DNA from: Methanothrix soehngenii GP6
Lineage (GTDB): Archaea; Halobacteriota; Methanosarcinia; Methanotrichales; Methanotrichaceae
NCBI RefSeq assembly: GCF_000204415.1
Contig: NC_015416.1
Span: 1,116,001 to 1,180,000, forward strand
Reading direction: 5' to 3'
Length of the DNA stretch: 64,000 nt
Each line of letters opens with the position of its first letter. Within the stretch, counting starts at the first letter, position 1. Positions 1 through 64,000 of the stretch are shown here, piece by piece. The notes beneath the pieces are model-generated. The model saw nothing but the letters and a program-made list of their open reading frames with translations, was not told where the DNA came from and searched no databases. A program made the translations under genes and the position numbers.

Positions 1-806
1 TTAACCTCTTTAAAAATATCATCATAATTTAATCCTAAGCCTGAATCTCGCATGCCATCATCTAGATCGTGTTGTCGTTGTGCAATTTCATCCGCTATCG
101 CGACGACCTGTCCCTCCAATGTAACCGAGTATTCATAATTTAGCAAATTTTCAAATTTAATATTAAATTTAGAGTTGCTTAAATTGAGCAAAAATCTATC
201 AATATCACACCATAATTCATTATTTCGTTTAATTCTTGTGTGTTTCAAGATTCCTTCGAGAACCTGCCAAGTTAAGTTTAGGCCGCTTTCATTATCATAT
301 TTTTTTTCTATTTCATCTAGCACTTTTAAACTATTAAAATTATGCTTAAATCCAGTATAATTAATTTCATATTTTAATTCTTTGTATTCTGCTTTTCCGC
401 TTAGAATCTGATCTAATACTCTCTCCCCTTCATGACCAAATGGGGTGTGTCCTATATCGTGACCTAGGGCAATCGCCTCTGTTAAATCTTCATTTAGCCC
501 TAAGTATCTTGAAATATTTCTTGCTATCTGAAGCACTTCCAATGTATGTGTAAGCCTTGTTCTAAAATGGTCTCCTCTTTCATGAGAGTAAATCTGTGCC
601 TTATGTTCTAAGCGTCTAAATGCCCTCGAAAAAAGTATTCTATCTCTATCGCGCGAAAATTCGCTCCTAGATATAAAATTAGAGTAACTGTATCGGTTAA
701 AGTGATATTCGTCATCTATCGAATTATTCCTTCTAGAGTTCTTATTAGGAACCTGTTTATAGTTCTGCTCTATGATTTTAATAAGGTTTGCATATTGTTC
801 ATCCAT
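1..806 (-). CDS. HD-domain dNTP triphosphohydrolase (dGTPase-like), 3' end outside window
   Basis: Reading the minus strand from ATG at 804-806 gives an open frame to the window edge with no stop, so the C-terminus is missing. The visible 268 residues hold the dGTPase/HD hallmark: a His in [15 protein letters not shown], then [15 protein letters not shown], the metal-binding HD pair with following His residues. The family hydrolyses dNTPs to deoxynucleoside and triphosphate, controlling dNTP pools or limiting foreign DNA. A GAGGGA ribosome site lies about 5 nt before the ATG. The gene is AT-rich compared with the core genes to its right and sits next to a transposase remnant, so it may be acquired. 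Substrate specificity cannot be read from sequence. Confidence 0.85.
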
Positions 807-1011
807 TTAATCCCTCATTTATATTTCCTATGCTCTCTGCTTATTTTGCTTTGATGAATACTATTATAGAAATCTATCGATTATGCTTCGTGTCTATTAA
901 AGATAGCTTACGTGTTTAGCTCCCCTTCCTTTTTAGATCTACCCATCAAACAGAATTAAATTAGACTGGGAAAATTAAGTAATATTATGGTAATGTTCTT
1001 TTATTGAAAAT

Positions 1012-1315
1012 ATGGACGAATTAGAGATTATCCGGCAACTTCGAGAGCAAAATGAGCTATTAAGGCTTGAAAATGAAATGCTCAAGGCGAGGATAAGTGA
1101 GCTAGAAGCCCGATTAGCTAATATGAGAATGCCCATACTCCTCCGAACCTTCGACGTGGCCGCAATCTCAAAAAGGATAAGAACAATCAGGGAAAGTCTG
1201 GCCAAAAGGTCGGGCATAGGGTGTGACCAGACAGTTAGCTATTCCGGATCGTCAATCTGAGGTTGCAGCCGATCTATGTCCGGATTACGCAGCAAATCTT
1301 AACCTTCCTTTTTGA
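1012..1315 (+). pseudogene. Decayed transposase N-terminus (IS66-like leucine-zipper type)
   Basis: Residues 1-37 from ATG 1012 form a coiled coil (LREQNELLRLENEMLKARI) like the N-terminus of IS66-type transposases. The frame then breaks. At about 1120-1122 a single-base deletion shifts the family-typical continuation YENAHTPPNLRRGR into another frame. A second single-base deletion at about 1220 moves GVTRQLAIPDRQSEVAADLCPD to the third frame, which stops at 1313-1315. The catalytic domain is absent. This is a dead fragment, not a gene. The family assignment rests on the zipper plus the ENAHTPP and GHRGVTR-like motifs, from recollection of the family. Confidence 0.7.
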
Positions 1316-1595
1316 AGAAACGGTTCCTCTGCATGAAGCACTTAAGGTGCTTAATGAATCGCAGACCAAGTCTTAAGAAAACAATCCTTTGCCATAAATA
1401 AGAATAAATATCTGGCAATCGGCGCAAGAAGCACTATCGCATTGGGTCTATGGAGTGTACCCGTAAATGAATGTCCAGAAATTCATCTACAAAATCCGCA
1501 ATAGATTTGATTACTGGTTTGCGTTTATCCTCAATACTGGGGTGTAGCCGTTCAATAATAGGTCAGATAGGGATGGATTGTCGGAGAGCTTCGAC
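1316..1595. other. Non-coding stretch after transposase remnant
   Basis: I see no convincing gene, repeat or structured RNA here. A plus-strand open frame at 1471-1680 runs antisense into the DUF460 gene and has no supporting features. The stretch is probably further decayed mobile-element DNA. Confidence 0.4.
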
Positions 1596-3599
1596 TCACT
1601 CATACCCCTCCGCCCCCATCTTCTCAGCCATCTTCATCCTCTTCTTCCTCTTCTCCTCCTTCATCCTCTCCACCTTGTAATCCTGGAATAAGCTCTCCAG
1701 CTTCTCGGCCTCCAGCCTCGCCTGCCTGGCCTTTTGCTGCACCTCCCACCTCTCCCGCGCCGCTTCAAGCTCCTCCGGCTGGATAAAGGGCAGCCCATCG
1801 ATCCTCTGCACCGCAATCTCCGAGGATGTGAATACGGGCAGGCCCAGGTCCAGGAAATACTCCTGCATCGCCTGGGCCATCTCCCCCTCTGCCACTATGG
1901 CGGCAACCCCCCTCTCCCGAAACATCTCAGCCGTGCTCTTTCCCCCGCCGCTGGAGTCCTCCAAGAGGACCAGGTCCCCCTCAGCCAGAGAGTAGCGCTC
2001 CGCCGCAGCCAGAACCGCCTCTTTGGAGAAGGCGGCCACCGGCTTCAGACGGCGCAGCCCTTTGACCTCCTCAATCCTCTCCGCCTTCTTCCGGGCGGCC
2101 ACCGTCCTCTTCAGCTTCTTGGTGTACTTCCTCTCCGAGCGCAGGATGGAGCGCAGCCGTCCGATCTCCTTGTCCCGGATCCTGATCTCATGGTCCCTTT
2201 TGATCTCTCTGGAGGTCTTATCCTTCAGCCGGTCCAGCCTCTCGATAGCCTTTTGCAGATCAGCATCCTTCTCCGCCAGCTGGGCCCGCAGCTCATCCAC
2301 GTAAGTGCGCAGCGTCTTCACCTGCTCGGATAGCTGCTGGATATGCTGCCTCAGGCCGGCGGTATCCGGATCTGGAGCAGGGGCCCCGGAGGCCGCCGGG
2401 GCGGCTGGCCTGCCCTCCGCCGGGGGCGGATGGGTGAACTCGGCGATGGCGTTCTCAATGGAATAGCCCCGGACCACCAGTGCCTTGATCTCATCGGGAT
2501 CTACCTCCGCCGGAGCCTTCTTCTCCACCTGGATGAACTTGTTCTTGTACTTCCTGAAGGCGGATAGAGCAGCAGCCAGAGCATCCCTCTCATGGTCGTT
2601 CTTGTAGCCGACCTCTCTTCCCAGGGCTATCTTCTCCTCCCCGGCCATATCCGCCCCCGGACTGAATAAGACGGCATTAAAGGCCCTCTTTACCTTCTCC
2701 ACCGCCCCCGGCGTGGGCGAGACGTCGGTAGCCACAATCAGCGACCTTCCCCTGGCAGCTATCCACTCGATGACATCGGATGAGGACATAGCCCGGGAGC
2801 TGATCAGATCGACCAATTCCCCCCGCAGGTTCAGGGCGGCAATGCCGGTGGTGGTGCCTGGGTCAAGGCCCACAATGATGTAGCCTCTGCGGTGCAGCAG
2901 CGGCTTATACTGCAGAGCAGGCCTCTCGATGCTCTGCACCTTCAGCTGGGCATCGACCGAATAGCCGGGGTTGATGTGCACCTTATCCCTGGTGGCCTCC
3001 ACCACGAACTCCGCCCGGGTGAAGCCACCGAGGCCCTCCACCGTCCGCAGAGAGTACTCCAAACCGGCTTCGCGAAGCTGCTTCTCCACCTCCCGAGCCA
3101 TGGCCATCACCGCTCCATGGATTTTTCTGGTGTAGCGGTTCTGGCTCCAGCCGCCCCGACCCAATGACCGCCTCCGGCTCACCTTGATCAGAGTCTTGTC
3201 CTCAAAGGCGGAGACCACGGCCCCAACGCCCCTGGCCGCCAGCCTGGCCGAAGCTTCCGCCTCTTCCAGGGGCCTGGTGCGGTCGAAGGTGATGCCATTC
3301 CAGCGGGCCAGACGGACCAGGGACTCCGGCCGATCCCCGCCCGTCACCTGAACCAGTTTGGTCGAAGGGGGGAGACGGCGCAGGAGGTTGATCAGATCCC
3401 TGTGGCTCTGGGCCAGCTCATGGACGTTATCCATAGCCACGATCTCCGGCTGCCGCTCCCGGATCATCCGGATCAGCTTATGCCTGCTGATCATATGGTG
3501 AAGGGCAGTGGCATCCCCCTCCAGGACCACCAGTGAGTAGCTGGGAGCCCTGCGGCTGCCCGGCGATCCGCTGGCGATATCCACCCCAAAGATGCTCAA
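1596..3599 (-). CDS. DUF460 protein, predicted RuvC/RNase H-like nuclease (COG2433)
   Basis: A 667-residue archaeal protein of unknown exact role. It opens with an RNase H-fold-like start (SIFGVDIASG). A second, clearer actin/RNase H-like segment, IIVGLDPGTTTGIAAL, lies near residue 240, and DHERDALAAAL near 345 resembles the last acidic motif. Pro/Ala-rich linker follows, then a long charged coiled coil (about 415-510) and a C-terminal domain. The start is TTG at 3597-3599, overlapping the TGA stop of the upstream RIO2 gene (3596-3598), so the two are translationally coupled. The pairing with a ribosome-biogenesis kinase hints at RNA processing, but that is inference only. Confidence 0.8.
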   Translation of the reverse strand: MSIFGVDIASGSPGSRRAPSYSLVVLEGDATALHHMISRHKLIRMIRERQPEIVAMDNVHELAQSHRDLINLLRRLPPSTKLVQVTGGDRPESLVRLARWNGITFDRTRPLEEAEASARLAARGVGAVVSAFEDKTLIKVSRRRSLGRGGWSQNRYTRKIHGAVMAMAREVEKQLREAGLEYSLRTVEGLGGFTRAEFVVEATRDKVHINPGYSVDAQLKVQSIERPALQYKPLLHRRGYIIVGLDPGTTTGIAALNLRGELVDLISSRAMSSSDVIEWIAARGRSLIVATDVSPTPGAVEKVKRAFNAVLFSPGADMAGEEKIALGREVGYKNDHERDALAAALSAFRKYKNKFIQVEKKAPAEVDPDEIKALVVRGYSIENAIAEFTHPPPAEGRPAAPAASGAPAPDPDTAGLRQHIQQLSEQVKTLRTYVDELRAQLAEKDADLQKAIERLDRLKDKTSREIKRDHEIRIRDKEIGRLRSILRSERKYTKKLKRTVAARKKAERIEEVKGLRRLKPVAAFSKEAVLAAAERYSLAEGDLVLLEDSSGGGKSTAEMFRERGVAAIVAEGEMAQAMQEYFLDLGLPVFTSSEIAVQRIDGLPFIQPEELEAARERWEVQQKARQARLEAEKLESLFQDYKVERMKEEKRKKRMKMAEKMGAEGYE

Positions 3600-4465
3600 A
3601 TCCTCTCTGCCTCCCGGACCGCTGTGAGCGCCTCCTCCAGCGGCATATCGATGCGGTACTTGCTCCGGAAAAAGCGCAGCACATTGCCTAAATCCCTCTT
3701 CAGGAGTTCATCTGAATGAGGATGAGCGGCATCCACCGCCTGAGGCCAGTCGATGATCACCGGCCCGGAATCGGTGATCATGATATTGAACTCGCTCAGG
3801 TCGCTATGGACGATATCCAGATCTAGAGCCCGTCCCACCTCCTGAAGGATCAACCTTAAGCCCTCCTCGGGATCGGAGAGGGTGATCTTATTGAGCAGGG
3901 GTCCGGGAACATACTCCATTGCCAGAGCATGCCGGCTGATGGCCACCGGCCGGGGGATGGAGACCTTTGGGTAGAGCTTTTCCATCACTGCAAACTCCCG
4001 TCTCGCCGCCAGGGAGGCGGCATAGAGCCACGGAACCCGAGGCTTGTCCTTGAGGTGATCGCGCAGGCGGCGGACGTGCTTGAAGCTGGTCCGTCCCTGG
4101 CGGTGGAACTTGATGGCTAAAGAGGCGTATCCCTGGGCCTCAAGGACCACGGACTCCTTGCCCACCCCGATCCGCTCTCCGATGCTTTTTACCTGATCGC
4201 GCCGGACGAAGTCTGAGAGCGCTAAAAGGTCGTAGGAATCGAAGTTTATCTGATAGCCCAGGTAATGCTGAGCCTCTCGTACCACCAGCTTTTTCTCAAA
4301 AAGATGCTGCAGGCGATACTCTGATTTGCTGGCGGAGAGGCCGGCAAGCTTGGATATTATAAAAGTGGGGACCCACTCGTGAGTCCTCATCCCGGTTTCA
4401 ATCGCGCCCAGCAGAGAGAAATCCTCTCGGCTCAAGCCCAGAAATGCTTCTGCAAGGTTTTCCAC
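3596..4465 (-). CDS. rio2: RIO2-type serine/threonine protein kinase
   Basis: A 289-residue atypical kinase or ATPase of the RIO2 group, which acts in late small-subunit ribosome maturation. Visible features are the N-terminal winged helix (about 1-90), the RIO P-loop IGVGKESVV (about 99-107), the lysine in LAIKF (K119), the catalytic loop IVHSDLSEFN (D222, N227) and the metal-binding IIDWPQAV (D239). Length and motif spacing are normal for archaeal RIO2. The start is GTG at 4463-4465, 25 nt after the isocitrate dehydrogenase stop. The gene overlaps the DUF460 start by 4 nt, so icd-rio2-DUF460 is probably one transcript. Confidence 0.93.
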   Translation of the reverse strand: MENLAEAFLGLSREDFSLLGAIETGMRTHEWVPTFIISKLAGLSASKSEYRLQHLFEKKLVVREAQHYLGYQINFDSYDLLALSDFVRRDQVKSIGERIGVGKESVVLEAQGYASLAIKFHRQGRTSFKHVRRLRDHLKDKPRVPWLYAASLAARREFAVMEKLYPKVSIPRPVAISRHALAMEYVPGPLLNKITLSDPEEGLRLILQEVGRALDLDIVHSDLSEFNIMITDSGPVIIDWPQAVDAAHPHSDELLKRDLGNVLRFFRSKYRIDMPLEEALTAVREAERI

Positions 4466-4489
4466 GAGAATTAATATGGGATCATTCAG

Positions 4490-5707
4490 CTAAAGCTTTA
4501 CCTCTCCAGAAGCCTGATATCTCTGCCAGCGATTCTGTAGATCTGGATCTTGAACAGTCTCGAGCACATAGTCTGCATACTGGGCTCCAGTGGCACCATC
4601 TGGCCTGCCGGTGAGAGATACTCTCTTCTCGAACTGGCCGCAGATATCCAGCGCCATCTCCATCCGGCTGGCCTGATCTATGAAGCTGATGTGGCGCAGC
4701 ATCATCACGCAGGCCCTCATCATGCTCGCCGGATCGGCATACTGCGCTCTGCCCTCGTCGACCATGCGCGGAGCTGAGCCGTGGATGGCCTCGAACATGG
4801 CATACCTCTTGCCGATATTGGCGCTTCCGGCGGTGCCCACTCCGCCCTGGAACTCCGCGGCCTCATCGGTGAGGATGTCCCCGTACAGGTTGGGCAGGAC
4901 GATCACCTTGAAGTCGCGCCTCCGTTTCTCGTCCACCAGCTTTGCCGCCATTATATCCACGAACCAGTCATCGAACTGAATTTCCGGATACTCCGCCGCC
5001 ACCCTCCGGGCGATCTCCAGGAACTTGCCGTCAGTGGTCTTGATCACATTGGCCTTGGTGACCGCAGAGACTCTATTGATGCCATTATTCCTGGCATACT
5101 CGAATGCCAGGCGCACGATTCGCTCCGCTCCCTGGCTGGTGATAACCTTGAAGTCCACTGCCAGGTCCTCAGTGACATTGAATCCTGAGCTGCCCAGGAC
5201 ATACTCGCCCTCGGTGTTCTCCCGGTAGAAGATCCAGTCGATACCCTTCTCCGGCACCTTGACCGGCCGGACATTGGCGAAGAGGTCCAGCTCCCGGCGC
5301 ATGGATACGTTGGCGCTCTCCAGGTTTGGCCATTTATCCCCTTTCTTGGGGGTGGTGAGGGGACCCTTTAGTATCACATGACACTCCTTCAGCGCCGCCA
5401 GGGTCTCCTCGGGCAGGGCCTTCATCACTTTGACCCTCTCCTCGATGGTAAGGCCCGAGATCCACCTCAGCTCGACCTTTCCCGACTGGATCTCCTCAGC
5501 CAGGATGTACTCGAGCACCCGGACTGCCTCTTTGGTGATGAAGGGGCCAATGCCGTCTCCTCCTACCACCCCAATTATTATCGGCATAAGCCGGCTGTAG
5601 TCCGCCCAGTCCTCTCCTGCTTTCATCTGATCAACGCGCTTGAGCTGCTCATTGAGCAGTTCAGCGAAGTGCTCCTTCGCCCTCTCTATGGCCCCTGTAT
5701 GATTCAT
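4490..5707 (-). CDS. icd: Isocitrate dehydrogenase (isocitrate/isopropylmalate dehydrogenase family)
   Basis: A beta-decarboxylating dehydrogenase making 2-oxoglutarate from isocitrate, feeding glutamate synthesis in a partial oxidative TCA pathway. The substrate loop has S-x-N-x-x-x-R followed by ELDLFANVRPVK. The Ser and Asn favour isocitrate over isopropylmalate. Later motifs are FYRENTEGEY, the catalytic Lys in VTKANVIK, the metal Asp in NLYGDILTDEAAEFQGG, and HGSAP followed by Arg-Met. The Arg there may favour NADP, but this is uncertain. The chosen ATG (5705-5707) has AGGTG just upstream; an in-frame GTG lies 9 nt earlier. Homoisocitrate dehydrogenase is an alternative. Confidence 0.85.
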   Translation of the reverse strand: MNHTGAIERAKEHFAELLNEQLKRVDQMKAGEDWADYSRLMPIIIGVVGGDGIGPFITKEAVRVLEYILAEEIQSGKVELRWISGLTIEERVKVMKALPEETLAALKECHVILKGPLTTPKKGDKWPNLESANVSMRRELDLFANVRPVKVPEKGIDWIFYRENTEGEYVLGSSGFNVTEDLAVDFKVITSQGAERIVRLAFEYARNNGINRVSAVTKANVIKTTDGKFLEIARRVAAEYPEIQFDDWFVDIMAAKLVDEKRRRDFKVIVLPNLYGDILTDEAAEFQGGVGTAGSANIGKRYAMFEAIHGSAPRMVDEGRAQYADPASMMRACVMMLRHISFIDQASRMEMALDICGQFEKRVSLTGRPDGATGAQYADYVLETVQDPDLQNRWQRYQASGEVKL

Positions 5708-5776
5708 GAATCGCACCTGATTGCTCTGGGTTGGGGCACTTATGGCTGATCAATCTTTTTGTATGGCAATCAAATC

Positions 5777-5782
5777 TATAAA
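5777..5782 (+). promoter_or_regulatory. TATA box for the 30-residue membrane protein
   Basis: TATAAA centred near 5779.5 lies about 26 nt before the ATG at 5806. That is the archaeal TATA-to-start-site distance, so the transcript would be leaderless. The same AT-rich stretch may also serve the divergent icd gene on the minus strand. Confidence 0.45.
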
Positions 5783-5805
5783 CCAGAAATGACTGATTAC
5801 CTGCC

Positions 5806-5898
5806 ATGGATGTAATTACAATAGCCTTCTATGCTATTCTGTTCCTTATCGCTTTCATGATCGCCCGCATCATTATGAAGATCATGCGAGGGTACTGA
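5806..5898 (+). CDS. 30-residue single-pass membrane microprotein (candidate)
   Basis: ATG 5806 to TGA 5896-5898 encodes 30 residues. One hydrophobic helix (about residues 3-23, IAFYAILFLIAFMIARII) is followed by a basic tail MKIMRGY, which predicts a single transmembrane segment with a cytoplasmic C-terminus. No ribosome site is seen, but the TATAAA box at 5777-5782 is correctly placed for leaderless translation. The frame occupies the intergenic space between icd and the nucleotidyltransferase and is not a shadow of a larger gene. Function unknown. Confidence 0.5.
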   Translation: MDVITIAFYAILFLIAFMIARIIMKIMRGY

Positions 5899-5984
5899 AT
5901 ATAGAATGAAAGAGATAGAACAGATGCAACCGGTATGATTTGCGGGGATAGGTTTATCATTCCTGCCAGCTTCAATTATGGAGC

Positions 5985-7250
5985 ATGTTTCCCCAGGTTC
6001 TAGCAACCGTCGGCGGCTCGGGGACGCGCCTTTATCCTTTGACCCTGGACCAGCCCAAGCCGCTGGTGGAGCTATGCGATACGGCCATAATTGCCAACCT
6101 CTTCCGGGTTCTGGCCAGCCAAGGCTGTCGCCGGTTCATTCTAGGCAGCAAGGGAGCGAGCAATACCCTCAACCTGAGCAACTATTTCAAGGCCGGTGAG
6201 GGCTTCTTCAAGCGTCTGGGAATCGCCGACCACCAGGATTTCAGCTATCAGCCGCTCTATGATGACGTAGGCAGTGCCGACTCTCTGCGCTATTGCATGA
6301 ACTATTTTGATATAAAAGATGACCTTCTGGTGGTGTCAGGAGACAACCTTATCGATATCGATCTGTCAAGCATTGTCCAGTTCCATCAGTTGCATAAGCC
6401 GGTTCTGACCGTCGCCTTGAAGGAGATAGCACCGGGGGAGAGCATCTCATCTTATGGCGTAGCGCGGGTGGATGAGGATATGCGCATCAGCGGTTTCGTG
6501 GAGAAGCCAAAGCCAGGCAGCGAGCCCAGCCGGATGATAAACACCGCCTTTTATCTCTTCAGCCCCGAGGTCCGGGAGGTCCTGGCTAAGATGGGTGATA
6601 AGGCCAGGGATATAGGCGGCGATCTGATCCCCTACCTGACTGAGAACGGCTATCCTGTCTACGGCTTCCCCGTCGCAGGATACTGGATAGATATAGGAAC
6701 ACCGGAGAGACTGCATCAGGCGGCTATGGACTGCCTCTCCGGCCGGGTAAGGCACTTCGACCGCAAGTACCGTTACAAGACCAATCAGTGGATCCATCCC
6801 AGCACCCTGGCCAGGATCGAGCCGGATCTTGCTTCAGGGGATATCATATTGAAAGGGAATGTCTCCATAGGAAGAAACTGCCGCATAGAGAGGGGTGTGG
6901 TCATTGAGAACTCCCATATCGGCCATACCAGCCTCATCGACCGCGACGTTGAGATAAAGGATAGCATGGTGATGAGCTTTGCTCATATTATGCATTCAGT
7001 CATTATCAACAGAGCAATAGTGGGCCGCCATTGCATCTTAGAGGAGCATAGTGCTCTAGGATTGAATAATGGTGCGGAAGGGGGTGTTCCGGTTGTTGGC
7101 GAGAATGTGGTCCTCCCCTCAGAGTCGGTGGTGGCACCGGGGGTAAGGGTGGCCCTGCTCAAGTACAGCCATAGCATCCTGGCCACTGGTAGGTTCAATG
7201 AACTGGGAATTGATGAGAGAAATATCTACTTCAAAGAAAAGATCAGATGA
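5985..7250 (+). CDS. NDP-sugar pyrophosphorylase with left-handed beta-helix domain
   Basis: A sugar-1-phosphate nucleotidyltransferase that activates sugars for surface glycans. The N-terminal GT-A domain has the signature GGSGTRLYPLT..QPKPLVEL (residues 9-29), the metal-binding VSGDNLIDID and the FVEKP motif. The C-terminal third has imperfect hexapeptide repeats (about residues 285-390: IIL-KGNVSIGRNCRIERGVVIENSHIG), typical of mannose-1-phosphate guanylyltransferase or glucose-1-phosphate thymidylyl/uridylyltransferase-like archaeal enzymes. The substrate cannot be fixed. The unusual start LATVGGSGT replaces the common LAAGxGT. It is convergent with the small gene at 7255. Confidence 0.88.
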   Translation: MFPQVLATVGGSGTRLYPLTLDQPKPLVELCDTAIIANLFRVLASQGCRRFILGSKGASNTLNLSNYFKAGEGFFKRLGIADHQDFSYQPLYDDVGSADSLRYCMNYFDIKDDLLVVSGDNLIDIDLSSIVQFHQLHKPVLTVALKEIAPGESISSYGVARVDEDMRISGFVEKPKPGSEPSRMINTAFYLFSPEVREVLAKMGDKARDIGGDLIPYLTENGYPVYGFPVAGYWIDIGTPERLHQAAMDCLSGRVRHFDRKYRYKTNQWIHPSTLARIEPDLASGDIILKGNVSIGRNCRIERGVVIENSHIGHTSLIDRDVEIKDSMVMSFAHIMHSVIINRAIVGRHCILEEHSALGLNNGAEGGVPVVGENVVLPSESVVAPGVRVALLKYSHSILATGRFNELGIDERNIYFKEKIR

Positions 7251-7254
7251 AGCG

Positions 7255-7506
7255 CTAGTAATAGCGCTCCCAGGTATCATCGATCTTTCTTATCTTATAT
7301 TTCCGCCCGTTCTCCAGCAGATATCGATTCAGATCCTGCACATCATTGAAAAAGCGCTTATCCCGCAGGTTATTGTAGATATCTTCGGTGGTGAAGCCCT
7401 TCAGCTCCCCTTTGCCATAAACTATTCTCTCAATAGTATAATATATATCGTCAAACTTCCTCAGGGGATATGTCCACTCTGCGAACTGCATCAGTACCCT
7501 CCTCAT
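7255..7506 (-). CDS. Hypothetical 83-residue protein
   Basis: Family not recognised. The sequence is basic and aromatic, with an alternating pattern that could be a winged helix (DDIYYTIERIVYG...FTTEDIYNNLR...LNRYLLENG). I chose the ATG at 7504-7506 (MRRVLMQFAEW) because a TTATTTAT box lies upstream on the minus strand. The frame stays open to 7596, but the extra N-terminal residues would run nearly into the divergent uracil-DNA glycosylase start. The stop is 4 nt from the end of the nucleotidyltransferase. It could be a small regulator; this is not established. Confidence 0.6.
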   Translation of the reverse strand: MRRVLMQFAEWTYPLRKFDDIYYTIERIVYGKGELKGFTTEDIYNNLRDKRFFNDVQDLNRYLLENGRKYKIRKIDDTWERYY

Positions 7507-7602
7507 CTGGCTAGAGGGCTTGAATAAATAAGAACCTTTCGTTGCGATTGATTTTTCATAGGGGAAGGATCGATGGAGAAGGGTTATCAATGACAAGCTT
7601 CA

Positions 7603-8181
7603 ATGGCTGCCAGCATGTGCCCGCCAGACCTGATCCTGCTGCAGGAGAAGATCGCCTCCTGCGATCTTTGTCCTCTTTCTCTCAGCCGAAACCTCACTGT
7701 GCCCGGAAGCGGCCCATCCAAGGCCGAGATCATGCTGGTGGGAGAGGCCCCCGGTCGGGAGGAGGACCTGAAAGGACTGCCGTTCGTCGGCCGGGCGGGA
7801 AGGTTGCTGGACGAGGCTCTGAACGAGGCCGGCCTGAAAAGAGAGGATGTCTTCATAACCAGTGTCATCAAATGCCGTCCACCCCAGAACAGAAAGCCGA
7901 ATAAAAAGGAGATCGAACTCTGCCTGCCCTATCTAGAGGATCAGATGGATGCCATCCGCCCCAGGATCATCTGCCTGATGGGGAACACTGCCATTCAAGC
8001 CGTCCTGGGAGTTGTGGGGGTTACTGTCCTGCGCGGCCGGATTCTGAGCGATCGCTTTCTTGTGACATATCATCCGGCGGCCGTCCTGAGAAACCGAAAT
8101 CTGATGGCGGATTTCGTCTCCGACCTAAGAGAAGCAAAGATTCAGAGCCTCAAACTATCAAAGGACGCTTTTGCTGAATGA
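7603..8181 (+). CDS. Type 4 uracil-DNA glycosylase (Fe-S)
   Basis: Removes uracil from DNA to begin base-excision repair of deaminated cytosine. All family-4 marks are present. Four cysteines bind the 4Fe-4S cluster (C20, C23, C91, C107). Motif A is GEAPGREED (about 47-55), followed by LPFVGRAGRLLD. The C-terminal motif is TYHPAAVLRN, with the His used in catalysis and binding. At 192 residues it has normal length. A shorter start at the second Met (residue 5) is also possible. Confidence 0.92.
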   Translation: MAASMCPPDLILLQEKIASCDLCPLSLSRNLTVPGSGPSKAEIMLVGEAPGREEDLKGLPFVGRAGRLLDEALNEAGLKREDVFITSVIKCRPPQNRKPNKKEIELCLPYLEDQMDAIRPRIICLMGNTAIQAVLGVVGVTVLRGRILSDRFLVTYHPAAVLRNRNLMADFVSDLREAKIQSLKLSKDAFAE

Positions 8182-8226
8182 GGATGACCCGCGGCATGGC
8201 CGGGCTAAAGGTCAAGATTTATTATC

Positions 8227-9516
8227 ATGAAGGGCAACAGAGTCACCATGAGCGGCCAAACCCTGTCTGAGAAGATATTATCCAGAGCGGCAAACAAAGA
8301 GGTAAAGGCGGGCGAGTTCGTCATGGCGAATGTAGATGGCGCCATGATTCATGATATAACCGGCCCCCTGGCAGTGAAGGGATTCTATGAGATTGCAGGC
8401 AGGGATGCCCGGGTCTGGGACCCAACCAGGATCGTTCTTCTCTTCGATCATCAGGTCCCGGCAGACAGCCTGAAGGCAGCAGAAAACCACATCCAGCTGC
8501 GCAAGTTTGCTGCCGAGCAGGATATTCTCAACTACGATATCTTCTGCGGCGTATGCCACCAGGTGATGCCTGAGAAAGGGCACGTGCTTCCTGGAAACGT
8601 GATTTTGGGCACCGATTCTCACACCTGTACCTATGGAGCCTTTGGGGCTTTTGCCACCGGCGTCGGCTCGACGGACATGGCCTCAGTCTTCGCCACCGGC
8701 AAGCTCTGGTTTATGGTGCCCAAGACCCTCCAGATAATGATCGAGGGCCAGCTGCCCTCCCGAGTAACATCAAAGGACGCCGTCCTGCGCATCATCGGCG
8801 ATATAGGTGCCGACGGGGCCAACTATCTGGCCTGTGAGTTCCGGGGTGAGGCCGCGGAGAGGATGAGCATCCCTGAGAGGATGACGGTCTCCAACATGGC
8901 CATAGAGATGGGGGCCAAGGTGGGCATCTTCCCGGCGGACGGGACGACGAAGAGCTACCTGGAGGGACGAGTCCAGGATCGAGAGGCAATTGAGGCAGGA
9001 TTCGTCAAGGGAGACGAGGATGCAGCATTCTCCCGGAGGGAGTGGAATGTATCCGATCTCGAGCCGCAGATCGCCATGCCCCATAATGTAGACAACGTCC
9101 TGCCCATCAGCCAGGTTCCCCAAACCCGGATCGATCAGGTATTCTTGGGCTCCTGCACCAACGGCCGATTCGAGGATCTGCAGCTTGCCAGCGAGATGAT
9201 GAAGAATGAGCCCCTGGCCAAAGGAGTACGGATGATCGTGGTCCCCGCCAGCCGGGATGAGTACATGAAATGCTTGCGAGCCGGCCTGGTGGAGAGGTTC
9301 ATGGAGGCGGGGGCGATGGTGGAGTCGCCCTGCTGCGGCCCCTGCATGGGAGGAAGCTTCGGCCTCCTGGGGGCAGGAGAGCGCTGTCTGGCCACCTCCA
9401 ACCGCAACTTCGTGGGCAGGCAGGGAAGCCCCCAGGCCTTCGTTTACCTCTCTTCCCCCGCCACCGCAGGAGCGAGCGCCATTACCGGCTATATCACCGA
9501 TCCCAGGGAGATCTGA
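8227..9516 (+). CDS. leuC: Aconitase-family dehydratase large subunit (3-isopropylmalate/homoaconitate type)
   Basis: The large, 4Fe-4S-carrying subunit of an isopropylmalate isomerase or homoaconitase, used in leucine synthesis or in 2-oxosuberate synthesis for coenzyme B. The motifs are [29 protein letters not shown] and [10 protein letters not shown], supplying the cluster cysteines and substrate residues. Leucine-type (LeuC) and methanogen-type (AksD/HacA) large subunits cannot be separated here, so the symbol is provisional. No small subunit lies nearby. ATG 8227 is given; the family N-terminus fits the in-frame ATG at 8248 ([11 protein letters not shown]) equally well or better. Confidence 0.85.
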
Positions 9517-9547
9517 GAGGGATCAAGGAATAGCCAGCCAATCCATC

Positions 9548-9556
9548 TTTTTTTTT
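9548..9556 (+). terminator. T-run, possible archaeal terminator
   Basis: Nine consecutive T residues follow the leuC-like gene by about 30 nt, the type of signal that can end archaeal transcription without a hairpin. The next gene starts only 16 nt later in the same direction, so read-through is also plausible. Confidence 0.35.
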
Positions 9557-9571
9557 CAGGATAAGATCAGG

Positions 9572-10387
9572 ATGAAGGTCGCCCTCAAGCTCGCCTATCT
9601 GGGAGATAACTATTATGGATTTCAAAAGCAGCCCGACCGGGTGACTGTGGACAGCCAGGTCCGACGGGCGCTGGCCCAGATAGGGGTCATCCACGGCGAC
9701 TTCTGCTATGCTGGCCGGACGGACCGGGGAGTCTCAGCTCTGGGCCAGGTGATCGACTTCTGGATAGATGAGGATAAAATCGATCTGACCAGGCCGCGGT
9801 GCGTGAACGGCAGGCTGCCCCGGGACATCTGGACCTGGGCATGGTCCATCGCCCCAGTGGGCTTTTCTGCCCGCTGGAATGCCCTTTGGCGGGAGTACCA
9901 GTATCTTCTCTGGCACCCCGGCCTGGACAGGGATCTAATGGAAGAGGCAGCGGATATGCTCTTGGGGGAGCACGATTTTCGAAACTTCTCCTCCGCCAAG
10001 GTGGGAACGGTAAAGAGGGTAGAGAAGCTGGAGATAAGAGAGAGAGACGGCCTTTTCATCTTCGACATCCGGGCAGACGGCTTTCTGTGGAATATGGTGC
10101 GAAAGATCGTGGGAGCCACCGAAAAGGTGGGCTCAGGCCAGAAGGATATGCGCTGGTTTAAGGATCTCCTCCGTCCCGAATTGAACCACGGCGCTCCTAC
10201 CGCCCCAGCAGAGGGGCTGATTCTCATGGAAGTGGGCTACGATGGCTTGGACTGGCAAGTGGACCAGTATTCTCGGGCCCGGGCGGGCCGGATGCTGGCA
10301 GGGACGGTGCAGAAGAGGATGGCAGGGGCAATGGTAGCGCTGGAGCTGGAGAGGGCGATGGAGGTATGTCGCCCGGATGAGAGTTGA
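9572..10387 (+). CDS. truA: tRNA pseudouridine synthase TruA
   Basis: Converts uridines 38-40 of the tRNA anticodon stem to pseudouridine. The catalytic Asp is in AGRTDRGVSALG (D51). Other family motifs are YYGFQKQP near the N-terminus, FSARWNALWREYQYLL, HDFRNFS and GFLWNMVRKIVG. Length (271 residues) is normal. The gene follows leuC by 55 nt on the same strand. Confidence 0.95.
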   Translation: MKVALKLAYLGDNYYGFQKQPDRVTVDSQVRRALAQIGVIHGDFCYAGRTDRGVSALGQVIDFWIDEDKIDLTRPRCVNGRLPRDIWTWAWSIAPVGFSARWNALWREYQYLLWHPGLDRDLMEEAADMLLGEHDFRNFSSAKVGTVKRVEKLEIRERDGLFIFDIRADGFLWNMVRKIVGATEKVGSGQKDMRWFKDLLRPELNHGAPTAPAEGLILMEVGYDGLDWQVDQYSRARAGRMLAGTVQKRMAGAMVALELERAMEVCRPDES

Positions 10388-10525
10388 AGGGGTGAACTTG
10401 AATCGGAAAAACTCTATGTCTCCGTGCCTTCTGTGGTGAACCGCTATGCTCTGACCCAACCACAGAGACACAGAGGAACAAAAGGCCATTTTCCCTACCT
10501 TAAATCGCCCATATAGCGAAGAGCC
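10388..10525 (-). repeat. MITE-like dispersed repeat, copy C (inverted)
   Basis: Read on the minus strand this copy begins GGCTCTTCGCT (10515-10525) and contains the same core, TCTGTGGTTGGGTCAGAGC, and tail, CGATTCAAGTTCACCC, as the copies at 41619 and 46293. The internal part differs and the far end is not preserved where it meets the truA stop. The rest of this intergenic gap (10526-10701) shows nothing I can name apart from a 33-codon open frame without a start signal. Confidence 0.75.
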
Positions 10526-10701
10526 GACTTAAAGAACTGCTAGGCCAAGGGGCAAGCCAGGAAGAGATGATAAAGCAGCTCAGCCGGCGGAAGGATGCAG
10601 CCTGAAGCTCTGGTGCCAGGAGCAAACAGTTGCAGGAGAATTGAATTATCTCCTGAGCCTCAGTGCATCCCGCATTCTTTCTCAGCCATCCGGGAAGGGA
10701 C

Positions 10702-11136
10702 CTAATTTCCCAGTCCCGCAGCGATCGTTCTTCCCAGATGGAAGCACTTCTCAATATCCTCCTTGCCCGGGACCTGTATGGCTGTCGTCCCTGGCTCCAC
10801 TACTCGCATGCCAAAGGATTTCATGCGGGCGATCAAGGTTACAACTCCCTCACCGCTCCACCCATGCGAGCCAAATGCCACTCCCACCTTCCCGTTCAAG
10901 TCGAGCTTTACCATCTCTTTTAAGAATGGATCCATCGACTTGATGAGCTTATAGTTATAAGTCGAGCCACCAAGAACGATTGCATCTGCGTCCGCTATAT
11001 CATCTAAAGATGCATCATAGACTTCTTTCAGCAATACATCAGTCCCTTCGATGGTCATTGCCCCGCTGGCTATGGCCTCTGCCATTTTCTTTGTCCTTCC
11101 CATGCCTGTGGCGTAGATTATAGCTATCTTTGGCAT
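10702..11136 (-). CDS. Flavodoxin-like FMN protein
   Basis: A small electron-transfer protein of 144 residues. MPKIAIIYATGMGRTKKMAEAI is the phosphate-binding loop of the flavodoxin fold (T/S-x-T-G-x-T variant), and ADAIVLGGSTYNYK and GVAFGSHGWSGEG line the flavin ring. The start at ATG 11134-11136 is chosen because GGGGAT lies 4-9 nt upstream; an in-frame extension to 11166 lacks such support. It probably carries electrons for an unknown redox partner. It diverges from the methyltransferase at 11253. Confidence 0.88.
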   Translation of the reverse strand: MPKIAIIYATGMGRTKKMAEAIASGAMTIEGTDVLLKEVYDASLDDIADADAIVLGGSTYNYKLIKSMDPFLKEMVKLDLNGKVGVAFGSHGWSGEGVVTLIARMKSFGMRVVEPGTTAIQVPGKEDIEKCFHLGRTIAAGLGN

Positions 11137-11252
11137 TTCGATCCCCTTAGATAACCTATCCTGCATTTTATAACTAATTTTTGTTGAGCCACATTTTACA
11201 TACTTTTAGATATGACAACCCATGCTCTATGCGAGCTTCAAAGGTGAACTCA

Positions 11253-11966
11253 ATGCAAGAAGATAGACTACCTCCACCCGAATGGTGCTACCACGAGCCG
11301 GACCATCCCGGCATGGACTTCGATGCCATCGCCCCATCCTACGACCGAAATATGCAAAGGTTCAGAGACATCCAGGGGGAGATAGAGGAGATCCTATCAT
11401 TCCTGGAGATCAAGCCCCATCATTCCTTGCTGGAAATAGGAACAGGCACTGGCGAGTTCGCCCTGGCCGCCGCCCGCCGTTGCGCCCGGGTCTATGCCAT
11501 CGACATATCCCCGGGGATGCTCCAGTATGCCCGGGAAAAATCCCAGGGGCAGGGAATCTCCAACATCAGCTTCCTAGTCGGCGGCTTTCTCACCTACCAC
11601 CACCATGACGGGCCGCTTGACGCCATCGTCAGCCAGATAGCCATGCACCACCTGCCAGATTTTTGGAAACAGATCGCATTGCTGAACATAGCCAGCATGC
11701 TGCGGCCGGGAGGAAGGCTCTGTCTGAGGGACATCGTCTATTCCTTCGATCCGGGCGACTATGAGAGGCAGATAGAGAGGTTCATATCTAAAACGATGGA
11801 GAAGGCTGGTCCTGGATTTGCCCAGAGTATGACCAGCCACATCAATAAGGAATTCTCCACCATGGACTGGATCATGCGCGGCTTGATCGAGAGGGCGGGC
11901 TTTGTGATCGAGAGAGAGGAACAAAAAGAGGGGTTCTTAGGCCTGTATCTATGCAAAAAGATATAG
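11253..11966 (+). CDS. Class I SAM-dependent methyltransferase
   Basis: A Rossmann-fold methyltransferase of 237 residues. Motif I is LLEIGTGTGEFALAAA, motif II is VYAIDISPGMLQYAR, and the post-I region reads ISQIAMHHLPDFWKQ, followed by LRPGGRLCLRDIVYSFD. It resembles ubiquinone/menaquinone-type methyltransferases (UbiE/Methyltransf_11), but methanogens use these folds for many substrates and none can be named. ATG 11253 is preferred because AAGGTGA (11241-11247) is 5 nt upstream; the frame is open from 11181. Confidence 0.85.
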   Translation: MQEDRLPPPEWCYHEPDHPGMDFDAIAPSYDRNMQRFRDIQGEIEEILSFLEIKPHHSLLEIGTGTGEFALAAARRCARVYAIDISPGMLQYAREKSQGQGISNISFLVGGFLTYHHHDGPLDAIVSQIAMHHLPDFWKQIALLNIASMLRPGGRLCLRDIVYSFDPGDYERQIERFISKTMEKAGPGFAQSMTSHINKEFSTMDWIMRGLIERAGFVIEREEQKEGFLGLYLCKKI

Positions 11967-11993
11967 ACATCGCAAAAATTGACGCGCGGGAAG

Positions 11994-12395
11994 CTAACCG
12001 CAGCCGCATCCACCTCCACCGCCTCCTCCTCCTGAGGTAGAGGCTGTGGTCCCCCGAGAGCCGGTGATGGGATACATGATATTCGTGTAGCCGGCCAGGC
12101 TCTTGTTTACCCTGTCTCTTGCATAGCTGGTGAGGTCAAGAACCTCTTTTCCGATGGAGGCAGATAGGTTCTGGGGCAGGGCAAGAGCGACATCGATCGA
12201 TGTGGAATTATTGGCCGCTGTGCTATTTATGAGGGTGCTGTTTATCAAGCTGGAATTCGTGGAGTTGATATTTGCCAGCAGATCGAGTTCACCCAGATAG
12301 ACCTCCGCCCCATCAGACGGCTGGGCCTGGGCGCTTCCTGCCAGAATGAAGAGCATCAGAGCCAGGCTCAAAGCAGAATTTTTTAGGGCTAACAT
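11994..12395 (-). CDS. Secreted Asn/Ser/Thr-rich protein with poly-Gly and CGCG tail
   Basis: Unrecognised 133-residue protein. A signal peptide (residues 1-24, hydrophobic core LALMLFILAG, cleavage after AQA) precedes several N-x-S/T sequons (about 43-65), suggesting a glycosylated exported protein. The C-terminus is eight glycines followed by C-G-C-G and the stop. AGGAGG lies about 13 nt before the ATG. It lies 104 nt downstream of cdhE on the same strand, behind a hairpin. The function is unknown; the paired cysteines on a flexible arm could bind metal or cross-link. Confidence 0.65.
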   Translation of the reverse strand: MLALKNSALSLALMLFILAGSAQAQPSDGAEVYLGELDLLANINSTNSSLINSTLINSTAANNSTSIDVALALPQNLSASIGKEVLDLTSYARDRVNKSLAGYTNIMYPITGSRGTTASTSGGGGGGGGCGCG

Positions 12396-12453
12396 AGAAG
12401 ATCGTTTTCCTCCTGAAATTGACTTTCAGATCAAGAAGCCATAAAATAAGAGT

Positions 12454-12475
12454 ATGTGCCCGCTTTGGGGCACAT
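12454..12475 (-). terminator. Hairpin after cdhE
   Basis: ATGTGCCC and GGGCACAT form a perfect 8-bp stem with a 6-nt loop, followed on the minus strand by a T-rich stretch (ctcttatttta). It lies between cdhE and the secreted Gly-rich gene and probably ends or attenuates the cdh transcript. Confidence 0.55.
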
Positions 12476-12499
12476 GCAATACCCTTTTTCGAGTTCGCT

Positions 12500-13915
12500 T
12501 TACTTGGGTGGCCAGAAGTCCTTCATCCAGCCGATGATGCGTCCGGAGTCCTCTGGGCCGACCATGATCTTGGCCTTGCCTGCGAAGAGGTCCTCCAATT
12601 CGCCTGAGAACTTGGCTGCCATGCCGGGCAGGACCATGGCCGGGTACTTCTGACCGGCCCAGTCGAAGCCTGCCTCGTTGAAGGAGTCCTGAATCTTGAC
12701 CGGGGAGAGCTGGCCGCCAGCGACAGATGCCTGCACGCCTATGCCATCGGTGTTGATGGCGATGATGTAAGCATCGATGCCATTTGAGGCCACGTCCGAC
12801 TCCACTGTGTAGTAGGTCAGGGCGAAGTTGGTGGTCAGGAAGACTGGCGACTCCGGTCCGGGATTGCCGACCTTGTAGATGCCGGGCTTGACCTGCACCG
12901 GAGTTCTCGGATCGGTGTAGATGTTGAAGCGCAGATGCATATCGGGCATCATGCTGTAGGGCTCTGTGGAGTGCTTGATCATGATCGCACCTCCGCGAAT
13001 GACGAAGGCTGCGGTGAGCACTGACTCCCAGTAAGCAGCACGAACCGGATCATCGGTGGTCAGCCAGGCGTTGATGGGCAGGACCATTACCGGATAGGCG
13101 ATATCCCTCTGGGCCTCCTCTACAGCAGCTCTTCTCAGGTTGATGAAATTGGTGAGGGTCTGCTGCAGCATCTTGCCGTTGGGTGCCGTTCCGGGGTCTA
13201 AGACCAAATCGGTCAGTCCCATTTCGGCGAAGGTGACGGCCATGGACTTGAGGCCATCCAGGTCGAAGGGAACGCTCAATGTGACTGGGACCTTGTAATC
13301 ATAAGCCAGCTGAGCAACCTCCTTCCAGTTGTCCTTTGTTGCGGCATAGATGAGTGGCTTCTCCTTGGATGCGACCTCCAGGCCTGCCTTGAGAACAGCC
13401 GGATTGAAGGAGCATAGGATGAGCGGGAAGCCATTGCCATTGGCCATGACAGTCTTGACGCAGGCGGCGAACTTGGCCGGATCGTCGGTCACAGACCGGA
13501 CGGCAATCATCTCCACGCCCTGCCACTTGCCGATGTAGAACTTTCGCCAGGTGGTGATCTTCTTGACCCGCTCTATGAGCTTTGCCTCTTCCATGTTGTC
13601 GGCAACATCAAAGGCAAATGGCGGCTTGTTGAAGAAGGTCATCTGATGGCGGTACATGACGTCCTCGCCACCTACCTTGACCTGCTTGTCTCCGACCCCC
13701 ACATAGACCATCTTCAGCTCGGGAGCGACGGTGCTCCTGAGGGTCGCAAGCTTCTTGGCGTACTTCTTCTCTTCAATTAACGGAGTGCACTCCTCTACCT
13801 TGCGGGTTCTGGCGATCAGGCCAGCGGCAAAGGCCATGCAGGTCTCCTCTCCGCACTTCTTGCAGTTGGTCTGTGGAAGCTGCTTGTAAAGGTTAAGCGG
13901 GCTTGTTTCCTTCAT
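12500..13915 (-). CDS. cdhE: CODH/ACS gamma subunit (corrinoid Fe-S protein, large)
   Basis: The large subunit of the corrinoid/iron-sulfur protein. Together with CdhD it moves the methyl group between acetyl-CoA synthase and tetrahydrosarcinapterin during acetate cleavage. The N-terminal 4Fe-4S motif has cysteines at 18, 21, 26 and 43 (NCKKCGEETCMAF...EECTPL). A TIM-barrel and the C-terminal B12-binding domain follow. ATG 13913-13915 is chosen because GTGAGG lies just upstream; a GTG at 13924 is in frame but less likely. It follows cdhD by 5 nt and is the last cdh gene of the operon. Confidence 0.96.
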   Translation of the reverse strand: MKETSPLNLYKQLPQTNCKKCGEETCMAFAAGLIARTRKVEECTPLIEEKKYAKKLATLRSTVAPELKMVYVGVGDKQVKVGGEDVMYRHQMTFFNKPPFAFDVADNMEEAKLIERVKKITTWRKFYIGKWQGVEMIAVRSVTDDPAKFAACVKTVMANGNGFPLILCSFNPAVLKAGLEVASKEKPLIYAATKDNWKEVAQLAYDYKVPVTLSVPFDLDGLKSMAVTFAEMGLTDLVLDPGTAPNGKMLQQTLTNFINLRRAAVEEAQRDIAYPVMVLPINAWLTTDDPVRAAYWESVLTAAFVIRGGAIMIKHSTEPYSMMPDMHLRFNIYTDPRTPVQVKPGIYKVGNPGPESPVFLTTNFALTYYTVESDVASNGIDAYIIAINTDGIGVQASVAGGQLSPVKIQDSFNEAGFDWAGQKYPAMVLPGMAAKFSGELEDLFAGKAKIMVGPEDSGRIIGWMKDFWPPK

Positions 13916-13920
13916 GTTCC

Positions 13921-15273
13921 TCACACCCCCATCTTGAGCCAGGCATTGGCTTCAGGCGTCTTGGCCTCTATTCTTCCCATCAGAGACTGGGTGATCTCAT
14001 GCAGATATGCGACCGCCGTTGGATGCATCATCATGAAGATGTCCACTCCAGCCATGGCCAGAGAGTAGCCGGTCAGAATCTCCCAGATCGGGCCTCTCAG
14101 CATTCTGTCTCCCCAGTCGGAGTCGTCCTTGTTCGGTGAACGGACCATCCAGGACTCTCTGACACCCCAGGCGTTGGTGGTGCCGGAGGACATGGGGAAT
14201 GTCAGCTCATCGTCGCCTTTCAGAGCGCCGAGCCTTATTCTCTCCATGTTGGAGTAAGCGAAGTCCAAGCCGTAGGCGAGGGCAGCGGTTGTCGGGTCCA
14301 TAACTATGGACTCGCGCGGAACACCAGCCACCTTCATCAGCTTTCTGTTCAGCTCCTTCTGAGAGTTGATCTCCAGCTGGGTCCAGGCGAGGCAGACATG
14401 TCCGTTGTCCACACAGGCCTTGCCGATCTTCTCCCAGTCCATGTTCAGGTTGGCGGAAGCGATAAGAACCCGCTCGCCCTGTGCGACCTCAGCTGCCTTG
14501 GATAGCACTACTGGATCCTTGTCTGGGTTGCCTGATCCGCCGATGCAGATGGGCACGTCCACAGCCTGCAGGACCTCTTCTACCGTCTTGACTGCATCCT
14601 GGGCGGAAGTGTCTTTGAGGAGCGGATCAGTGCTGATCAGGTGAACGGTGACCATGTCGGCGCCGAAATCCCTGACTGCCTTCTTGGCCCACTCGCCTGG
14701 TGAGTTGATTACATCCTCATAATGCATCTTGACTGCCTTGGCCATGCCGATGGGCATGTCGAAGACGTCCATGGTGATCTTGGGGGCATGGGGCATTGCT
14801 GCATCCGGGAAGAAGGGCATGGCCTTCTCGCCGCCCAGCTTTACCACATGGCCGCGGCTCCCGCCGTCTGCCTTGGTCGCTCCCAGGGTTACCTCCTGGA
14901 TGGGATGCTTCCAGGTCTTGTCAACGCCCACGCTGAATTTGGCGCTGGCTAACGCCGAGGCCACCTTAAAAGCGGGGACTGCGGCAGCGGCTGCTGCTAT
15001 GTCCTTAGGCGCCGGGGATATGGCCTGAGCGACAGCCACCGGCTGCATCAGGTTCTGTACTGGATATCCCACTGCCTTGGCGAAGTCCATGAGCTGCATG
15101 GCGATCTTGGCTGCCTGCTCTCCAAAGTAGTATGCGAAGAGCGGGCCTACGCCACCTGCGCCCACGTCCAGGTCTATCTCAACATCTCCCTCGATCTTCA
15201 GTCCCTCGAGGGATTGAACATTCATCTCTGTTAATGTCTTATTCAGGTCAGATAAAGTGATCTTGTCTGCCAT
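13921..15273 (-). CDS. cdhD: CODH/ACS delta subunit (corrinoid Fe-S protein, small)
   Basis: The TIM-barrel partner of CdhE in methyl transfer. An N-terminal segment with an acidic [26 protein letters not shown] precedes the barrel, which contains [14 protein letters not shown] and [13 protein letters not shown], typical of this family. The ATG at 15271-15273 ([10 protein letters not shown]) is preferred because GAGGGTGA is about 5 nt upstream; the frame is open to 15288. It sits 11 nt after cooC and 5 nt before cdhE. Confidence 0.96.
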
Positions 15274-15284
15274 TCGAATCACCC

Positions 15285-16043
15285 TCACAGGCCCAGTTTC
15301 CCGACGACATTCGCCATCTCTTTAACTGCAGGCGAATCATCGGGCAGGCCGGTCAATGGATCTCCCACTAAATCGAATTTGGCCAGGCTTTCATCATAGG
15401 GGATAGTGCCGATAACAGTAAGGCCCAGGCTGGTTGCGTTCTCGATGACCTTATCCCGCCTTCCGGTGGTGATCTTGTTCACAACCACATACAGATCCTT
15501 GTACTTCAGTCCCATCTCGCGGGCAATGTCCCGAATCCTCTCGCCGGTGGTAAGCCCTCTTCTGGACTCATCAGTTACGACGATAAGGTCGTCGAGGTCT
15601 GGAAAAATTTTCCTGCTGAAATGCTCGAGGCCCGCGGGCGAGTCGATTACAATCAGATCATAATCCTTGGCGGTCTTATCCATAATGGCTCGCAAAAGAT
15701 TATTGACATAACAGTAACATCCAGAACCCTCGGGCTTGCCCATCACCAAAAGATCGTAACCATCTTCTTCCAAAAGGATCTCAAAGATCTTAGCCTCGAA
15801 AAGCGCCTGCTTATCAGTGTCCGGTGAAGATGTGAACCGGGAATCCTGCATGAACTCCCTCATGTCGCCAACGGTCTTTTCCACCTTAGCGCCCAGCGCA
15901 TCTGCCAGGTTGGCATCAGGATCGGCATCGATAGCAAGGATTCGAAACTTTTTTTCAGAGTTATTCAGGTGTCTGATGAGCATTGCGGTCACTGCGGTCT
16001 TGCCGGTGCCGCCTTTACCTGTTATCGCTATTACTTTCCCCAA
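15285..16043 (-). CDS. cooC: CooC/AcsF-type nickel-insertion ATPase
   Basis: A MinD/ParA-like ATPase that helps insert Ni into the CODH C-cluster or ACS A-cluster. It has a deviant Walker [11 protein letters not shown] (residues 9-18), then [13 protein letters not shown], a Cys-containing [13 protein letters not shown] (the C-x-C proposed for metal binding in CooC), and [11 protein letters not shown] as Walker B. TTG 16041-16043 is the apparent start, with GGAAGG upstream. The position between cdhC and cdhD matches the order known in Methanosarcina. Confidence 0.92.
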
Positions 16044-16056
16044 AGTCTAGCCTTCC

Positions 16057-16230
16057 TTATTTTTTCGGTTTTATTACAACTTCCGCTACGTGGATGGATG
16101 CGCCCCTCAGTTCAATGGTCATTCCACCCGATGCTGCTGCTGGCATAGCGAAAGCCGGAGCTGCTGCGCCTGCTGCAGGTGCTGCTGCTGCGGCCGGAGC
16201 CGCTTCCTTTTTCTTAAGCTTAAGCTGCAT
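16057..16230 (-). CDS. CODH/ACS-operon Ala/Pro-rich small protein B (57 aa)
   Basis: ATG 16228-16230 to TAA 16057-16059. Three parts are visible: a basic N-terminus MQLKLKKK, an Ala/Pro/Gly/Met linker (about residues 10-36), and a beta-like end GGMTIELRGASIHVAEVVIK. Protein A at 16315 has the same plan and matching ends, so the two arose by duplication. GAGGGAGAGA lies before the ATG, and the gene is 13 nt from cooC, inside the operon. The flexible linker plus folded tail looks like a tether or assembly module for the CODH/ACS complex. This is inference; I know no assigned function. Confidence 0.8.
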   Translation of the reverse strand: MQLKLKKKEAAPAAAAAPAAGAAAPAFAMPAAASGGMTIELRGASIHVAEVVIKPKK

Positions 16231-16277
16231 AATATCTCTCCCTCACTCTTTGATCAGATAATCGCACTCGCAGGAAA

Positions 16278-16311
16278 ACCGCATCTCCCAAAAAAGGGAG
16301 AAAAAGGCGGT
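16278..16311 (-). promoter_or_regulatory. Intra-operon hairpin between the two small genes
   Basis: TCTCCC (16284-16289) pairs with GGGAGA (16296-16301) around a six-base loop, and ACCGC (16278-16282) pairs with GCGGT (16307-16311), giving a two-tier stem-loop. It lies between small proteins A and B and could act as a processing or attenuation point that lets cdhABC and cooC-cdhDE be made at different levels. Confidence 0.45.
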
Positions 16312-16314
16312 ACT

Positions 16315-16485
16315 CTACTTGGCGAGTACTACCTTATCTATGCTTATCTTGGCATCCTTCAGGATCAGCTTTATGCCGCCGGCGCTGCCGGACATGCTTA
16401 TGGCTGGTGCTGCTGCGCCTGCTGCTGCAGGTGCGGCTGCTGGAGCCGCCGCTGCAGGTGCCTTGGGTTTCAGTTTTAGCTGCAT
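16315..16485 (-). CDS. CODH/ACS-operon Ala/Pro-rich small protein A (56 aa)
   Basis: ATG 16483-16485 to TAG 16315-16317. It is a paralogue of protein B: N-terminus MQLKLKPK, then an Ala/Pro/Gly linker (about residues 9-36), then GGIKLILKDAKISIDKVVL. Paired identities at both ends (MQLKLK.K; GG..L.L..A.I....VV) show common origin. GAGGGTG lies about 7 nt before the ATG and cdhC ends 32 nt upstream. At this size and with this low complexity, automated gene callers can miss it. Function unknown; a partner or spacer for CdhC or the complex is the most economical guess. Confidence 0.8.
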   Translation of the reverse strand: MQLKLKPKAPAAAAPAAAPAAAGAAAPAISMSGSAGGIKLILKDAKISIDKVVLAK

Positions 16486-16517
16486 AGTTTAACACCCTCT
16501 CTTAAATTTGAATCTGC

Positions 16518-17924
16518 TCACTCGAGCACGCCGTCTTCCTGCAAGGCCTCGACGACCTGCATGAACTGGCCTTCGGTCAGGGCAAGCTCGGACTTGACGG
16601 TATCCATGTTGATGTCTCCGCCGGTCTTCTCGATATAGGCCATGACCTTCCCCTTGATATCATCATCGACCTCTTCAAGCTTCCAGCCCTCGGTGATCTT
16701 CTTGTTGTCCACCTTTCTGGTGACGCCATCCACCACGGGATGGTTGACCTTGAGCAGGAATGCCTTGAGGGCTGCGATGTCCTTGGCATCGTCCTCGGTG
16801 GCGATCTTGTCCATCATGTCAGCATCAATGCCTTCCTTTACCCTCTCTTTGAGGCCCTTGGACATCCAGACGATCCTTCTCCAGCCGCCATCCGCCTGGA
16901 GGAACTTGGGGGAGAAGTAGTAGAGAATACCCATGCCCAGGAAGCCCACGACCTGCTTGCCGCCGCCGGTCTGTCCTGCCATGGTGGAGAAAGGCAGTCC
17001 GTTGGGGGTTGCGCCCTTGAAGTCACGATCGGCAAGGCCGATGCCGTCAACCTCAGGCATATAGAATCCAATGGTCTCGAAGCAGCCACAGGAGGTGTGG
17101 GGTGCATCGAAGAATGTGTAGAGGAGCATTCTGCTGTACTCGCCGCCGGACCTCTGCTCAGCCATCTGATTAATGGCTTCATACTCGCCGCTGACCTCAT
17201 CCATCGCCGATCCCTTCTCAATGGCGAACTGGGGGCCCTCTGGGTCCACCTTGGCGGCAGCCCTGCCGTCGAACCAGGTGATAGCTCCGCACAGTGATGG
17301 CCTGTCCGGGGTGACCACGCAGGCGCTGGTGGGAGCGAATGCCTGGCAGAGAGTGCAGCCATAGAAGACATCCACATCCTCATCGTGCAGTCCCTTGGCG
17401 CGCTCATCGCGGGTCTTGTATACGGCCATGGCCTTGGCCAGCTCTTCCTTGACCTTTGCTGGATCGGTGACGATGGTGATGTCCATCTTCTCAATGAATG
17501 GCATCTCTGCCTTGTACAGGTCGATGACCGGGGCGTAGACCTCCTTCCAGGAGGTGACTCCCTTCTTCTTGAGACCCTTGCCAATCCTCATCCAGATATC
17601 GTATCTCTGGTTGAGGTGCATGAGGCCACTTATATAGGAGAGCAGGGCATGGTTGCGCCTCTCGATGATGGACTCCAGGTCTTTCTCGATCTTCTCGCCG
17701 CCGACTCTGAAGATCATGCCGAAGGGCATGGTGGTGCCCTCAGGGGTCTCTCCCAGATCCGGACCGATGACTGTTACCTTTCCATCCTCAATCTCGTCCA
17801 TGGGCGTGGCAAGCGACAGCTCAAATCCATCTGCCTTGGGACCGCCAAGCTCTACCCATAGATCGTCCTTTCTGATTCTCTCGCCCTCATACATGGGGGA
17901 TATGTCCAACTTTATATCTGCCAT
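16518..17924 (-). CDS. cdhC: CODH/ACS beta subunit (acetyl-CoA synthase)
   Basis: Carries the A-cluster where acetyl-CoA is made or split. The A-cluster cysteines fit the Methanosarcina numbering: C190 and C193 in FYGCTLC, and C279 and C281 in TSCGCFE. The glycine-rich TMAGQTGGGKQVVGFLG is also present. The 468-residue protein ends in a helical, winged-helix-like tail (about residues 425-468) rather than an Ala/Pro-rich tail. GAGGTG precedes the ATG. The gene sits between cdhB (40-nt gap) and small protein A. Confidence 0.97.
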   Translation of the reverse strand: MADIKLDISPMYEGERIRKDDLWVELGGPKADGFELSLATPMDEIEDGKVTVIGPDLGETPEGTTMPFGMIFRVGGEKIEKDLESIIERRNHALLSYISGLMHLNQRYDIWMRIGKGLKKKGVTSWKEVYAPVIDLYKAEMPFIEKMDITIVTDPAKVKEELAKAMAVYKTRDERAKGLHDEDVDVFYGCTLCQAFAPTSACVVTPDRPSLCGAITWFDGRAAAKVDPEGPQFAIEKGSAMDEVSGEYEAINQMAEQRSGGEYSRMLLYTFFDAPHTSCGCFETIGFYMPEVDGIGLADRDFKGATPNGLPFSTMAGQTGGGKQVVGFLGMGILYYFSPKFLQADGGWRRIVWMSKGLKERVKEGIDADMMDKIATEDDAKDIAALKAFLLKVNHPVVDGVTRKVDNKKITEGWKLEEVDDDIKGKVMAYIEKTGGDINMDTVKSELALTEGQFMQVVEALQEDGVLE

Positions 17925-17964
17925 TAATACACCTCTTCTGTTTTCTTCTGTTATAGGATAAACT

Positions 17965-18528
17965 CTATTTCTTCATCGCTGCGATTACTTCGTCTACGGC
18001 TGCGTGATAGTCGTCCGGATTGAAGGCCAGGTTGCCGAAGGTCATATCGGCATTGACATGATAGTAGCGGTCTATGGAGACGCGCTTGATGTCCCGGTTG
18101 AAGTTCTTCAATGTGGATAGCATGCCATTGGCGAACTTGTAGTAGATGCCCAGGAATATGACCACATCGTACTGTCCCTGTCCATCCAGGCCCTTCCAGT
18201 CGGGGAACCTCAAAAAGTTGGTCAACGGATGCAGGCCGATCTGATAGACGTTCTCCAGGTAGCCTCTATCCACAAAGCCCTTGACGCTATGCGCCGTGGC
18301 GGCGATGGGAATTCCCATCTTTCCCATCTCAATCATCTTATCGAACATCACGGGATCGTCGAAGAGCTCTGCTCCTACCACGAGCAGAGGCCTCTTCGCC
18401 TTTCTGATGATCGCGCCGATTACCTTCGGCAAATAGGTCTTCGCCATCTCTGGCCCAGGGATCTGAGCCATCTCAAAGGGAATGGGATTCTTGGTGGTGT
18501 CAATGCCCTTCTTAACTTCTGCTGCCAT
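17965..18528 (-). CDS. cdhB: CODH/ACS epsilon subunit
   Basis: A 187-residue Rossmann-like subunit that binds the CdhA dimer to form the alpha2-epsilon2 CO dehydrogenase component. Its exact job is unsettled; proposed roles include FAD or electron entry. Typical segments are KRPLLVVGAELFDDP, IAATAHSVKGF and YDVVIFLGIYYKFANG. GAGGAGGAGATAG precedes the ATG, and the gene starts 19 nt after cdhA. Confidence 0.95.
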   Translation of the reverse strand: MAAEVKKGIDTTKNPIPFEMAQIPGPEMAKTYLPKVIGAIIRKAKRPLLVVGAELFDDPVMFDKMIEMGKMGIPIAATAHSVKGFVDRGYLENVYQIGLHPLTNFLRFPDWKGLDGQGQYDVVIFLGIYYKFANGMLSTLKNFNRDIKRVSIDRYYHVNADMTFGNLAFNPDDYHAAVDEVIAAMKK

Positions 18529-18547
18529 TTCTATCTCCTCCTCGTCC

Positions 18548-20965
18548 TCACTTCTTGGCCCTTATCTTGCGCGGGATGTTCGTGGGATCGAAGCTGACGT
18601 CTGCGGGCCTGAGCGGTCCGGAGATGAACTTCTTCGCCTTCCAGTCGATCTTCCAGCCGTGCTTCTCCTCCAGCTCCTTCATCATCTGCGTCTGGTAGTT
18701 CAGGGGCAGATCCTTGACATCGCGGACAAAGAGATGCCAGTCATCGGGCAGCTTGCCGAAGTACTTCATGGAGATATCGCAGTAATGGGTCAGCTTGATT
18801 CCTCTGCCCTGGGTGTTATCAGACGGGCGGAAGCAGAGCTTTGCCATCTCCAGCATGGCCTCCTCCTTGGTCTCGGCGATATAGAGCATGGCTTCAGGTG
18901 CTGGCTCGATCTGCTGCATATTGCCGTTCTTGGCATCTATGACCATCCAGTCCTCGGGCTTGTCGGTCCTGCCCATAAATGTCCTGCGGTATATGACTGA
19001 GCTTGGCTGAACAACCACTGGAATGCCGAGCCTGTTAACGCCGGTAGCGATGGATGCTGCCTTTTGGGAGTATGCTCCCCAGGCCACGCCGCATGCTCCG
19101 ACCTTGGACATGATATAATCGGCGATATCATCGTAGTTGGCACGCTCATTTCTGTGAGCGAAGATGGTTGCCACCTTGATTGCTGCTCCATGAATGTGGG
19201 CATTGGCCACACATGAGCCTATGTTGCAGATGTTCCTGCCATCAAAGGCACCCTCGTACTGCTCCCAGATGGTCTTGCCATCTTCATCCTTATACAGGGA
19301 CATGTCCATGGCCATGCAGCCCGTGGCAACGACGATGTAGCCTCTGTCAACGAACTCCTTGGCGATGTCGTAGCACTCCTTGGTGCCGTTGGGATAATTC
19401 GAGCATCCTACCAGCGCTATAACTCCCGGAATCTGGCCAAGAACCAGGGGTGCACCAACTTTTCTGATCTCGGTATCGAGCACAGGTCCCCTGCCCGCTC
19501 TCATCTTGAACTTCTGGTTCCTGATATACTCGCGGTTGGCATACTCATAGAGCTTCAGTATGGGAATCTCCTGGGGGCAGGTCTGCTCGCATCTCTGGCA
19601 GCCCACACATACCTCATAGGTAGAGGAGAATGGTTCCAGATTGCCCTTCAGTGCCTCGCTTATCATCTCGCTGATCCTGATGTGGGGCGGACAGACGAAG
19701 GCACACTGATTGCACTCTGTGCATGTTGCCAGGGTATCCTTGAACTGCTGCTCGGTAAAGAGGCTCTCCTTCTTGTACTGCTCGCGCTTGGGCTTGACTG
19801 CAACCGCGGTCCTGATGGCCACCTCTCCGGCCTTTACTGGATCGAGGATTGCCACACCGGGCATCTTGAAGCTGACCAGATCCTCCACAATGGCATCGGC
19901 TGAGTCATTGGTCCTGTCGGGCAGGCCGAGCATGATCTTGTCGTTGCTGGCGATGACGGGGATGTGCCTTTGCTGGCAGTCCTCCAGCACATCGCAGAAT
20001 ACGCACTGCTCGTCCACAATCACTGTATCCATGATTCCGGCGCGAACCATCTTTCTCCACCAGCCCATGGCACCAGCCACCTTGGCCTTGGGTCCCAGGT
20101 TGGGGGGGATCCTGGATTCCCTGCCGGTCTCAGTGATCCTGGTGAGGTCAATGGCGGTGCAGCATACGCCGCCTATGTCAACCTTGTCCCAGAGATTATT
20201 GTTCTCGGCATAGATCATGGCCTCTGCGCCTGCTGCCAGGTTGTGGCCGTAGGCGATGAGAACGCCCTTGTTCTGATCCAGGGTGCCCATGCCGATCTCC
20301 ACCAGGGGTGCATCGGCTGCGCCGCGGGGCATATCGTAAGCCACCGTCTGCAGCATGTCGCAGATCTCCTTGCCCAGGGAGTCGATCATGCCGCCGTGCA
20401 GCGACTTGGACTCGAAGTCCATAAAATAGCCTTCCTGACCGGTGTGAGTGGCCGCCAGGAGCTGCACGATCTCCTCTTCGCAATACTCCAGGGCCTCGCC
20501 GAAGTCCTTGAGCGACTTGGGCTTGATCCCCAGGATGGTGCGAGTGAGGGGCGCATCCACCAGGATCTCGCTGCCCATATCGAAGGGCATATCTCCGAAC
20601 TTGTCCAGACACCAGTGGTAAAGGTGCCTGCCGTGAGCAGTATGGGCGCAGGTTCCCATTAAAACCGCAACCAGAACGATCTTACCGCAGGCAGCGGCCA
20701 TGTCAATGCCACAGGCCCCCTTCTTGTTGCCGGTCAGGTCGCATGGTCCATAGGTACAGAGGGTGCATGTATCATCTGCCGGTGAATACATGATCTTGTA
20801 CCGGTTACAAATCTTGAAGTCCCAGTCACGAAGCGTTGCCACACCTGGCTTGGGGAAGGGGCCCATCTCCTGGTCCCATTCATCCTCTTCTTTTACGACA
20901 GCTCCTATGTTGATCTGGACGTTCTTCATGTCCTCAACCGAAAAGCTGCCTTCTCTTGTTGCCAT
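18548..20965 (-). CDS. cdhA: CODH/ACS alpha subunit (CO dehydrogenase)
   Basis: The 805-residue Ni-Fe-S CO dehydrogenase of the complex, oxidising the carbonyl released from acetyl-CoA to CO2 and reducing ferredoxin. N-terminal cluster cysteines are in CTLCTYGPCDLTGNKKGACG (from about residue 67). HTAHGRH follows as the proton-relay His cluster. Two extra 4Fe-4S motifs, CTECNQCAFVCPP and CVGCQRCEQTCPQ (about 410-470), are specific to the archaeal enzyme. C-cluster cysteines occur in VGCSNYPNGTKE, NIGSCVAN and GACGVAWG. It is the first gene of the operon, with GGAAGAGGAGG before the ATG. Confidence 0.97.
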   Translation of the reverse strand: MATREGSFSVEDMKNVQINIGAVVKEEDEWDQEMGPFPKPGVATLRDWDFKICNRYKIMYSPADDTCTLCTYGPCDLTGNKKGACGIDMAAACGKIVLVAVLMGTCAHTAHGRHLYHWCLDKFGDMPFDMGSEILVDAPLTRTILGIKPKSLKDFGEALEYCEEEIVQLLAATHTGQEGYFMDFESKSLHGGMIDSLGKEICDMLQTVAYDMPRGAADAPLVEIGMGTLDQNKGVLIAYGHNLAAGAEAMIYAENNNLWDKVDIGGVCCTAIDLTRITETGRESRIPPNLGPKAKVAGAMGWWRKMVRAGIMDTVIVDEQCVFCDVLEDCQQRHIPVIASNDKIMLGLPDRTNDSADAIVEDLVSFKMPGVAILDPVKAGEVAIRTAVAVKPKREQYKKESLFTEQQFKDTLATCTECNQCAFVCPPHIRISEMISEALKGNLEPFSSTYEVCVGCQRCEQTCPQEIPILKLYEYANREYIRNQKFKMRAGRGPVLDTEIRKVGAPLVLGQIPGVIALVGCSNYPNGTKECYDIAKEFVDRGYIVVATGCMAMDMSLYKDEDGKTIWEQYEGAFDGRNICNIGSCVANAHIHGAAIKVATIFAHRNERANYDDIADYIMSKVGACGVAWGAYSQKAASIATGVNRLGIPVVVQPSSVIYRRTFMGRTDKPEDWMVIDAKNGNMQQIEPAPEAMLYIAETKEEAMLEMAKLCFRPSDNTQGRGIKLTHYCDISMKYFGKLPDDWHLFVRDVKDLPLNYQTQMMKELEEKHGWKIDWKAKKFISGPLRPADVSFDPTNIPRKIRAKK

Positions 20966-21199
20966 CGGAATCTTAGCCTCCTCTTCCTTTGATATACGCC
21001 GCTTGAGTTCGCATAGAGTAGATAAAACACTTTCGGATACCAGTTAATATAGAATTTTATTAATTTTGATTAAACATCATAGTATTAATTTTATAAATAA
21101 ATTTTCAGTTAACAGCGACTCAATAAGATCACTATTGTTAATGAAGTGTACTCTGCCCACAAGCTTGAAATGCCAATACATTGAAGGCCACAACGACCT
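20966..21199. promoter_or_regulatory. Divergent promoter region between cdhA and cobD
   Basis: A 234-nt AT-rich gap feeds the cdh operon leftwards and the corrinoid genes rightwards. TATA-like runs lie at about 21083-21100 (attttataaataaat) and about 21045-21060 (tatagaattttat), either of which would give cdhA a long leader, as is common for methanogenesis operons. I could not identify a specific operator. Sharing the region would allow joint control of the corrinoid protein and its cofactor. Confidence 0.5.
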
Positions 21200-22294
21200 A
21201 TGAAAAATCGATTGCGGAAGAGCTTTGTCAATGCTGCCGAATGCAAGCATGGGGGCAAGGTGCAGGAAGCGAAGAGAAGATTGGGGGCTGAGCCGCTGGA
21301 CTTCTCCGCCAATATCAATCCCCTGGGATCGCCCCCCCTGAAGGAGTTGGTCAGCCGAGAGCTCAAGCAGGTCGGCCACTATCCTGACAGCAGCTACCAG
21401 GGATTCTGTCGCGCAGCGAGCCGCTTCGTCCAGGTCGATCCGGGATGCATCGTTCCAGGCAATGGATCATCTGAGCTGATCAGGATATTCGCGGAGGCTG
21501 TGCTGGAAGAGGGGGACCTGGCAATAATCCCCACCCCCACCTTTGGAGAGTATGAGAATCAATCACAGCTCGCCGGAGGCAGGACGGAAAGGCTGGCGAT
21601 TGGTAAGGATGGCACCCCCCTCCTTCGCGACTCCGACCTGCACCGGGCCAAAGCCCTCTTCCTCTGCAATCCCAATAATCCCACCGGACGGCTGCTCTCC
21701 CAAAATCAGGTTCACGATCTGGCGGACAGATGCGAGGAGGCAGAGGTATTCTTATTGGTGGATGAGGCCTTCATAGAGCTCAGCCGCCCGGAGGAGAGCG
21801 TAGCTCAGCTTGCTCCCAGCAGGGAGTATCTCTTTGTGATGAGATCCCTGACCAAGTCCTTTGGAGTGCCGGGGATGAGATTGGGCTTCGGCGTGACCAA
21901 TCCCCTTTTAGCTGGAATCATGAACCGGGCAAAGATCCCCTGGTCCATCGGCTCCATTGCCGCCGCTGCAGCAGAATATCTCCTGGGATGTGAGGATCAC
22001 CTGACCAGGTCTAGAGAGCTGATAGCCGAGGAGCTGAATTATCTGATCCCCTCCCTGAAGAATCTGGGCCTGGATCCGCTGCCAAGTCAGGTCAACTTCA
22101 TCCTGGTGAATATCGAATCGGCGGGCCTTGGCTCGGACGTCCTGGCAGAGCGCACCATGGCCCGTGGCGTTCTGGTGCGGGACTGCCAGTCCTTCGGCCT
22201 GGAGAAGAGCTACATCCGGGTGGCAGTGAGAGGCCACGAGGATAACGAGCGGCTAATCGATGTCCTGGAGAGGGCATTAAGATGCAAAGACTGA
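21200..22294 (+). CDS. cobD: L-threonine-O-3-phosphate decarboxylase CobD (aminotransferase fold)
   Basis: A PLP enzyme that makes (R)-1-aminopropan-2-ol phosphate, the linker of cobalamin-type corrinoids. Features are DFSANINPLG at the N-terminus, CNPNNPTG (about 156-163), VDEAFIEL (D188) and the PLP lysine in RSLTKSFGVPG (K219). Histidinol-phosphate aminotransferase is the near relative, but the DFSANINPLG start and the neighbouring cbiB favour CobD. Length (364 residues) is normal. Confidence 0.88.
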   Translation: MKNRLRKSFVNAAECKHGGKVQEAKRRLGAEPLDFSANINPLGSPPLKELVSRELKQVGHYPDSSYQGFCRAASRFVQVDPGCIVPGNGSSELIRIFAEAVLEEGDLAIIPTPTFGEYENQSQLAGGRTERLAIGKDGTPLLRDSDLHRAKALFLCNPNNPTGRLLSQNQVHDLADRCEEAEVFLLVDEAFIELSRPEESVAQLAPSREYLFVMRSLTKSFGVPGMRLGFGVTNPLLAGIMNRAKIPWSIGSIAAAAAEYLLGCEDHLTRSRELIAEELNYLIPSLKNLGLDPLPSQVNFILVNIESAGLGSDVLAERTMARGVLVRDCQSFGLEKSYIRVAVRGHEDNERLIDVLERALRCKD

Positions 22295-22524
22295 GCTGCG
22301 AGAGGTTTCCCTGCCACCACCCCGAGCAGGACTGCTCATTATGCTTCTGCCCATTTTACCCCTGCCGGGATGTGAGAACGGGAGGCTTTGAGCGAGATGG
22401 CTCCTGGTGCTGTGAGAATTGCCAGATCGTTCACCAAAAAGATGTGGCTGAGATGGTGCTGGATGGGCTCTTGCAGGGCCTGCCCATCTCCCAGGTCTGG
22501 AAGAGCCTCGAGGAGCGGCTATGA
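22282..22524 (+). CDS. Cysteine-rich small domain protein
   Basis: An 80-residue protein with a dense cysteine/histidine N-terminal half (C6, C11, HH, C18, C21, C23, C28, then CCENC), which should bind metal, probably zinc or an Fe-S centre. It resembles the cysteine-rich small domain (zf-like) that often accompanies archaeal corrinoid genes, sometimes fused to CobD. It overlaps the cobD end by 13 nt and the cbiB start by 4 nt, so the three are tightly coupled. A helper role in corrinoid synthesis is inferred from context. Confidence 0.75.
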   Translation: MQRLSCERFPCHHPEQDCSLCFCPFYPCRDVRTGGFERDGSWCCENCQIVHQKDVAEMVLDGLLQGLPISQVWKSLEERL

Positions 22525-23438
22525 CCCTGGCCATTGAGGAGGCTTTAACTGTATTTCTTTTAGCGGTGGCCTTTGACATACTGATCGGCGAGCCTCCGGT
22601 TCGAGTTCACCCCGTGGTCTGGATCGGCAGACTGATCTCCTTCCTGCGCGCCCGGGCGGGGCCCACTAAGGTGCAGGGCATCCTGCTGGCCATAACCGTG
22701 ATTGCAGTCTCAGTTCTGGCGGCTCATCTGCTGGTCAGGGCGGCGCATGTTATGCCCGTGCTGCCTCTCTTGGTAGGAGCATATCTCTTGAAGTCCACAT
22801 TTGCCATCAGATGCTTGTTGGAGACCTCCAGCAATATCGGCAGGATGATAGACCAGGATATGGAAGAAGCAAAGAAGATGCTGCCCGCCCTGGTGGGAAG
22901 GGACACCTCCACCCTAACAACTGCCCAGGCCAGCTCAGCGGTGATAGAGTCGCTATCTGAAAACTATGTGGACTCCATTCTCTCCCCCATATTCTACTAT
23001 ATTCTCTTCGCACCCATAGGCCTAGGCCTGGAGGCGGCCATTGCCTTCAAGGCCATCAGCACCATGGACTCGATGATCGGCTACAAGAAGCCTGGATTGA
23101 AGGAGCTGGGATATGCTGGAGCGAGGCTGGACGACCTGGCGAACTGGATTCCCGCTCGATTAAGCATAATCCTGATCGCCCTGGCCCGACCGAGAGGCGC
23201 CCGCTCGGCCATTAGAGAAGCCTTTAAATATCACAGCGCCACCCCCAGCCCCAACTCCGGCTGGCCCATGGCCGCAGCTGCCGGGAGCCTGAAAATCCGC
23301 TTAGAGAAGCCTGGCCAGTATATCCTGCTGGGAGAGAATCCGAATCCAGAGACAAGGGATATATTCCGGGCCACAGGCCTCGTCCAGTCGGCCATCGCCC
23401 TCACACTGGCAGCGGCGTTCATCTGCCTGCTCCTATAA
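22521..23438 (+). CDS. cbiB: Adenosylcobinamide-phosphate synthase CbiB
   Basis: A membrane protein that attaches aminopropanol phosphate (the CobD product) to adenosylcobyric acid. The N-terminal DILIGEPPVRVHPVVWIGRLI is diagnostic, followed by LVGRDTSTLTTAQASSAVIESLSENYVDSILSP and HSATPSPNSGWPMAAAAG. Several hydrophobic segments fit an inner-membrane protein of 305 residues. It begins inside the stop of the Cys-rich gene (ATGA overlap). Confidence 0.93.
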   Translation: MTLAIEEALTVFLLAVAFDILIGEPPVRVHPVVWIGRLISFLRARAGPTKVQGILLAITVIAVSVLAAHLLVRAAHVMPVLPLLVGAYLLKSTFAIRCLLETSSNIGRMIDQDMEEAKKMLPALVGRDTSTLTTAQASSAVIESLSENYVDSILSPIFYYILFAPIGLGLEAAIAFKAISTMDSMIGYKKPGLKELGYAGARLDDLANWIPARLSIILIALARPRGARSAIREAFKYHSATPSPNSGWPMAAAAGSLKIRLEKPGQYILLGENPNPETRDIFRATGLVQSAIALTLAAAFICLLL

Positions 23439-23471
23439 CCATAATGTTTATCCAATTCGAGGATGGAGTAA

Positions 23472-24128
23472 ATGAGAATGGAAACCATGCAAGATCTCCT
23501 GGAGAAAGTTCAAGAGTTTGCCTTTCATGATTTTGGCAAAGAAGAGGCTAAAAAGCTCTTCGGCTGGGATGTCGCAGAGATACTGGTCAACAGCTCGAAG
23601 GAAGATGAAAATCACATTCTAATCATATTTAATAATAATTTTATGCTCTTCATCAGGTACTTCCTAAACCTCGATCCCTCTCAGACCGATGATACCTGTG
23701 AGTTCATCCTGAGCCTGAAGACTGACCTCACTTCTCGCATAAAGTATTCAATCAACTACGGAAATTATATTCACGGCCAGGGATACATACGCTTCAGGGT
23801 GGCAGACACAAAGAACAGAATGGTTCAGGTGATGCTGGAGGAGTTCTATATCCCGGCGATAAAGAACGTCTACAAGCCCATAATCGAAAGGTTCAAGGGA
23901 TTCTATGGCAAGGACTTCTTCGGAGTAGAGGCTGACGGCAATGGCGGACAGATATATTATGCACCGATACGCAATATGAGCGAGCACAAGGGAGCCCGGC
24001 TGGGCGATGTGATCGGCAGGCTGACTGAGCTGGAGCTGCTCTTAAAAGATCCCCATATCAGGCAGGATCTGGCCAAGGTCGACCTCCAGCTCAGCCTTCT
24101 CCCCTCCATGATGGATTCGGGCCTCTAG
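23472..24128 (+). CDS. Hypothetical protein, 218 residues
   Basis: I do not recognise the family. The protein is soluble, mixed alpha/beta, with an aromatic-rich middle (NNNFMLFIRYFLNLDP; YSINYGNYIHGQGYIRFRV) and a helical C-terminus. No cysteines are arranged for metal binding and there is no signal peptide. It starts 33 nt after cbiB on the same strand and its end overlaps the convergent TPR gene by 4 nt. The start could be the second Met (residue 3) or the third (residue 6). Confidence 0.65.
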   Translation: MRMETMQDLLEKVQEFAFHDFGKEEAKKLFGWDVAEILVNSSKEDENHILIIFNNNFMLFIRYFLNLDPSQTDDTCEFILSLKTDLTSRIKYSINYGNYIHGQGYIRFRVADTKNRMVQVMLEEFYIPAIKNVYKPIIERFKGFYGKDFFGVEADGNGGQIYYAPIRNMSEHKGARLGDVIGRLTELELLLKDPHIRQDLAKVDLQLSLLPSMMDSGL

Positions 24129-27100
24129 CCAATTCTTCTGCATTCCAGCTTATGGGGAAGCTCCTCCAGAAGCTTCTCATAATCCTCTTCTCCAAGCCTC
24201 TCTCGCAGTAGGCTGGCCTGACGGCCTTCCTCCGGCTGAGACGCTTCAGCCTCCAGGAACTCTATCGCCTTTTCTGAGATCTGGCGGATGGTGGATGAAG
24301 GAATCCGATCCCCCTCCTTCCCGGCCAGCCGCAATGCACCGGCATAGTCCGCCCGTGCCTCCTCCTTCTTTCCGGTGCGGGCTTCGCACTCCGCCAGATC
24401 GACGGTAGCCAGGAGACTGAGATCAGCATGTCCCAGAATCCTGGCCTGGCGCTGTCTCAACATGGCCATCTCTTCTGCTCGCTGATAATCATCCTGAGCC
24501 AAGAAGAGGAGGGTCATATCGCGGTAGACCTCTATGAGATCCAGCGATGCACCCAGCCGGCCGAAGATCACAAGAGCCTGTTTCATCCTTCTTAGAGCAT
24601 CCTCATAATCCCCGCTGGCCAGGGCTAGCCGACCAAGAGATGAGATGGCTTTTGCCTCCTCATAGGAGAGAGACAGCTTCCGAGATAAAGCCAGGGCCTT
24701 CTCAAAGCAGCTCTTTGCCTCCGGATAGAGCATATCCTTAAGAAAGCGCTCTCCCTGAGCTCTATAAAGCTGGATTTTCAAAGGCGGATAGTCAGTGCGA
24801 GAGACCTGAGTCTCTGCCTGGGAGAGATAGAAGCGGGATTGCATCGAATGCCCCTCTTGAATATTGAACAGAGCGGCGGCGATGTAGCCCTCACATAGAT
24901 CGGGCAATGCCCCCAGGCCCTCCAGAATGCCTATTGACTGGGAGAAAAGCTCAATTGCTTCATCCGATCTGCCCATCTGGCCGGAGATGATTCCCAGGTT
25001 CAATTTGGCTGAAGCTACACAGGGCAGGGCATCTAGATCCTGGAAGATGTCCAAAGCCACATCAAATAGCGTTCTGGCCCGGTTGAGGTCTCCCATATCC
25101 TTGTAGACCAGGGCCATATTGAAGAGAACCTGGCCACGGTTGTAGACCTCTCCAGTCTGGTCAAACCTCTCCACGCTCCTCTTATAGCAGGCAATGGCTT
25201 CTGCCCACTGGCCGCTATCTGTGTAGCTGCCGGCGAGGGCTGAAAGGACCTCCCCCTGGCCGGAGAGGTCGCCTGTCTCCTCCAACTCCTCCAGCTGTCT
25301 CTTGTACTCCTCGATATCAGGGGAAATCTCGCCCCGTCCTGCCCGGATCATATCGATGCTGGCCTGCATCTCCGCCGCGCCCGCTTGATCCTTGAGGCGC
25401 CGGTATATCTCCAGAGCCCTCTGAAAGTGCTCTGCTGCTAGATCGCGCTCTCCTTGGCGGTGGTAGAGGTTTCCCATGTTTCCCAGCACCTGGGCAATGC
25501 CGGCTGAGTCCTCCAGCTTTTCAAAGAGGCTCAGGCTCTTGCTATAGCTATCCAGAGCATCCGCCCACTGACCTCTCTTATAGCAGAGGCCTGCGACATT
25601 GCTCAGGACCGAGGCCTCGCTCTCCATATCCCCTGCCTTCCCGAAGCCCTCCAGGCTCAAGCGATAGTTCTCTAAGGCAGCGGCCCAGTCACCCTGCCGG
25701 TAGCACATATTGCCCAGGTTGTTCCTGGCTACCGAAACGGAGTACTCGTCCCCCAGCCCCTCCATAATCGCCAGGCTCTCATTGTAGTCCTCCAGGGCCT
25801 CATCCCACTGGCCAAGATCGGCATGGAGATTTCCCAGAGCGCACTGGACTGCCGCCACTGCCGAAAGATCATCTCTGGAACGGAGGGCCTCCAGAACCTG
25901 AGCATACCTGGTCAGAGCCTCCTGCCATCTACCCCTTCTCAGGAGCAGATTTACCATGGACTCGAGCGCCTCGATCATCGACCTGGAGTCCCCTCCCACA
26001 ATCTGCAGATCGAGACATTTTCGGTAGCACTCCAGTGCTCCCTCCAGATCGCCTCTCTCGGCCATGCTCCTTGCCAGGCCATAGAGCGATCTAGCCTCCC
26101 CTCGAGCGTCACCCAGTTCCCTGAAGCCATCTATGCTCTGCTGGTACAGTTCCTCTGCTCGCTCCTCCTCCCCAGACTGAAGATAGACGCCTGCCAGATT
26201 TCCCAGGGTAACTGCCATGCCGTGCCCATCGTTCAGAACACGCCTCGCCTCCAGGCCCTGACGGTAGCATAAGATGGCATGCATGAGATCCCCTCGATCG
26301 GAGTAGAGGTTTCCCAGGTTGTTCTCCGCTGCAGCCAGACCCCGCAGGTCCCCATTATCCTCAAATGCCCTGGCCGCCCCTTCAAAACAGGACTGGGCCT
26401 GATCCCACTCCCCTCCGAGCTGATAGATCAGCCCCAGGCTCAGCCTGTTGCCGGCAGCACCAATTTGATCCCCCAGATCCTCCTTTGTGGCAATGCTCTT
26501 TTCCAAGAACTCCCCCGCAAGGTGAAGATCGCCCCTGCTCTGATAGACAAGGCCGATGTTAGACTGGACCATCGATGCACCCTGTCTGTCTCCCTGCTGG
26601 CAGAATGAATTATAGGCATGAGAATACATCTGCAGGGCAACATCCAGATCTCCTTTCAGATGATATACGCCGCCCAGATTGGATAGGGCCTCAGCCGCTG
26701 CTGTCACCTCGCCCATTTCCATGAAGAGATCCGCCGCCCTCTGGTAGCACTCGATCGCCTCCGGCCAATCAGAGCAGTCGCAGCAGATCCTGGCAATGCA
26801 ATTCAGAGCCTCTGCAGATCCACTCAGATCTTTGGATCTCTCCCTGATCTTCAGGCTCTCCCGGGAGCATTGCAGTGCCATTTCCAACTGCCCCTGCTTA
26901 TGGTGAACGCCCGCCAGAATAACCAGAGCCCGGGCAAGGGAGGAGGAATCTTTATGCTCTTTCATGATCGCTATTGCCCTTTGAAGGTGGTCTTCTGCCA
27001 GGGTCCAATTCCCGTCCTCCAGGAAGCATTGACCCATCCGGCAGAGGGCCTTGGAGGCGAGAGAGGGATGGCCCTTCTGCAATGCCGCCAAGCTCCGGCC

Positions 27101-27985
27101 ATAGAGCTCCAGAGCTTCCTTTAGCCTTCCCTCATGAAAATAGATATCAGCAAGACGGCACTGCATCTCTGCCGCTCCGGATTGATCTTTCAGATCGGCC
27201 AGCAGATGGCTGGCTGATTGCAGACTGATCTGGGCCCTCTTGCCGTTGCCGGTCTGAGAGTAGATGCTAGCGAGGGAGGCAAGAGCCCGAGCTGCCCCCA
27301 CGGGATCATCCGACAGCTCCCTCTCCTTCAGAATGGTCTGATACAGCTTCTCCGCCTTTTCCATATCGCCTTGAATCTGGCAGAGCTCTGCCAGGTTGCT
27401 GGTAGCCTCCATCCGCCCTTTTTTGTCCCTTGGATCGAGCACCTCCAGGATGCGGGAATAGCAGATCTGGGCCTGATGGTACTCACCCTGCAGGCGGCGG
27501 GCGCGGCCCAGCCTCTCCAGGACCTGAGGCAGAAGGCGTGGCCTTTTAGCCATATCGATAGCAACGAGAGCCTTCTCATAACACTGGCAGGCCCGGGCCC
27601 AGTCCTCCTCCTCACCGTAGAGGGCCCCCAAGCATAGGAGGATACTGGCTAATGAATCATCATCAGAGAGAATCTGGGCCAGATCCGAAGCATTGCTGTA
27701 GTATTCAATTGCCGCCTGATGAAAGAAGAGATGGTGAGCAAGCCTTCCCAGATTGAACCATGCCTGAACGCTGTTGACCACAGAGGCATAATCCTCCAGG
27801 TCGGTGAGGCGCCTTTTCATAACCTCCTCATCGGAGGAGAGCATGGCCTCAATGAAAGAGGATAATAACGATGGAACGCCAACGGATAGGCTCTTCAGCC
27901 TCTCGGGATCGTAGCCCTCGGGATCGGAGAGCATCTCGGCGAAGGAGCCGAGGGAGGAGACGACGCTCTCAGAGCTCGAGTCCAT
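24125..27985 (-). CDS. Very large TPR-repeat protein (1286 aa)
   Basis: The protein is made almost wholly of tandem tetratricopeptide-like repeats of about 40 residues (for example ALECYRKCLDLQ and EALEDYNESLAIMEGLGDEYSVSVARNNLGNMCYRQGDW), of the Sel1/kinesin-light-chain-like TPR_12 type. I estimate 25-30 repeats from about residue 60 to the end. There is no signal peptide, so it is probably a cytosolic scaffold. ATG 27983-27985 is chosen because GGGGGG lies just upstream and an AATAAATA box further up; the frame extends to 28111 but those residues look like leader DNA. The binding partner is unknown. Confidence 0.85.
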   Translation of the reverse strand: MDSSSESVVSSLGSFAEMLSDPEGYDPERLKSLSVGVPSLLSSFIEAMLSSDEEVMKRRLTDLEDYASVVNSVQAWFNLGRLAHHLFFHQAAIEYYSNASDLAQILSDDDSLASILLCLGALYGEEEDWARACQCYEKALVAIDMAKRPRLLPQVLERLGRARRLQGEYHQAQICYSRILEVLDPRDKKGRMEATSNLAELCQIQGDMEKAEKLYQTILKERELSDDPVGAARALASLASIYSQTGNGKRAQISLQSASHLLADLKDQSGAAEMQCRLADIYFHEGRLKEALELYGRSLAALQKGHPSLASKALCRMGQCFLEDGNWTLAEDHLQRAIAIMKEHKDSSSLARALVILAGVHHKQGQLEMALQCSRESLKIRERSKDLSGSAEALNCIARICCDCSDWPEAIECYQRAADLFMEMGEVTAAAEALSNLGGVYHLKGDLDVALQMYSHAYNSFCQQGDRQGASMVQSNIGLVYQSRGDLHLAGEFLEKSIATKEDLGDQIGAAGNRLSLGLIYQLGGEWDQAQSCFEGAARAFEDNGDLRGLAAAENNLGNLYSDRGDLMHAILCYRQGLEARRVLNDGHGMAVTLGNLAGVYLQSGEEERAEELYQQSIDGFRELGDARGEARSLYGLARSMAERGDLEGALECYRKCLDLQIVGGDSRSMIEALESMVNLLLRRGRWQEALTRYAQVLEALRSRDDLSAVAAVQCALGNLHADLGQWDEALEDYNESLAIMEGLGDEYSVSVARNNLGNMCYRQGDWAAALENYRLSLEGFGKAGDMESEASVLSNVAGLCYKRGQWADALDSYSKSLSLFEKLEDSAGIAQVLGNMGNLYHRQGERDLAAEHFQRALEIYRRLKDQAGAAEMQASIDMIRAGRGEISPDIEEYKRQLEELEETGDLSGQGEVLSALAGSYTDSGQWAEAIACYKRSVERFDQTGEVYNRGQVLFNMALVYKDMGDLNRARTLFDVALDIFQDLDALPCVASAKLNLGIISGQMGRSDEAIELFSQSIGILEGLGALPDLCEGYIAAALFNIQEGHSMQSRFYLSQAETQVSRTDYPPLKIQLYRAQGERFLKDMLYPEAKSCFEKALALSRKLSLSYEEAKAISSLGRLALASGDYEDALRRMKQALVIFGRLGASLDLIEVYRDMTLLFLAQDDYQRAEEMAMLRQRQARILGHADLSLLATVDLAECEARTGKKEEARADYAGALRLAGKEGDRIPSSTIRQISEKAIEFLEAEASQPEEGRQASLLRERLGEEDYEKLLEELPHKLECRRIG

Positions 27986-28273
27986 ATTCGCCCCCCAAGA
28001 TAGGATGGGAAATTGAAGGATATTTATTCGATTTGAGGACTGCAGCATGTCTGAATACCCCTTTATGCTTAAGGAAGGCTGCATTATCACCTGCCATGAG
28101 ATCGGCATCAAATAACATATTATATCATCCCCACAATCGTTTTAAAATTCTTCGGCCGACATACCACACCACTATATACTGTTCGACCATATAAATTCTT
28201 CTATTTCTTCATAATGTTAATCAAAAAATGTGTGCACCTTAATATTAATATTGGAATTAACATATAAAACAAA

Positions 28274-28305
28274 AGACAAAAAAGCTCGGCTCCCGTTGGG
28301 GGAGC
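28274..28305 (-). terminator. Terminator after the NIL-ferredoxin gene
   Basis: GCTCCC and GGGAGC (28289-28294 with 28300-28305) form a stem that on the minus strand is followed by TTTTTT (28277-28283 region). It overlaps the last base of the stop codon and fits a hairpin-plus-T-run terminator. The rest of the gap up to 27986 is AT-rich and holds the TPR gene promoter; nothing else is seen. Confidence 0.6.
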
Positions 28306-28691
28306 TACTTCAAGACCAGCTTTAGGGCCCTCTGCGGACAGCCCACAACGCAGGCTCCGCATTGAATGCACTTTCCCGAGTCGGCGACCACCCGCCAATC
28401 CTCAAAGCGAAACGTTCCGGTGGGACATATTGATACGCATGCCCCGCAGTTCACGCATTCGGACTCATCCCTGATCACCGGGATCTCCAGAGGAACCACC
28501 CTTACTCCCCGCCTCTCAAAGGCCTCCATTACCTCCTGGACCTTCTCAGGCGGAACCTCCAGGACTATCTCGCCGCTCACTGCATTGATGCTCGCCCTCT
28601 CGATGTTAACCAGAGCCTCAGTCTCCAGAATCACTGAGGCGATGAGGGGATGGCGGACAATGCCCGGAGCCACATGAAGCATCAGCTTCAA
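28305..28691 (-). CDS. NIL-domain 2x[4Fe-4S] ferredoxin (homocysteine synthesis partner)
   Basis: An N-terminal NIL domain (about residues 1-72) is followed by two 4Fe-4S motifs, CVNCGACVSICP and CIQCGACVVGCP. This architecture matches MA1822 of Methanosarcina acetivorans, which supports the DUF39 enzyme MA1821 in turning aspartate semialdehyde into homocysteine. The gene follows the DUF39 gene by 2 nt, so they form an operon. The clusters probably deliver electrons or sulfur-relay chemistry for the transfer. Confidence 0.88.
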   Translation of the reverse strand: MKLMLHVAPGIVRHPLIASVILETEALVNIERASINAVSGEIVLEVPPEKVQEVMEAFERRGVRVVPLEIPVIRDESECVNCGACVSICPTGTFRFEDWRVVADSGKCIQCGACVVGCPQRALKLVLK

Positions 28692-28693
28692 GG

Positions 28694-30196
28694 CTATCGC
28701 CTCCGGGCCAAGAGGCGAGAGAGATGATTGCTGGTAATCATTCCTATCACCTTATGCTCTCTGTCCACCACCGGCAGGGCAGAGATGCTATGAGTATCCA
28801 GGGTGCGGGCAGCGAGCTCAATTGGCTCATCCAAGCGGACCGAATGGACCCGACGGGTCATGATCTCCGCTATGCGGGATGGTTTTCCGCTGGCCACCGC
28901 TTTGGATATATCCCAGGCAGTTATAATGCCGATCAGCCTTCCATCCCGGGAGACCACCGGCAGATGGTCGAAGCTGCCGCTGATGATCAGCTTTGCCGCC
29001 TTCTCCACCGGGATATCCTCAAAGACGGTAACCACATCCCTGCTCATGACATCTCCCACATTGGGCGACTCCTTGGTCTGCTTCATGGGCCGGCTGCTTC
29101 CCACCCGGGATAGGGGTTCTGCTGCCTGGCTGAGCAGGAACTCGCCCCGCTCCACCTGCTCCTTTAATGTCCGGGCAACCTCTCTTGCCATCTGGAAGCT
29201 GGATAGAGGAGAGCAGGAGACCTCTTTGCCCCCCAGGTCGATCGTGCCCGACTTCAGCTCCTCATAGCTGACCATCCTCACCGAGGGCTTATCCCTGCGC
29301 TGGATGCCATAGTCCTGCACCGGGACGGTGATATCGCTGTCCCGCACGGCAGTGCTCTTGGCGAGCCTCTCATTTAACATCGGTATGGGAATTCCTATCC
29401 CCAGGTAAAGGCTGGGGCCATATTTATGAAATGTTGCTGCCCGCAGGAAGCTGTTGTTCATCCTCTTAAGGTCGCCGGTGACCATCAGAGTGGAGAAGCC
29501 ATTCTCAGGATTATGCTGGGTTCCCGCGCCTATGACATAGCCCTGAGCCCCCGCCAGGAAGATGCGCGTACCTACCCCGATGTACTCGAAGCCCGGATCG
29601 TTGGAGAGGGGAGAGAGCACCCCTGCACCGCTGTAATGGACATTGCCAAGACCCGGAAGGAGGGTGCCCATGTAGGTGTGCATCGTCCGGTCGGAGGAGT
29701 TGGTAGCGGCATTGTAACGCTGATAGGCATTGCGGGGATTGACCACTGTGGCCTGGTTGAAGTCCTCCAGCCTGAGGCTGGTCTCCAGATCCATCTGAGG
29801 GTAGCAGTCCGAGGGAGATCCATGAGCCTCGACCTCAATCTGCTTTCCAATTACCAGGTCCTCCATAACATGCGCCCCGCCATACTCGATCCCCCGGTCC
29901 TCAGAGGGCTGGGTCGCTCCTAAGAAGAGGTCGACGGCGGCGATGCCCCCATAGGCCTCCACCCTGTTCAGATAGGCGCGGGCGATCTTTATGGGAGGAT
30001 CGCTATGGCCCAAATTGAGAAAAACCCCGGAAGAGCACATGGCGCCGAAGGTACCAGTGGTGACGACATCCACCTCACGCACCGCTCCCGCCGTGCCCAG
30101 CTCATCCACGAGATCTGGCATCTCCTCAGCCGTAACAACGCGGGCCGAGCCGTTGCGAATGCGTTCGTTGATCTCCGATAACGACTTCTCTTGCAC
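28694..30196 (-). CDS. L-aspartate semialdehyde sulfurtransferase (DUF39 + two CBS)
   Basis: A homocysteine biosynthesis enzyme of the DUF39/HcyS group. The two cysteines found important in MA1821 fall at identical positions here: C54 in FGAMCSSGVF and C131 in SPSDCYPQ. Residues 1-370 form the DUF39 domain and about 375-500 hold two CBS domains (DVMSRDVVTVFEDIPVEKA; EIMTRRVHSVRLDEPIELA), which may sense S-adenosyl compounds or adenylates. The start is GTG at 30194-30196 with no clear ribosome site; a TATA-like TTTTTATC about 25-30 nt upstream suggests a leaderless transcript. Confidence 0.88.
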   Translation of the reverse strand: MQEKSLSEINERIRNGSARVVTAEEMPDLVDELGTAGAVREVDVVTTGTFGAMCSSGVFLNLGHSDPPIKIARAYLNRVEAYGGIAAVDLFLGATQPSEDRGIEYGGAHVMEDLVIGKQIEVEAHGSPSDCYPQMDLETSLRLEDFNQATVVNPRNAYQRYNAATNSSDRTMHTYMGTLLPGLGNVHYSGAGVLSPLSNDPGFEYIGVGTRIFLAGAQGYVIGAGTQHNPENGFSTLMVTGDLKRMNNSFLRAATFHKYGPSLYLGIGIPIPMLNERLAKSTAVRDSDITVPVQDYGIQRRDKPSVRMVSYEELKSGTIDLGGKEVSCSPLSSFQMAREVARTLKEQVERGEFLLSQAAEPLSRVGSSRPMKQTKESPNVGDVMSRDVVTVFEDIPVEKAAKLIISGSFDHLPVVSRDGRLIGIITAWDISKAVASGKPSRIAEIMTRRVHSVRLDEPIELAARTLDTHSISALPVVDREHKVIGMITSNHLSRLLARRR

Positions 30197-30285
30197 ATCG
30201 GCAAAGGGGGGGCGATCCGATAAAAACTTATTGGGCTAGCACTGCCAATAACGTTATCTGCCAAAAGAGAATCAGAGGTCGATAT

Positions 30286-31788
30286 ATGGCGCAATTTCCA
30301 GGGAAGAGAATCGTCCTCACCAGCGATACCACCATGATGAGCAGCTATCATGGAGGGGTGATGCTCGGCTTTGCTGCCATCATGCCCAGGGCAACCCTGC
30401 CCGATTGGATCTTCCAGAACTTCTTCTGCCCGCCAGTGCCGGCGTTGGAGGACGGATCGGCGGCAACTGCCCCCTGCGGCATGAGAAAGGTGGAAGCGGC
30501 ACTCCTGGAGTCCGGATTCTCCAGGGATGAGGTGATGGTGGCCCATCCCCTTCACCTTGACCGGGCCATCGGACCGGAGACCAGGATCGTGGGGATAACC
30601 CATGATGACCCCATGGGAAAGATCGCCCTCCGGGAAATAGAGGATATCATCCGCCGCGGCCCGCCCTTCAACCGCTCTCGGTTCATCGAGCTTTTAAGTC
30701 ACCCCCTGATAAGAGAGCACCGGCCACGAGTAGTCCTGGGTGGAAACGGCGCCTGGGAGGTCATGGGGGAGAAGGTGGATGTCGACCACATCTACCTGGG
30801 AGAGGGCGAGAGCGATTTTCCCGAGATCTGCCGGCAGATCATAAGAGGAGAGAACGTTCCGGAGGTGTTGCGGGGATCGGCGGTGCCTGGGGATAAGATA
30901 CCGGTAAACAGAGGAGCGACCATTGGCGGAATTGTGGAGATCGGCAGGGGCTGCTGGAGAGGATGCGCCTTCTGCTCGCCCACCATGCGCTCTGTGCGCC
31001 ACAGGCCTATTGAAAATATTCTTAAAGACGTGCGGGTGAACCTGGAATGCGGCCAAGAGGATATCATCCTCCACAGCGAGGACGTCTTCTCCTATGGCTC
31101 CAAAGGCACAAGGCCGAATGAAAAGAAGATGACTGAGCTCGTGACCGAAGTCAAGAAGCTGGGGCCGAAGACGATGGACTTCTCCCATCTCAGCCTGGCC
31201 TCGGTCCACTCCAACCAGGGTCTATTAAGAGAGATCTCCAAGATCGTGGGCATAGGCTCGGATCAGAACCACATGTCTGCCTGGATAGGGATAGAGACGG
31301 GGAGCTGCCGCATCCTGAAGATGCATATGCCCCAAAAGGCGCTTCCTGGAGAGACGGAGAACTGGCCCCAGATCGTAGAGGACTGCTACCGCCTCTTCGA
31401 CGAGGAATCCTGGCTTCCCGTGGCCAGCCTGGTTTTGGGCCTGCCTGGAGAGACGGCAGAGGATGTCATCCGGACCACGGAGCTGGTGGAGTCTCTGAAA
31501 GATTACACCGGCCTAATGCTCCCCCTCTTTTTCACCACCATCGCCGAGACGAAACTGGGCGGCACAAGGGGCTTTTCAAAGGCCGATGCCTTGCCCGAGC
31601 ACTGGCATCTGGTAGGTCTGTGTCTTGAGTACAACCTAAAGCATTTGAAGAAGCTGCACCAGCTATACAAAGAGAGGATGACTGCAGGACCACTGGTTCA
31701 CGCTGCCTTGACCGGAGTGAACTTGATCGCAGACGTCGCACTTAATAAATATCTGAAGAGAATGAAAAGAGGCGAGCCGCCCAACTGA
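30286..31788 (+). CDS. B12-binding-domain radical SAM protein
   Basis: A 500-residue protein with a cobalamin-binding-like N-terminal half (RIVGITHDDPMG, VVLGGNGAWEVM, VDHIYLGEGESDFPEI) and a radical SAM core with CX3CX2C in GRGCWRGCAFCSP (from about residue 224), then a C-terminal helical region. Such enzymes methylate unreactive carbons or rearrange substrates. In methanogens one relative methylates a glutamine of methyl-coenzyme M reductase, which is a possible but unproven role here. It diverges from the DUF39 gene and no mcr gene is in view. Confidence 0.8.
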   Translation: MAQFPGKRIVLTSDTTMMSSYHGGVMLGFAAIMPRATLPDWIFQNFFCPPVPALEDGSAATAPCGMRKVEAALLESGFSRDEVMVAHPLHLDRAIGPETRIVGITHDDPMGKIALREIEDIIRRGPPFNRSRFIELLSHPLIREHRPRVVLGGNGAWEVMGEKVDVDHIYLGEGESDFPEICRQIIRGENVPEVLRGSAVPGDKIPVNRGATIGGIVEIGRGCWRGCAFCSPTMRSVRHRPIENILKDVRVNLECGQEDIILHSEDVFSYGSKGTRPNEKKMTELVTEVKKLGPKTMDFSHLSLASVHSNQGLLREISKIVGIGSDQNHMSAWIGIETGSCRILKMHMPQKALPGETENWPQIVEDCYRLFDEESWLPVASLVLGLPGETAEDVIRTTELVESLKDYTGLMLPLFFTTIAETKLGGTRGFSKADALPEHWHLVGLCLEYNLKHLKKLHQLYKERMTAGPLVHAALTGVNLIADVALNKYLKRMKRGEPPN

Positions 31789-31953
31789 GCCCCTGCCTAG
31801 CGGTGGCATATGGAGCTGAGAAGCGGAAGAGACGTTCTAGCACCAGCGTCACGCTATCATTATAGTACTAGAGGTATTCTTATGCAAACACAAATATTTT
31901 GCCATTGACATGTCGGAATTGCCGAGCGCGCATCCGGATTCAGAGATATTAGA

Positions 31954-32256
31954 TCAATAATTCTCCAAAACAGACCTCACCACTCCTTTGTGGTCCCCCT
32001 TTAGGGAGTAAACGTTGTGATCCCCAGAGACATCAATGCTCAAAATGCCCAGGCGAGTGTTCATGAGCCCGACCATCGCCGAAACCCCTCGGTAGCTGAC
32101 GTCAAAGCCCTCCTTCGCGAGATAGGTGAAGACGTCCTCCGTGGTATAGGCACCATCGCTTAGGAAAAGCTTCAAGACCGCCTTCCGGATTCCCACGCCA
32201 TCTCGCTTAAGATAATTCCTCAGTCTTTCCTGGATTCGTTCTTCCGCGCTCTCCAT
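31954..32256 (-). CDS. DUF2551 small protein, likely winged helix
   Basis: A 100-residue archaeal protein. The pattern RLRNYLKRDGVGIRKAVLKLFL...YTTEDVFTYLAKEGFDVSYRGVSAMVGLMNTRLGIL is that of the DUF2551 family of methanogens and relatives, with a winged-helix look, so a DNA-binding regulator is plausible. Nothing in the sequence shows the target. The 165 nt on its left (31789-31953) hold nothing I recognise. Confidence 0.7.
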   Translation of the reverse strand: MESAEERIQERLRNYLKRDGVGIRKAVLKLFLSDGAYTTEDVFTYLAKEGFDVSYRGVSAMVGLMNTRLGILSIDVSGDHNVYSLKGDHKGVVRSVLENY

Positions 32257-32294
32257 CCGGCAAAATCACCGCCTCGAAAGAATGGATTTAAGGA

Positions 32295-33341
32295 TTATAA
32301 AGGTATTCTCTCCACGACCGGTCCATCCTGCAGAGGATACCTCTCAATTATACAAAGATCGCATTTGCAGCCCTCTAGATCCGGGCATATCTCCTCCAGA
32401 ATCCAGGCGGCGATCTCGATCCTTCCTTCCAGGCAGGAGTACATTTCAGCAGGCACCTCCAGCCCATCGATGATCCCCAGCGCTGACTTTAGATCACCCT
32501 CCTTACCCTCAATTATGCCGTGGATTATGGTTCCCTCTTCTGTGATGTAGTCCAGCGGCCGGGATGTCCTCTCCGCCCGGCGTCGCAGTCTCTCTCTCAG
32601 CTGCACAGCATCCTTGAAGCGGGAGGGACAGTAATGCACCTTGATGTCATCCAATAGATAGCCTCGGGCCATCTCTTCGCTGCCTTCTGCACCGCAGCCC
32701 AGGTCCAGGGGCAAAAAACCCTCTTCCATTAGACGAGAGAAGTTGGTCTCTGAGAACTCAAGCTCATTTAGGTTCAGAAAGGCATCTGCTTCTCGGACGG
32801 CATGAACGATCTGGGGCGCTGGCTTATATGCCGGGATCTCCACCCCAGCCTGCAATCCCAATGCCTTTGCCTCCTCCAGGACCTCCTTTAGTCCGACTGG
32901 ATCAGACCATTCCTCATCAGGCGGATGGAAGCGGATCTCATCCAGGCCGGCTCTTACCAGCCTCTTCAGGACAGATCTGTTGGGCAGAATGCCGGTGTAG
33001 AGGTGGATATGGTGCTCGCTTCCGAACTCCTCCTTCAATGCCCGGATGCAATCCAAGACATAGTCCAGCCTTAAGAGGGGCTCTCCTCCCGTGATCCCCG
33101 TGCCCAGGGCGCCGATGGCCCTGCCCTCGCTCAGGATATCAGCCAGCTCTCCCACCGGCTGCTCATCGGCATATGCCACATCCTTTCCCCTTCGATCCTC
33201 GGAGATTGGGCAGTAAAAGCAGCCCCGTTCGCACCGGCCAGTGACGAAGAGGACCAGGCCCGCCCCCTGCCGACAGATCTGGCAGCCAGGGGAGAGGTAG
33301 TTGTAGATCGATCCCACAGAATCGGATTGCCACTGGAGCAT
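32295..33341 (-). CDS. Radical SAM protein (COG2108-like)
   Basis: CX3CX2C in TGRCERGCFYCP binds the SAM cluster, and GITGGEPLLRLDYVLD is the SAM-binding GGE motif. Before the core is SPGCQICRQGAG, a Cys pair also seen in archaeal relatives, and the C-terminus has CKCDLC, which may hold an auxiliary cluster. The substrate is unknown. I take ATG 33339-33341 (MLQWQSD) as the start; the frame is open to 33446, but that extension (Leu/Pro/Thr-rich, no family look) is doubtful, although AAAGGA sits near its first ATGs. Confidence 0.78.
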   Translation of the reverse strand: MLQWQSDSVGSIYNYLSPGCQICRQGAGLVLFVTGRCERGCFYCPISEDRRGKDVAYADEQPVGELADILSEGRAIGALGTGITGGEPLLRLDYVLDCIRALKEEFGSEHHIHLYTGILPNRSVLKRLVRAGLDEIRFHPPDEEWSDPVGLKEVLEEAKALGLQAGVEIPAYKPAPQIVHAVREADAFLNLNELEFSETNFSRLMEEGFLPLDLGCGAEGSEEMARGYLLDDIKVHYCPSRFKDAVQLRERLRRRAERTSRPLDYITEEGTIIHGIIEGKEGDLKSALGIIDGLEVPAEMYSCLEGRIEIAAWILEEICPDLEGCKCDLCIIERYPLQDGPVVERIPL

Positions 33342-33453
33342 GATTGCAGGAAAGGTGGGTTGGATTATCAATTTTGTGGAATCGGCTGAGCACAGGGGCA
33401 GCGGCATCAAAACGGTTATCAGAGAGAAGGGCATTGATCCTTTCAAAGAAAGA

Positions 33454-33471
33454 ATATAATTAAAATATATT
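33454..33471 (+). promoter_or_regulatory. TATA region for iorAB
   Basis: An AT-only stretch (ATATAATTAAAATATATT) ends about 18 nt before the iorA GTG. An AAAGGAT ribosome site follows. The placement fits a short-leader archaeal promoter. Confidence 0.45.
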
Positions 33472-33488
33472 TAAAAGGATGGTTCTTT

Positions 33489-35273
33489 GTGAGAGAATAT
33501 CTCCTCGGAAATGCAGCTATCGCCAAAGGACTGCTGGAGGCGGGGATCGGACTTGCCGCCGGCTACCCGGGAACTCCCTCCTCAGAGATCATTGAGGGCC
33601 TGGTGGAGCTGAAAGGCGATCTGCCCCTACATATAGAATGGTCTGTGAACGAGAAGGTGGCGCTGGAGGTGGCGGCAGGTGCCTCTTGGACCGGCTGCCG
33701 CTCCGTGGCCACCATGAAGCATGTGGGCCTGAACGTGGCCGCCGACCCCTTCATGACCCTGGCCTACCTGGGGGTAGGAGCAGGGCTGCTGGTGATCTGT
33801 GCCGATGATCCCTTCTGCCATTCATCCCAGAATGAGCAGGACTCACGACGCTTCGCCCAGTTCGCCTCCATTCCCTGTCTGGATCCTGCCGACCCCCAGG
33901 AGGCCCGGGATATGGCGATCTATGGCCTGGAGCTGTCGGAGAAATTCAACATCCCGGTAATGCTCCGGCCCACCACCCGCGTCTCTCATGCCCGGGCGGA
34001 TGTGGAGGTGAGCCAGGATCGACCAATTCCAGTCGAGCGCCGTTTCGTCAAGAATCCTGCGCGACGGGTGGCCCTGCCAAGCCATGCCCGGCCGCTCCAC
34101 CACGAGCTTTTGGCCAAGCAGCCAGCAATAGAAGAGGAGCTGGAGGGGTGCCCCTGGAACAGGCTAACCCTCCGGGGGGAGACGGGAGTGATAGCCTCGG
34201 GGATTGCCGGTCTGTATGCCGAAGAGGCCCTGACGGATCTGGACCTTGACCACACTCTGCTCAGGATTGGAGCCTATCCCGCCCCAAAGAAGCTGATATG
34301 CCGCATGCTCGAGCATGTCTCGAGGGTGCTGGTGATAGAAGAGCTGGAGCCGGTGGTCGAAGAACAGGTGGCGATGCTGGCAGGGAAGATAAATCCCTCC
34401 ATACAGATCCTGGGCAAGGAAAAGGAGATCCCTCGCGAGGGAGAACTGGACCTTATTACGGTGAGAAATGCCCTGGCCAGGATGAACGGCCTGGGTATTA
34501 TGGAGAGAGCATCCTTTGCAGCAGCGGAGATAGTCCCACCCCGGCCTCCGGCTTTATGTCCAGGCTGCAGCCACCGTGCCACCTACTATGCCATGAGACG
34601 GGTCTATGGCAAGAAGGCGATCTATCCCAGCGACATAGGCTGCTATACCATGGCAGTGGGCATGGGGACGGTTGATACCTGTCTGTGCATGGGGGCGAGC
34701 ATCAGCCTCGCCAGCGGCATAAGATTCGGCGGTGAGACGGAGGGGATCTGCGCAAGCCTCGGAGACTCCACCTTCCTGCATGGAGGCATGACCGGCCTAT
34801 TGAATGCCGCCTACAATAAGGCCAGGATCACAGTGACAATTCTGGACAACTCCACCACCGCCATGACCGGCCATCAGCCTCATCCGGGAACCGGGGTCAC
34901 TGCCACCGGCGAGCCCACGGCCCAGGTCTCGCTGGAGGAGCTGGCCAGGGCTTTGGGGGCAGGGCTGGTCGAGACCGTTGATCCCTACGACCTTGAGGGG
35001 ACGATGGAGGGATTCCAGAGGGCTAAGGATTTTCCCGGCCTATCGGTAGTCATCGCCAGACAGCCCTGCGTGATCAAGGCCCGCCGAAGCGGGACACGGC
35101 CACGGGCCTTCAAGGTGAGCGATGAGTGTCAGGGATGCAGGATCTGTGTGGAGTACGGCTGCCCGGCCATTGAGTTTGAGGGAGAGATGGCAAAGATCAA
35201 CAATCTATGCACCGGCTGCGGGATCTGCGCCCAGATCTGCCCCAGCTCTGCCATTTTGGAGGTGGAGATATGA
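33489..35273 (+). CDS. iorA: Indolepyruvate:ferredoxin oxidoreductase, alpha subunit
   Basis: The TPP-dependent subunit that oxidatively decarboxylates aryl pyruvates to aryl-acetyl-CoA with ferredoxin, or runs in reverse for aromatic amino-acid synthesis in methanogens. It has the pyrimidine-domain start GYPGTPSSEI, the TPP/Mg motif GDSTFLHGGMTGLLNAAYNKA...DNSTTAMTGHQPHPGTG, the Cys-containing CPGCSHRATYYAM, and two C-terminal ferredoxin motifs, CQGCRICVEYGCP and CTGCGICAQICP. The start is GTG 33489. Its stop overlaps iorB by 4 nt. Confidence 0.95.
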   Translation: MREYLLGNAAIAKGLLEAGIGLAAGYPGTPSSEIIEGLVELKGDLPLHIEWSVNEKVALEVAAGASWTGCRSVATMKHVGLNVAADPFMTLAYLGVGAGLLVICADDPFCHSSQNEQDSRRFAQFASIPCLDPADPQEARDMAIYGLELSEKFNIPVMLRPTTRVSHARADVEVSQDRPIPVERRFVKNPARRVALPSHARPLHHELLAKQPAIEEELEGCPWNRLTLRGETGVIASGIAGLYAEEALTDLDLDHTLLRIGAYPAPKKLICRMLEHVSRVLVIEELEPVVEEQVAMLAGKINPSIQILGKEKEIPREGELDLITVRNALARMNGLGIMERASFAAAEIVPPRPPALCPGCSHRATYYAMRRVYGKKAIYPSDIGCYTMAVGMGTVDTCLCMGASISLASGIRFGGETEGICASLGDSTFLHGGMTGLLNAAYNKARITVTILDNSTTAMTGHQPHPGTGVTATGEPTAQVSLEELARALGAGLVETVDPYDLEGTMEGFQRAKDFPGLSVVIARQPCVIKARRSGTRPRAFKVSDECQGCRICVEYGCPAIEFEGEMAKINNLCTGCGICAQICPSSAILEVEI

Positions 35274-35857
35274 GAACCTCAGAATGCGATATGGTGATCG
35301 TCGGCGTCGGCGGCCAGGGAGTGATATTGATATCAGACGTGATCGGCAGGGCAGGAGTCCTGGCGGGAAAGCCGGTGCGAGGCGCGGAGACCCACGGCAT
35401 GGCCCAGAGAGGGGGGAGCGTGATCAATCACACCCGAATAGGATGCCGCTTCAGCCCCTTGGTCGCTCCGGGCAGCGCCGATCTCTTGATCGCCCTGGAG
35501 CCAGCTGAGGCCCTGCGATTTGGCCATTTCCTCTCCCCAGATGGGGTGGCCCTGATCAGCAACCAGCCGGTCCTGCCGGTAACTGTCACCACCGGAAGAG
35601 CCCGGTATCCCTCTTTAGATGATCTGATAGAGCCGCTTTGTGGCCAATGCCAGAGGGTCCTGGCCCTGGATGCCACCGCCCTGGCGCGGAAGGCGGGAAC
35701 CGCTCAGGCCATGAACGTGGTGATGCTCGGCGCCCTTTCCCAGTATATTCCCCTCTCAGAGGAGCATATCATCCAAGCCCTGGTTGAGGTTGTGCCGCCA
35801 AAGCATCTGGAGGCAAATAAGAGGGCATTTGCATTGGGAAAAGCTGAAGTAGAATAG
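35270..35857 (+). CDS. iorB: Indolepyruvate:ferredoxin oxidoreductase, beta subunit
   Basis: The 195-residue gamma-domain partner of IorA, binding CoA and completing the 2-oxoacid oxidoreductase. VIVGVGGQGVILISDVIGRA and VRGAETHGMAQRGGSV are the family signatures. ATG 35270 overlaps the iorA stop (ATGA) and GGAGGTGGAG sits just upstream, so translation is coupled. A longer open frame to 35207 is a shadow inside iorA. Confidence 0.95.
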   Translation: MRTSECDMVIVGVGGQGVILISDVIGRAGVLAGKPVRGAETHGMAQRGGSVINHTRIGCRFSPLVAPGSADLLIALEPAEALRFGHFLSPDGVALISNQPVLPVTVTTGRARYPSLDDLIEPLCGQCQRVLALDATALARKAGTAQAMNVVMLGALSQYIPLSEEHIIQALVEVVPPKHLEANKRAFALGKAEVE

Positions 35858-35874
35858 GGGAGATAGACCAGTCT

Positions 35875-36504
35875 ATGGAAGAAGAGAAAAAAATGGTTGA
35901 GAACAAGCCAGAAGAAAACAAAACTGAGGAGAAGGCAGAGCCTGTAATCACCCGGAGCATGAGGGAAGAGGCCTGCCCAACCTGCGGAGCGACAGAGCCC
36001 TCCATGCCTGCCGTCCTCCCCGACATGAGCTGGTCCATAGAGAAGCTGATCGCCGCCACCAAGGACAAGCATATGCTTGTGCGCTCCAACGCCATCATGC
36101 TCCTCTCTAAACGGGATATATCTGAGTCCCTGGAGGCTTTAATTGAGGCCCTCAAAGACGAGGAGTATCTGGTAAAGAGCAATGCCATGGTGGCCATTGC
36201 CGGATATGGAAAGCAGGTATCCGATCGCATGATCGAGGCCCTGGAAGATGCAGACAAGGATGTGCGTGCGGGAGCGGCCTGGGTGATCGGTGAGCTGAAG
36301 GAGAACCGGGCGGTGGCTGCTTTAGAGAAGGTGGCCAAGGACGACTATCCCCTGGCCAGGATCCAGGCAAAGGCCTCTTTGATCGCCATGGGCAGGGGAC
36401 CCAAGAAGCCAGAGGCTCAGCCTCCTGTGGCTCAGACGTCTGAAGATTCAACCGAAGAAGGGGACAAAGAGGCAGAGAAGAGCGAAGAGAAGAAGGCAGA
36501 ATAG
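35875..36504 (+). CDS. HEAT-repeat protein with charged tails
   Basis: A 209-residue protein. The N-terminus is acidic and lysine-rich (residues 1-25), followed by one CPTCG pair, four to five PBS-lyase-type HEAT repeats (about 55-170, e.g. ALIEALKDEEYLVKSNAMVAIAGYG, DKDVRAGAAWVIGELK) and a Glu/Lys-rich C-terminal tail. HEAT repeats form protein-binding solenoids; no catalytic residue is seen. It starts 17 nt after iorB and may be co-transcribed, but a role with IorAB is not shown. Confidence 0.8.
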   Translation: MEEEKKMVENKPEENKTEEKAEPVITRSMREEACPTCGATEPSMPAVLPDMSWSIEKLIAATKDKHMLVRSNAIMLLSKRDISESLEALIEALKDEEYLVKSNAMVAIAGYGKQVSDRMIEALEDADKDVRAGAAWVIGELKENRAVAALEKVAKDDYPLARIQAKASLIAMGRGPKKPEAQPPVAQTSEDSTEEGDKEAEKSEEKKAE

Positions 36505-36565
36505 ATCTGCGAATCTTTTTTCTTTTCAGACAAAATATATCAATCATAAGAGCATAGAATATGTT

Positions 36566-36802
36566 ATGGAAGCCCCAATAGGCAAGAGCGTGTACAATTT
36601 TATCGATCTCGTGGGAACCTCAAATGAAAGCTGGGAGGACGCTGTCCAATCTGCAATCAATACTGCGAACCGAAAACTGACCAACGTAAGAATTGCCGAG
36701 GTCACGAGGATGGACACCAGGCTTAGAGAGGGAGGGATAATGGAGTACAGGGTAAGGGTGACTCTCTCCTTTAAGCATGAGGTCGAGCCCGAGACGCTCT
36801 GA
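36566..36802 (+). CDS. Dodecin-like flavin-binding protein
   Basis: A 78-residue protein with the dodecin pattern: VYNFIDLVGTSNESWEDAVQSAINTA, then RIAEVTRMDTRLREGGIMEYRVRVTLSFK. Dodecins assemble as hollow 12-mers that store riboflavin/FMN or, in some archaea, lumichrome. The usual flavin-stacking Trp is present in SWEDA. It stands alone, 61 nt after the HEAT gene, with a T-rich stretch before it. Confidence 0.88.
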   Translation: MEAPIGKSVYNFIDLVGTSNESWEDAVQSAINTANRKLTNVRIAEVTRMDTRLREGGIMEYRVRVTLSFKHEVEPETL

Positions 36803-36880
36803 GCTCAAAATAATCCCCGGATTCCGGGAGATGATCTATAAAAGGAAAGGCTTAACAGCTAAACTAAAGTAAGGGAAAAT

Positions 36881-38005
36881 GTGCCCCGGATAAGCCTGAT
36901 CATCCCCACCAGAAACGAATCCCAAACCATACGCCAGTGTATCCAAAGGGCACTGGAGGCCTTCGAGAAGGCGGGCCTTGAGGGAGAGATAATCGTTGCG
37001 GACAGTTCCACCGACCAGACGGCGGATATCGCTGCCTCCTGCGGGGCGAAGGTTGTATTCCCCCAGAGGCTGGGGTATGGCAATGCATACCTATTGGGTT
37101 TCCAGGAGGCTGGAGGGGACTATATATTTCTCATGGACGGGGACCTCACCTACGACCCCGAGACCATTTTGGATATGCTTCCCTGCCTGGAGAGCGGCGA
37201 GTATGACCTGGTCATGGGATCGAGGCTCAAAGGCAGGATCATCCCAGGAGCGATGCCCGCCCTTCATCGTTATGTAGGAAATCCTATTTTGACCTGGATT
37301 TTGAACAGGCTCTTCTCTGCCGGAATCTCCGACGCCCATTGCGGTCTGCGTGGCATAACCAGGGATGCCCTCTATAAGCTGAACCTCAGGTCCGGGGGAA
37401 TGGAGTTCGCCTCGGAGATGGTGATCGAGGCCGCCTCCCGCGGCTTGAGGATTGCTGAGGTTCCCATTACCTACTATCCCCGCCGGGGAGACTCCAAGCT
37501 GAACTCGTTCACCGATGGCTGGAGGCATATGCGATTCATGATGCTCTACCGGCCAGGGCCCTTTCTGCTCGTCCCGGGCCTGGTAGCACTCCTCCTCGGC
37601 CTGATCCTGGCAGTGGTGGTTTACATAGAGGGTGGCTCGAGGATGCATTCCTTGATCCTGGGGGGACTGCTGCTGATCATCGGCTATCAGATGCTTCTTG
37701 CCGGGATGCATTTCAGAGCTTTTGGCGCTGCCTGGGGCCTTTCCAGGTCGAGCGGAATGAAGAAGCTTATCAGCTACCATTCCCTGGAAAAAGAGCTCTT
37801 AATAGGGCTGGCTCTGCTGGCAGCGGGAATTGTCATTGGCCTCGTGGTCCTCATGAGGTGGAGAGGGGCGGGCTTTGGTGCATTGGATGCCGCCCAGAAC
37901 GCTATGGTGGCCATGATACTCACCATTCTTGGAATTCAGACCATCTTCTCCGGGATGTTCATCAGCCTGCTATTGCTTTACAATGGGCACCAGGATGGCG
38001 AATAA
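36881..38005 (+). CDS. Family 2 glycosyltransferase with C-terminal membrane helices
   Basis: A dolichyl-phosphate mannose synthase-like enzyme. The GT-A core has [23 protein letters not shown], the metal-binding MDGDLTYDP (DxD-like) and [12 protein letters not shown]. From about residue 225, four hydrophobic segments anchor it to the membrane. It probably makes a lipid-linked sugar or extends a surface glycan. The start is GTG 36881 with AAGGG upstream. The next gene begins 3 nt after its stop, forming a two-gene glycan operon. Confidence 0.88.
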
Positions 38006-38008
38006 GAG

Positions 38009-39124
38009 GTGGAGATCGCTTATGTGTACGATGCCGTCTATCCCTGGGTCAAAGGCGGTGCGGAGAAGAGGATCTATGAGATCTCCCGAAGGCTGGCGGC
38101 GCGCGGGCATGTCGTCCACTGCTACGGCATGAAATGGTGGCAGGGAGAGGACGAGATCGAAAGAGAGGGCGTTCGCTTTCATGGCATATGCGAGCCCAGG
38201 CCCCTTTATGTCAATGGAAAGAGATCGATTGGAGAGGCTGCCTACTTTGCCGCCAGGCTGCTTTCTCACCCCTCAAAGGAGGCGGTGGTCGACTGCCAGA
38301 ATTTTCCTTATCTGTCCTGCTTTTCCGCTCGTCTCTTGAACAGTTGGAGGAAGAAGAACCAGAAGCTCTTTATCACCTGGCATGAGGTCTGGAAAGATTA
38401 CTGGCATGAGTACCTGGGAAAGAAGGGAGAAATTGGCAGGATCACGGAATTGATCGCTGCCCGGCTGACCGATCGCAACCTGGCAGTATCGAAGAGGACG
38501 GCCAGGGATCTGGAGAGCCTGGGGGCAAGAGGGGTACAGGTGGTGCCAAACGGCATCGACTGGCAAAAGATCGAGGGGATAGCGCCCTCCCCAAAGAGTT
38601 TTGATATCGTTTTTGCCGGAAGGCTGGCCGCCCATAAGAATATCCACCTCCTAATTCAGGCGGTGAGCATAATGAAGTCAGAGATCCCGGATGTGCGGGC
38701 GGCGATCATTGGCGACGGGCCGGAGATGGAGAGGCTGAGATCGCTGACAGGGAAATTGGGGCTGGAGAAAAATATCGAGTTCTGCGGATTTCTGGAGAAC
38801 TATGATGATGCTCTGGCCCTGATGAAGTCCTCCCGGGCCTTCGCCTCACCCTCCACCAGAGAGGGATTCGGCATGGCCGCCCTGGATGCCAATGCCTGCG
38901 GCCTGCCGGTGGTGACTGTCGAGCACAGGATGAATGCTGTGATGGATCTGGTCACAGAGAATACCGGGATCATCTGCCCGCCTGCGCCCGAGGATCTGGC
39001 AGACGGCCTCCTTTTGGCTCTTCAAGAGAGCCCGAGGATGCGCAGGCCCTGCCTGAAGCTGGCACAGGGCTACGACTGGGAGAGGATCTGCGATCTGGTG
39101 GAAAAGATCTATGAGGAGGAGTAG
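38009..39124 (+). CDS. Family 4 glycosyltransferase
   Basis: A GT-B fold retaining glycosyltransferase of 371 residues. The N-terminal acceptor domain starts IAYVYDAVYPWVKGGAEKR. The donor domain has VVPNGIDW, FAGRLAAHKNIHLLIQAV, IIGDGPE, and the EX7E-type motif STREGFGMAALDANACGLPVV. GTG 38009 follows the family 2 gene closely. The substrate is unknown; context suggests surface polysaccharide or archaellum/S-layer glycan assembly. Confidence 0.9.
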   Translation: MEIAYVYDAVYPWVKGGAEKRIYEISRRLAARGHVVHCYGMKWWQGEDEIEREGVRFHGICEPRPLYVNGKRSIGEAAYFAARLLSHPSKEAVVDCQNFPYLSCFSARLLNSWRKKNQKLFITWHEVWKDYWHEYLGKKGEIGRITELIAARLTDRNLAVSKRTARDLESLGARGVQVVPNGIDWQKIEGIAPSPKSFDIVFAGRLAAHKNIHLLIQAVSIMKSEIPDVRAAIIGDGPEMERLRSLTGKLGLEKNIEFCGFLENYDDALALMKSSRAFASPSTREGFGMAALDANACGLPVVTVEHRMNAVMDLVTENTGIICPPAPEDLADGLLLALQESPRMRRPCLKLAQGYDWERICDLVEKIYEEE

Positions 39125-39571
39125 ATCTGAGGGTAAGATGCAGATAGGAAGAGAGGAATTCTGCGAGACTCGGACAACCCAATTTTAGAGGAGGATAAGG
39201 TGGATCTTCTGACCAGACCGATACTGATTGCTCAGAGCGAGGAGCCGAATAATATATTACATCTTAAAAGCTAACCATATTACCAACTGTATTGTATACA
39301 ACTATAAATATAACGGTCCCGGGCAGAACCACTAGCAAAAGGCGGGAACCAACCAACAATAGCTTGAATTAAAAGTCACTCAAGTCCGGCCTTCTTCGCA
39401 ATCCTATTAGCCCAAAGGCGAGGAAGGAGCACCTATCATGGCAATCATCAAGTACCCATCAAGTACCCATCAAGTACCCATCAAGTGCATGAAAACCACC
39501 AGAGCCTTTCGATTTTCCGTGATTTCTGACTGCCTTGCCATGCCAATTAGTTCGATTCTATCAAGTATCCA
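39125..39571. other. Gene-poor junction with promoter-like palindrome
   Basis: No convincing gene in about 450 nt. GTG 39200 preceded by GAGGAGGATAA opens a 24-codon frame that ends at once, perhaps the cut start of a lost gene. A 10-bp palindrome TTGTATACAA (about 39290) abuts ACTATAAATATA, resembling an operator next to a TATA box. The 11-bp repeats at 39446 follow. This marks the left edge of the AT-rich accessory region. Confidence 0.4.
39446..39488 (+). repeat. 11-bp tandem repeats (CATCAAGTACC)
   Basis: Four head-to-tail units of CATCAAGTACC, the last degenerate (catcaagtgc). Two more variant units (atcaagtatcc, atcaagtaatc) lie at about 39559-39580, across the stop codon of the AAA_4 gene. 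The unit length of 11 bp is one helical turn, as in iteron-type binding sites. Confidence 0.85.
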
Positions 39572-41059
39572 TCAAGTAATCTTGTCCCTTCTTGGGTCAG
39601 CCCAAAACGGGATATATCGCATCAATTTCGGCGCTGCGCTTGGATCGTAGGGAAGGACAAGGCCGGAATCCACTGCTTCGCGGATGAGACGAGAGGCAAG
39701 AGCAAGGTTCCTCTGCTCGATGCCAAACCGCTCTCGAATTGAGGTATTTGTCATATTTTCCCTGTTAACATAGCGCAGGCAGGCATGCAAATACACGGCT
39801 CTAACGCGATCTGCCTTGTCCATCTTGGTCAATGGACGATGCGCAAACAGCACTACTCGAGTATGATCACTTGTAGCCTCCAGCAAAGGAGCTGGAAGTT
39901 GGTACAACTCTGTTTGAAACACCACTTTATCCCATCCACTGCCACGCTCTTCGCAAATTCCGAACCGACGCATGAGTGCAGCCAATGCCTCGTTACGAGA
40001 TCGAGGAGGCGTATCCACAAAGCGATATGTATCAACTAATGGCTTACCTGGATTGGTAACCTCTATGCGGTCCGCAAAGATTTCCACCATCGGGCTCGCA
40101 CCTGCAATTGAAAAATCCTGATGGATGAGCGCATTGGCCACAAGTTCGCGTACCGCCAACTCGGGAAACATAGGTACTTTCTTGCGTAAAGCTTGTCCAA
40201 TTAGCTCATTAGAAGGCAGCAAACCATTGATGTATTCGATAAGACCTTCAAAACCACTAGCATAACCCTTCACAAGGACATATTCCTTGATAGTCTCAAT
40301 TCGATTATTTCCTCGATACTGAATCACTCGTATAGGTTTGCGCTTAAGTGCTGTGAAGCTATCTATCCTCTTGGCAAGCAAAATCGCGCCAAGGTTGGTT
40401 ATATCCCAGCCACTTGCCTCACAGGGTGCAATCAGACTATCATTGGCCAGCGCTTCCAAGATACCAGCACGACTCTCAGGTAATGGAAGCTTCAGCAAAT
40501 CAAAAAAGGCAGGGTAGTCTAACAGCTTTAGTACTTCCTCTCCGCTAACTCGCTCTGCCGCCATACTGCTCTCGAATGGATATCGATCAAAAATATGCCA
40601 AAGAGCTCGTTCCTTCTCTGGGAAATCCTTGAGTCTTTTCTTGTATGAGCCTACCCGGATGAACTCATTACCCTTGAACTGCACAGGTTGGCGGGAAGCG
40701 CGTCCAATTTCTAGCAACACCACAGATAGCCCCTCCACCTTGACTTCGAAGAACTGGAAATGGATTCTAGGTGACAATTCGTGGAGCAGCCAATTTTCCA
40801 ACTCCTCATTACCTACTTTTGTAGTTTTTGGCGAAAACTGAGTGCCTATTATTGAATGATTTCCATCACTCACCCCCCACACTATATAGGCCGAGCTTTT
40901 ACCAGCCAGCGCAGCGGAATTCGATAATGCAGAAATATATTCACCGATATCATGAGGTTCAGCGTAATTGCTTTTGAACTCTACCCATTCGGCTTCTCGA
41001 GGCTGTTTGGATAGCTCATGTACTAAACTGATAATGTAGTCGTTGGTACGTTCATTAAT
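39572..41059 (-). CDS. Schlafen/AlbA_2-domain, AAA_4 'RecG-like' regulator with probable ATT start
   Basis: A 495-residue protein of the divergent AAA_4 family, often annotated as a transcriptional regulator or helicase. The AlbA_2 domain reads EAEWVEFKSNYAEP...ISALSNSAALAGKSSAYIVWGVSDG, then IGTQFSPK. The C-terminal half has ALREL-like VRELVANALIHQDFS, EVTNPG and RFGICEERGSGWDKV. The family normally starts MNERTNDYI. Here that Met codon is ATT (41057-41059) with GAGGG well placed upstream and no other usable start before residue 50, so either ATT initiates or the gene was silenced by a point change. Confidence 0.75.
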   Translation of the reverse strand: MNERTNDYIISLVHELSKQPREAEWVEFKSNYAEPHDIGEYISALSNSAALAGKSSAYIVWGVSDGNHSIIGTQFSPKTTKVGNEELENWLLHELSPRIHFQFFEVKVEGLSVVLLEIGRASRQPVQFKGNEFIRVGSYKKRLKDFPEKERALWHIFDRYPFESSMAAERVSGEEVLKLLDYPAFFDLLKLPLPESRAGILEALANDSLIAPCEASGWDITNLGAILLAKRIDSFTALKRKPIRVIQYRGNNRIETIKEYVLVKGYASGFEGLIEYINGLLPSNELIGQALRKKVPMFPELAVRELVANALIHQDFSIAGASPMVEIFADRIEVTNPGKPLVDTYRFVDTPPRSRNEALAALMRRFGICEERGSGWDKVVFQTELYQLPAPLLEATSDHTRVVLFAHRPLTKMDKADRVRAVYLHACLRYVNRENMTNTSIRERFGIEQRNLALASRLIREAVDSGLVLPYDPSAAPKLMRYIPFWADPRRDKIT

Positions 41060-41086
41060 TAATATCCCTCACGGGCAAGCTCTGAA

Positions 41087-41308
41087 TCATTCAGTCTTCG
41101 TCTTAGCTTCAGCCAAAATATATACCTTGTCGAACATCTTCGATACTTCGATATCCTCCTGAGATTGATTATGTTTTGCAGAACACCTCATATTCCCTGT
41201 GGTGGTATGCACCCCAAATAAGCCTCTTTTAATTGTTTTAGATCGCCCCTCAGCTCCGTGATATGCTCTCACCTCATCCCAGTTTTGAAGATTTGGGTGC
41301 ATGTCCAA
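41087..41308 (-). CDS. Hypothetical 73-residue protein (weak)
   Basis: The frame runs from ATG 41308 to TGA 41087, upstream of and in line with the AAA_4 gene (27-nt gap). I recognise no domain. The composition is plausible for a real protein (NLQNWDEVRAYHGAEGRSK) but there is no clear ribosome site. It may be the remnant of a larger accessory gene. Confidence 0.3.
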   Translation of the reverse strand: MDMHPNLQNWDEVRAYHGAEGRSKTIKRGLFGVHTTTGNMRCSAKHNQSQEDIEVSKMFDKVYILAEAKTKTE

Positions 41309-41618
41309 TGCCTAACGCGGCAGAGAACCCGCAGCCATGCCCCGAATTTCCCAATCTTTCAGATAGCGGCTGTCAAATCATCACCCTTCATGCTATCCAT
41401 AGCAGGATACCTCCCCCGGAGGAGGAGCGAGAAGCTGCAAAGGCCGAGGCCGCCGCTCTGAAGATTTCCCGCCGGAGTGGTCGATAAGGAATATGGGACG
41501 AAGAGGATGCTGTAATGCATCGATCAGGCAAAAATTTTTGCCCCGCACTTGTGTTGGTTGGTCGACAAGAGCGGACATCATTGAAGCTGCTGCAACTACG
41601 TGCTAGTTTCAATTAAGG
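41309..41618. other. Non-coding/degenerate stretch
   Basis: Short overlapping frames on both strands have no family resemblance. A perfect 16-bp palindrome, GGCAAAAATTTTTGCC, lies at 41527-41542. I see nothing else nameable. Confidence 0.35.
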
Positions 41619-41779
41619 GGCTCTTCGCTGAATTATGTGGGTCAGGCCCGGCAGCGGTTATAGTCTCTGTTCCTCTGCGCCTCTGTGGTTGGGTCAGAGC
41701 ATAGCGGTTCACCCCAGATGCAAAAGGATGCAGACAATTTCCGATTCAAGTTCACCCATGCCAAATAGCGAGAGGAGCC
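41619..41779 (+). repeat. MITE-like dispersed repeat, copy A
   Basis: A 161-bp element with imperfect inverted ends: GGCTCTTCGCT at the left and AGCGAGAGGAGCC at the right. It is nearly identical to copy B (46293-46451) over its first 90 bp, including TGTGGGTCAGGCCCGGCAGCG and TCTGTGGTTGGGTCAGAGC, and shares the tail CGATTCAAGTTCACCCAT-like segment. It has no coding capacity and no clear flanking duplication. Confidence 0.85.
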
Positions 41780-41847
41780 AAAATCGATTTATCCCTAATG
41801 CAAAAAAATGTAACATTTGATATGAAATCCAATCCTCACTTCCCATA

Positions 41848-42843
41848 TCAGCCGGACGTGGTTGAATTATACATATCCACGAATATTGTGATCGTCTCGT
41901 TGCTGGCGCTCGCATTGCCAATATTCATATCGTCATCAATCCCGGCGCTCTTCTTCTCTTCGCAATCAGGACATGCGGCGGAATCGCTGGTCCTGACAGG
42001 TATTGCCGATACGCGGTCCACTCCTGCTCGGGTCATGTCCACGAGCTGCGTGGTGTTGACAAATGCGGCATTCTCCGATTTGGCCAACTCGATGAACCTC
42101 TTCAGGGCATCCAGATAATCTCCATTGCCCGATATGGATGTGGTCAGGCTTATCACCAGGGGCTCGTCCCGGCCCTTGATCTCATTATACTTGGCGGCAA
42201 GAGCATCATACCACTCATCGGCCCCCAGACCGTTATCCTTAAAGCAGCTGTCCTGAAGCGGCATCAAACCGTCCGATACCGTATAGCTGCTTGTTGGCAC
42301 AGCATAGAAATCGTGGCCGTCAACCGGATAGGGCCAGACATCGTCCTCATGGCCGGGAGCATAAATGATCCCTGCCTGGAAGCCGGCATTATACTCGATG
42401 CCCAGATCGTCCAGTGCCTTGTAGGTGTCCTCGTTCTGATCAAAGGACAACGGCTTGTATCCCCGAATGGGCTTTTCGTTCTTGCCGCATACATGAGCCG
42501 CACTCGCATAACTATAGGAGCTCTCAAGTATTGCCCGCTGTTCCTTATATGGCATTGTGCTCAATTTTTCATCCGAATGATTTCCCGCCATGCCAAACTC
42601 GATATTCCCATAAAGGCCCAGCTGGGTTAGATACAAAACCAGACTGGATGCGGAAACGTCCTGGGTCAAGAACATGGTTGATGGTATTTTATCCTTGATC
42701 ATCGAGTTGTACACGTTGGCGATATTGTCCCTGTCGTCTGCCGATTGCTCCTCTGTAGGAGTTGCGGATCCGCTCACATCGATCATCAGATTGACGACTT
42801 GCGAGCTCTCCTGCTGCGACATCCCCTCGGGAACGGCAGCCAA
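41848..42843 (-). CDS. Secreted polysaccharide-deacetylase-like protein, 5'-truncated
   Basis: A NodB-type fold is suggested by MIDVSGS near the start, GNHSDEKLSTMPYKEQRAIL (the H-x3-x4 motif), the later SYSYASAAHVCG...RGYKPLSFDQNE, and AFVNTTQLVDM near the end. Some metal ligands are non-canonical, so activity is uncertain. The first usable codon is TTG 42841-42843. Upstream in frame the residues RSLCILAAVPEG look like the end of a signal peptide whose start is missing (stop codon 60 nt further up, no Met). The gene is probably cut at its 5' end near the junction with the next gene. Confidence 0.55.
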   Translation of the reverse strand: MAAVPEGMSQQESSQVVNLMIDVSGSATPTEEQSADDRDNIANVYNSMIKDKIPSTMFLTQDVSASSLVLYLTQLGLYGNIEFGMAGNHSDEKLSTMPYKEQRAILESSYSYASAAHVCGKNEKPIRGYKPLSFDQNEDTYKALDDLGIEYNAGFQAGIIYAPGHEDDVWPYPVDGHDFYAVPTSSYTVSDGLMPLQDSCFKDNGLGADEWYDALAAKYNEIKGRDEPLVISLTTSISGNGDYLDALKRFIELAKSENAAFVNTTQLVDMTRAGVDRVSAIPVRTSDSAACPDCEEKKSAGIDDDMNIGNASASNETITIFVDMYNSTTSG

Positions 42844-42903
42844 AATACATAGGCTCCGGTGACAGTTCTGGAGAAAGATTAATTGATCGATCCTCTCGTT
42901 CTT

Positions 42904-43938
42904 TTACGCTAGATTATATTTTTTCATTATGGTGATTTCTTCTTTGATAGCCACATTAATGGCATCTATAAGGACTGCATTGGTTGCTTCAACTGAGCTA
43001 TTAATCTTGTTATCTGCGGGAGGTAATTTCATATTTCCATATGCGTCAAAGCTGCCCTTCCTTAAGCCCAAATGCGATATATTATTTCTATATTCGGTCT
43101 TTACGTGGTTCTCTAGAAAATTATTTAAGCTTTTGCCAATAAACCTTTTGAAAAATATTCTAGTAAGATCATTATCCGGTATCGTAATGGATGGCCTTTT
43201 GAAGCTTAAATCTTGCTTCAATTTCATCACGTTTTCATTTTGTATTTCTCTTAAACGCTCGCTTATTCTAAAAAGACATAATAATCTATAGTATGGATTG
43301 CATGAGTTAATTGCTTCTCTATAAAGCGTTAGACAAGGACGCAATACTTGCGGAATGTAATTGACAGTAATTATGTCATCCACATCAAGCTCAACTGGCA
43401 TGTATGGCATTGTTGTATAAGATCGCTGCATTCGCCCTTTTTTTGTCAAAACCTCTATACGTTGTATTTGAATTGGTATTCTTTTTCGGAGGCATATCGC
43501 ATCAAGAATTCCAATAAACGTCTTATGAGCAATATCGAGAGCGGAATCTATATTATCTTCGGGTATTGTCATAACGATGCTTCGAAGCAAGCCTTCTATG
43601 CTCTTCAACTCTACAGTGGCCTGGTGCAAATCGGCATTAACATCAGGATAACGATACTCAAACGAGATTTCATTTAATCGATGGTCGCAATGCTCATGGA
43701 AAAGCAAATGGGAAAAACCTTCCCAGGGGTTAACGTGGTGTTCAGTATCATTAAAATATATAAGGAACTCGGAAGCCAAAAAACATTTGACAACAAAGGG
43801 TCCCTTATATGTGCCAACATCATCAAAATCGATAGTAACTGTAGAGCCCTGAAATTTTAGTGGCAGATCGGAAATCCCAACTGTTCTGTCGTCGACTTTT
43901 TTAAAATGATCTTTTATACCCAGAGGGCTATATTTCAT
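42904..43938 (-). CDS. Hypothetical AT-rich gene, 344 residues
   Basis: No confident family. The C-terminal helical part (LLCLFRISERLREIQ..., NHVKTEYRNNISHLGLRKGS) has the look of HEPN-like or defence-associated proteins sometimes named MauJ-like, but I cannot confirm this. Base composition is much richer in A/T than the core genes, pointing to transfer. A TATAAAT box (43961-43967, minus strand) sits 26 nt from the ATG, so the message should be leaderless. Confidence 0.65.
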   Translation of the reverse strand: MKYSPLGIKDHFKKVDDRTVGISDLPLKFQGSTVTIDFDDVGTYKGPFVVKCFLASEFLIYFNDTEHHVNPWEGFSHLLFHEHCDHRLNEISFEYRYPDVNADLHQATVELKSIEGLLRSIVMTIPEDNIDSALDIAHKTFIGILDAICLRKRIPIQIQRIEVLTKKGRMQRSYTTMPYMPVELDVDDIITVNYIPQVLRPCLTLYREAINSCNPYYRLLCLFRISERLREIQNENVMKLKQDLSFKRPSITIPDNDLTRIFFKRFIGKSLNNFLENHVKTEYRNNISHLGLRKGSFDAYGNMKLPPADNKINSSVEATNAVLIDAINVAIKEEITIMKKYNLA

Positions 43939-43960
43939 GGAGCAAGAATTTAATTAGCTG

Positions 43961-43967
43961 ATTTATA
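43961..43967 (-). promoter_or_regulatory. TATA box for the 344-residue gene
   Basis: TATAAAT on the minus strand, centred 26 nt upstream of the ATG at 43938, the standard archaeal distance to the transcription start. The remaining gap to 44133 shows only a small CTCTTTACGAAGAG hairpin. Confidence 0.6.
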
Positions 43968-44133
43968 CTTTTTTTGGTAATTTGAAACTTAGGTAGTTTG
44001 CGGGTCCTCTTTGTCGACCAGTGCCCATTATCGCTAAATCTAGCATAAACACCGTCTCCAGAACAAACCATCGGAATAGGAATTCTCTTTACGAAGAGTT
44101 AAATCCATTGCCGTCCATTAATATATCGTACTG

Positions 44134-46257
44134 GTGGGATTAGAGGTGGCGGAAGAGAGCAAGAGGCCCAAGTCGCCGAATAGGGGAATGGAGCATAACA
44201 TACATGGGATGCATGGCACGGCCAAAGGCCATAAGACGGATGATGCAGGCGAAATGCATGAGAATCACCAAATGGGCATGGCCCGGCATCCGGACAAATC
44301 CAGCAAGAGACACCGTGGCAGACATGAAGGCCATAAAACCGAGGATTTTAAAAGACGATTCATAATTTCTCTGATTATAACGATACCAATCCTGCTCCTC
44401 TCTTCTTTTATCCAGGAATTATTCCGGTTCGAATTGCAGTTTCCGGGCTCCCTTTATGTGGTGTTCCTGCTCTCATCATTGGTTTATTTTTATGGTGGCT
44501 ATCCCTTTCTGAAAGGATTTTTCAAAGAAGTCAAGGATAAAAATATAGGGATGATGACTCTCATCGCCACCGCCATAAGTGCAGCTTATTTTTACAGTTC
44601 GGCGGTCGTCTTTGGCCTTATGGGCGAGACCTTCTTCTGGGAGCTGGCCACGCTGATCGATATCATGCTTTTTGGCCACTGGATTGAGATGCGTTCAATC
44701 CTCGGAGCTTCCCGAGCCTTAGAGGAGCTGGTCAAGATCATGCCCTCGGAAGCCCACTTGATAAAAGATGGCCAGACGGTGGAGGTCAAGGTCGAATCTC
44801 TTAAGCCGGGAGACCGAGTCCTGGTCAAACCCGGGGAGAAGATACCCATCGACGGAACGGTGATCGAGGGAGAGACAAGCGTAAATGAGTCCATGCTCAC
44901 AGGCGAATCCAGGCCGGTCAGGAAAAGAGCGGGAGACGACGTGATAGGCGGGTCCATCAATGGCGAGGGCTCGATATCGATAGAAGTTAAGAAGATCGGA
45001 TCCGAGACCTACCTCAGTCAGATCATCGAGCTTGTCAGGCAGGCTCAGGAGAGCAAATCCAGGACTCAGGACCTGGCAGACAATGCCGCTCGATGGCTTA
45101 CCATAATATCTCTGAGCGTCGGAGCTATCACATTTGCCGCCTGGCTCAACTTCAGCAAAGACTCGGCTTTTGCCATTGAGAGAGCAGTCACAGTGATGGT
45201 CATATCCTGTCCCCATGCTCTGGGGCTGGCAGTTCCTCTTGTGGTTGCAGTCTCAACCTCACTGGCTGCGAAATCAGGTCTATTGATCCGGGATAGATCC
45301 GCTTTTGAGAGGGCCAGAGACATCCAGGCGGTGGTCTTCGACAAGACGGGGACTCTGACCGAAGGCCGATTTGGGGTCACCGATATCATACCACTTGCCG
45401 GCCTGAATGAGACCGAAGTCCTGAGAATGGCCGCATCTCTGGAAGCAAACTCGGAGCACTCCATAGCAGCAGGAATTGCAGAAGGCTCAAAAGAAATGGG
45501 CATTGATCTCATTCCCATCCAGGGATTTAAGTCAATTCCCGGAAAAGGGATTGAAGGTCAGATTCAGGGAAGGAGCTGGATGGTGGCAAGCCCAGGTTAC
45601 CTGAGAGAGAACAACATCAAGCTAGATGATGATAGAGTGAACAGGCTGGCGGAGCAGGGGAAGACAGTCGTCTTTTTACTGGAAGAGGATCGGCTTGTCG
45701 GGGCCGTAGCCCTGGCCGATGTGATAAGAAAAGAATCCAGAGAGGCAATCGAAGAGCTCAGGTCGATGAACATCAACTGCATGATGCTCACCGGAGACAA
45801 TCGATTCGTCGCCCGATGGGTGGCGGAGGATCTGGGCTTGGACGACTTTTTTGCAGAGGTATTGCCCCATGAAAAGGCTCAGGCCATAAGGAATGTTCAG
45901 AGGGAATACATTGTGGCTATGGTTGGAGACGGGGTTAATGATGCACCTGCCCTGGCGCAGGCTGATGTGGGAATTGCCATCGGAGCGGGCACTGATGTAG
46001 CCATTGAATCGGCGGACATAGTGCTGGTCAGGAACGATCCCAGGGATATGGCAAATATCATCCGCCTGTCGAAAAGGACTTACAGCAAGATGTTCCAGAA
46101 CCTGATATGGGCAACGGGCTATAACGCACTGGCCATCCCTCTGGCCGCAGGCGTCCTCTACGGCTATGACATAATTCTCAGTCCCGCCATCGGGGCTATT
46201 CTCATGAGCGCCAGCACGGTGATAGTGGCTATAAATGCGAGGCGGCTGGAAATGTAA
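44134..46257 (+). CDS. copB: Copper-transporting P1B-ATPase, CPH (CopB) type
   Basis: A heavy-metal export pump. The N-terminus is His/Met-rich (about residues 10-70; [25 protein letters not shown]), a soluble metal-binding tail. Eight membrane helices are expected, with CPH at 359-361 (typical of CopB-like Cu pumps) instead of CPC. Other motifs are TGES, the phosphorylated Asp in DKTGTLT (D403), the SEHSIA His-Pro-region variant, TGDN and [13 protein letters not shown] 44134 gives the longest form; a TATA-like TTAATATATC at about 44118-44127 would place a leaderless start at GTG 44146. Confidence 0.92.
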
Positions 46258-46292
46258 CATGAGCTGGATTTGCCATGCTCGAACATCTTTTG

Positions 46293-46451
46293 GGCTCTTC
46301 GCTGAATTATGTGGGTCAGGCCCGGCAGCGATTATAGCCTCTGTTCCTCTGCGCCTCTGTGGTTGGGTCAGAGCATAGCAGCTCACCACAGAGTCACTGA
46401 GACACAGAGAATCAGCGATTCAAGTTCACCCATTTTAAATAGTGAGGAGCC
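46293..46451 (+). repeat. MITE-like dispersed repeat, copy B, with 9-bp target duplication
   Basis: A 159-bp non-coding element starting GGCTCTTCGCT and ending GTGAGGAGCC. It is flanked by the direct repeat ATCTTTTGG (46285-46293 and 46452-46460), the sign of transposition. Internal arms CTCTGTGGT (46355-46363) and ACCACAGAG (46385-46393) can fold into a hairpin. The copies at 41619 and 10388 belong to the same family. Confidence 0.88.
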
Positions 46452-46495
46452 ATCTTTTGGATCGATTCGGTCTGACCCATTGCAGCACCCCAAAG

Positions 46496-47986
46496 CTATC
46501 GAATCATCACCTTTCCTAAGGTTACCAAAAACAGCGCCAAGAGCAGCCAGCCCAATATCATCTCCAGCATCACATAGTACCTGTGCCTGCCCACGGGCAG
46601 AAAGTCGATGGGGCCCTGGGAGAGGAAGATCATGGTGCTGAAAAAGAGTGCATTTCGCAATGTAGCCCGCTCGGGGATGCTGTCTTTCTCCACCGGCCCG
46701 CTCAGGGGTTTGGACGAGCGACGGATGCCGTCCCCTATCCAGAAGACCAGGCCGAAGATCAGAATAGTAACCAAAGACCATACCACGGCATAGCTTGGCC
46801 GCACTCCATAGCCGCAGGAGAGCCAGGCCAGGATATCTATGATCTTTGACCAGCCCCAGCCCTTGCTGGCCTGATCGAGCTTTCGATACTGGTAGTAGCA
46901 GTCGTCCTCATCTTCCAGCCAGCCCAGCCGGCGGTAGTTCTCCACCAGGGCCAGGTATGCTCCCGGCTGCCAGGCCACATGATCCTGGATCTCCTTCCAG
47001 TGAGCCCGGAAGAGGTTGATCTCAGTATCGTTTAGGATGATGCGGGAGCCCTCTTTTAGCTCTGCCTCGTCGAAGAGCAGAGAGGTGATGGATCCGGATT
47101 TGAAGTTGAGGTCGCCATCGAACCGGGTATCCTGGAAGGTTACGATGTCCTCGAACCTGGCCAGGCCGAAGAGGGCCAGGTCCTGAAAGTGGGCACCGGA
47201 GAAGTAGGCGGCATCGGAAAATCTGGCCAGGCCGAAGCCCGCCTCATCGGCGAATACCGCCCCGCCAAATGAGGTGAGGCCGGAAAAACGAGCCATGCCA
47301 AACTGGGCTGGACCGGAGAATAGGACATCTCCGAAATAGGGCTCATTCAGGCGGGAGCGGATGAAGTTGGCCTGGCCGGAGAATGTGGCAGCAGAGAAGT
47401 CCGAGGTAGCGGAAAGGTCGACATCGGAGAAGAAGGCATCTTCTGAGAACTCTGCTGCTGCGAAGTAGGAATAGGAATCGAAATCGGAGTAGTTGAAGTC
47501 CACCCTCCCCAGAAAGCGGACGTCATGGAAGGAGGCATCCAGGCCGAAGGCGGTATCCTCAAAGCTCAAATCGTTCTCAAACAGCGCTCCACCGAAGAGC
47601 GCCGGCTGATAGAAGGTGCAGCCTGCGAAGCTGGCCTGGCGGAAAGAGGTATTGGCAAAGTCCGCCCGGCCCAGGAATGTGGCCCCCTGGAAGCTGGCAT
47701 TGCCAAAGGAGCTTCCCCAGAAGAAGGCATCCTCTGCAAATGTAATTCCCTCAAAGGAGGCGTCGGGGATGGTGCAGTTGAAAAGTGCGAATGCTGCCGG
47801 GATCTGTGCTCCGGGCAATGTGGATAGATCGAGATCGCCGGTGATGGCAATGCCATCGTAATGGACCGGCTGCCCAGCCGCAATCTGGGATAGGATCTTC
47901 TGGGCGGGCAGAGACTGCTGGGCGCCGCCCAGGGATACCAATGCCATCGCCAGAACAATGGCGAATGCGAGAGACTGCCAGGACAT
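46496..47986 (-). CDS. Secreted pentapeptide-repeat protein with channel-like C-terminus
   Basis: A 496-residue protein. A signal peptide (1-22) is followed by about 45 pentapeptide units in the Phe phase (DASFEGITFAEDAFFWGSSF..., to about residue 310), forming a right-handed quadrilateral beta-helix outside the cell. Then come a linker and two transmembrane segments (about 395-415 and 470-495) framing FFSTMIFLSQGPIDFLPVG. This layout matches the two-helix Ion_trans_2 potassium-channel pore, but the TVGYG-type filter is absent. It may be a degenerate pore or an anchor; the function is unknown. Confidence 0.78.
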   Translation of the reverse strand: MSWQSLAFAIVLAMALVSLGGAQQSLPAQKILSQIAAGQPVHYDGIAITGDLDLSTLPGAQIPAAFALFNCTIPDASFEGITFAEDAFFWGSSFGNASFQGATFLGRADFANTSFRQASFAGCTFYQPALFGGALFENDLSFEDTAFGLDASFHDVRFLGRVDFNYSDFDSYSYFAAAEFSEDAFFSDVDLSATSDFSAATFSGQANFIRSRLNEPYFGDVLFSGPAQFGMARFSGLTSFGGAVFADEAGFGLARFSDAAYFSGAHFQDLALFGLARFEDIVTFQDTRFDGDLNFKSGSITSLLFDEAELKEGSRIILNDTEINLFRAHWKEIQDHVAWQPGAYLALVENYRRLGWLEDEDDCYYQYRKLDQASKGWGWSKIIDILAWLSCGYGVRPSYAVVWSLVTILIFGLVFWIGDGIRRSSKPLSGPVEKDSIPERATLRNALFFSTMIFLSQGPIDFLPVGRHRYYVMLEMILGWLLLALFLVTLGKVMIR

Positions 47987-48158
47987 CTACCGGCCTTCAT
48001 GCAAGTTCCTGGACATATTCTTTGCGCAGATCACGGTATTGCCGATCAACGCAAACCACTGAAATGCCGGTTTTAGGAGGGAAAAGGGTTAGCAACAATC
48101 GGCGGGAAAACTCCCTGATTGGCGATCTCCTTTTCTCCTCATATCCCCCTTTTCCATC

Positions 48159-48899
48159 CTACAGGACAACGCTGGTGTTCTGTTCCATCAGCTTCGACGT
48201 CTCATTCAGGCTCTCATTCTCAGCCGCTTCCTCCAATGGTCCTGAGCTCTCAGGGATTCGAGCAAATAAGTCAGCATCAAAGGAGTCTATGATATCGGCG
48301 GCATCTTCGGCAAACTGATCATAAACCTCATCAGGAGCTTTATATGTGAATATATAAGCATACTCGTCAATCACAGTCCAGGCCTCCAAGACTCTGAATG
48401 TCACACCCTCGCTTTCCAGGCTATACACTATGGCATGAGCCGGCACTTCATTGATTGTGATATCGCTCTCGGTCAGGATCTGGAGATCTGGCATGATGTC
48501 ATTGAGAACTCCCAACGCTGCCTGGCTATACACTTCCAGGGTTACATCCTGCCCCGCGGGAAGCTCTTCGTTCTGGAGCAACAGATATACCGTCGGATTA
48601 TCGACATCCTCTCCAGGGGCCAGGAAGCCCACGATCATTCCTTGATCATTGGCTTCGGCCTCCTGCTCGATCCAATCTGCCGGATAAATCAGCTCAAATC
48701 CATAGTCATAGTTCTCATAAAACAGCCATTCATCCAGGTCGGAGAGGTCCAGGGCCCCGGAGGTGTCCAGAGGCTCGCTCTGGGCCTGAATGCTGCCATT
48801 TAAAGAGGAGTCAATAGAACCGTAAGCACAACCAAGCAGCGCCAGATTCAGTGCTGCTAGAATTATGGCTAGAAGCTTATTATTGATCGTAAAGATCAC
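48159..48899 (-). CDS. Putative lipoprotein with PsbP/DUF1795-like domain
   Basis: A 246-residue exported protein with a lipobox-like LALLGC at about 19-24, suggesting a lipid-anchored N-terminus. The region FYENYDYGFELIYPADWIEQE...VYLLLQNEE...AHAIVYSLESEGVTFRVLEAWTVIDEYAYIFTYKAPDEVYDQFAEDAADIIDSF follows the pattern of PsbP-type folds used by many secreted archaeal and bacterial lipoproteins. The C-terminus is acidic with N-x-S/T sites. It is on the same strand as, and before, the pentapeptide gene. Confidence 0.72.
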   Translation of the reverse strand: MIFTINNKLLAIILAALNLALLGCAYGSIDSSLNGSIQAQSEPLDTSGALDLSDLDEWLFYENYDYGFELIYPADWIEQEAEANDQGMIVGFLAPGEDVDNPTVYLLLQNEELPAGQDVTLEVYSQAALGVLNDIMPDLQILTESDITINEVPAHAIVYSLESEGVTFRVLEAWTVIDEYAYIFTYKAPDEVYDQFAEDAADIIDSFDADLFARIPESSGPLEEAAENESLNETSKLMEQNTSVVL

Positions 48900-48915
48900 C
48901 TGTATTGCTTCATCA

Positions 48916-49461
48916 TCAATAAGTATATGAAGATTCCTTTTGACCAGCTATTATGGGAGCGACCAGCGGATGCTCGTCGATCCCCGGCCCATTCCCTATC
49001 GTCCGGGGCTCATCGCAAAAGCCGTCCGAATTGGTATCATTGCAGCCCTCGCCTGGCTCGTCGTAATCGCTATAATGATTTCCGATGATCTTTGCGCCCT
49101 TCAGCAGTCCCATGAGCCCCTCCTCTTTCATCTCCATGCTCCACCGGTTGCCAACAGTATCGTTTGCTGCGACCCTGTTTTCCAGGAAGTCATTGGAATG
49201 GATGGTATTGTTCGTCGCCCCTTCCTCAATGTAAATGCCATACCTATTCTTATAGAGGATATTATTCAGGATGATGTTATCAGAAGAGTCGATGAATATG
49301 CCGGCATTTCCGCATCCGCATCCTCCTGAGCCGGTCAGGTTGAAGCCTTCAATCCTCGTTCCATTGGCCCTCAATGTGATGGCGCTCGACGATCCGTTGG
49401 CATCTATCACTGGCCGTCCGCTGCCGGTATCTACGCCTATCAGAGCTACTGAATGCAGGAC
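48916..49461 (-). pseudogene. NosD-like parallel beta-helix protein, 5' part lost to an insertion sequence
   Basis: The readable part (SVALIGVDTGSGRPVIDANGSS, then IEGFNLTGS, NIILNNILYKNRYGIYIEEGATNNTIHSNDFLEN, ending ...GNHYSDYDEPGEGCNDTNSDGFCDEP) is the C-terminal portion of a NosD/CASH-type beta-helix surface protein. The upstream sequence switches to the right end of a TnpB element at 49461/49462, and the open frame across the junction (from 49497) is accidental. No matching 5' half is found on the far side of the mobile region near 52600, so it was deleted. Confidence 0.75.
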
Positions 49462-49620
49462 GTGACTGCTCCCCGCCCTAAAGAGCAGGGCTTCCACGGC
49501 TTCCTGTGCCGACAGATTGCAATCCCAATCTGAGAATATTTATCGCTGCGTTCCAATCCCGGTCCATCGACAGCCCGCACTGAGTGCAGTTATGGACTCT
49601 ATCGGACAGCGACTTTTCAA
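49462..49620 (-). ncRNA. Candidate omega (re) RNA at tnpB right end
   Basis: IS200/IS605-type TnpB proteins use an RNA transcribed from the 3' end of tnpB through the right end, with the guide read from the flanking DNA. Here the right end has the usual hairpin (about CCCTGCTCTTTAGGGCGGGG) and terminates in AGCAGTCAC at 49462. The adjacent guide-position sequence would be the truncated NosD-like gene. The extent is inferred, not defined by sequence alone. Confidence 0.4.
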
Positions 49621-50574
49621 TGAGAGTACCACACCTGGAACACATCTTAGACGTATTCCTTGGATCTACCAGGACCACCACCGAACCGGCACTTGCAGCC
49701 TTGTAAGAGGTTAAAGTCACTAGCATGTTCCAAGCTACGTCTGAGATGCTTTTAGCCAGGCAATGATTATGAACCATGCCTTTGATGTTAAGATCTTCAA
49801 AAGCTATTAGACCAAATCTATCTACCAAGTTATGACTAACCTGATGGGCAAACTCATATCGCTTGTTAGCTATCCGCTCATGGACTCGCTCAACAACCTT
49901 AAGAGCTTTCTTGCGATCTGGAGTTCCTTTAGGAGCCTTAGAGAGTTTCCTTTGGGCTCTAGCTAACTCGTGTTCTTCTTCTCGGAAGAATCGAGGATTA
50001 GCTATCGTCTCACCATTGGAAAAGGTGGCGAAGCTCTCAAGGCCGACATCAATACCTACTACAGCCCCATCTTTCCAGGGGGGGAGAGGAACATCTTCAG
50101 TTTCGACGGAGAAGCATGCAAACCATTTGCCTGTGGCTGTCCTTCTGACGGTCAGCCGTTTGATCTTGCCTTCTATCTGGCGATGGAGCTTGATCTTGAT
50201 ATCCCTATCTTGGGAAGACGTACCATGCCGTTAACAAGATTGCCGCCCTTCTCAGGTTGTGGATAAGTAAATGAATCGTACCAACCCTTCCCTCGGAATC
50301 TGGGATATCCGGGTTCTTCTCCCGCCTTAACCCTTCTGAAAAAGGCTTTAAAGGCTAGATCTACCCGCTCCTGAACATTCTGAAGGGTCTGAGCATATAC
50401 GTCTCTCAGTTCGGGTTTATCCTCTTTCCAACCAGGAAGAAGAGCGTTCGTTTCATATTTGGAAACTGATTTGCCTTCATTCTCCCAGGCGTTCTTTCTG
50501 TATGCTAGAGTCTGGTTGTATGTCCATCGGCACAAGTCCAGCGTTCGCTCCATCTTGGCTATCTGAGACTTCAC
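49478..50574 (-). pseudogene. tnpB: TnpB (IS605 OrfB) nuclease, frameshifted and N-terminally cut
   Basis: Two frames together give an almost complete TnpB. The first (50574-50200) has the helix-turn-helix region SQIAKMERTLDLCRWTYNQTLAYRK and PRFRGKGWYDSFTYPQ. A single-base deletion in the GGG at about 50203 moves the rest to another frame: IKIKLHRQIEGKIKRLTVRR, the RuvC Asp in VGIDVGLESFATFSNG, the Glu in LIAFEDLNIKGM, the zinc site CSRCG...CTQCG, and the last Asp in DRDWNAAINILRLG. The first 12-15 residues (usual YKFRIYPT start) are missing where the IS110 element abuts. All catalytic residues remain; the protein is not made intact. Confidence 0.85.
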
Positions 50575-50606
50575 ATGAAAAACTTAAAAAAACAAGATGC
50601 TGCGGA

Positions 50607-51860
50607 TCATCCGCATCCCTCCTTCAAATCTTTCTCCACCAAGTATCCTGCCTGACTGATGATCTTTATCATCTCGTCGATATCCATCATTCTTATGGGC
50701 GAAACAGAGCTGGGAATTTTTGGTTTGGTTTTCGTGACCTCTGGTTCTTGATAATTCTCGTGATTCATAAGCAAATGATAGATGATGCAGAGCACTTTTC
50801 TGGCGAGCGCAACGGTTGCAATATTCTTCTTTCCGCACCTCGCCAATATCCTCTGGAAGAATCTCATTAACCTTGAATTCTTCTTGGTCCTGGATATGGC
50901 TTTTGCAACTTCCACCAAGATCCTTCGCATATGCTTAGATCCCGTCTTAGTGATCTTCCCAGTTCGCAGCTTCCCTGCCGATTGGTAGACCGAAGGCACA
51001 ATACCGAAGTACTTTGCCATCTTATCCGCACTCGGAAAGTCCCTGTAATCTCCCATTTCTGCAATAATGGTAGCTGCCGAAATGAATCCAACACCTGGAA
51101 CAGACAAAATAATTTTCAAATCATCCTCGAAGGGTTTGACTTTTTCGGCGATCTCAGCTTCCAGAATTTTTATCTTCTTGCTAATATCATCTATGACATC
51201 AAGATTTGCCTTGATCAAAAATACCTGAACGGGATCTAATCCATTCTTGATGGCTTCTCTGAGTTCGTCCTCCTTTTTCCGAATCCTCTTCGAAGGTATT
51301 CCAGATATGATCTGATCGATCGTCTTTCCTTCCAGAAGCCTATCAATGATATATCTTCCAGATTTGCCAAAAGAGTCGGATATGACTGAGGAGAGCTTGA
51401 TGCAGCAGGTCGAAAGTGATTGATGAATCTGGTTCTTGATTTTGGACCTTGCATTGACCAGTGTCTCACGAGCACGAGTTATGCTTCTTAGATCTCGGTA
51501 GTCTTTTGGATAGATTCTGGAGGGCGTGATGAGATTATTGAGACAATATATCGCGATTCGTTCCGAATCAAGTTTATCGGTTTTCTTGTGCTCAATATTC
51601 CGGATCTGATATGCATTGGCCAGGATAAATTCGACATGACCTTCTAGAATGGTGAAGATAGGATACCAAAAACCTCCCGTGGATTCTACAGCCAGCCTCT
51701 GGCATCTGTGGTTTATTATCCAGGATCTGAATGCCAAGAGGCCATCTTGGTTCATATTAAAACGTTCTTGGAGCTTCAATCCACTTCGGGATATCATTGT
51801 AGCAATAAGAAAATCCCTGTGGATATCTGCTCCGCAAACTATTTCCTTATCTGAGTCCAT
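50607..51860 (-). mobile_element. IS110-family transposase (DEDD)
   Basis: A 417-residue intact transposase. The N-terminal DEDD_Tnp_IS110 domain has CGADIHRDF (first Asp), the VESTGGFWYP Glu and DKLDSERIA (Asp pair). The C-terminal Transposase_20 domain has LSVPGVGFISAATIIAEMGDYRDF, then AKYFGIVPSVYQSAG and the Ser region TGSKHMRRILVEVA. ATG 51858-51860 is chosen; the frame extends to 51926. It abuts the cut 5' end of tnpB, so it probably inserted there. The intact reading frame suggests recent activity. Confidence 0.92.
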
Positions 51861-52130
51861 CGTCTCACTTGCCTGATATGGGCAGATGATGATCACTCGT
51901 GCGTGCAACTTCACATACGCGTTCAAAGACGCATTTGGGCATCCACGAGATCATGGTTGTCTTTGTGTCGAGATCAGGTCACAGATCAACCTTCACTGCC
52001 CATATCAGCCTTGCCTATGGCTCTATGGGTTTTTCATGCTTTGGGCATGATCCCCGCCTGAGGATCATGGGCTCTTTGTGGGATAAAGCCTGAACTTGTA
52101 AGCCTTAAGCATGTACAGTTCTAAGCTGTT
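51861..52130 (-). ncRNA. Non-coding end of IS110 element, candidate bridge RNA
   Basis: About 270 nt upstream of the transposase carry no gene but strong structure. CTGATATGGGCAG (51873-51885) pairs with CTGCCCATATCAG (51996-52008), 13 bp perfect. CATGATCC (52046-52053) pairs with GGATCATG (52062-52069) around an 8-nt loop. IS110-group elements encode a bridge RNA in this position that pairs with donor and target DNA. The exact RNA ends and loops are not determined. Confidence 0.4.
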
Positions 52131-52245
52131 ATAGTATATTAAGGTTCATAGCGTAGGGCGGGGTACGATTCATCTCCGGCCTAAAGACCGGAGCCCTCTC
52201 TACCCCTGCGCCCCAGCACTGTAGAATCTTCAAATGGAGAAAGTA

Positions 52246-52563
52246 TGATTGTAAGCTACAAATATCCCATCTTCCCGAACAAGATAACTCAATGGAAGTT
52301 AGCGGAGAATTTGGATGCTTATAGGTGGCTCTCAAAAGTGTTCAGCTTGTGGAAGCATCGTAACGAAAGATCTGTCGGTACGAGTACATGAGTACCCTTA
52401 TTGCGGATTCTCGTGTGATCGAGACTACAATGCTTCCAGGAACATAATCATCACAGGGATGGAACAGCCCCCAGCGCCCATAAAGCCAAAACCGCTACAT
52501 CACATATCAGTGATACAAGCTTTGGCGATGAAGTGGGAAGCCGCGCCCTTCAGGACGCGGTAG
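52246..52563 (+). pseudogene. Internally deleted TnpB element remnant
   Basis: It begins with a TnpB N-terminus (MIVSYKYPIFPNKITQWKLAENLDAYRWL, from ATG 52246). It then jumps at about 52320, in a different frame, straight to the C-terminal zinc finger and last catalytic segment (QKCSACGSIVTKDLS..., CGFSCDRDYNASRNI). The whole RuvC core is deleted. The right end keeps the hairpin CCGCGCCCTTCAGGACGCGG and TAGTTCAC, so it resembles a non-autonomous derivative that a TnpA could still move. Upstream, CTCCGG/CCGGAG (about 52177-52196) may be the left-end hairpin. Confidence 0.78.
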
Positions 52564-52613
52564 TTCACGGAGAAATAGGGATATGGATATAGCGCAATGG
52601 ATTTGGCGGTGCT

Positions 52614-53336
52614 ATGACAGAGGATGATGGATCAAGCGGAGAGAGCCTCTATCTGCGGGGAGATTACGAGGAAGCGGTCGCTGCCTGGGAGCGATCAGAG
52701 AAGGGAACGGAAGGATTTGAGCATCATTACTGGAAAGGTGTAGCTCTGCGCAAGCTTGGCCGTAATGAAGAGGCAGTGTGTGCCCTGGAGAAGGCCCTCT
52801 CCCTGAATCCTGAGAGCGCGGATGCCTGGAGAAACCATGCAGTGGCACTAAACCAGCTTGATCGTGGCGCTGATGCCCTTAAATCATGCCAGAAGGCTCT
52901 GGCCATCGATCCTGATAATCCACGGACCTGGATTGTCAGAGGCTTTGCCCTTCACATCCTCGGCCGGTTCGAGGAGGCGGTGGAGAGCTATGCCCGGGCC
53001 ATCGAGCTGAATCCCCTTGGACCGGACGGGAGGAGGGCCTGGAACAATCGAGGAGCTGCCTTAGACAACCTGCACCGGCATGAGGAGGCCATAGAGAGTT
53101 ATGAGGAGGCGATAATGATCGATCCATTCGACATCTATCCCTGGAATAACAAAGGAGTCTCCTTATCAGCCCTTGGCCGACAGGAGGCGGCGGTGGTATG
53201 CTTCCGGAAAGCGATCGAGATCGATCCTGAGTATGCAGTTGCCTGGAAGAATTTGGCAGTAGCCTACCGATCATTGCATCGCGATCAAGAGGCAGAAGAG
53301 GCTGCTCGCATCGCCCGCGATCTGGGGTTGAGCTGA
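52614..53336 (+). CDS. TPR-repeat protein (240 aa)
   Basis: Six consecutive tetratricopeptide repeats cover nearly the whole protein (e.g. LYLRGDYEEAVAAWERSE; PESADAWRNHAVALNQLDRGADALKSCQKALAIDPDN; WNNKGVSLSALGRQEAAVVCFRKAIEIDPEY). It is probably a protein-protein adaptor. There is no signal peptide or membrane segment. It follows the mobile region directly, and the downstream genes face the other way. Confidence 0.85.
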   Translation: MTEDDGSSGESLYLRGDYEEAVAAWERSEKGTEGFEHHYWKGVALRKLGRNEEAVCALEKALSLNPESADAWRNHAVALNQLDRGADALKSCQKALAIDPDNPRTWIVRGFALHILGRFEEAVESYARAIELNPLGPDGRRAWNNRGAALDNLHRHEEAIESYEEAIMIDPFDIYPWNNKGVSLSALGRQEAAVVCFRKAIEIDPEYAVAWKNLAVAYRSLHRDQEAEEAARIARDLGLS

Positions 53337-53367
53337 TCCAGACGGCGGGATTTTGATCTTGGCAGCA

Positions 53368-53880
53368 TCACCCCGATTTCAGGGCCTTGGCAATCTCATC
53401 GGCCAGAGAATCCCTGTTTTCCCTGGTTACTGTCAATACCCGGAAGGATCCCCGGATCTTCTTTGCCAGGCGGTGGTTGGACCACTGGTGCAGCACCACC
53501 AGCATGGGCTTGGGTGAGGCAATGGCCTTCTCCACCGCAAGGACGAAACTGTGACTGGAAAGCTCCATGGGACCCACCTCATCCACCACTATCAAATCGC
53601 AGCCAAGAGCGTTTTCCACCGCCTGCGCTCCTATCAGGTCCAGGTCATCCAGATGGACCCGGTACTTTCCCAGCTGCGGACCGTCCCCGGACTCGTCGGC
53701 CAGTATCCCCACCATTCCGGTGGATAGGTCCAAAAGCTCAAAGCCAGTTCGCCGATCCTTGTAGCGCCTGTCTCTGGCCAGCACCCCGCCAACTCTCAAT
53801 TTCGTCCCGGAGGTCACCTTTGCCACCAGAGTTGATTTGCCGACGCCTGGGCTGCCAGTGACTGCAATTCTAAGGGCCAT
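53368..53880 (-). CDS. THEP1-type nucleoside-triphosphatase
   Basis: A 170-residue P-loop NTPase of the NTPase_1 (THEP1) family, conserved in archaea with unclear physiological substrate. Walker A is TGSPGVGKSTLV, Walker B is LIVVDEVGPMEL, and the nucleotide-base region includes VVLHQWSNHR. It overlaps the upstream Toprim gene by 11 nt, so the two are co-translated. Confidence 0.9.
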   Translation of the reverse strand: MALRIAVTGSPGVGKSTLVAKVTSGTKLRVGGVLARDRRYKDRRTGFELLDLSTGMVGILADESGDGPQLGKYRVHLDDLDLIGAQAVENALGCDLIVVDEVGPMELSSHSFVLAVEKAIASPKPMLVVLHQWSNHRLAKKIRGSFRVLTVTRENRDSLADEIAKALKSG

Positions 53881-54310
53881 ACAGATACCTCATCCTTTCC
53901 ATGTAACGATGCAGGCTTTCCACGTCCTTAATCTCCTTTCGGACCAGCTTCTTGATGCGAGAGCGGATCTCCCCATCGGGACGGGAACCCACCGACCACA
54001 GATGCTGCTCGATGGTCCTGGCCATCTCATCCCCTTTGCGATCCCAATCGGTGAGTAGGATGATCTCCCGGTAGCTCCGGGCAGCATCCTCGGCCAGGTC
54101 GAGGGCCGATCGGCGCGAGGCCATGATCACCGGCCCGGTCAGGCCCAGGGCGCGCAGGGCCAGTTCATCCCGCCTGCCCTCAACGATGGTCGCCGCCCCC
54201 TGGCCCGATGCCTCGACCAGGGCAGCCAGCAGCTCTTCTAAGGCTTCCAGATCATAGGTACCCTTCTCCTTGCACTCCTCTCGCTCTCTGTCCCTGACCG
54301 ATCCCTTCAT
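53870..54310 (-). CDS. Small Toprim-domain protein
   Basis: A 146-residue protein with a lone Toprim fold. The catalytic Glu is in ATIVEGRRDELALRALG and the metal-binding DxD-type motif in IILLTDWDRKGDEMA. Stand-alone Toprim proteins resemble RNase M5 or primase-topoisomerase cores and probably act on nucleic acids; the archaeal group (UPF0292-like) has no settled function. The C-terminal part is helical. It lies between DUF167 and THEP1 genes on the same strand. Confidence 0.85.
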   Translation of the reverse strand: MKGSVRDREREECKEKGTYDLEALEELLAALVEASGQGAATIVEGRRDELALRALGLTGPVIMASRRSALDLAEDAARSYREIILLTDWDRKGDEMARTIEQHLWSVGSRPDGEIRSRIKKLVRKEIKDVESLHRYMERMRYLYGP

Positions 54311-54323
54311 TTCATCTTCCTCT

Positions 54324-54641
54324 CTATTGATCCAGCAGAGGCTTGAGGATTAAGACCGCTCTATCCTTCTCTATTCCCTTAACCAGCAGAAGCTTTCGAC
54401 CGCTCTTCTCTCCTTTAATCACCTCGATTCCGGATTCGTCCACGCCCAAAATCCTTGCCAGCTCCTCGACCAGCTGGCGGTTTGCCCTGCCTCGAGATGG
54501 CTTTTCAGTCAGCCGGGCCTCTAAAGACCTCCTCCAGGGATTAAAGCCCGAGGGAACGGCCAGCCGGGATGAGCCAGGCACCACTTCAAAGCGGATGATA
54601 CATCCCAGAGGATGAGAATCGAGTGCCTCAGCATAGTCCAT
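54324..54641 (-). CDS. DUF167/UPF0235 (YggU-like) protein
   Basis: A 105-residue protein with the family pattern: IIRFEVVPGSSRLAVPSG near the N-terminus, RLTEKPSRGRANRQLVEELARIL in the middle and VIKGEKSGRKLLLV near the end. The fold is known from structures of relatives, but the cellular role is not. It is the first gene of a three-gene minus-strand set with Toprim and THEP1. Confidence 0.88.
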   Translation of the reverse strand: MDYAEALDSHPLGCIIRFEVVPGSSRLAVPSGFNPWRRSLEARLTEKPSRGRANRQLVEELARILGVDESGIEVIKGEKSGRKLLLVKGIEKDRAVLILKPLLDQ

Positions 54642-54771
54642 GCTCTTTATAATGCTCCGGGAGTTTAAATACTATCGATCACAATCTGCTGATGGGAGGA
54701 GATTGCAGGGGTGTTCCTGTGTTAATGGGAAAAGGTTAAAATACCGTTAGCGATGAAGGGGGAGAGGTTCG

Positions 54772-56124
54772 ATGAAGATCAAACAGGTCGTCGTACTGGC
54801 AGGCAAGGACCACATTGATTGCTCCATTTCCTCGGGCTTAGAGCAGCTTGGCCTGCAGATGTGCGAATGCTTTTCTCCCCAAGATCATAAAGAAGATTGT
54901 CTCCTGGTATGCGATCAGGATTATGCGGATACCTCGATTGGCTCTGCCCTCATCAGGCAGGCGATGGAAAGAGGCTGTGCGGTGCTATTGCATAACTCGA
55001 ATTGCCCCTCCGTCTTGGAGGAGATCAGGAGTACGGGCGACCTCTCCCAGAAGACGAGAGACATGCTGGAGGCTCGGGTGCTGTACCGGTGCCTGCAGAA
55101 GGATATCCAGAGGCTGGCCAGCCTTCAGCCTGAAGCAGACGGCCTGCCAAATTACGTAGCGTCTGCCTATGAGAAGGTGCAGGACCTGCGCTATGGAGAG
55201 AACTGGCATCAAAGGGCTGCTCTTTACACAAATGACCAGGGTCTGGGGCTGCCCGCCGCCCGGAAGCTGAACGGCCGAGAGATGTCCTACAATAATATGG
55301 TCGATGCAGAAACGGTCTTGGAGATGCTCATCGACCTCTCGGATTACGATGGGGAAGCCTGCAATAGGCCACTCTCTGTCATTGTAAAGCATGCCAATCC
55401 CTGCGGCGTGGCCTATGGCACAAGCCTTGATGAGGCCTACCGACTCTCCTTTGCCACCGATCCCAAGTCTGCATTCGGTGGGGTGATAGGTTTCAACAGG
55501 ATGGTGGACGTGAAGACGGCCCAGTGCATAGGGGACAGCTTCGTTGAGGTTCTTCTCGCTCCGGGTTACGAGGCAGAGGCCTTGCGGCTCCTCACGGAGA
55601 AGAAGCCCAACCGCAGGATCCTGGACATAGGAGACCTGCTGCAAAGAAAGAGCGAACTGTACCGGGGATACTACAAAAAGACCATCTTCGGTGGTATGAT
55701 GCTGCAGGATTTTGATACCGGCGACATCAAGGAGTGGAGGGTGGTGACCAGAAGAGCCCCCACAGACTCTGAGGCCCGGGCCCTCCGTTTTGCCTGGAAG
55801 ATAGCCAAGTATGTCAAGTCCAATGCCCTGGTCTACACCACTGAGAATCAGACCATCGGCATAGGATCCGGCCAGGTTAGCCGGGTGGACTCCGCCCGCT
55901 TTGGGGCAGAGAAGGCGGAGGAGCACGGCCTGTCCACGAACGGAACTGTTGCTGCCACAGATTCCTTCTTCCCCTTCCGGGACGGCCTGGATCAGGCCTT
56001 CCTGGCAGGAGCGACCGCAGTGATTCATCCCGGCGGATCCATTCGGGACTCTGAGGTGATTGATGCCGCCAATGAGCATGATATGGCCATGGTCTTCACG
56101 GGCATGCGCCATTTCAGACATTAA
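54772..56124 (+). CDS. purH: PurH-like AICAR transformylase without an evident IMP cyclohydrolase domain
   Basis: From about residue 100 the protein matches the AICAR formyltransferase half of PurH: LRYGENWHQRAALY, KHANPCGVAYG (catalytic K-H), DPKSAFGGVIGFN, then SNALVYTTENQTIGIGSGQ and DSFFPFRDGLDQAFLAGATAVIHPGGSIRD. The usual N-terminal MGS-like IMP cyclohydrolase domain (about 200 residues in bacteria, total about 530) is replaced by about 100 residues with only a remnant of the linking segment (SVLEEIRSTGDLSQKTRDMLEA). IMP closure would then need another enzyme such as PurO. GGGAGAGG precedes the ATG. Confidence 0.88.
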   Translation: MKIKQVVVLAGKDHIDCSISSGLEQLGLQMCECFSPQDHKEDCLLVCDQDYADTSIGSALIRQAMERGCAVLLHNSNCPSVLEEIRSTGDLSQKTRDMLEARVLYRCLQKDIQRLASLQPEADGLPNYVASAYEKVQDLRYGENWHQRAALYTNDQGLGLPAARKLNGREMSYNNMVDAETVLEMLIDLSDYDGEACNRPLSVIVKHANPCGVAYGTSLDEAYRLSFATDPKSAFGGVIGFNRMVDVKTAQCIGDSFVEVLLAPGYEAEALRLLTEKKPNRRILDIGDLLQRKSELYRGYYKKTIFGGMMLQDFDTGDIKEWRVVTRRAPTDSEARALRFAWKIAKYVKSNALVYTTENQTIGIGSGQVSRVDSARFGAEKAEEHGLSTNGTVAATDSFFPFRDGLDQAFLAGATAVIHPGGSIRDSEVIDAANEHDMAMVFTGMRHFRH

Positions 56125-57589
56125 AATCTGCAAAGGGGGGAAGGCGTGGACGGGCCTTCTTGCTCTGTTGCTGTTCCATTCTCTCCTGTTCAGCCCAGCC
56201 TCTGCCGATCGTATTCAAGCTGGCCAGGACATCCAGTCGGCGATAAACTCCGCTCAGGCGGGGGATATCATTGCAGTCGGCCCGGGGACATATATTTCCA
56301 TCACCATTGACAGGCCATTGACCTTGATCGGCGAGGGCAGACCAGTGTTGAATGCTACCCAGCAGAATCCGGCGGTAGTGGTGAAGAGCGATGGGGTGAC
56401 AATCGATGGCTTCGAGATCTACGGAGTGGGAAAGGACACCACCGCCAAGTTCGAATACTATATGGAAAACCGCGAGGCTGCCAGGGGCCAGCGCCTGGAT
56501 ATGCCCAACTCGGCAGTAGTAGTTGAGGGCAGCGACCTCGCCATTAAAAACAGCAGCATTTACGGAGCCCAGGCCGGGATTTATGCCCTGGATGCAGAGG
56601 GGATTACCCTCCAGGATTCCACATTGGATGGCTGCGATACGGGCCTATTCCTTCATGGTGGAAGGGGCCTTAATGTCTCAGGATGCAGCATAGTGAACTG
56701 CAAAAAATATGGGCTGGATATAGAGCAGTCAAGAGAAATAGTGGTAAAGAACAACAGCATCATAAGAAACTCAAATATTGGCATCCTCTTAAGAGAGGGG
56801 AAATGGGCAGAGATGGATGATAATCTGATATCGGAGTGCACCTTCGGCCTTTCCCTGTGGAATGCCTCATTCAATCAGGTGAGGAGAAACCAGCTCGACC
56901 ATAACTATTACGGCATTCTGGTGACGAACTGGTCCAGCTACAATAACATCACCGACAACCTCCTAATCGACAATAGCAGAGGTGAGATCATCGATGGATT
57001 TGGCATCGGCTTGTCTTTGCAGGAGAACAGCTGCCATAACATGGTCATAGGAAATGTTGCCCGGGGCAACTACAATGGCCTGGAGATCTCCAAAGGCTGC
57101 CAGTTCAATGCCGTCTATGCCAATAATGCCGCTGAGAACAAGCACGGCATAAGGATGAATGAGAACCGGAATAACCTCATATTTGGAAATAATTTTCAGT
57201 TTAATAACATCAATGCCTATGAGAACCAGAGCTGCAATATCTGGAATACCACTCTGGGCAACTATTATAGCGATTATAAGGGTGAAGATGAGAACAAGGA
57301 CGGCATAGGAGATGTGCCCTACTCCCTTCCCGGACCGGAATCCAGCTCATCCGACCGCATGCCTTCGATCCGTCCCTTCGATGAAGGAAGGCTGGAGCGG
57401 GCGGATATAGGGGAACTGGTAGAAAAATATGCCATCGTTGAGCCTAAGGAGGAGGCAGTGACTGCGGCCCGGCTGGTAGAAGGGGTTATGGTCATATCCC
57501 ATCCCCAGCCCAGCTCTCCGCCCCAGTGGAAGGACTCTGAACCTCTGGATGGGAGCAGTTCTCCCTTCCAGGAAGTGAATGATTTTTAG
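56078..57589 (+). CDS. NosD-like secreted parallel beta-helix protein
   Basis: A signal-like hydrophobic stretch (TGLLALLLFHSLLFSPASA) precedes a right-handed beta-helix built from CASH/NosD repeats with many Asn (e.g. SGCSIVNCKKYGLDIEQS, VVKNNSIIRNSNIGILLREG, NVARGNYNGLEISKG), ending in the typical GNYYSDYKGEDENKDGIGD module. It is probably a cell-surface protein binding sugar or metal. The start is unclear: ATG 56078 overlaps purH by 47 nt, whereas AAGGGGGGAAGG at 56133-56144 suggests a later, non-ATG start. The stop abuts trm1. Confidence 0.75.
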   Translation: MIWPWSSRACAISDIKICKGGKAWTGLLALLLFHSLLFSPASADRIQAGQDIQSAINSAQAGDIIAVGPGTYISITIDRPLTLIGEGRPVLNATQQNPAVVVKSDGVTIDGFEIYGVGKDTTAKFEYYMENREAARGQRLDMPNSAVVVEGSDLAIKNSSIYGAQAGIYALDAEGITLQDSTLDGCDTGLFLHGGRGLNVSGCSIVNCKKYGLDIEQSREIVVKNNSIIRNSNIGILLREGKWAEMDDNLISECTFGLSLWNASFNQVRRNQLDHNYYGILVTNWSSYNNITDNLLIDNSRGEIIDGFGIGLSLQENSCHNMVIGNVARGNYNGLEISKGCQFNAVYANNAAENKHGIRMNENRNNLIFGNNFQFNNINAYENQSCNIWNTTLGNYYSDYKGEDENKDGIGDVPYSLPGPESSSSDRMPSIRPFDEGRLERADIGELVEKYAIVEPKEEAVTAARLVEGVMVISHPQPSSPPQWKDSEPLDGSSSPFQEVNDF

Positions 57590-58651
57590 ATGACTCTCCA
57601 TACGGAAGGCTCAATCACATTCGAAGCCACGGGGGCCTTTTTCAATCCCCGGATGCAACTCAATCGGGATATAGGGGTAGCCATGACCAAAGCCCTGGGC
57701 ATCAGCGAGTATCTTGATGCCCTCTCCGCCAGCGGTATTCGGGGGATGAGAGTGGCAGCAGAGGCAGGGACGGAGAAGGTGACTCTCAATGATTTCGATC
57801 CCCGGGCGGTTCAGGTGATGCGAAGGAATGTGGCCCGAAATCAGCTGGACTGCGTTGTCAGCGAAAAAAACGCCAATGTCCTGATGCACCAGGAGCACTT
57901 TCAGGCGGTAGACCTGGATCCATTCGGCTCTCCCTCCCCCTATATCTCTGCTGCCAGCAGATCTGCCCGCTCATACCTCTTCATCACCGCTACAGATACC
58001 GCACCTCTCTGCGGCGCTCATCTGAAAAGCGGCATCCGAAAATATATGGCTGTTCCCCTGTGCACCGACTATCACCGGGAGATGGGGGCCCGAATCCTTC
58101 TTGGACTGGCGGCGCGCGAGCTGGCCCGGCTGGACAAGGGTACAGAGCCGTTGCTCACCCACGTCACCGATCACTATGTGCGCACCTACCTTCGAGTGGT
58201 CAAAGGGGCCGAAGCAGCAGACAGATCATTGCAGTCCCTGGGATATTTGGAGCACTGCAATAGCTGCGGAAGCTTTGAGACTCTCAGGTTGTTGCATCCT
58301 GTGGGTATATGCCGCCACTGTCGTTCCAGAACCGCCCTGGCCGGGCCCCTATGGCTGGGCAAAATACAGGATCCAGATGTCATTACCAGCGCCCTGGTAG
58401 CGGGGGATCTTGGCCCCAGAGCCAAAAAGATACTCAGCACCTGCGCGAAGGAGGTGGATGTGCCCATGTACTATGACCATCATTGCATCTGTGAGAAGCT
58501 CAGAATCACTCCCGGCAAGATTGAGGATGTCATATCGAGGTTGAAGTCCCTGGGTCATCAGGCCTCACGTACTCATTTCACCGGCCTTGGCATAAAGACC
58601 AATGCCACCCTTCCCGAGCTGGAGGAGGTTTTGAGAGAGAACAATATTTGA
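57590..58651 (+). CDS. trm1: tRNA (guanine-N2)-dimethyltransferase Trm1
   Basis: Makes N2,N2-dimethylguanosine at position 26 of tRNA with SAM. Family marks are FFNPRMQLNRDIGVA, the motif I-like LDALSASGIRGMRVAAEAG, DFDPRAVQVMRRNV, the catalytic-loop DLDPFGSPSPYI, and a C-terminal C-x2-C...C-x2-C zinc site (HCNSCG, GICRHC). At 353 residues it has normal archaeal length. The ATG directly follows the stop of the NosD-like gene. Confidence 0.95.
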   Translation: MTLHTEGSITFEATGAFFNPRMQLNRDIGVAMTKALGISEYLDALSASGIRGMRVAAEAGTEKVTLNDFDPRAVQVMRRNVARNQLDCVVSEKNANVLMHQEHFQAVDLDPFGSPSPYISAASRSARSYLFITATDTAPLCGAHLKSGIRKYMAVPLCTDYHREMGARILLGLAARELARLDKGTEPLLTHVTDHYVRTYLRVVKGAEAADRSLQSLGYLEHCNSCGSFETLRLLHPVGICRHCRSRTALAGPLWLGKIQDPDVITSALVAGDLGPRAKKILSTCAKEVDVPMYYDHHCICEKLRITPGKIEDVISRLKSLGHQASRTHFTGLGIKTNATLPELEEVLRENNI

Positions 58652-58723
58652 GAATTTATAAAAATTGATATTCTTTTTTTCCACCTAAAACTTAATAAAG
58701 GAGAAGAGATGTAATAGTGATAG

Positions 58724-58812
58724 CTGCATTATGATAGGATAATGCAGGAATTCGCGGCACGAGGTGACGTTTATTACCCCCTTCATTGCTACTCCCTTTC
58801 GCATCTCGTGCC
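58724..58812. other. Two strong stem-loops downstream of trm1, possible ncRNA
   Basis: CTGCATTAT and ATAATGCAG (58724-58732 with 58739-58747) form a 9-bp hairpin with a 6-nt loop. Next, GGCACGAGGTG (58756-58766) pairs with CATCTCGTGCC (58802-58812), 11 bp with one G-U, around a 35-nt loop. The 317-nt gap between trm1 and the next gene holds no open frame worth calling. This may be a terminator region, a small RNA or an old element end. Confidence 0.4.
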
Positions 58813-58968
58813 ATCCCTTATTACGTATTATAACATGAGTAAAATAATCCGGAGTTGCTCAGTTTTATCCTTATATGATCCGTTCTCGACCTGATCCTAT
58901 CTTATCCATTCTCATCCCCCAATGGCTTGACCCAAAAATGTAATAATGGGCGGGATAACGTGTCACTC

Positions 58969-59640
58969 ATGAAGATTGCTCTTGTCGGTGGGACAGGTGA
59001 CATAGGTACGGGATTTGCCCTGCGCTTGATGTGCTCTCATGAGATCATCATCGGTTCGCGTAAAGAGGATAAGGCCCGTGAGAGCGCCAGTGCAATTATG
59101 CAGCTTGAGGGCGCGAATGGGAACATATGGGGAACTGATAACGCCAGCGCAGTAGCGGTGGCGGACGCGGTCATTCTCTGTGTCCCGCCTGAACATCTGA
59201 AATCTGTAACCTATGATCTATCCACATCCTTCAACCACCAGCTTGTGATCTCTCCCGTAGTCCCCATGAGCTACGATGGCAAGTTCTTCCGCTTCAATCC
59301 TCCGCCAGAGGGCAGCTCCGCCCTGCAGGCCAAGTCGCTCCTCCCTCCCCAGATAAGAGTTGTCGCCGCTTTTCACACCGTGCCTGCCGCCGCTCTCCAG
59401 GCGAAGGATAGAATTTTGAAAGGCGATGTCCTGATATGCGGTGACGATGCAGAGGCAGTGGATATGGTCAGGAGCTTGACCATGGATATAAAGAACCTCC
59501 GGCCTCTATTTGTCGGCCCTCTGGCTGCCTCGTCCCAGGTGGAGAGCTTGACCCCCATGCTCCTTAATGTCGCCCGGAAGAATAAGATCAAAGAGGCTGG
59601 GGTGAGTATAATATCGGAGAGACCGCCTGCTCCCAATTGA
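58969..59640 (+). CDS. npdG: F420H2:NADP oxidoreductase (NpdG/Fno family)
   Basis: Moves hydride between coenzyme F420 and NADP, supplying NADPH for biosynthesis in methanogens. The N-terminal NADP fold starts MKIALVGGTGDIGTGFALRL (GxGxxG variant) with IIGSRKEDKA, where Ser-Arg-Lys binds the NADP phosphate. AVILCVPPEHLKSV and VVAAFHTVPAAAL contact F420 in known structures. ATG 58969 is chosen over the upstream in-frame GTG 58960. Confidence 0.92.
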   Translation: MKIALVGGTGDIGTGFALRLMCSHEIIIGSRKEDKARESASAIMQLEGANGNIWGTDNASAVAVADAVILCVPPEHLKSVTYDLSTSFNHQLVISPVVPMSYDGKFFRFNPPPEGSSALQAKSLLPPQIRVVAAFHTVPAAALQAKDRILKGDVLICGDDAEAVDMVRSLTMDIKNLRPLFVGPLAASSQVESLTPMLLNVARKNKIKEAGVSIISERPPAPN

Positions 59641-59644
59641 TATT

Positions 59645-60934
59645 TTAGATCATTCCGCTCAGAGCTTCTATCACCATGCCTGGCAGCTCGGTCGGATTGA
59701 TCAAATTCATCACCTTCCAGATGACATAGACCCCGATGAAGGTGCCTGCCATGGCGCCGAGATTGGACAGCGATGCCACCAGCAATACCTTGAAGAGGCG
59801 GTTATTCATCATCTGGCGGAAGCCTTCCGCCTGGGGAAGCTCTTTTAAGTCAGAGACGGTGGGCTTGATCTTCCAGGCCTCTACCATGCCCGCAAACCAG
59901 CCAGCGGCCACAAATGGATTGAGTGTGGTCATCCAGGCGATGCCGAATGCCGTTAAAACGGAGAGCGGATGGCCTCGGGCCAAGATCACCCCCAGGGCGG
60001 ATAGAGTGCCTGTTATCACAAACCATATGGCAAAGGCTAAGACCAGGCTTCTGCTGGATTGAGCGGTGATCACTAACAGGGCAATCATCACCAGTATGGT
60101 CAATGTCACCACCGCGCCGAATACCTGGGAAAAGGTGATCTTCTTTTTGGCCTTCACATTCAGGCTCTCTATGGCGGGAATGGCCTCGGGGTTGCTAAGA
60201 TGCCTCTCTATTCCCTCCTTATGGCCAGCCCCTACCACTGCCAGCACCCTGCCTTGCCTGGAGAGGCTGAGCAGATTTCGGGCCAGGTATGCATCCCTCT
60301 CGTCGACCAGAACGCTGGCCGCCCCGGGAGAGATCTTGCGAAACTCGCCTATCATCTGGGATACGACATCATCCTGAGTGATGTTATCGATATCGATCTC
60401 CTCTTCCTCCCCCCACAAGGCCCCCTGGATCAGGGATCCGATCAGCCTAATCTTGTCGAAGAATCCCATAGCCGACCAGAAGCGTTGAATGGTAATTCCC
60501 ACATCCCTGTCCACCAGAGCCACCCTGGCTCCAGTGCTCTGCGCTGCCCTAATCGCCGCCAGCATCTCCGAGCCGGGCTTGACCCCCATCTCCTGACCGA
60601 TCTTCTGCTGCATATAGGCAAGGAGCAACTGCACCAGGAACACGTAGAGCTTTCCGCCACTCAACAGCTTGCCGATCTCGATCTCAGACTTCTCCTCCTG
60701 TCCGGTCAGGGCTTTGTAGCGAGAGAGACACAGCTCCACTGCCACTATGTCCGGCCTTGTCTCCTCGATCCTTCTGACCACTTCCAGAGCGCTTTTCTCT
60801 GAGACATGCGCCGTTCCCACTATGGTTATCTCGTGGGAGAGGCCCTCAGTCAGGTCGGCGCCAGCATCAGGCTCTATTATCCTGCATGTCGGCTCCGGGC
60901 AGTCTTCCTTTGCTTCCGTCTTATCAAAATCCAA
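59645..60934 (-). CDS. TraB/PrgY-family membrane protein
   Basis: A 429-residue relative of the pheromone-shutdown protein TraB (Tiki-like protease fold). The conserved VGTAHVSEKSALEV, then PDIVAVELCLSRYKAL, and VLAVVGAGHKEGIERHL mark the soluble domain (about 40-250). The C-terminal 170 residues contain several transmembrane helices. The archaeal role is unknown. TTG 60932-60934 is proposed as the start because GAGGT is 6 nt upstream; the frame runs on to 61021 inside the M50 gene. It follows that gene by 13 nt. Confidence 0.85.
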   Translation of the reverse strand: MDFDKTEAKEDCPEPTCRIIEPDAGADLTEGLSHEITIVGTAHVSEKSALEVVRRIEETRPDIVAVELCLSRYKALTGQEEKSEIEIGKLLSGGKLYVFLVQLLLAYMQQKIGQEMGVKPGSEMLAAIRAAQSTGARVALVDRDVGITIQRFWSAMGFFDKIRLIGSLIQGALWGEEEEIDIDNITQDDVVSQMIGEFRKISPGAASVLVDERDAYLARNLLSLSRQGRVLAVVGAGHKEGIERHLSNPEAIPAIESLNVKAKKKITFSQVFGAVVTLTILVMIALLVITAQSSRSLVLAFAIWFVITGTLSALGVILARGHPLSVLTAFGIAWMTTLNPFVAAGWFAGMVEAWKIKPTVSDLKELPQAEGFRQMMNNRLFKVLLVASLSNLGAMAGTFIGVYVIWKVMNLINPTELPGMVIEALSGMI

Positions 60935-60947
60935 ATCGATTACCTCT

Positions 60948-62048
60948 TCAGTCCTGCCCCGAGCATAGCTCGATGGCCCTGACCAGGTCTTCTCTGGAGA
61001 CGATGCCCACCAGGCGGCCATCAGACATTACAGGCAGCCGGCGGATATTCATCTTGTTCATCATCATCATCGCAGCAGATGCCTCCTCTGAAGGACCGAT
61101 CACATATAACTTTCTTGTCATAACCTCAGCCACTCGGGTATCTGCGTGATCCACCTGGGGAACCCTCTGCAGGTCCGAAAGGGTCACCACACCGATCACT
61201 TCATCACCGGACATGACAGGATAGCCCCGGTGCTTCTCCTCGAACATATGCTCTTTCAAGTCCTGCAGGGTCATATCCGGGTCGACGGTGTGCACATCAT
61301 CTGACATTATATCCATGACCCTCGTACCCTCCAGGCTCACGCTGATCTGGGTTGCCTTCTCCTCCTCTGAGGCTCCGACATAGACGAAGAAGGCCACAAA
61401 GAGGAGGATGAAGTTGAAGGAGAATAAGCCGAGGACGAACATGATGATCGCGAAGAGCTTTCCAATGCTGGCCGCCCGCTGGGTGGCTTTTATGTATGGC
61501 ATCTGGGTAGCAAACCAGGCCCGCAGGAGACGGCCCCCATCCATGGGAAAAGCGGGCAGCAGATTGAAGAGCATGAGGATGATGTTCAAGAGGCCCAGCA
61601 TCCAGAGCATTATGCCAAGAGGGCTGCCTTCATCCAGCAATGTGGCGAGGAGAATTCCCATCAGACCCAGGATGCCGCTCACTGCAGGCCCGGCGAAGGC
61701 CATTTGGAGCTCCAGGCGGGGATTTCTAGGTATCTCCTCCATGGCAGAGACCCCTCCAAAGAAGTAAAGGGTGATGCTCCTTATAGCGATTCCATTCTTG
61801 AGGGCGATATAGCTGTGCCCCAGCTCATGAAGGGCCACACAGGTGAAGAGGACCAATGAGAATATCAGAGAGTAGGCCCATCTCAGGCCGGCTGGCTCGA
61901 TCTCGCCAAAGCCATAGCTCCTCCCCAGGACCTGCTGGCTGAATGAGGCAAAGGCCCAGGCTATGTAGAGGATGACCAGCAGAAAGGACCAGTGCAGCTG
62001 CACCGGTATTCCCATGATCTTCCCTAACTGCAATGAAGAGTTCATCAT
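60948..62048 (-). CDS. Site-2 protease (M50) with two CBS domains
   Basis: An intramembrane zinc metalloprotease, related to the archaeal S2P of known structure. The HExxH motif is ALHELGHSY (74-78) and the third ligand is in LLPAFPMDGGRLL (about 165-178). Six membrane helices are expected. Two CBS domains follow (from about 240: VMDIMSDDVHTVDPDMTLQDL; VAEVMTRKLYVIGPSEEASAAM), probably sensing adenine nucleotides. It may release membrane-bound regulators. The partner TraB-like gene is co-transcribed. Confidence 0.93.
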   Translation of the reverse strand: MMNSSLQLGKIMGIPVQLHWSFLLVILYIAWAFASFSQQVLGRSYGFGEIEPAGLRWAYSLIFSLVLFTCVALHELGHSYIALKNGIAIRSITLYFFGGVSAMEEIPRNPRLELQMAFAGPAVSGILGLMGILLATLLDEGSPLGIMLWMLGLLNIILMLFNLLPAFPMDGGRLLRAWFATQMPYIKATQRAASIGKLFAIIMFVLGLFSFNFILLFVAFFVYVGASEEEKATQISVSLEGTRVMDIMSDDVHTVDPDMTLQDLKEHMFEEKHRGYPVMSGDEVIGVVTLSDLQRVPQVDHADTRVAEVMTRKLYVIGPSEEASAAMMMMNKMNIRRLPVMSDGRLVGIVSREDLVRAIELCSGQD

Positions 62049-62144
62049 GTGCTAGTATCACCCAAACATTAATAGGTCTTTTGATAATTTATGGCGCAAA
62101 TGGTGGGCACCACGCAGAAAGCAATTTTTATTAATTTATTAAGT

Positions 62145-62201
62145 GAGCGGGTAGGAGAGTGGGGGTTCAGTGTGGATTCTAAAAACTAGGATTACCCGCT
62201 C
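62145..62201 (-). other. 9-bp inverted repeat downstream of aldolase gene
   Basis: GAGCGGGTA (62145-62153) and TACCCGCTC (62193-62201) are perfect complements 39 nt apart. The right arm overlaps the aldolase stop codon (62192-62194). On the minus strand the loop contains a T-rich segment (TTTTTAGAAT). It could be a terminator or part of a small RNA. Confidence 0.45.
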
Positions 62202-62797
62202 GATTTAAAAGTGTGTTGGTTAAGATATAAATTTTTCCCCTGGGGGTAGCAATTCACCAGATATCTCACCAGAGAGCTATGCTCCACCATGCAGGCTGCG
62301 GTATAGGCCTCCATCAGGGTCCCGCCTGCAGCAAATACGCCATGCCCGCGGGCGATGCAGGCCATATGGGACTTAAGGGCTAAAGATGCGGCCTTAGCGA
62401 GCATATCGGTCCCCAGCTTGCCCTCGATTATAGGCACCTCTCCCAGAAAGAGAACGCCCTCGCTATCAATTGGCTCCACCTTCTCCATTTCCACCATAGA
62501 CAGGACAACCGCATATGGAGAATGGGTATGGATGATGGCCATCTTCCCAGTATTCAGGTAAATCGCCCGGTGAACGCAGGTCTCTATGCTGGCAATCTTA
62601 TCCATCTCACAGGGATTCTCTAAGCTGACCTCCACCACCGTGGACGAATCCAGCTCGTCGAGCATCGATCCCGTAGCGGTGATGAATATCCTGCCATCCT
62701 GGCAGATGCTGATATTTCCGAATCGAGAGCTTGTGAGTCCTGAGGAGACGACCTTTCTGCCAAACCGCGCGATCTCCTGCCAGGCATCGCTCGTCAT
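62192..62797 (-). CDS. Class II aldolase/adducin family protein
   Basis: A zinc aldolase fold of 201 residues, like fuculose-1-phosphate aldolase or methylthioribulose-phosphate dehydratase. SSRFGNISI is the phosphate loop, ITATGSMLDEL follows, and the metal-binding histidines lie in IIHTHSPYAVVLS and ARGHGVFAAGGTLMEAY. The catalytic Glu position falls within PCEMDKIASIETCVHRAIY. In methanogens relatives may serve aromatic or sugar-phosphate pathways; the substrate is unknown. It begins 5 nt before the end of the protease gene region, on the same strand. Confidence 0.85.
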   Translation of the reverse strand: MTSDAWQEIARFGRKVVSSGLTSSRFGNISICQDGRIFITATGSMLDELDSSTVVEVSLENPCEMDKIASIETCVHRAIYLNTGKMAIIHTHSPYAVVLSMVEMEKVEPIDSEGVLFLGEVPIIEGKLGTDMLAKAASLALKSHMACIARGHGVFAAGGTLMEAYTAACMVEHSSLVRYLVNCYPQGKNLYLNQHTFKSSG

Positions 62798-62801
62798 CTC
62801 A

Positions 62802-64000
62802 TCACCTCTCCAGCAGACGGAAAGGGACGGCTATTGACTCCATCTCCCCAAATCCACCCACCAGATCGACGGATATCTTATAATCCCCGGCCGTCCAGAA
62901 GCTCGTCTCCCAGCGGGCGGAGTATATGCCGTTGCCATCCAGGTCGTCCATGGGAATCTCCAGATTTCTGTCCGGCCCGATGATCTTGGTGTTTAAGGAC
63001 TTGATCTCTCCGGAGGCTTGGGCCTCTACCATCACCGGCTCGCCTTCTGTGGCCTCATCCCGGTTCAGCCTTACATCGACCAGATCCGGAGGATAAAGCT
63101 CCTCTTTCGGGGCGTTGATGCTCTTGAGGGCTCGGGTCAGGTTGAGAGCTCCATAGCCATAGAGGTTATCCTTTCCCTCCTGCCCCAGCTCATCTGCGGT
63201 CTTGAGCAGCAGCCTCTTGATATCTGCTGGTTGCAGTTCAGGATTCGCCTCCAGCAAAACAGCTGATGCTCCGGAGACTTGAGGAACAGCCATTGATGTA
63301 CCGCTCACTGAGCTCAGGCCATTCTTGGAGCCGGCCAGGGCGGAAGGGACATCAACTCCCAGGGTGACCAGGTCCGGCTTGATCTCTCCGGTCAGGGTCG
63401 GGCCGCGTGATGATTGTTCGAATATCAATCCGGTGCGATCAATGGCCCCAATGGTTATCACCTTCTCTGCGCCACCGGGCATGACAATGGAGGAGGGCGA
63501 AGGCCCGGAGTTTCCAGCGGCGACACACATGGTCAGCCCCTCCTCGACCATCCGGTCGCAGGCCTCGTCTAGCAGAGATGCTCCATCAGAAGGCCCTTCT
63601 CCGCCCACGCTAAACGATATGATCTTTATCCCGTAGCGATCCCGATTATCCAGGCACCAGTCCAGAGCTTTAAGAGCATCGGATAGATAGCATGCTCCAT
63701 CCCGGTCCATAACCTTGATCACCACAAGTTCCGCTCCCGGCGCTACCCCCATGCCCAGGTCGCCGGCGATCAGGCTGGCGCAGTGTGTGCCATGGCCGTT
63801 GTCGTCATAGGGTTCTGTCTGATTGTTCACGAAGTCCTGGAATGCGACGATCTTACGAGAAAGAGCCTCATGATCGGCATCTGCGCCGGTGTCGATCAGA
63901 GCCACAGTAACCCCCTCGCCTTTTGGGCCGGAGATCTCTCTGGGATCGTCTATGATCGAAGGCCCAGGATTCGGGCTGCTCATGCTGGCAGCAGAGAGCA
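62802..64000 (-). CDS. Subtilisin-like serine protease (S8), 5' end outside window
   Basis: The catalytic triad is visible: Asp in VALIDTGADADHEAL (D31, counted from Met 63983), His in DNGHGTHCASLIAGD (H64) and Ser in SGTSMAVPQVSGASAV. The oxyanion Asn is in CVAAGNSGPSPS. A C-terminal beta domain (about residue 300 to the end) follows the peptidase. Met 63983 is in frame, but the residues before it (LSAAS) resemble the end of a signal peptide and the frame stays open to 64000, so the true start is probably beyond the window. Confidence 0.9.
   Translation of the reverse strand, partial: LSAASMSSPNPGPSIIDDPREISGPKGEGVTVALIDTGADADHEALSRKIVAFQDFVNNQTEPYDDNGHGTHCASLIAGDLGMGVAPGAELVVIKVMDRDGACYLSDALKALDWCLDNRDRYGIKIISFSVGGEGPSDGASLLDEACDRMVEEGLTMCVAAGNSGPSPSSIVMPGGAEKVITIGAIDRTGLIFEQSSRGPTLTGEIKPDLVTLGVDVPSALAGSKNGLSSVSGTSMAVPQVSGASAVLLEANPELQPADIKRLLLKTADELGQEGKDNLYGYGALNLTRALKSINAPKEELYPPDLVDVRLNRDEATEGEPVMVEAQASGEIKSLNTKIIGPDRNLEIPMDDLDGNGIYSARWETSFWTAGDYKISVDLVGGFGEMESIAVPFRLLER

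Follow-up and report, generated by a model that had tools for sequence, protein, structure and literature searches.

The cdh operon of Methanothrix soehngenii raises the question of what two short genes, placed between the gene for the ACS beta subunit and that for a nickel-maturation ATPase, are doing there. In the window (the whole stretch of 64,000 nucleotides analysed), the minus-strand gene order is cdhA-cdhB-cdhC-S1-S2-cooC-cdhD-cdhE. The cdhC gene (16518..17924, minus strand) encodes an ACS beta subunit with the A2/A3 core present and without a fused tail, and the gene for the cooC-type nickel-maturation ATPase (15285..16043, minus strand) lies immediately downstream of S2. The two short genes, S1 (tail-1; 16315..16485, minus strand) and S2 (tail-2; 16057..16230, minus strand), have 56 and 57 codons in the open reading frame list of the window. 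An earlier note had described them as genes with their own ribosome sites, and a purine-rich Shine-Dalgarno-like stretch was indeed observed upstream of each. The architecture it described was also found in both: a MQLKLK strand at the start, an Ala/Pro linker and a matching end motif of about 20 residues, GGIKLILKDAKISIDKVVLAK in S1 and GGMTIELRGASIHVAEVVIKPKK in S2. The two products share 47% identity over 55 amino acids. Elsewhere in the operon region, a 133-residue secreted-looking protein ending in SGGGGGGGGCGCG is encoded just 3' of cdhE (11994-12395, minus strand).

Searches of Pfam and NCBIfam with S1 and S2 returned no dedicated family in either database, and no publication on the pair came up in our literature searches. 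When the end motif was used as a profile, it matched only two places in the whole 3.03-Mb genome, namely S1 and S2 (E 2.7e-14 and 1.6e-13). Absence from relatives would have spoken against a function; the pair occupies this position in the genera of Methanotrichaceae wherever contigs reach the locus, the exception being one second operon with S1 only. The unique profile match and this recurrence across the family indicate that S1 and S2 are not chance reading frames. Nor do synonymous and nonsynonymous changes accumulate at equal rates. Within the genus, dN/dS in the end motif was 0.03 for S1 and 0.07 for S2, and in the first six residues counted from the LKLK anchor it was 0.05 and 0.01, respectively. 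Across the family, the end-motif values rose to 0.09 and 0.15, which are approximate because synonymous change is close to saturation at that distance. The tail motif of S1 and S2 is under strong purifying selection.

The identity of S1 was indicated by comparison with sequences of solved structures, among which its sole real match was CdhC of Methanosarcina thermophila (9c0s_E, residues 417-466, E 1.2e-5), with the final ~20 residues of S1 aligned to the CdhC end. This bears out the statement in the earlier note that some Methanosarcina CdhC proteins have an Ala/Pro/Met-rich arm and a similar beta-like tail at their end. The NCBIfam CdhC models NF003379 and TIGR00316 likewise match S1 only at their extreme C-termini. 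S1 carries the terminal motif of the archaeal CdhC tail, GG-[IVM]-K-x-x-[LFI]-K-[DN]-A-K-[IV]-x-x-[DE]-K-[VI]-[IV], and scored 36.6-39.3 bits with a profile of fused tails vs 19.7-24.0 bits with a profile of the micro-ORFs described below. S1 is not covalently attached to CdhC: it has its own open reading frame, and CdhC stops after a winged-helix-like domain. For this reason it is a detached relative of the CdhC tail and not a tail in place; judged by sequence, S1 is the CdhC C-terminal tail encoded as its own gene. When S1 alone was modelled with AF2, its C-terminus was locally confident but unpaired (pLDDT ~80, pTM 0.19), with zero DSSP strands.

The tail itself has already attracted attention. 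The first methanogen CODH/ACS structure, a cryo-EM study of the M. thermophila complex (PMC11474084), contains 4 alpha2epsilon2, 8 beta and 8 gamma-delta per complex. A CdhC extension of ~75 residues gave no density, was named as missing by the authors and is called by them 'of unknown function', with an expected role in the movement of ACS between CODH and the corrinoid protein. The same paper summarises the isolation, via detergent or limited proteolysis, of truncated beta, free gamma-delta and a beta(gamma-delta) subcomplex.

Of the 296 genomes in the phylum, 163 gave a match to the tail profile, as a rule within the CdhC reading frame. Fused tails were identified on CdhC of the Methanosarcinaceae, Archaeoglobaceae and Asgard types and on that of Methanomicrobiales and Bathyarchaeota; nearly all archaeal short-type CdhC examined carry one, and no bacterial-type ACS does. 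Detached tails were found in five lineages: Methanotrichaceae (f1), a Methanocellales MAG (f9, locus L133), family f10, an Altiarchaeota MAG (L137) and an unclassified archaeon (L158). Each of these lineages has a CdhC that finishes in a related winged-helix-like domain of ~55 residues, with the tail encoded separately downstream of it; this pattern supports the proposal of a detached tail and adds a reciprocal change in CdhC. A census of 178 non-identical CdhC/ACS sequences gave 114 with a fused tail and 4 more recognised as fused by eye, 40 of the winged-helix type and 20 of the bacterial type, counts that include related species and so are not independent events; many of the genomes are metagenome assemblies. 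A detached tail gene lies just downstream in 39 of the 40 winged-helix cases, and neither tail nor winged helix was seen in any of the 20 bacterial-type sequences. The lone exception among the 40 is an orphan second copy in the M. soehngenii genome. This solitary cdhC (G000:C1:1657344-1658744; L099 7345-8757) is 78% identical and of the winged-helix type; the surrounding 16 kb contain no other cdh or tail genes, and the neighbouring open reading frames are transposase-like. A winged-helix CdhC with no tail gene close by weighs against the explanation favoured below.

The detached tails differ from the fused ones at their start. All five lineages have an LKLKIKKK-like N-terminal strand on their detached tails, and none of the fused tails seen has one. 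In L137 (5245-5418) and L158 (4400-4600) this docking-type strand looks doubled, e.g. KPLKLHIKKKPLRVKVKK in L158. On the tree of the CdhC core, the winged-helix/detached state requires four changes; a single origin was rejected, with a p value of 1e-34 against a single clade. The swap could have happened repeatedly, or a 3' cassette could have been exchanged.

The C-terminal winged-helix-like domain of the window's CdhC (16521..16691, minus strand; residues ~412-468) has a net charge of about -9, and we propose it as the dock for the N-terminal strand of S1 and S2. The helical tail noted earlier at the end of CdhC appears in the AF2 model as a predicted three-helix domain (helices 421-434, 440-447 and 451-463, pLDDT ~84-93), and the chain stops without any wing strands. 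The net charge of this domain ranges from -5 to -12 in CdhC of the detached lineages, and the N-terminal strand of S1 and S2 is basic. Several HTH Pfam models match the CdhC end of L158, all below the cut-off. Beyond the ACS matches, Foldseek listed small winged helices, including 2xvc_A, in which CdvB is bound to a CdvA strand; this match was not significant (E 1.2; probability 0.87; TM 0.65 by target length). The CdvB winged helix misses one strand, which is supplied by the CdvA E3B peptide with a Kd of 6 uM, as reviewed in PMC5840170, and PMC12909875 also describes a CdvA strand completing the broken wing of CdvB. The acidic CdhC domain, the basic S1/S2 strand and the likeness to CdvB make wing completion a specific and testable proposal.

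S2 belongs to a different class. In the Archaeoglobaceae-like family f7, named from its gene context, a micro-ORF of ~20 to 40 residues was observed 3' of a cdhC that has its own tail, with a start that often overlaps the cdhC stop (TAATG). Most of these micro-ORFs bear L-K-G-A-x-I-x-x-x-E, and their synonymous change far exceeds the non-synonymous. Related micro-ORFs in L138 and L146 have a helix-like stretch ahead of the motif. S2, too, is encoded between cdhC and cooC as a short peptide on its own with an L-[KR]-G-A-x-I motif, and its end motif is kin to that of the Archaeoglobaceae-type micro-ORF at that position. In six of six cases S2 was better matched by the micro-ORF profile, at 21.2-33.3 bits, than by that of the fused tails, at 9.7-19.3 bits, which places it outside the fused-tail class, whereas S1 and the single detached tails fit that class in seven of seven tests. 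A recent duplication of one gene is thus rejected as far as the end motifs are concerned. The idea that the pair arose by duplication therefore stands only in part: the N-terminal strand and linker look shared, but the end motifs come from two older classes. Our best explanation is that S2 is another, older tail-type peptide encoded on its own, which shares the N-terminal strand and linker of S1.

With moderate confidence, we propose that S1 and S2 clip onto the CdhC winged helix through their N-terminal strand and thereby tether ACS in the ACDS complex. In the detached lineages CdhC ends in an acidic winged-helix-like domain from which the wing strand is apparently missing, and the basic LKLKLKKK strand with which S1 and S2 begin would most likely fill this wing, by analogy with CdvA E3B on CdvB. 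Pairing of this kind would replace the covalent link of the fused tail by a non-covalent one. Flexibility would come from the Ala/Pro linker, acting as an arm, and the strand motif at the end would dock elsewhere in ACDS, keeping ACS tethered during its swing between CO dehydrogenase and the corrinoid protein. We infer wing completion, docking partner and tethering, and the winged-helix-like fold is itself predicted; a tether or assembly role appears to fit most of the data.

As the dock, the extended N-termini of CdhA and/or CdhD are the likeliest candidates; both bear a weakly similar motif. In the window, these are the CdhA strand motif DMKNVQINIGAVVK (20891..20932, minus strand), in the same register as the tail motif, and a motif in the CdhD extension (15169..15219, minus strand). 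When the tail profile was compared with 116 windows of CdhA-E, the top non-self scores were the N-termini of CdhA (18.5) and CdhD (17.9), followed by 12.9; a rerun with fused tails only gave 17.9, 15.7 and 11.3, with column-permuted controls at 10.8-14.3. No tail-like motif above background was found on CdhB or CdhE in this profile comparison. The HHalign probability of either N-terminus vs the tail was 20-37%, below standard significance, so the likeness is treated as a lead. In a rank test, the tail HMM placed its top position near the N-terminus in 15 of 22 CdhA and 25 of 59 CdhD, at low scores, and CdhA and CdhD N-termini compared directly were hardly above background. The lead agrees with two further observations. 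In the ethanotroph CODH, alpha residues 1-30 are flexible, unmodelled and probably in contact with beta, gamma or delta (PMC11493965). The other observation concerns the CdhD extension, which all 20 bacterial-type ACS loci lack. Two genomes (G213 and G097) hold a bacterial-type locus without the CdhD extension, yet also an archaeal-type operon with both tail and extensions. The similar strand motif of the CdhA and CdhD N-termini is weak evidence that the tail may link alpha with beta and delta, each of which is present eight times per ACDS complex. A broader picture, which we regard as tentative and rather doubtful, is that archaeal ACDS might be knitted together by one repeated strand module (CdhA-N, CdhC-C and CdhD-N) plus free peptides, the CdhC copy having been cut loose in several lineages and reclipped by completing a broken winged helix.

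A second operon in genus g8 bears on the partnership of S1 and CdhC. In G011 it consists of cdhABC-S1 followed by HdrE- and HdrD-like genes, without cooC. In G009, cdhC is cleanly missing from it (cdhAB only) and S1 is intact, differing from the G011 gene by one base in the tail. In G012, cdhC is missing and the S1 remnant is degraded, which suggests from sequence that S1 loses its role without CdhC. In G009 the loss of cdhC may be recent, or the tail may have been converted; an intact S1 without cdhC does not follow simply from a partnership of the two and counts against the explanation we favour. The cdhAB(C)-S1-HdrE-like-HdrD-like operon was seen at L098 (G011:C2:846000-856000), L096 (G009), L254 (G012) and L255 (G014). 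Some g8 genomes lack cdhC there, and the layout suggests CO oxidation tied to a heterodisulfide-reductase-like pair. As a separate observation, family f5 (L100 in G060:C35; also G050 and G070) encodes a 1375-residue open reading frame with a bacterial-type ACS as its C-terminal portion; the large N-terminal partner to which this ACS is apparently joined is probably CODH.

These data also bear on other readings of the two genes. S1 and S2 might be freely acting regulators: as released mimics of the tail they would compete for its docking site and tune ACDS assembly or ACS-CODH contact instead of acting as permanent tethers. Separate genes with their own ribosome sites would suit such a role, and the S2 class coexists with a fused tail in Archaeoglobaceae-like genomes, as expected for a modulator. 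We nevertheless consider it unlikely: CdhC is without a fused tail wherever S1 exists, so that S1 is the sole tail-1 available, and the co-occurrence of the N-terminal strand with the CdhC winged helix points to attachment. It is similarly improbable that the winged helix and the detached tails are linked by history only, as one 3' cassette spread by recombination, with the strand binding another target, e.g. CdhD or a neighbouring complex. Winged-helix types of similar sequence in separate clades are what cassette transfer would give, and G009 retains S1 without cdhC in its cdhAB-hdrED operon; however, cassette transfer would move both halves jointly anyway, and the degraded S1 of G012 suggests dependence on CdhC. 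Quite remote is a role as nickel-insertion maturation factors acting with the adjacent CooC-type ATPase, despite the location directly between cdhC and cooC both in the family and in the f7 micro-ORF loci, because the tail is fused to CdhC where cdhD, not cooC, comes next, and S1 is present in cdhABC-S1-hdrED operons without cooC. Low-complexity chance reading frames or plain decay products of cdhC, to which the compositionally biased Ala/Pro-rich linkers might point, are already refuted by end-motif dN/dS of 0.03-0.15, conserved position across the family and profile E-values of ~1e-14.

Tethering by S1 and S2 remains our preferred reading. In several lineages the CdhC extension, a part of the acetyl-CoA-splitting enzyme, has been split off naturally as a separate gene. 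This offers a direct genetic handle on how a giant methane-forming complex holds together, and short peptides can be used to probe what the extension binds and what it does.

Among known systems, the closest is the archaeal CdhC C-terminal extension (NF003379, TIGR00316; residues 398-472 of chain E in 9c0s/9c0t, unmodelled). S1 resembles it in linker composition, in the terminal strand motif and in its position directly after the CdhC core, but is a separate gene with an extra N-terminal LKLKIKKK-like strand, and the CdhC of Methanothrix ends in the winged-helix-like domain instead. The N-terminal extension of CODH alpha (CdhA; PMC11493965) is likewise short and conserved in archaea, is flexible when not in the full complex and bears a strand motif of weak similarity; it differs in being fused to CdhA, and its similarity to the tail is below standard significance. 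The archaeal CdhD N-terminal extension also bears a weakly similar strand motif, and it accompanies the CdhC tail and is lacking beside bacterial-type ACS; it is, however, fused to CdhD, acidic where the tail is basic and usually preceded by a helix-like stretch. Finally, CdvA E3B on CdvB (2XVC) provides the precedent for the proposed short strand that would fill a strand-lacking C-terminal winged helix and so couple two proteins. CdvA and CdvB are unrelated proteins in an unrelated process, the fold similarity to the CdhC domain is not significant, and the pairing suggested for CdhC is an analogy and not a demonstrated homology.
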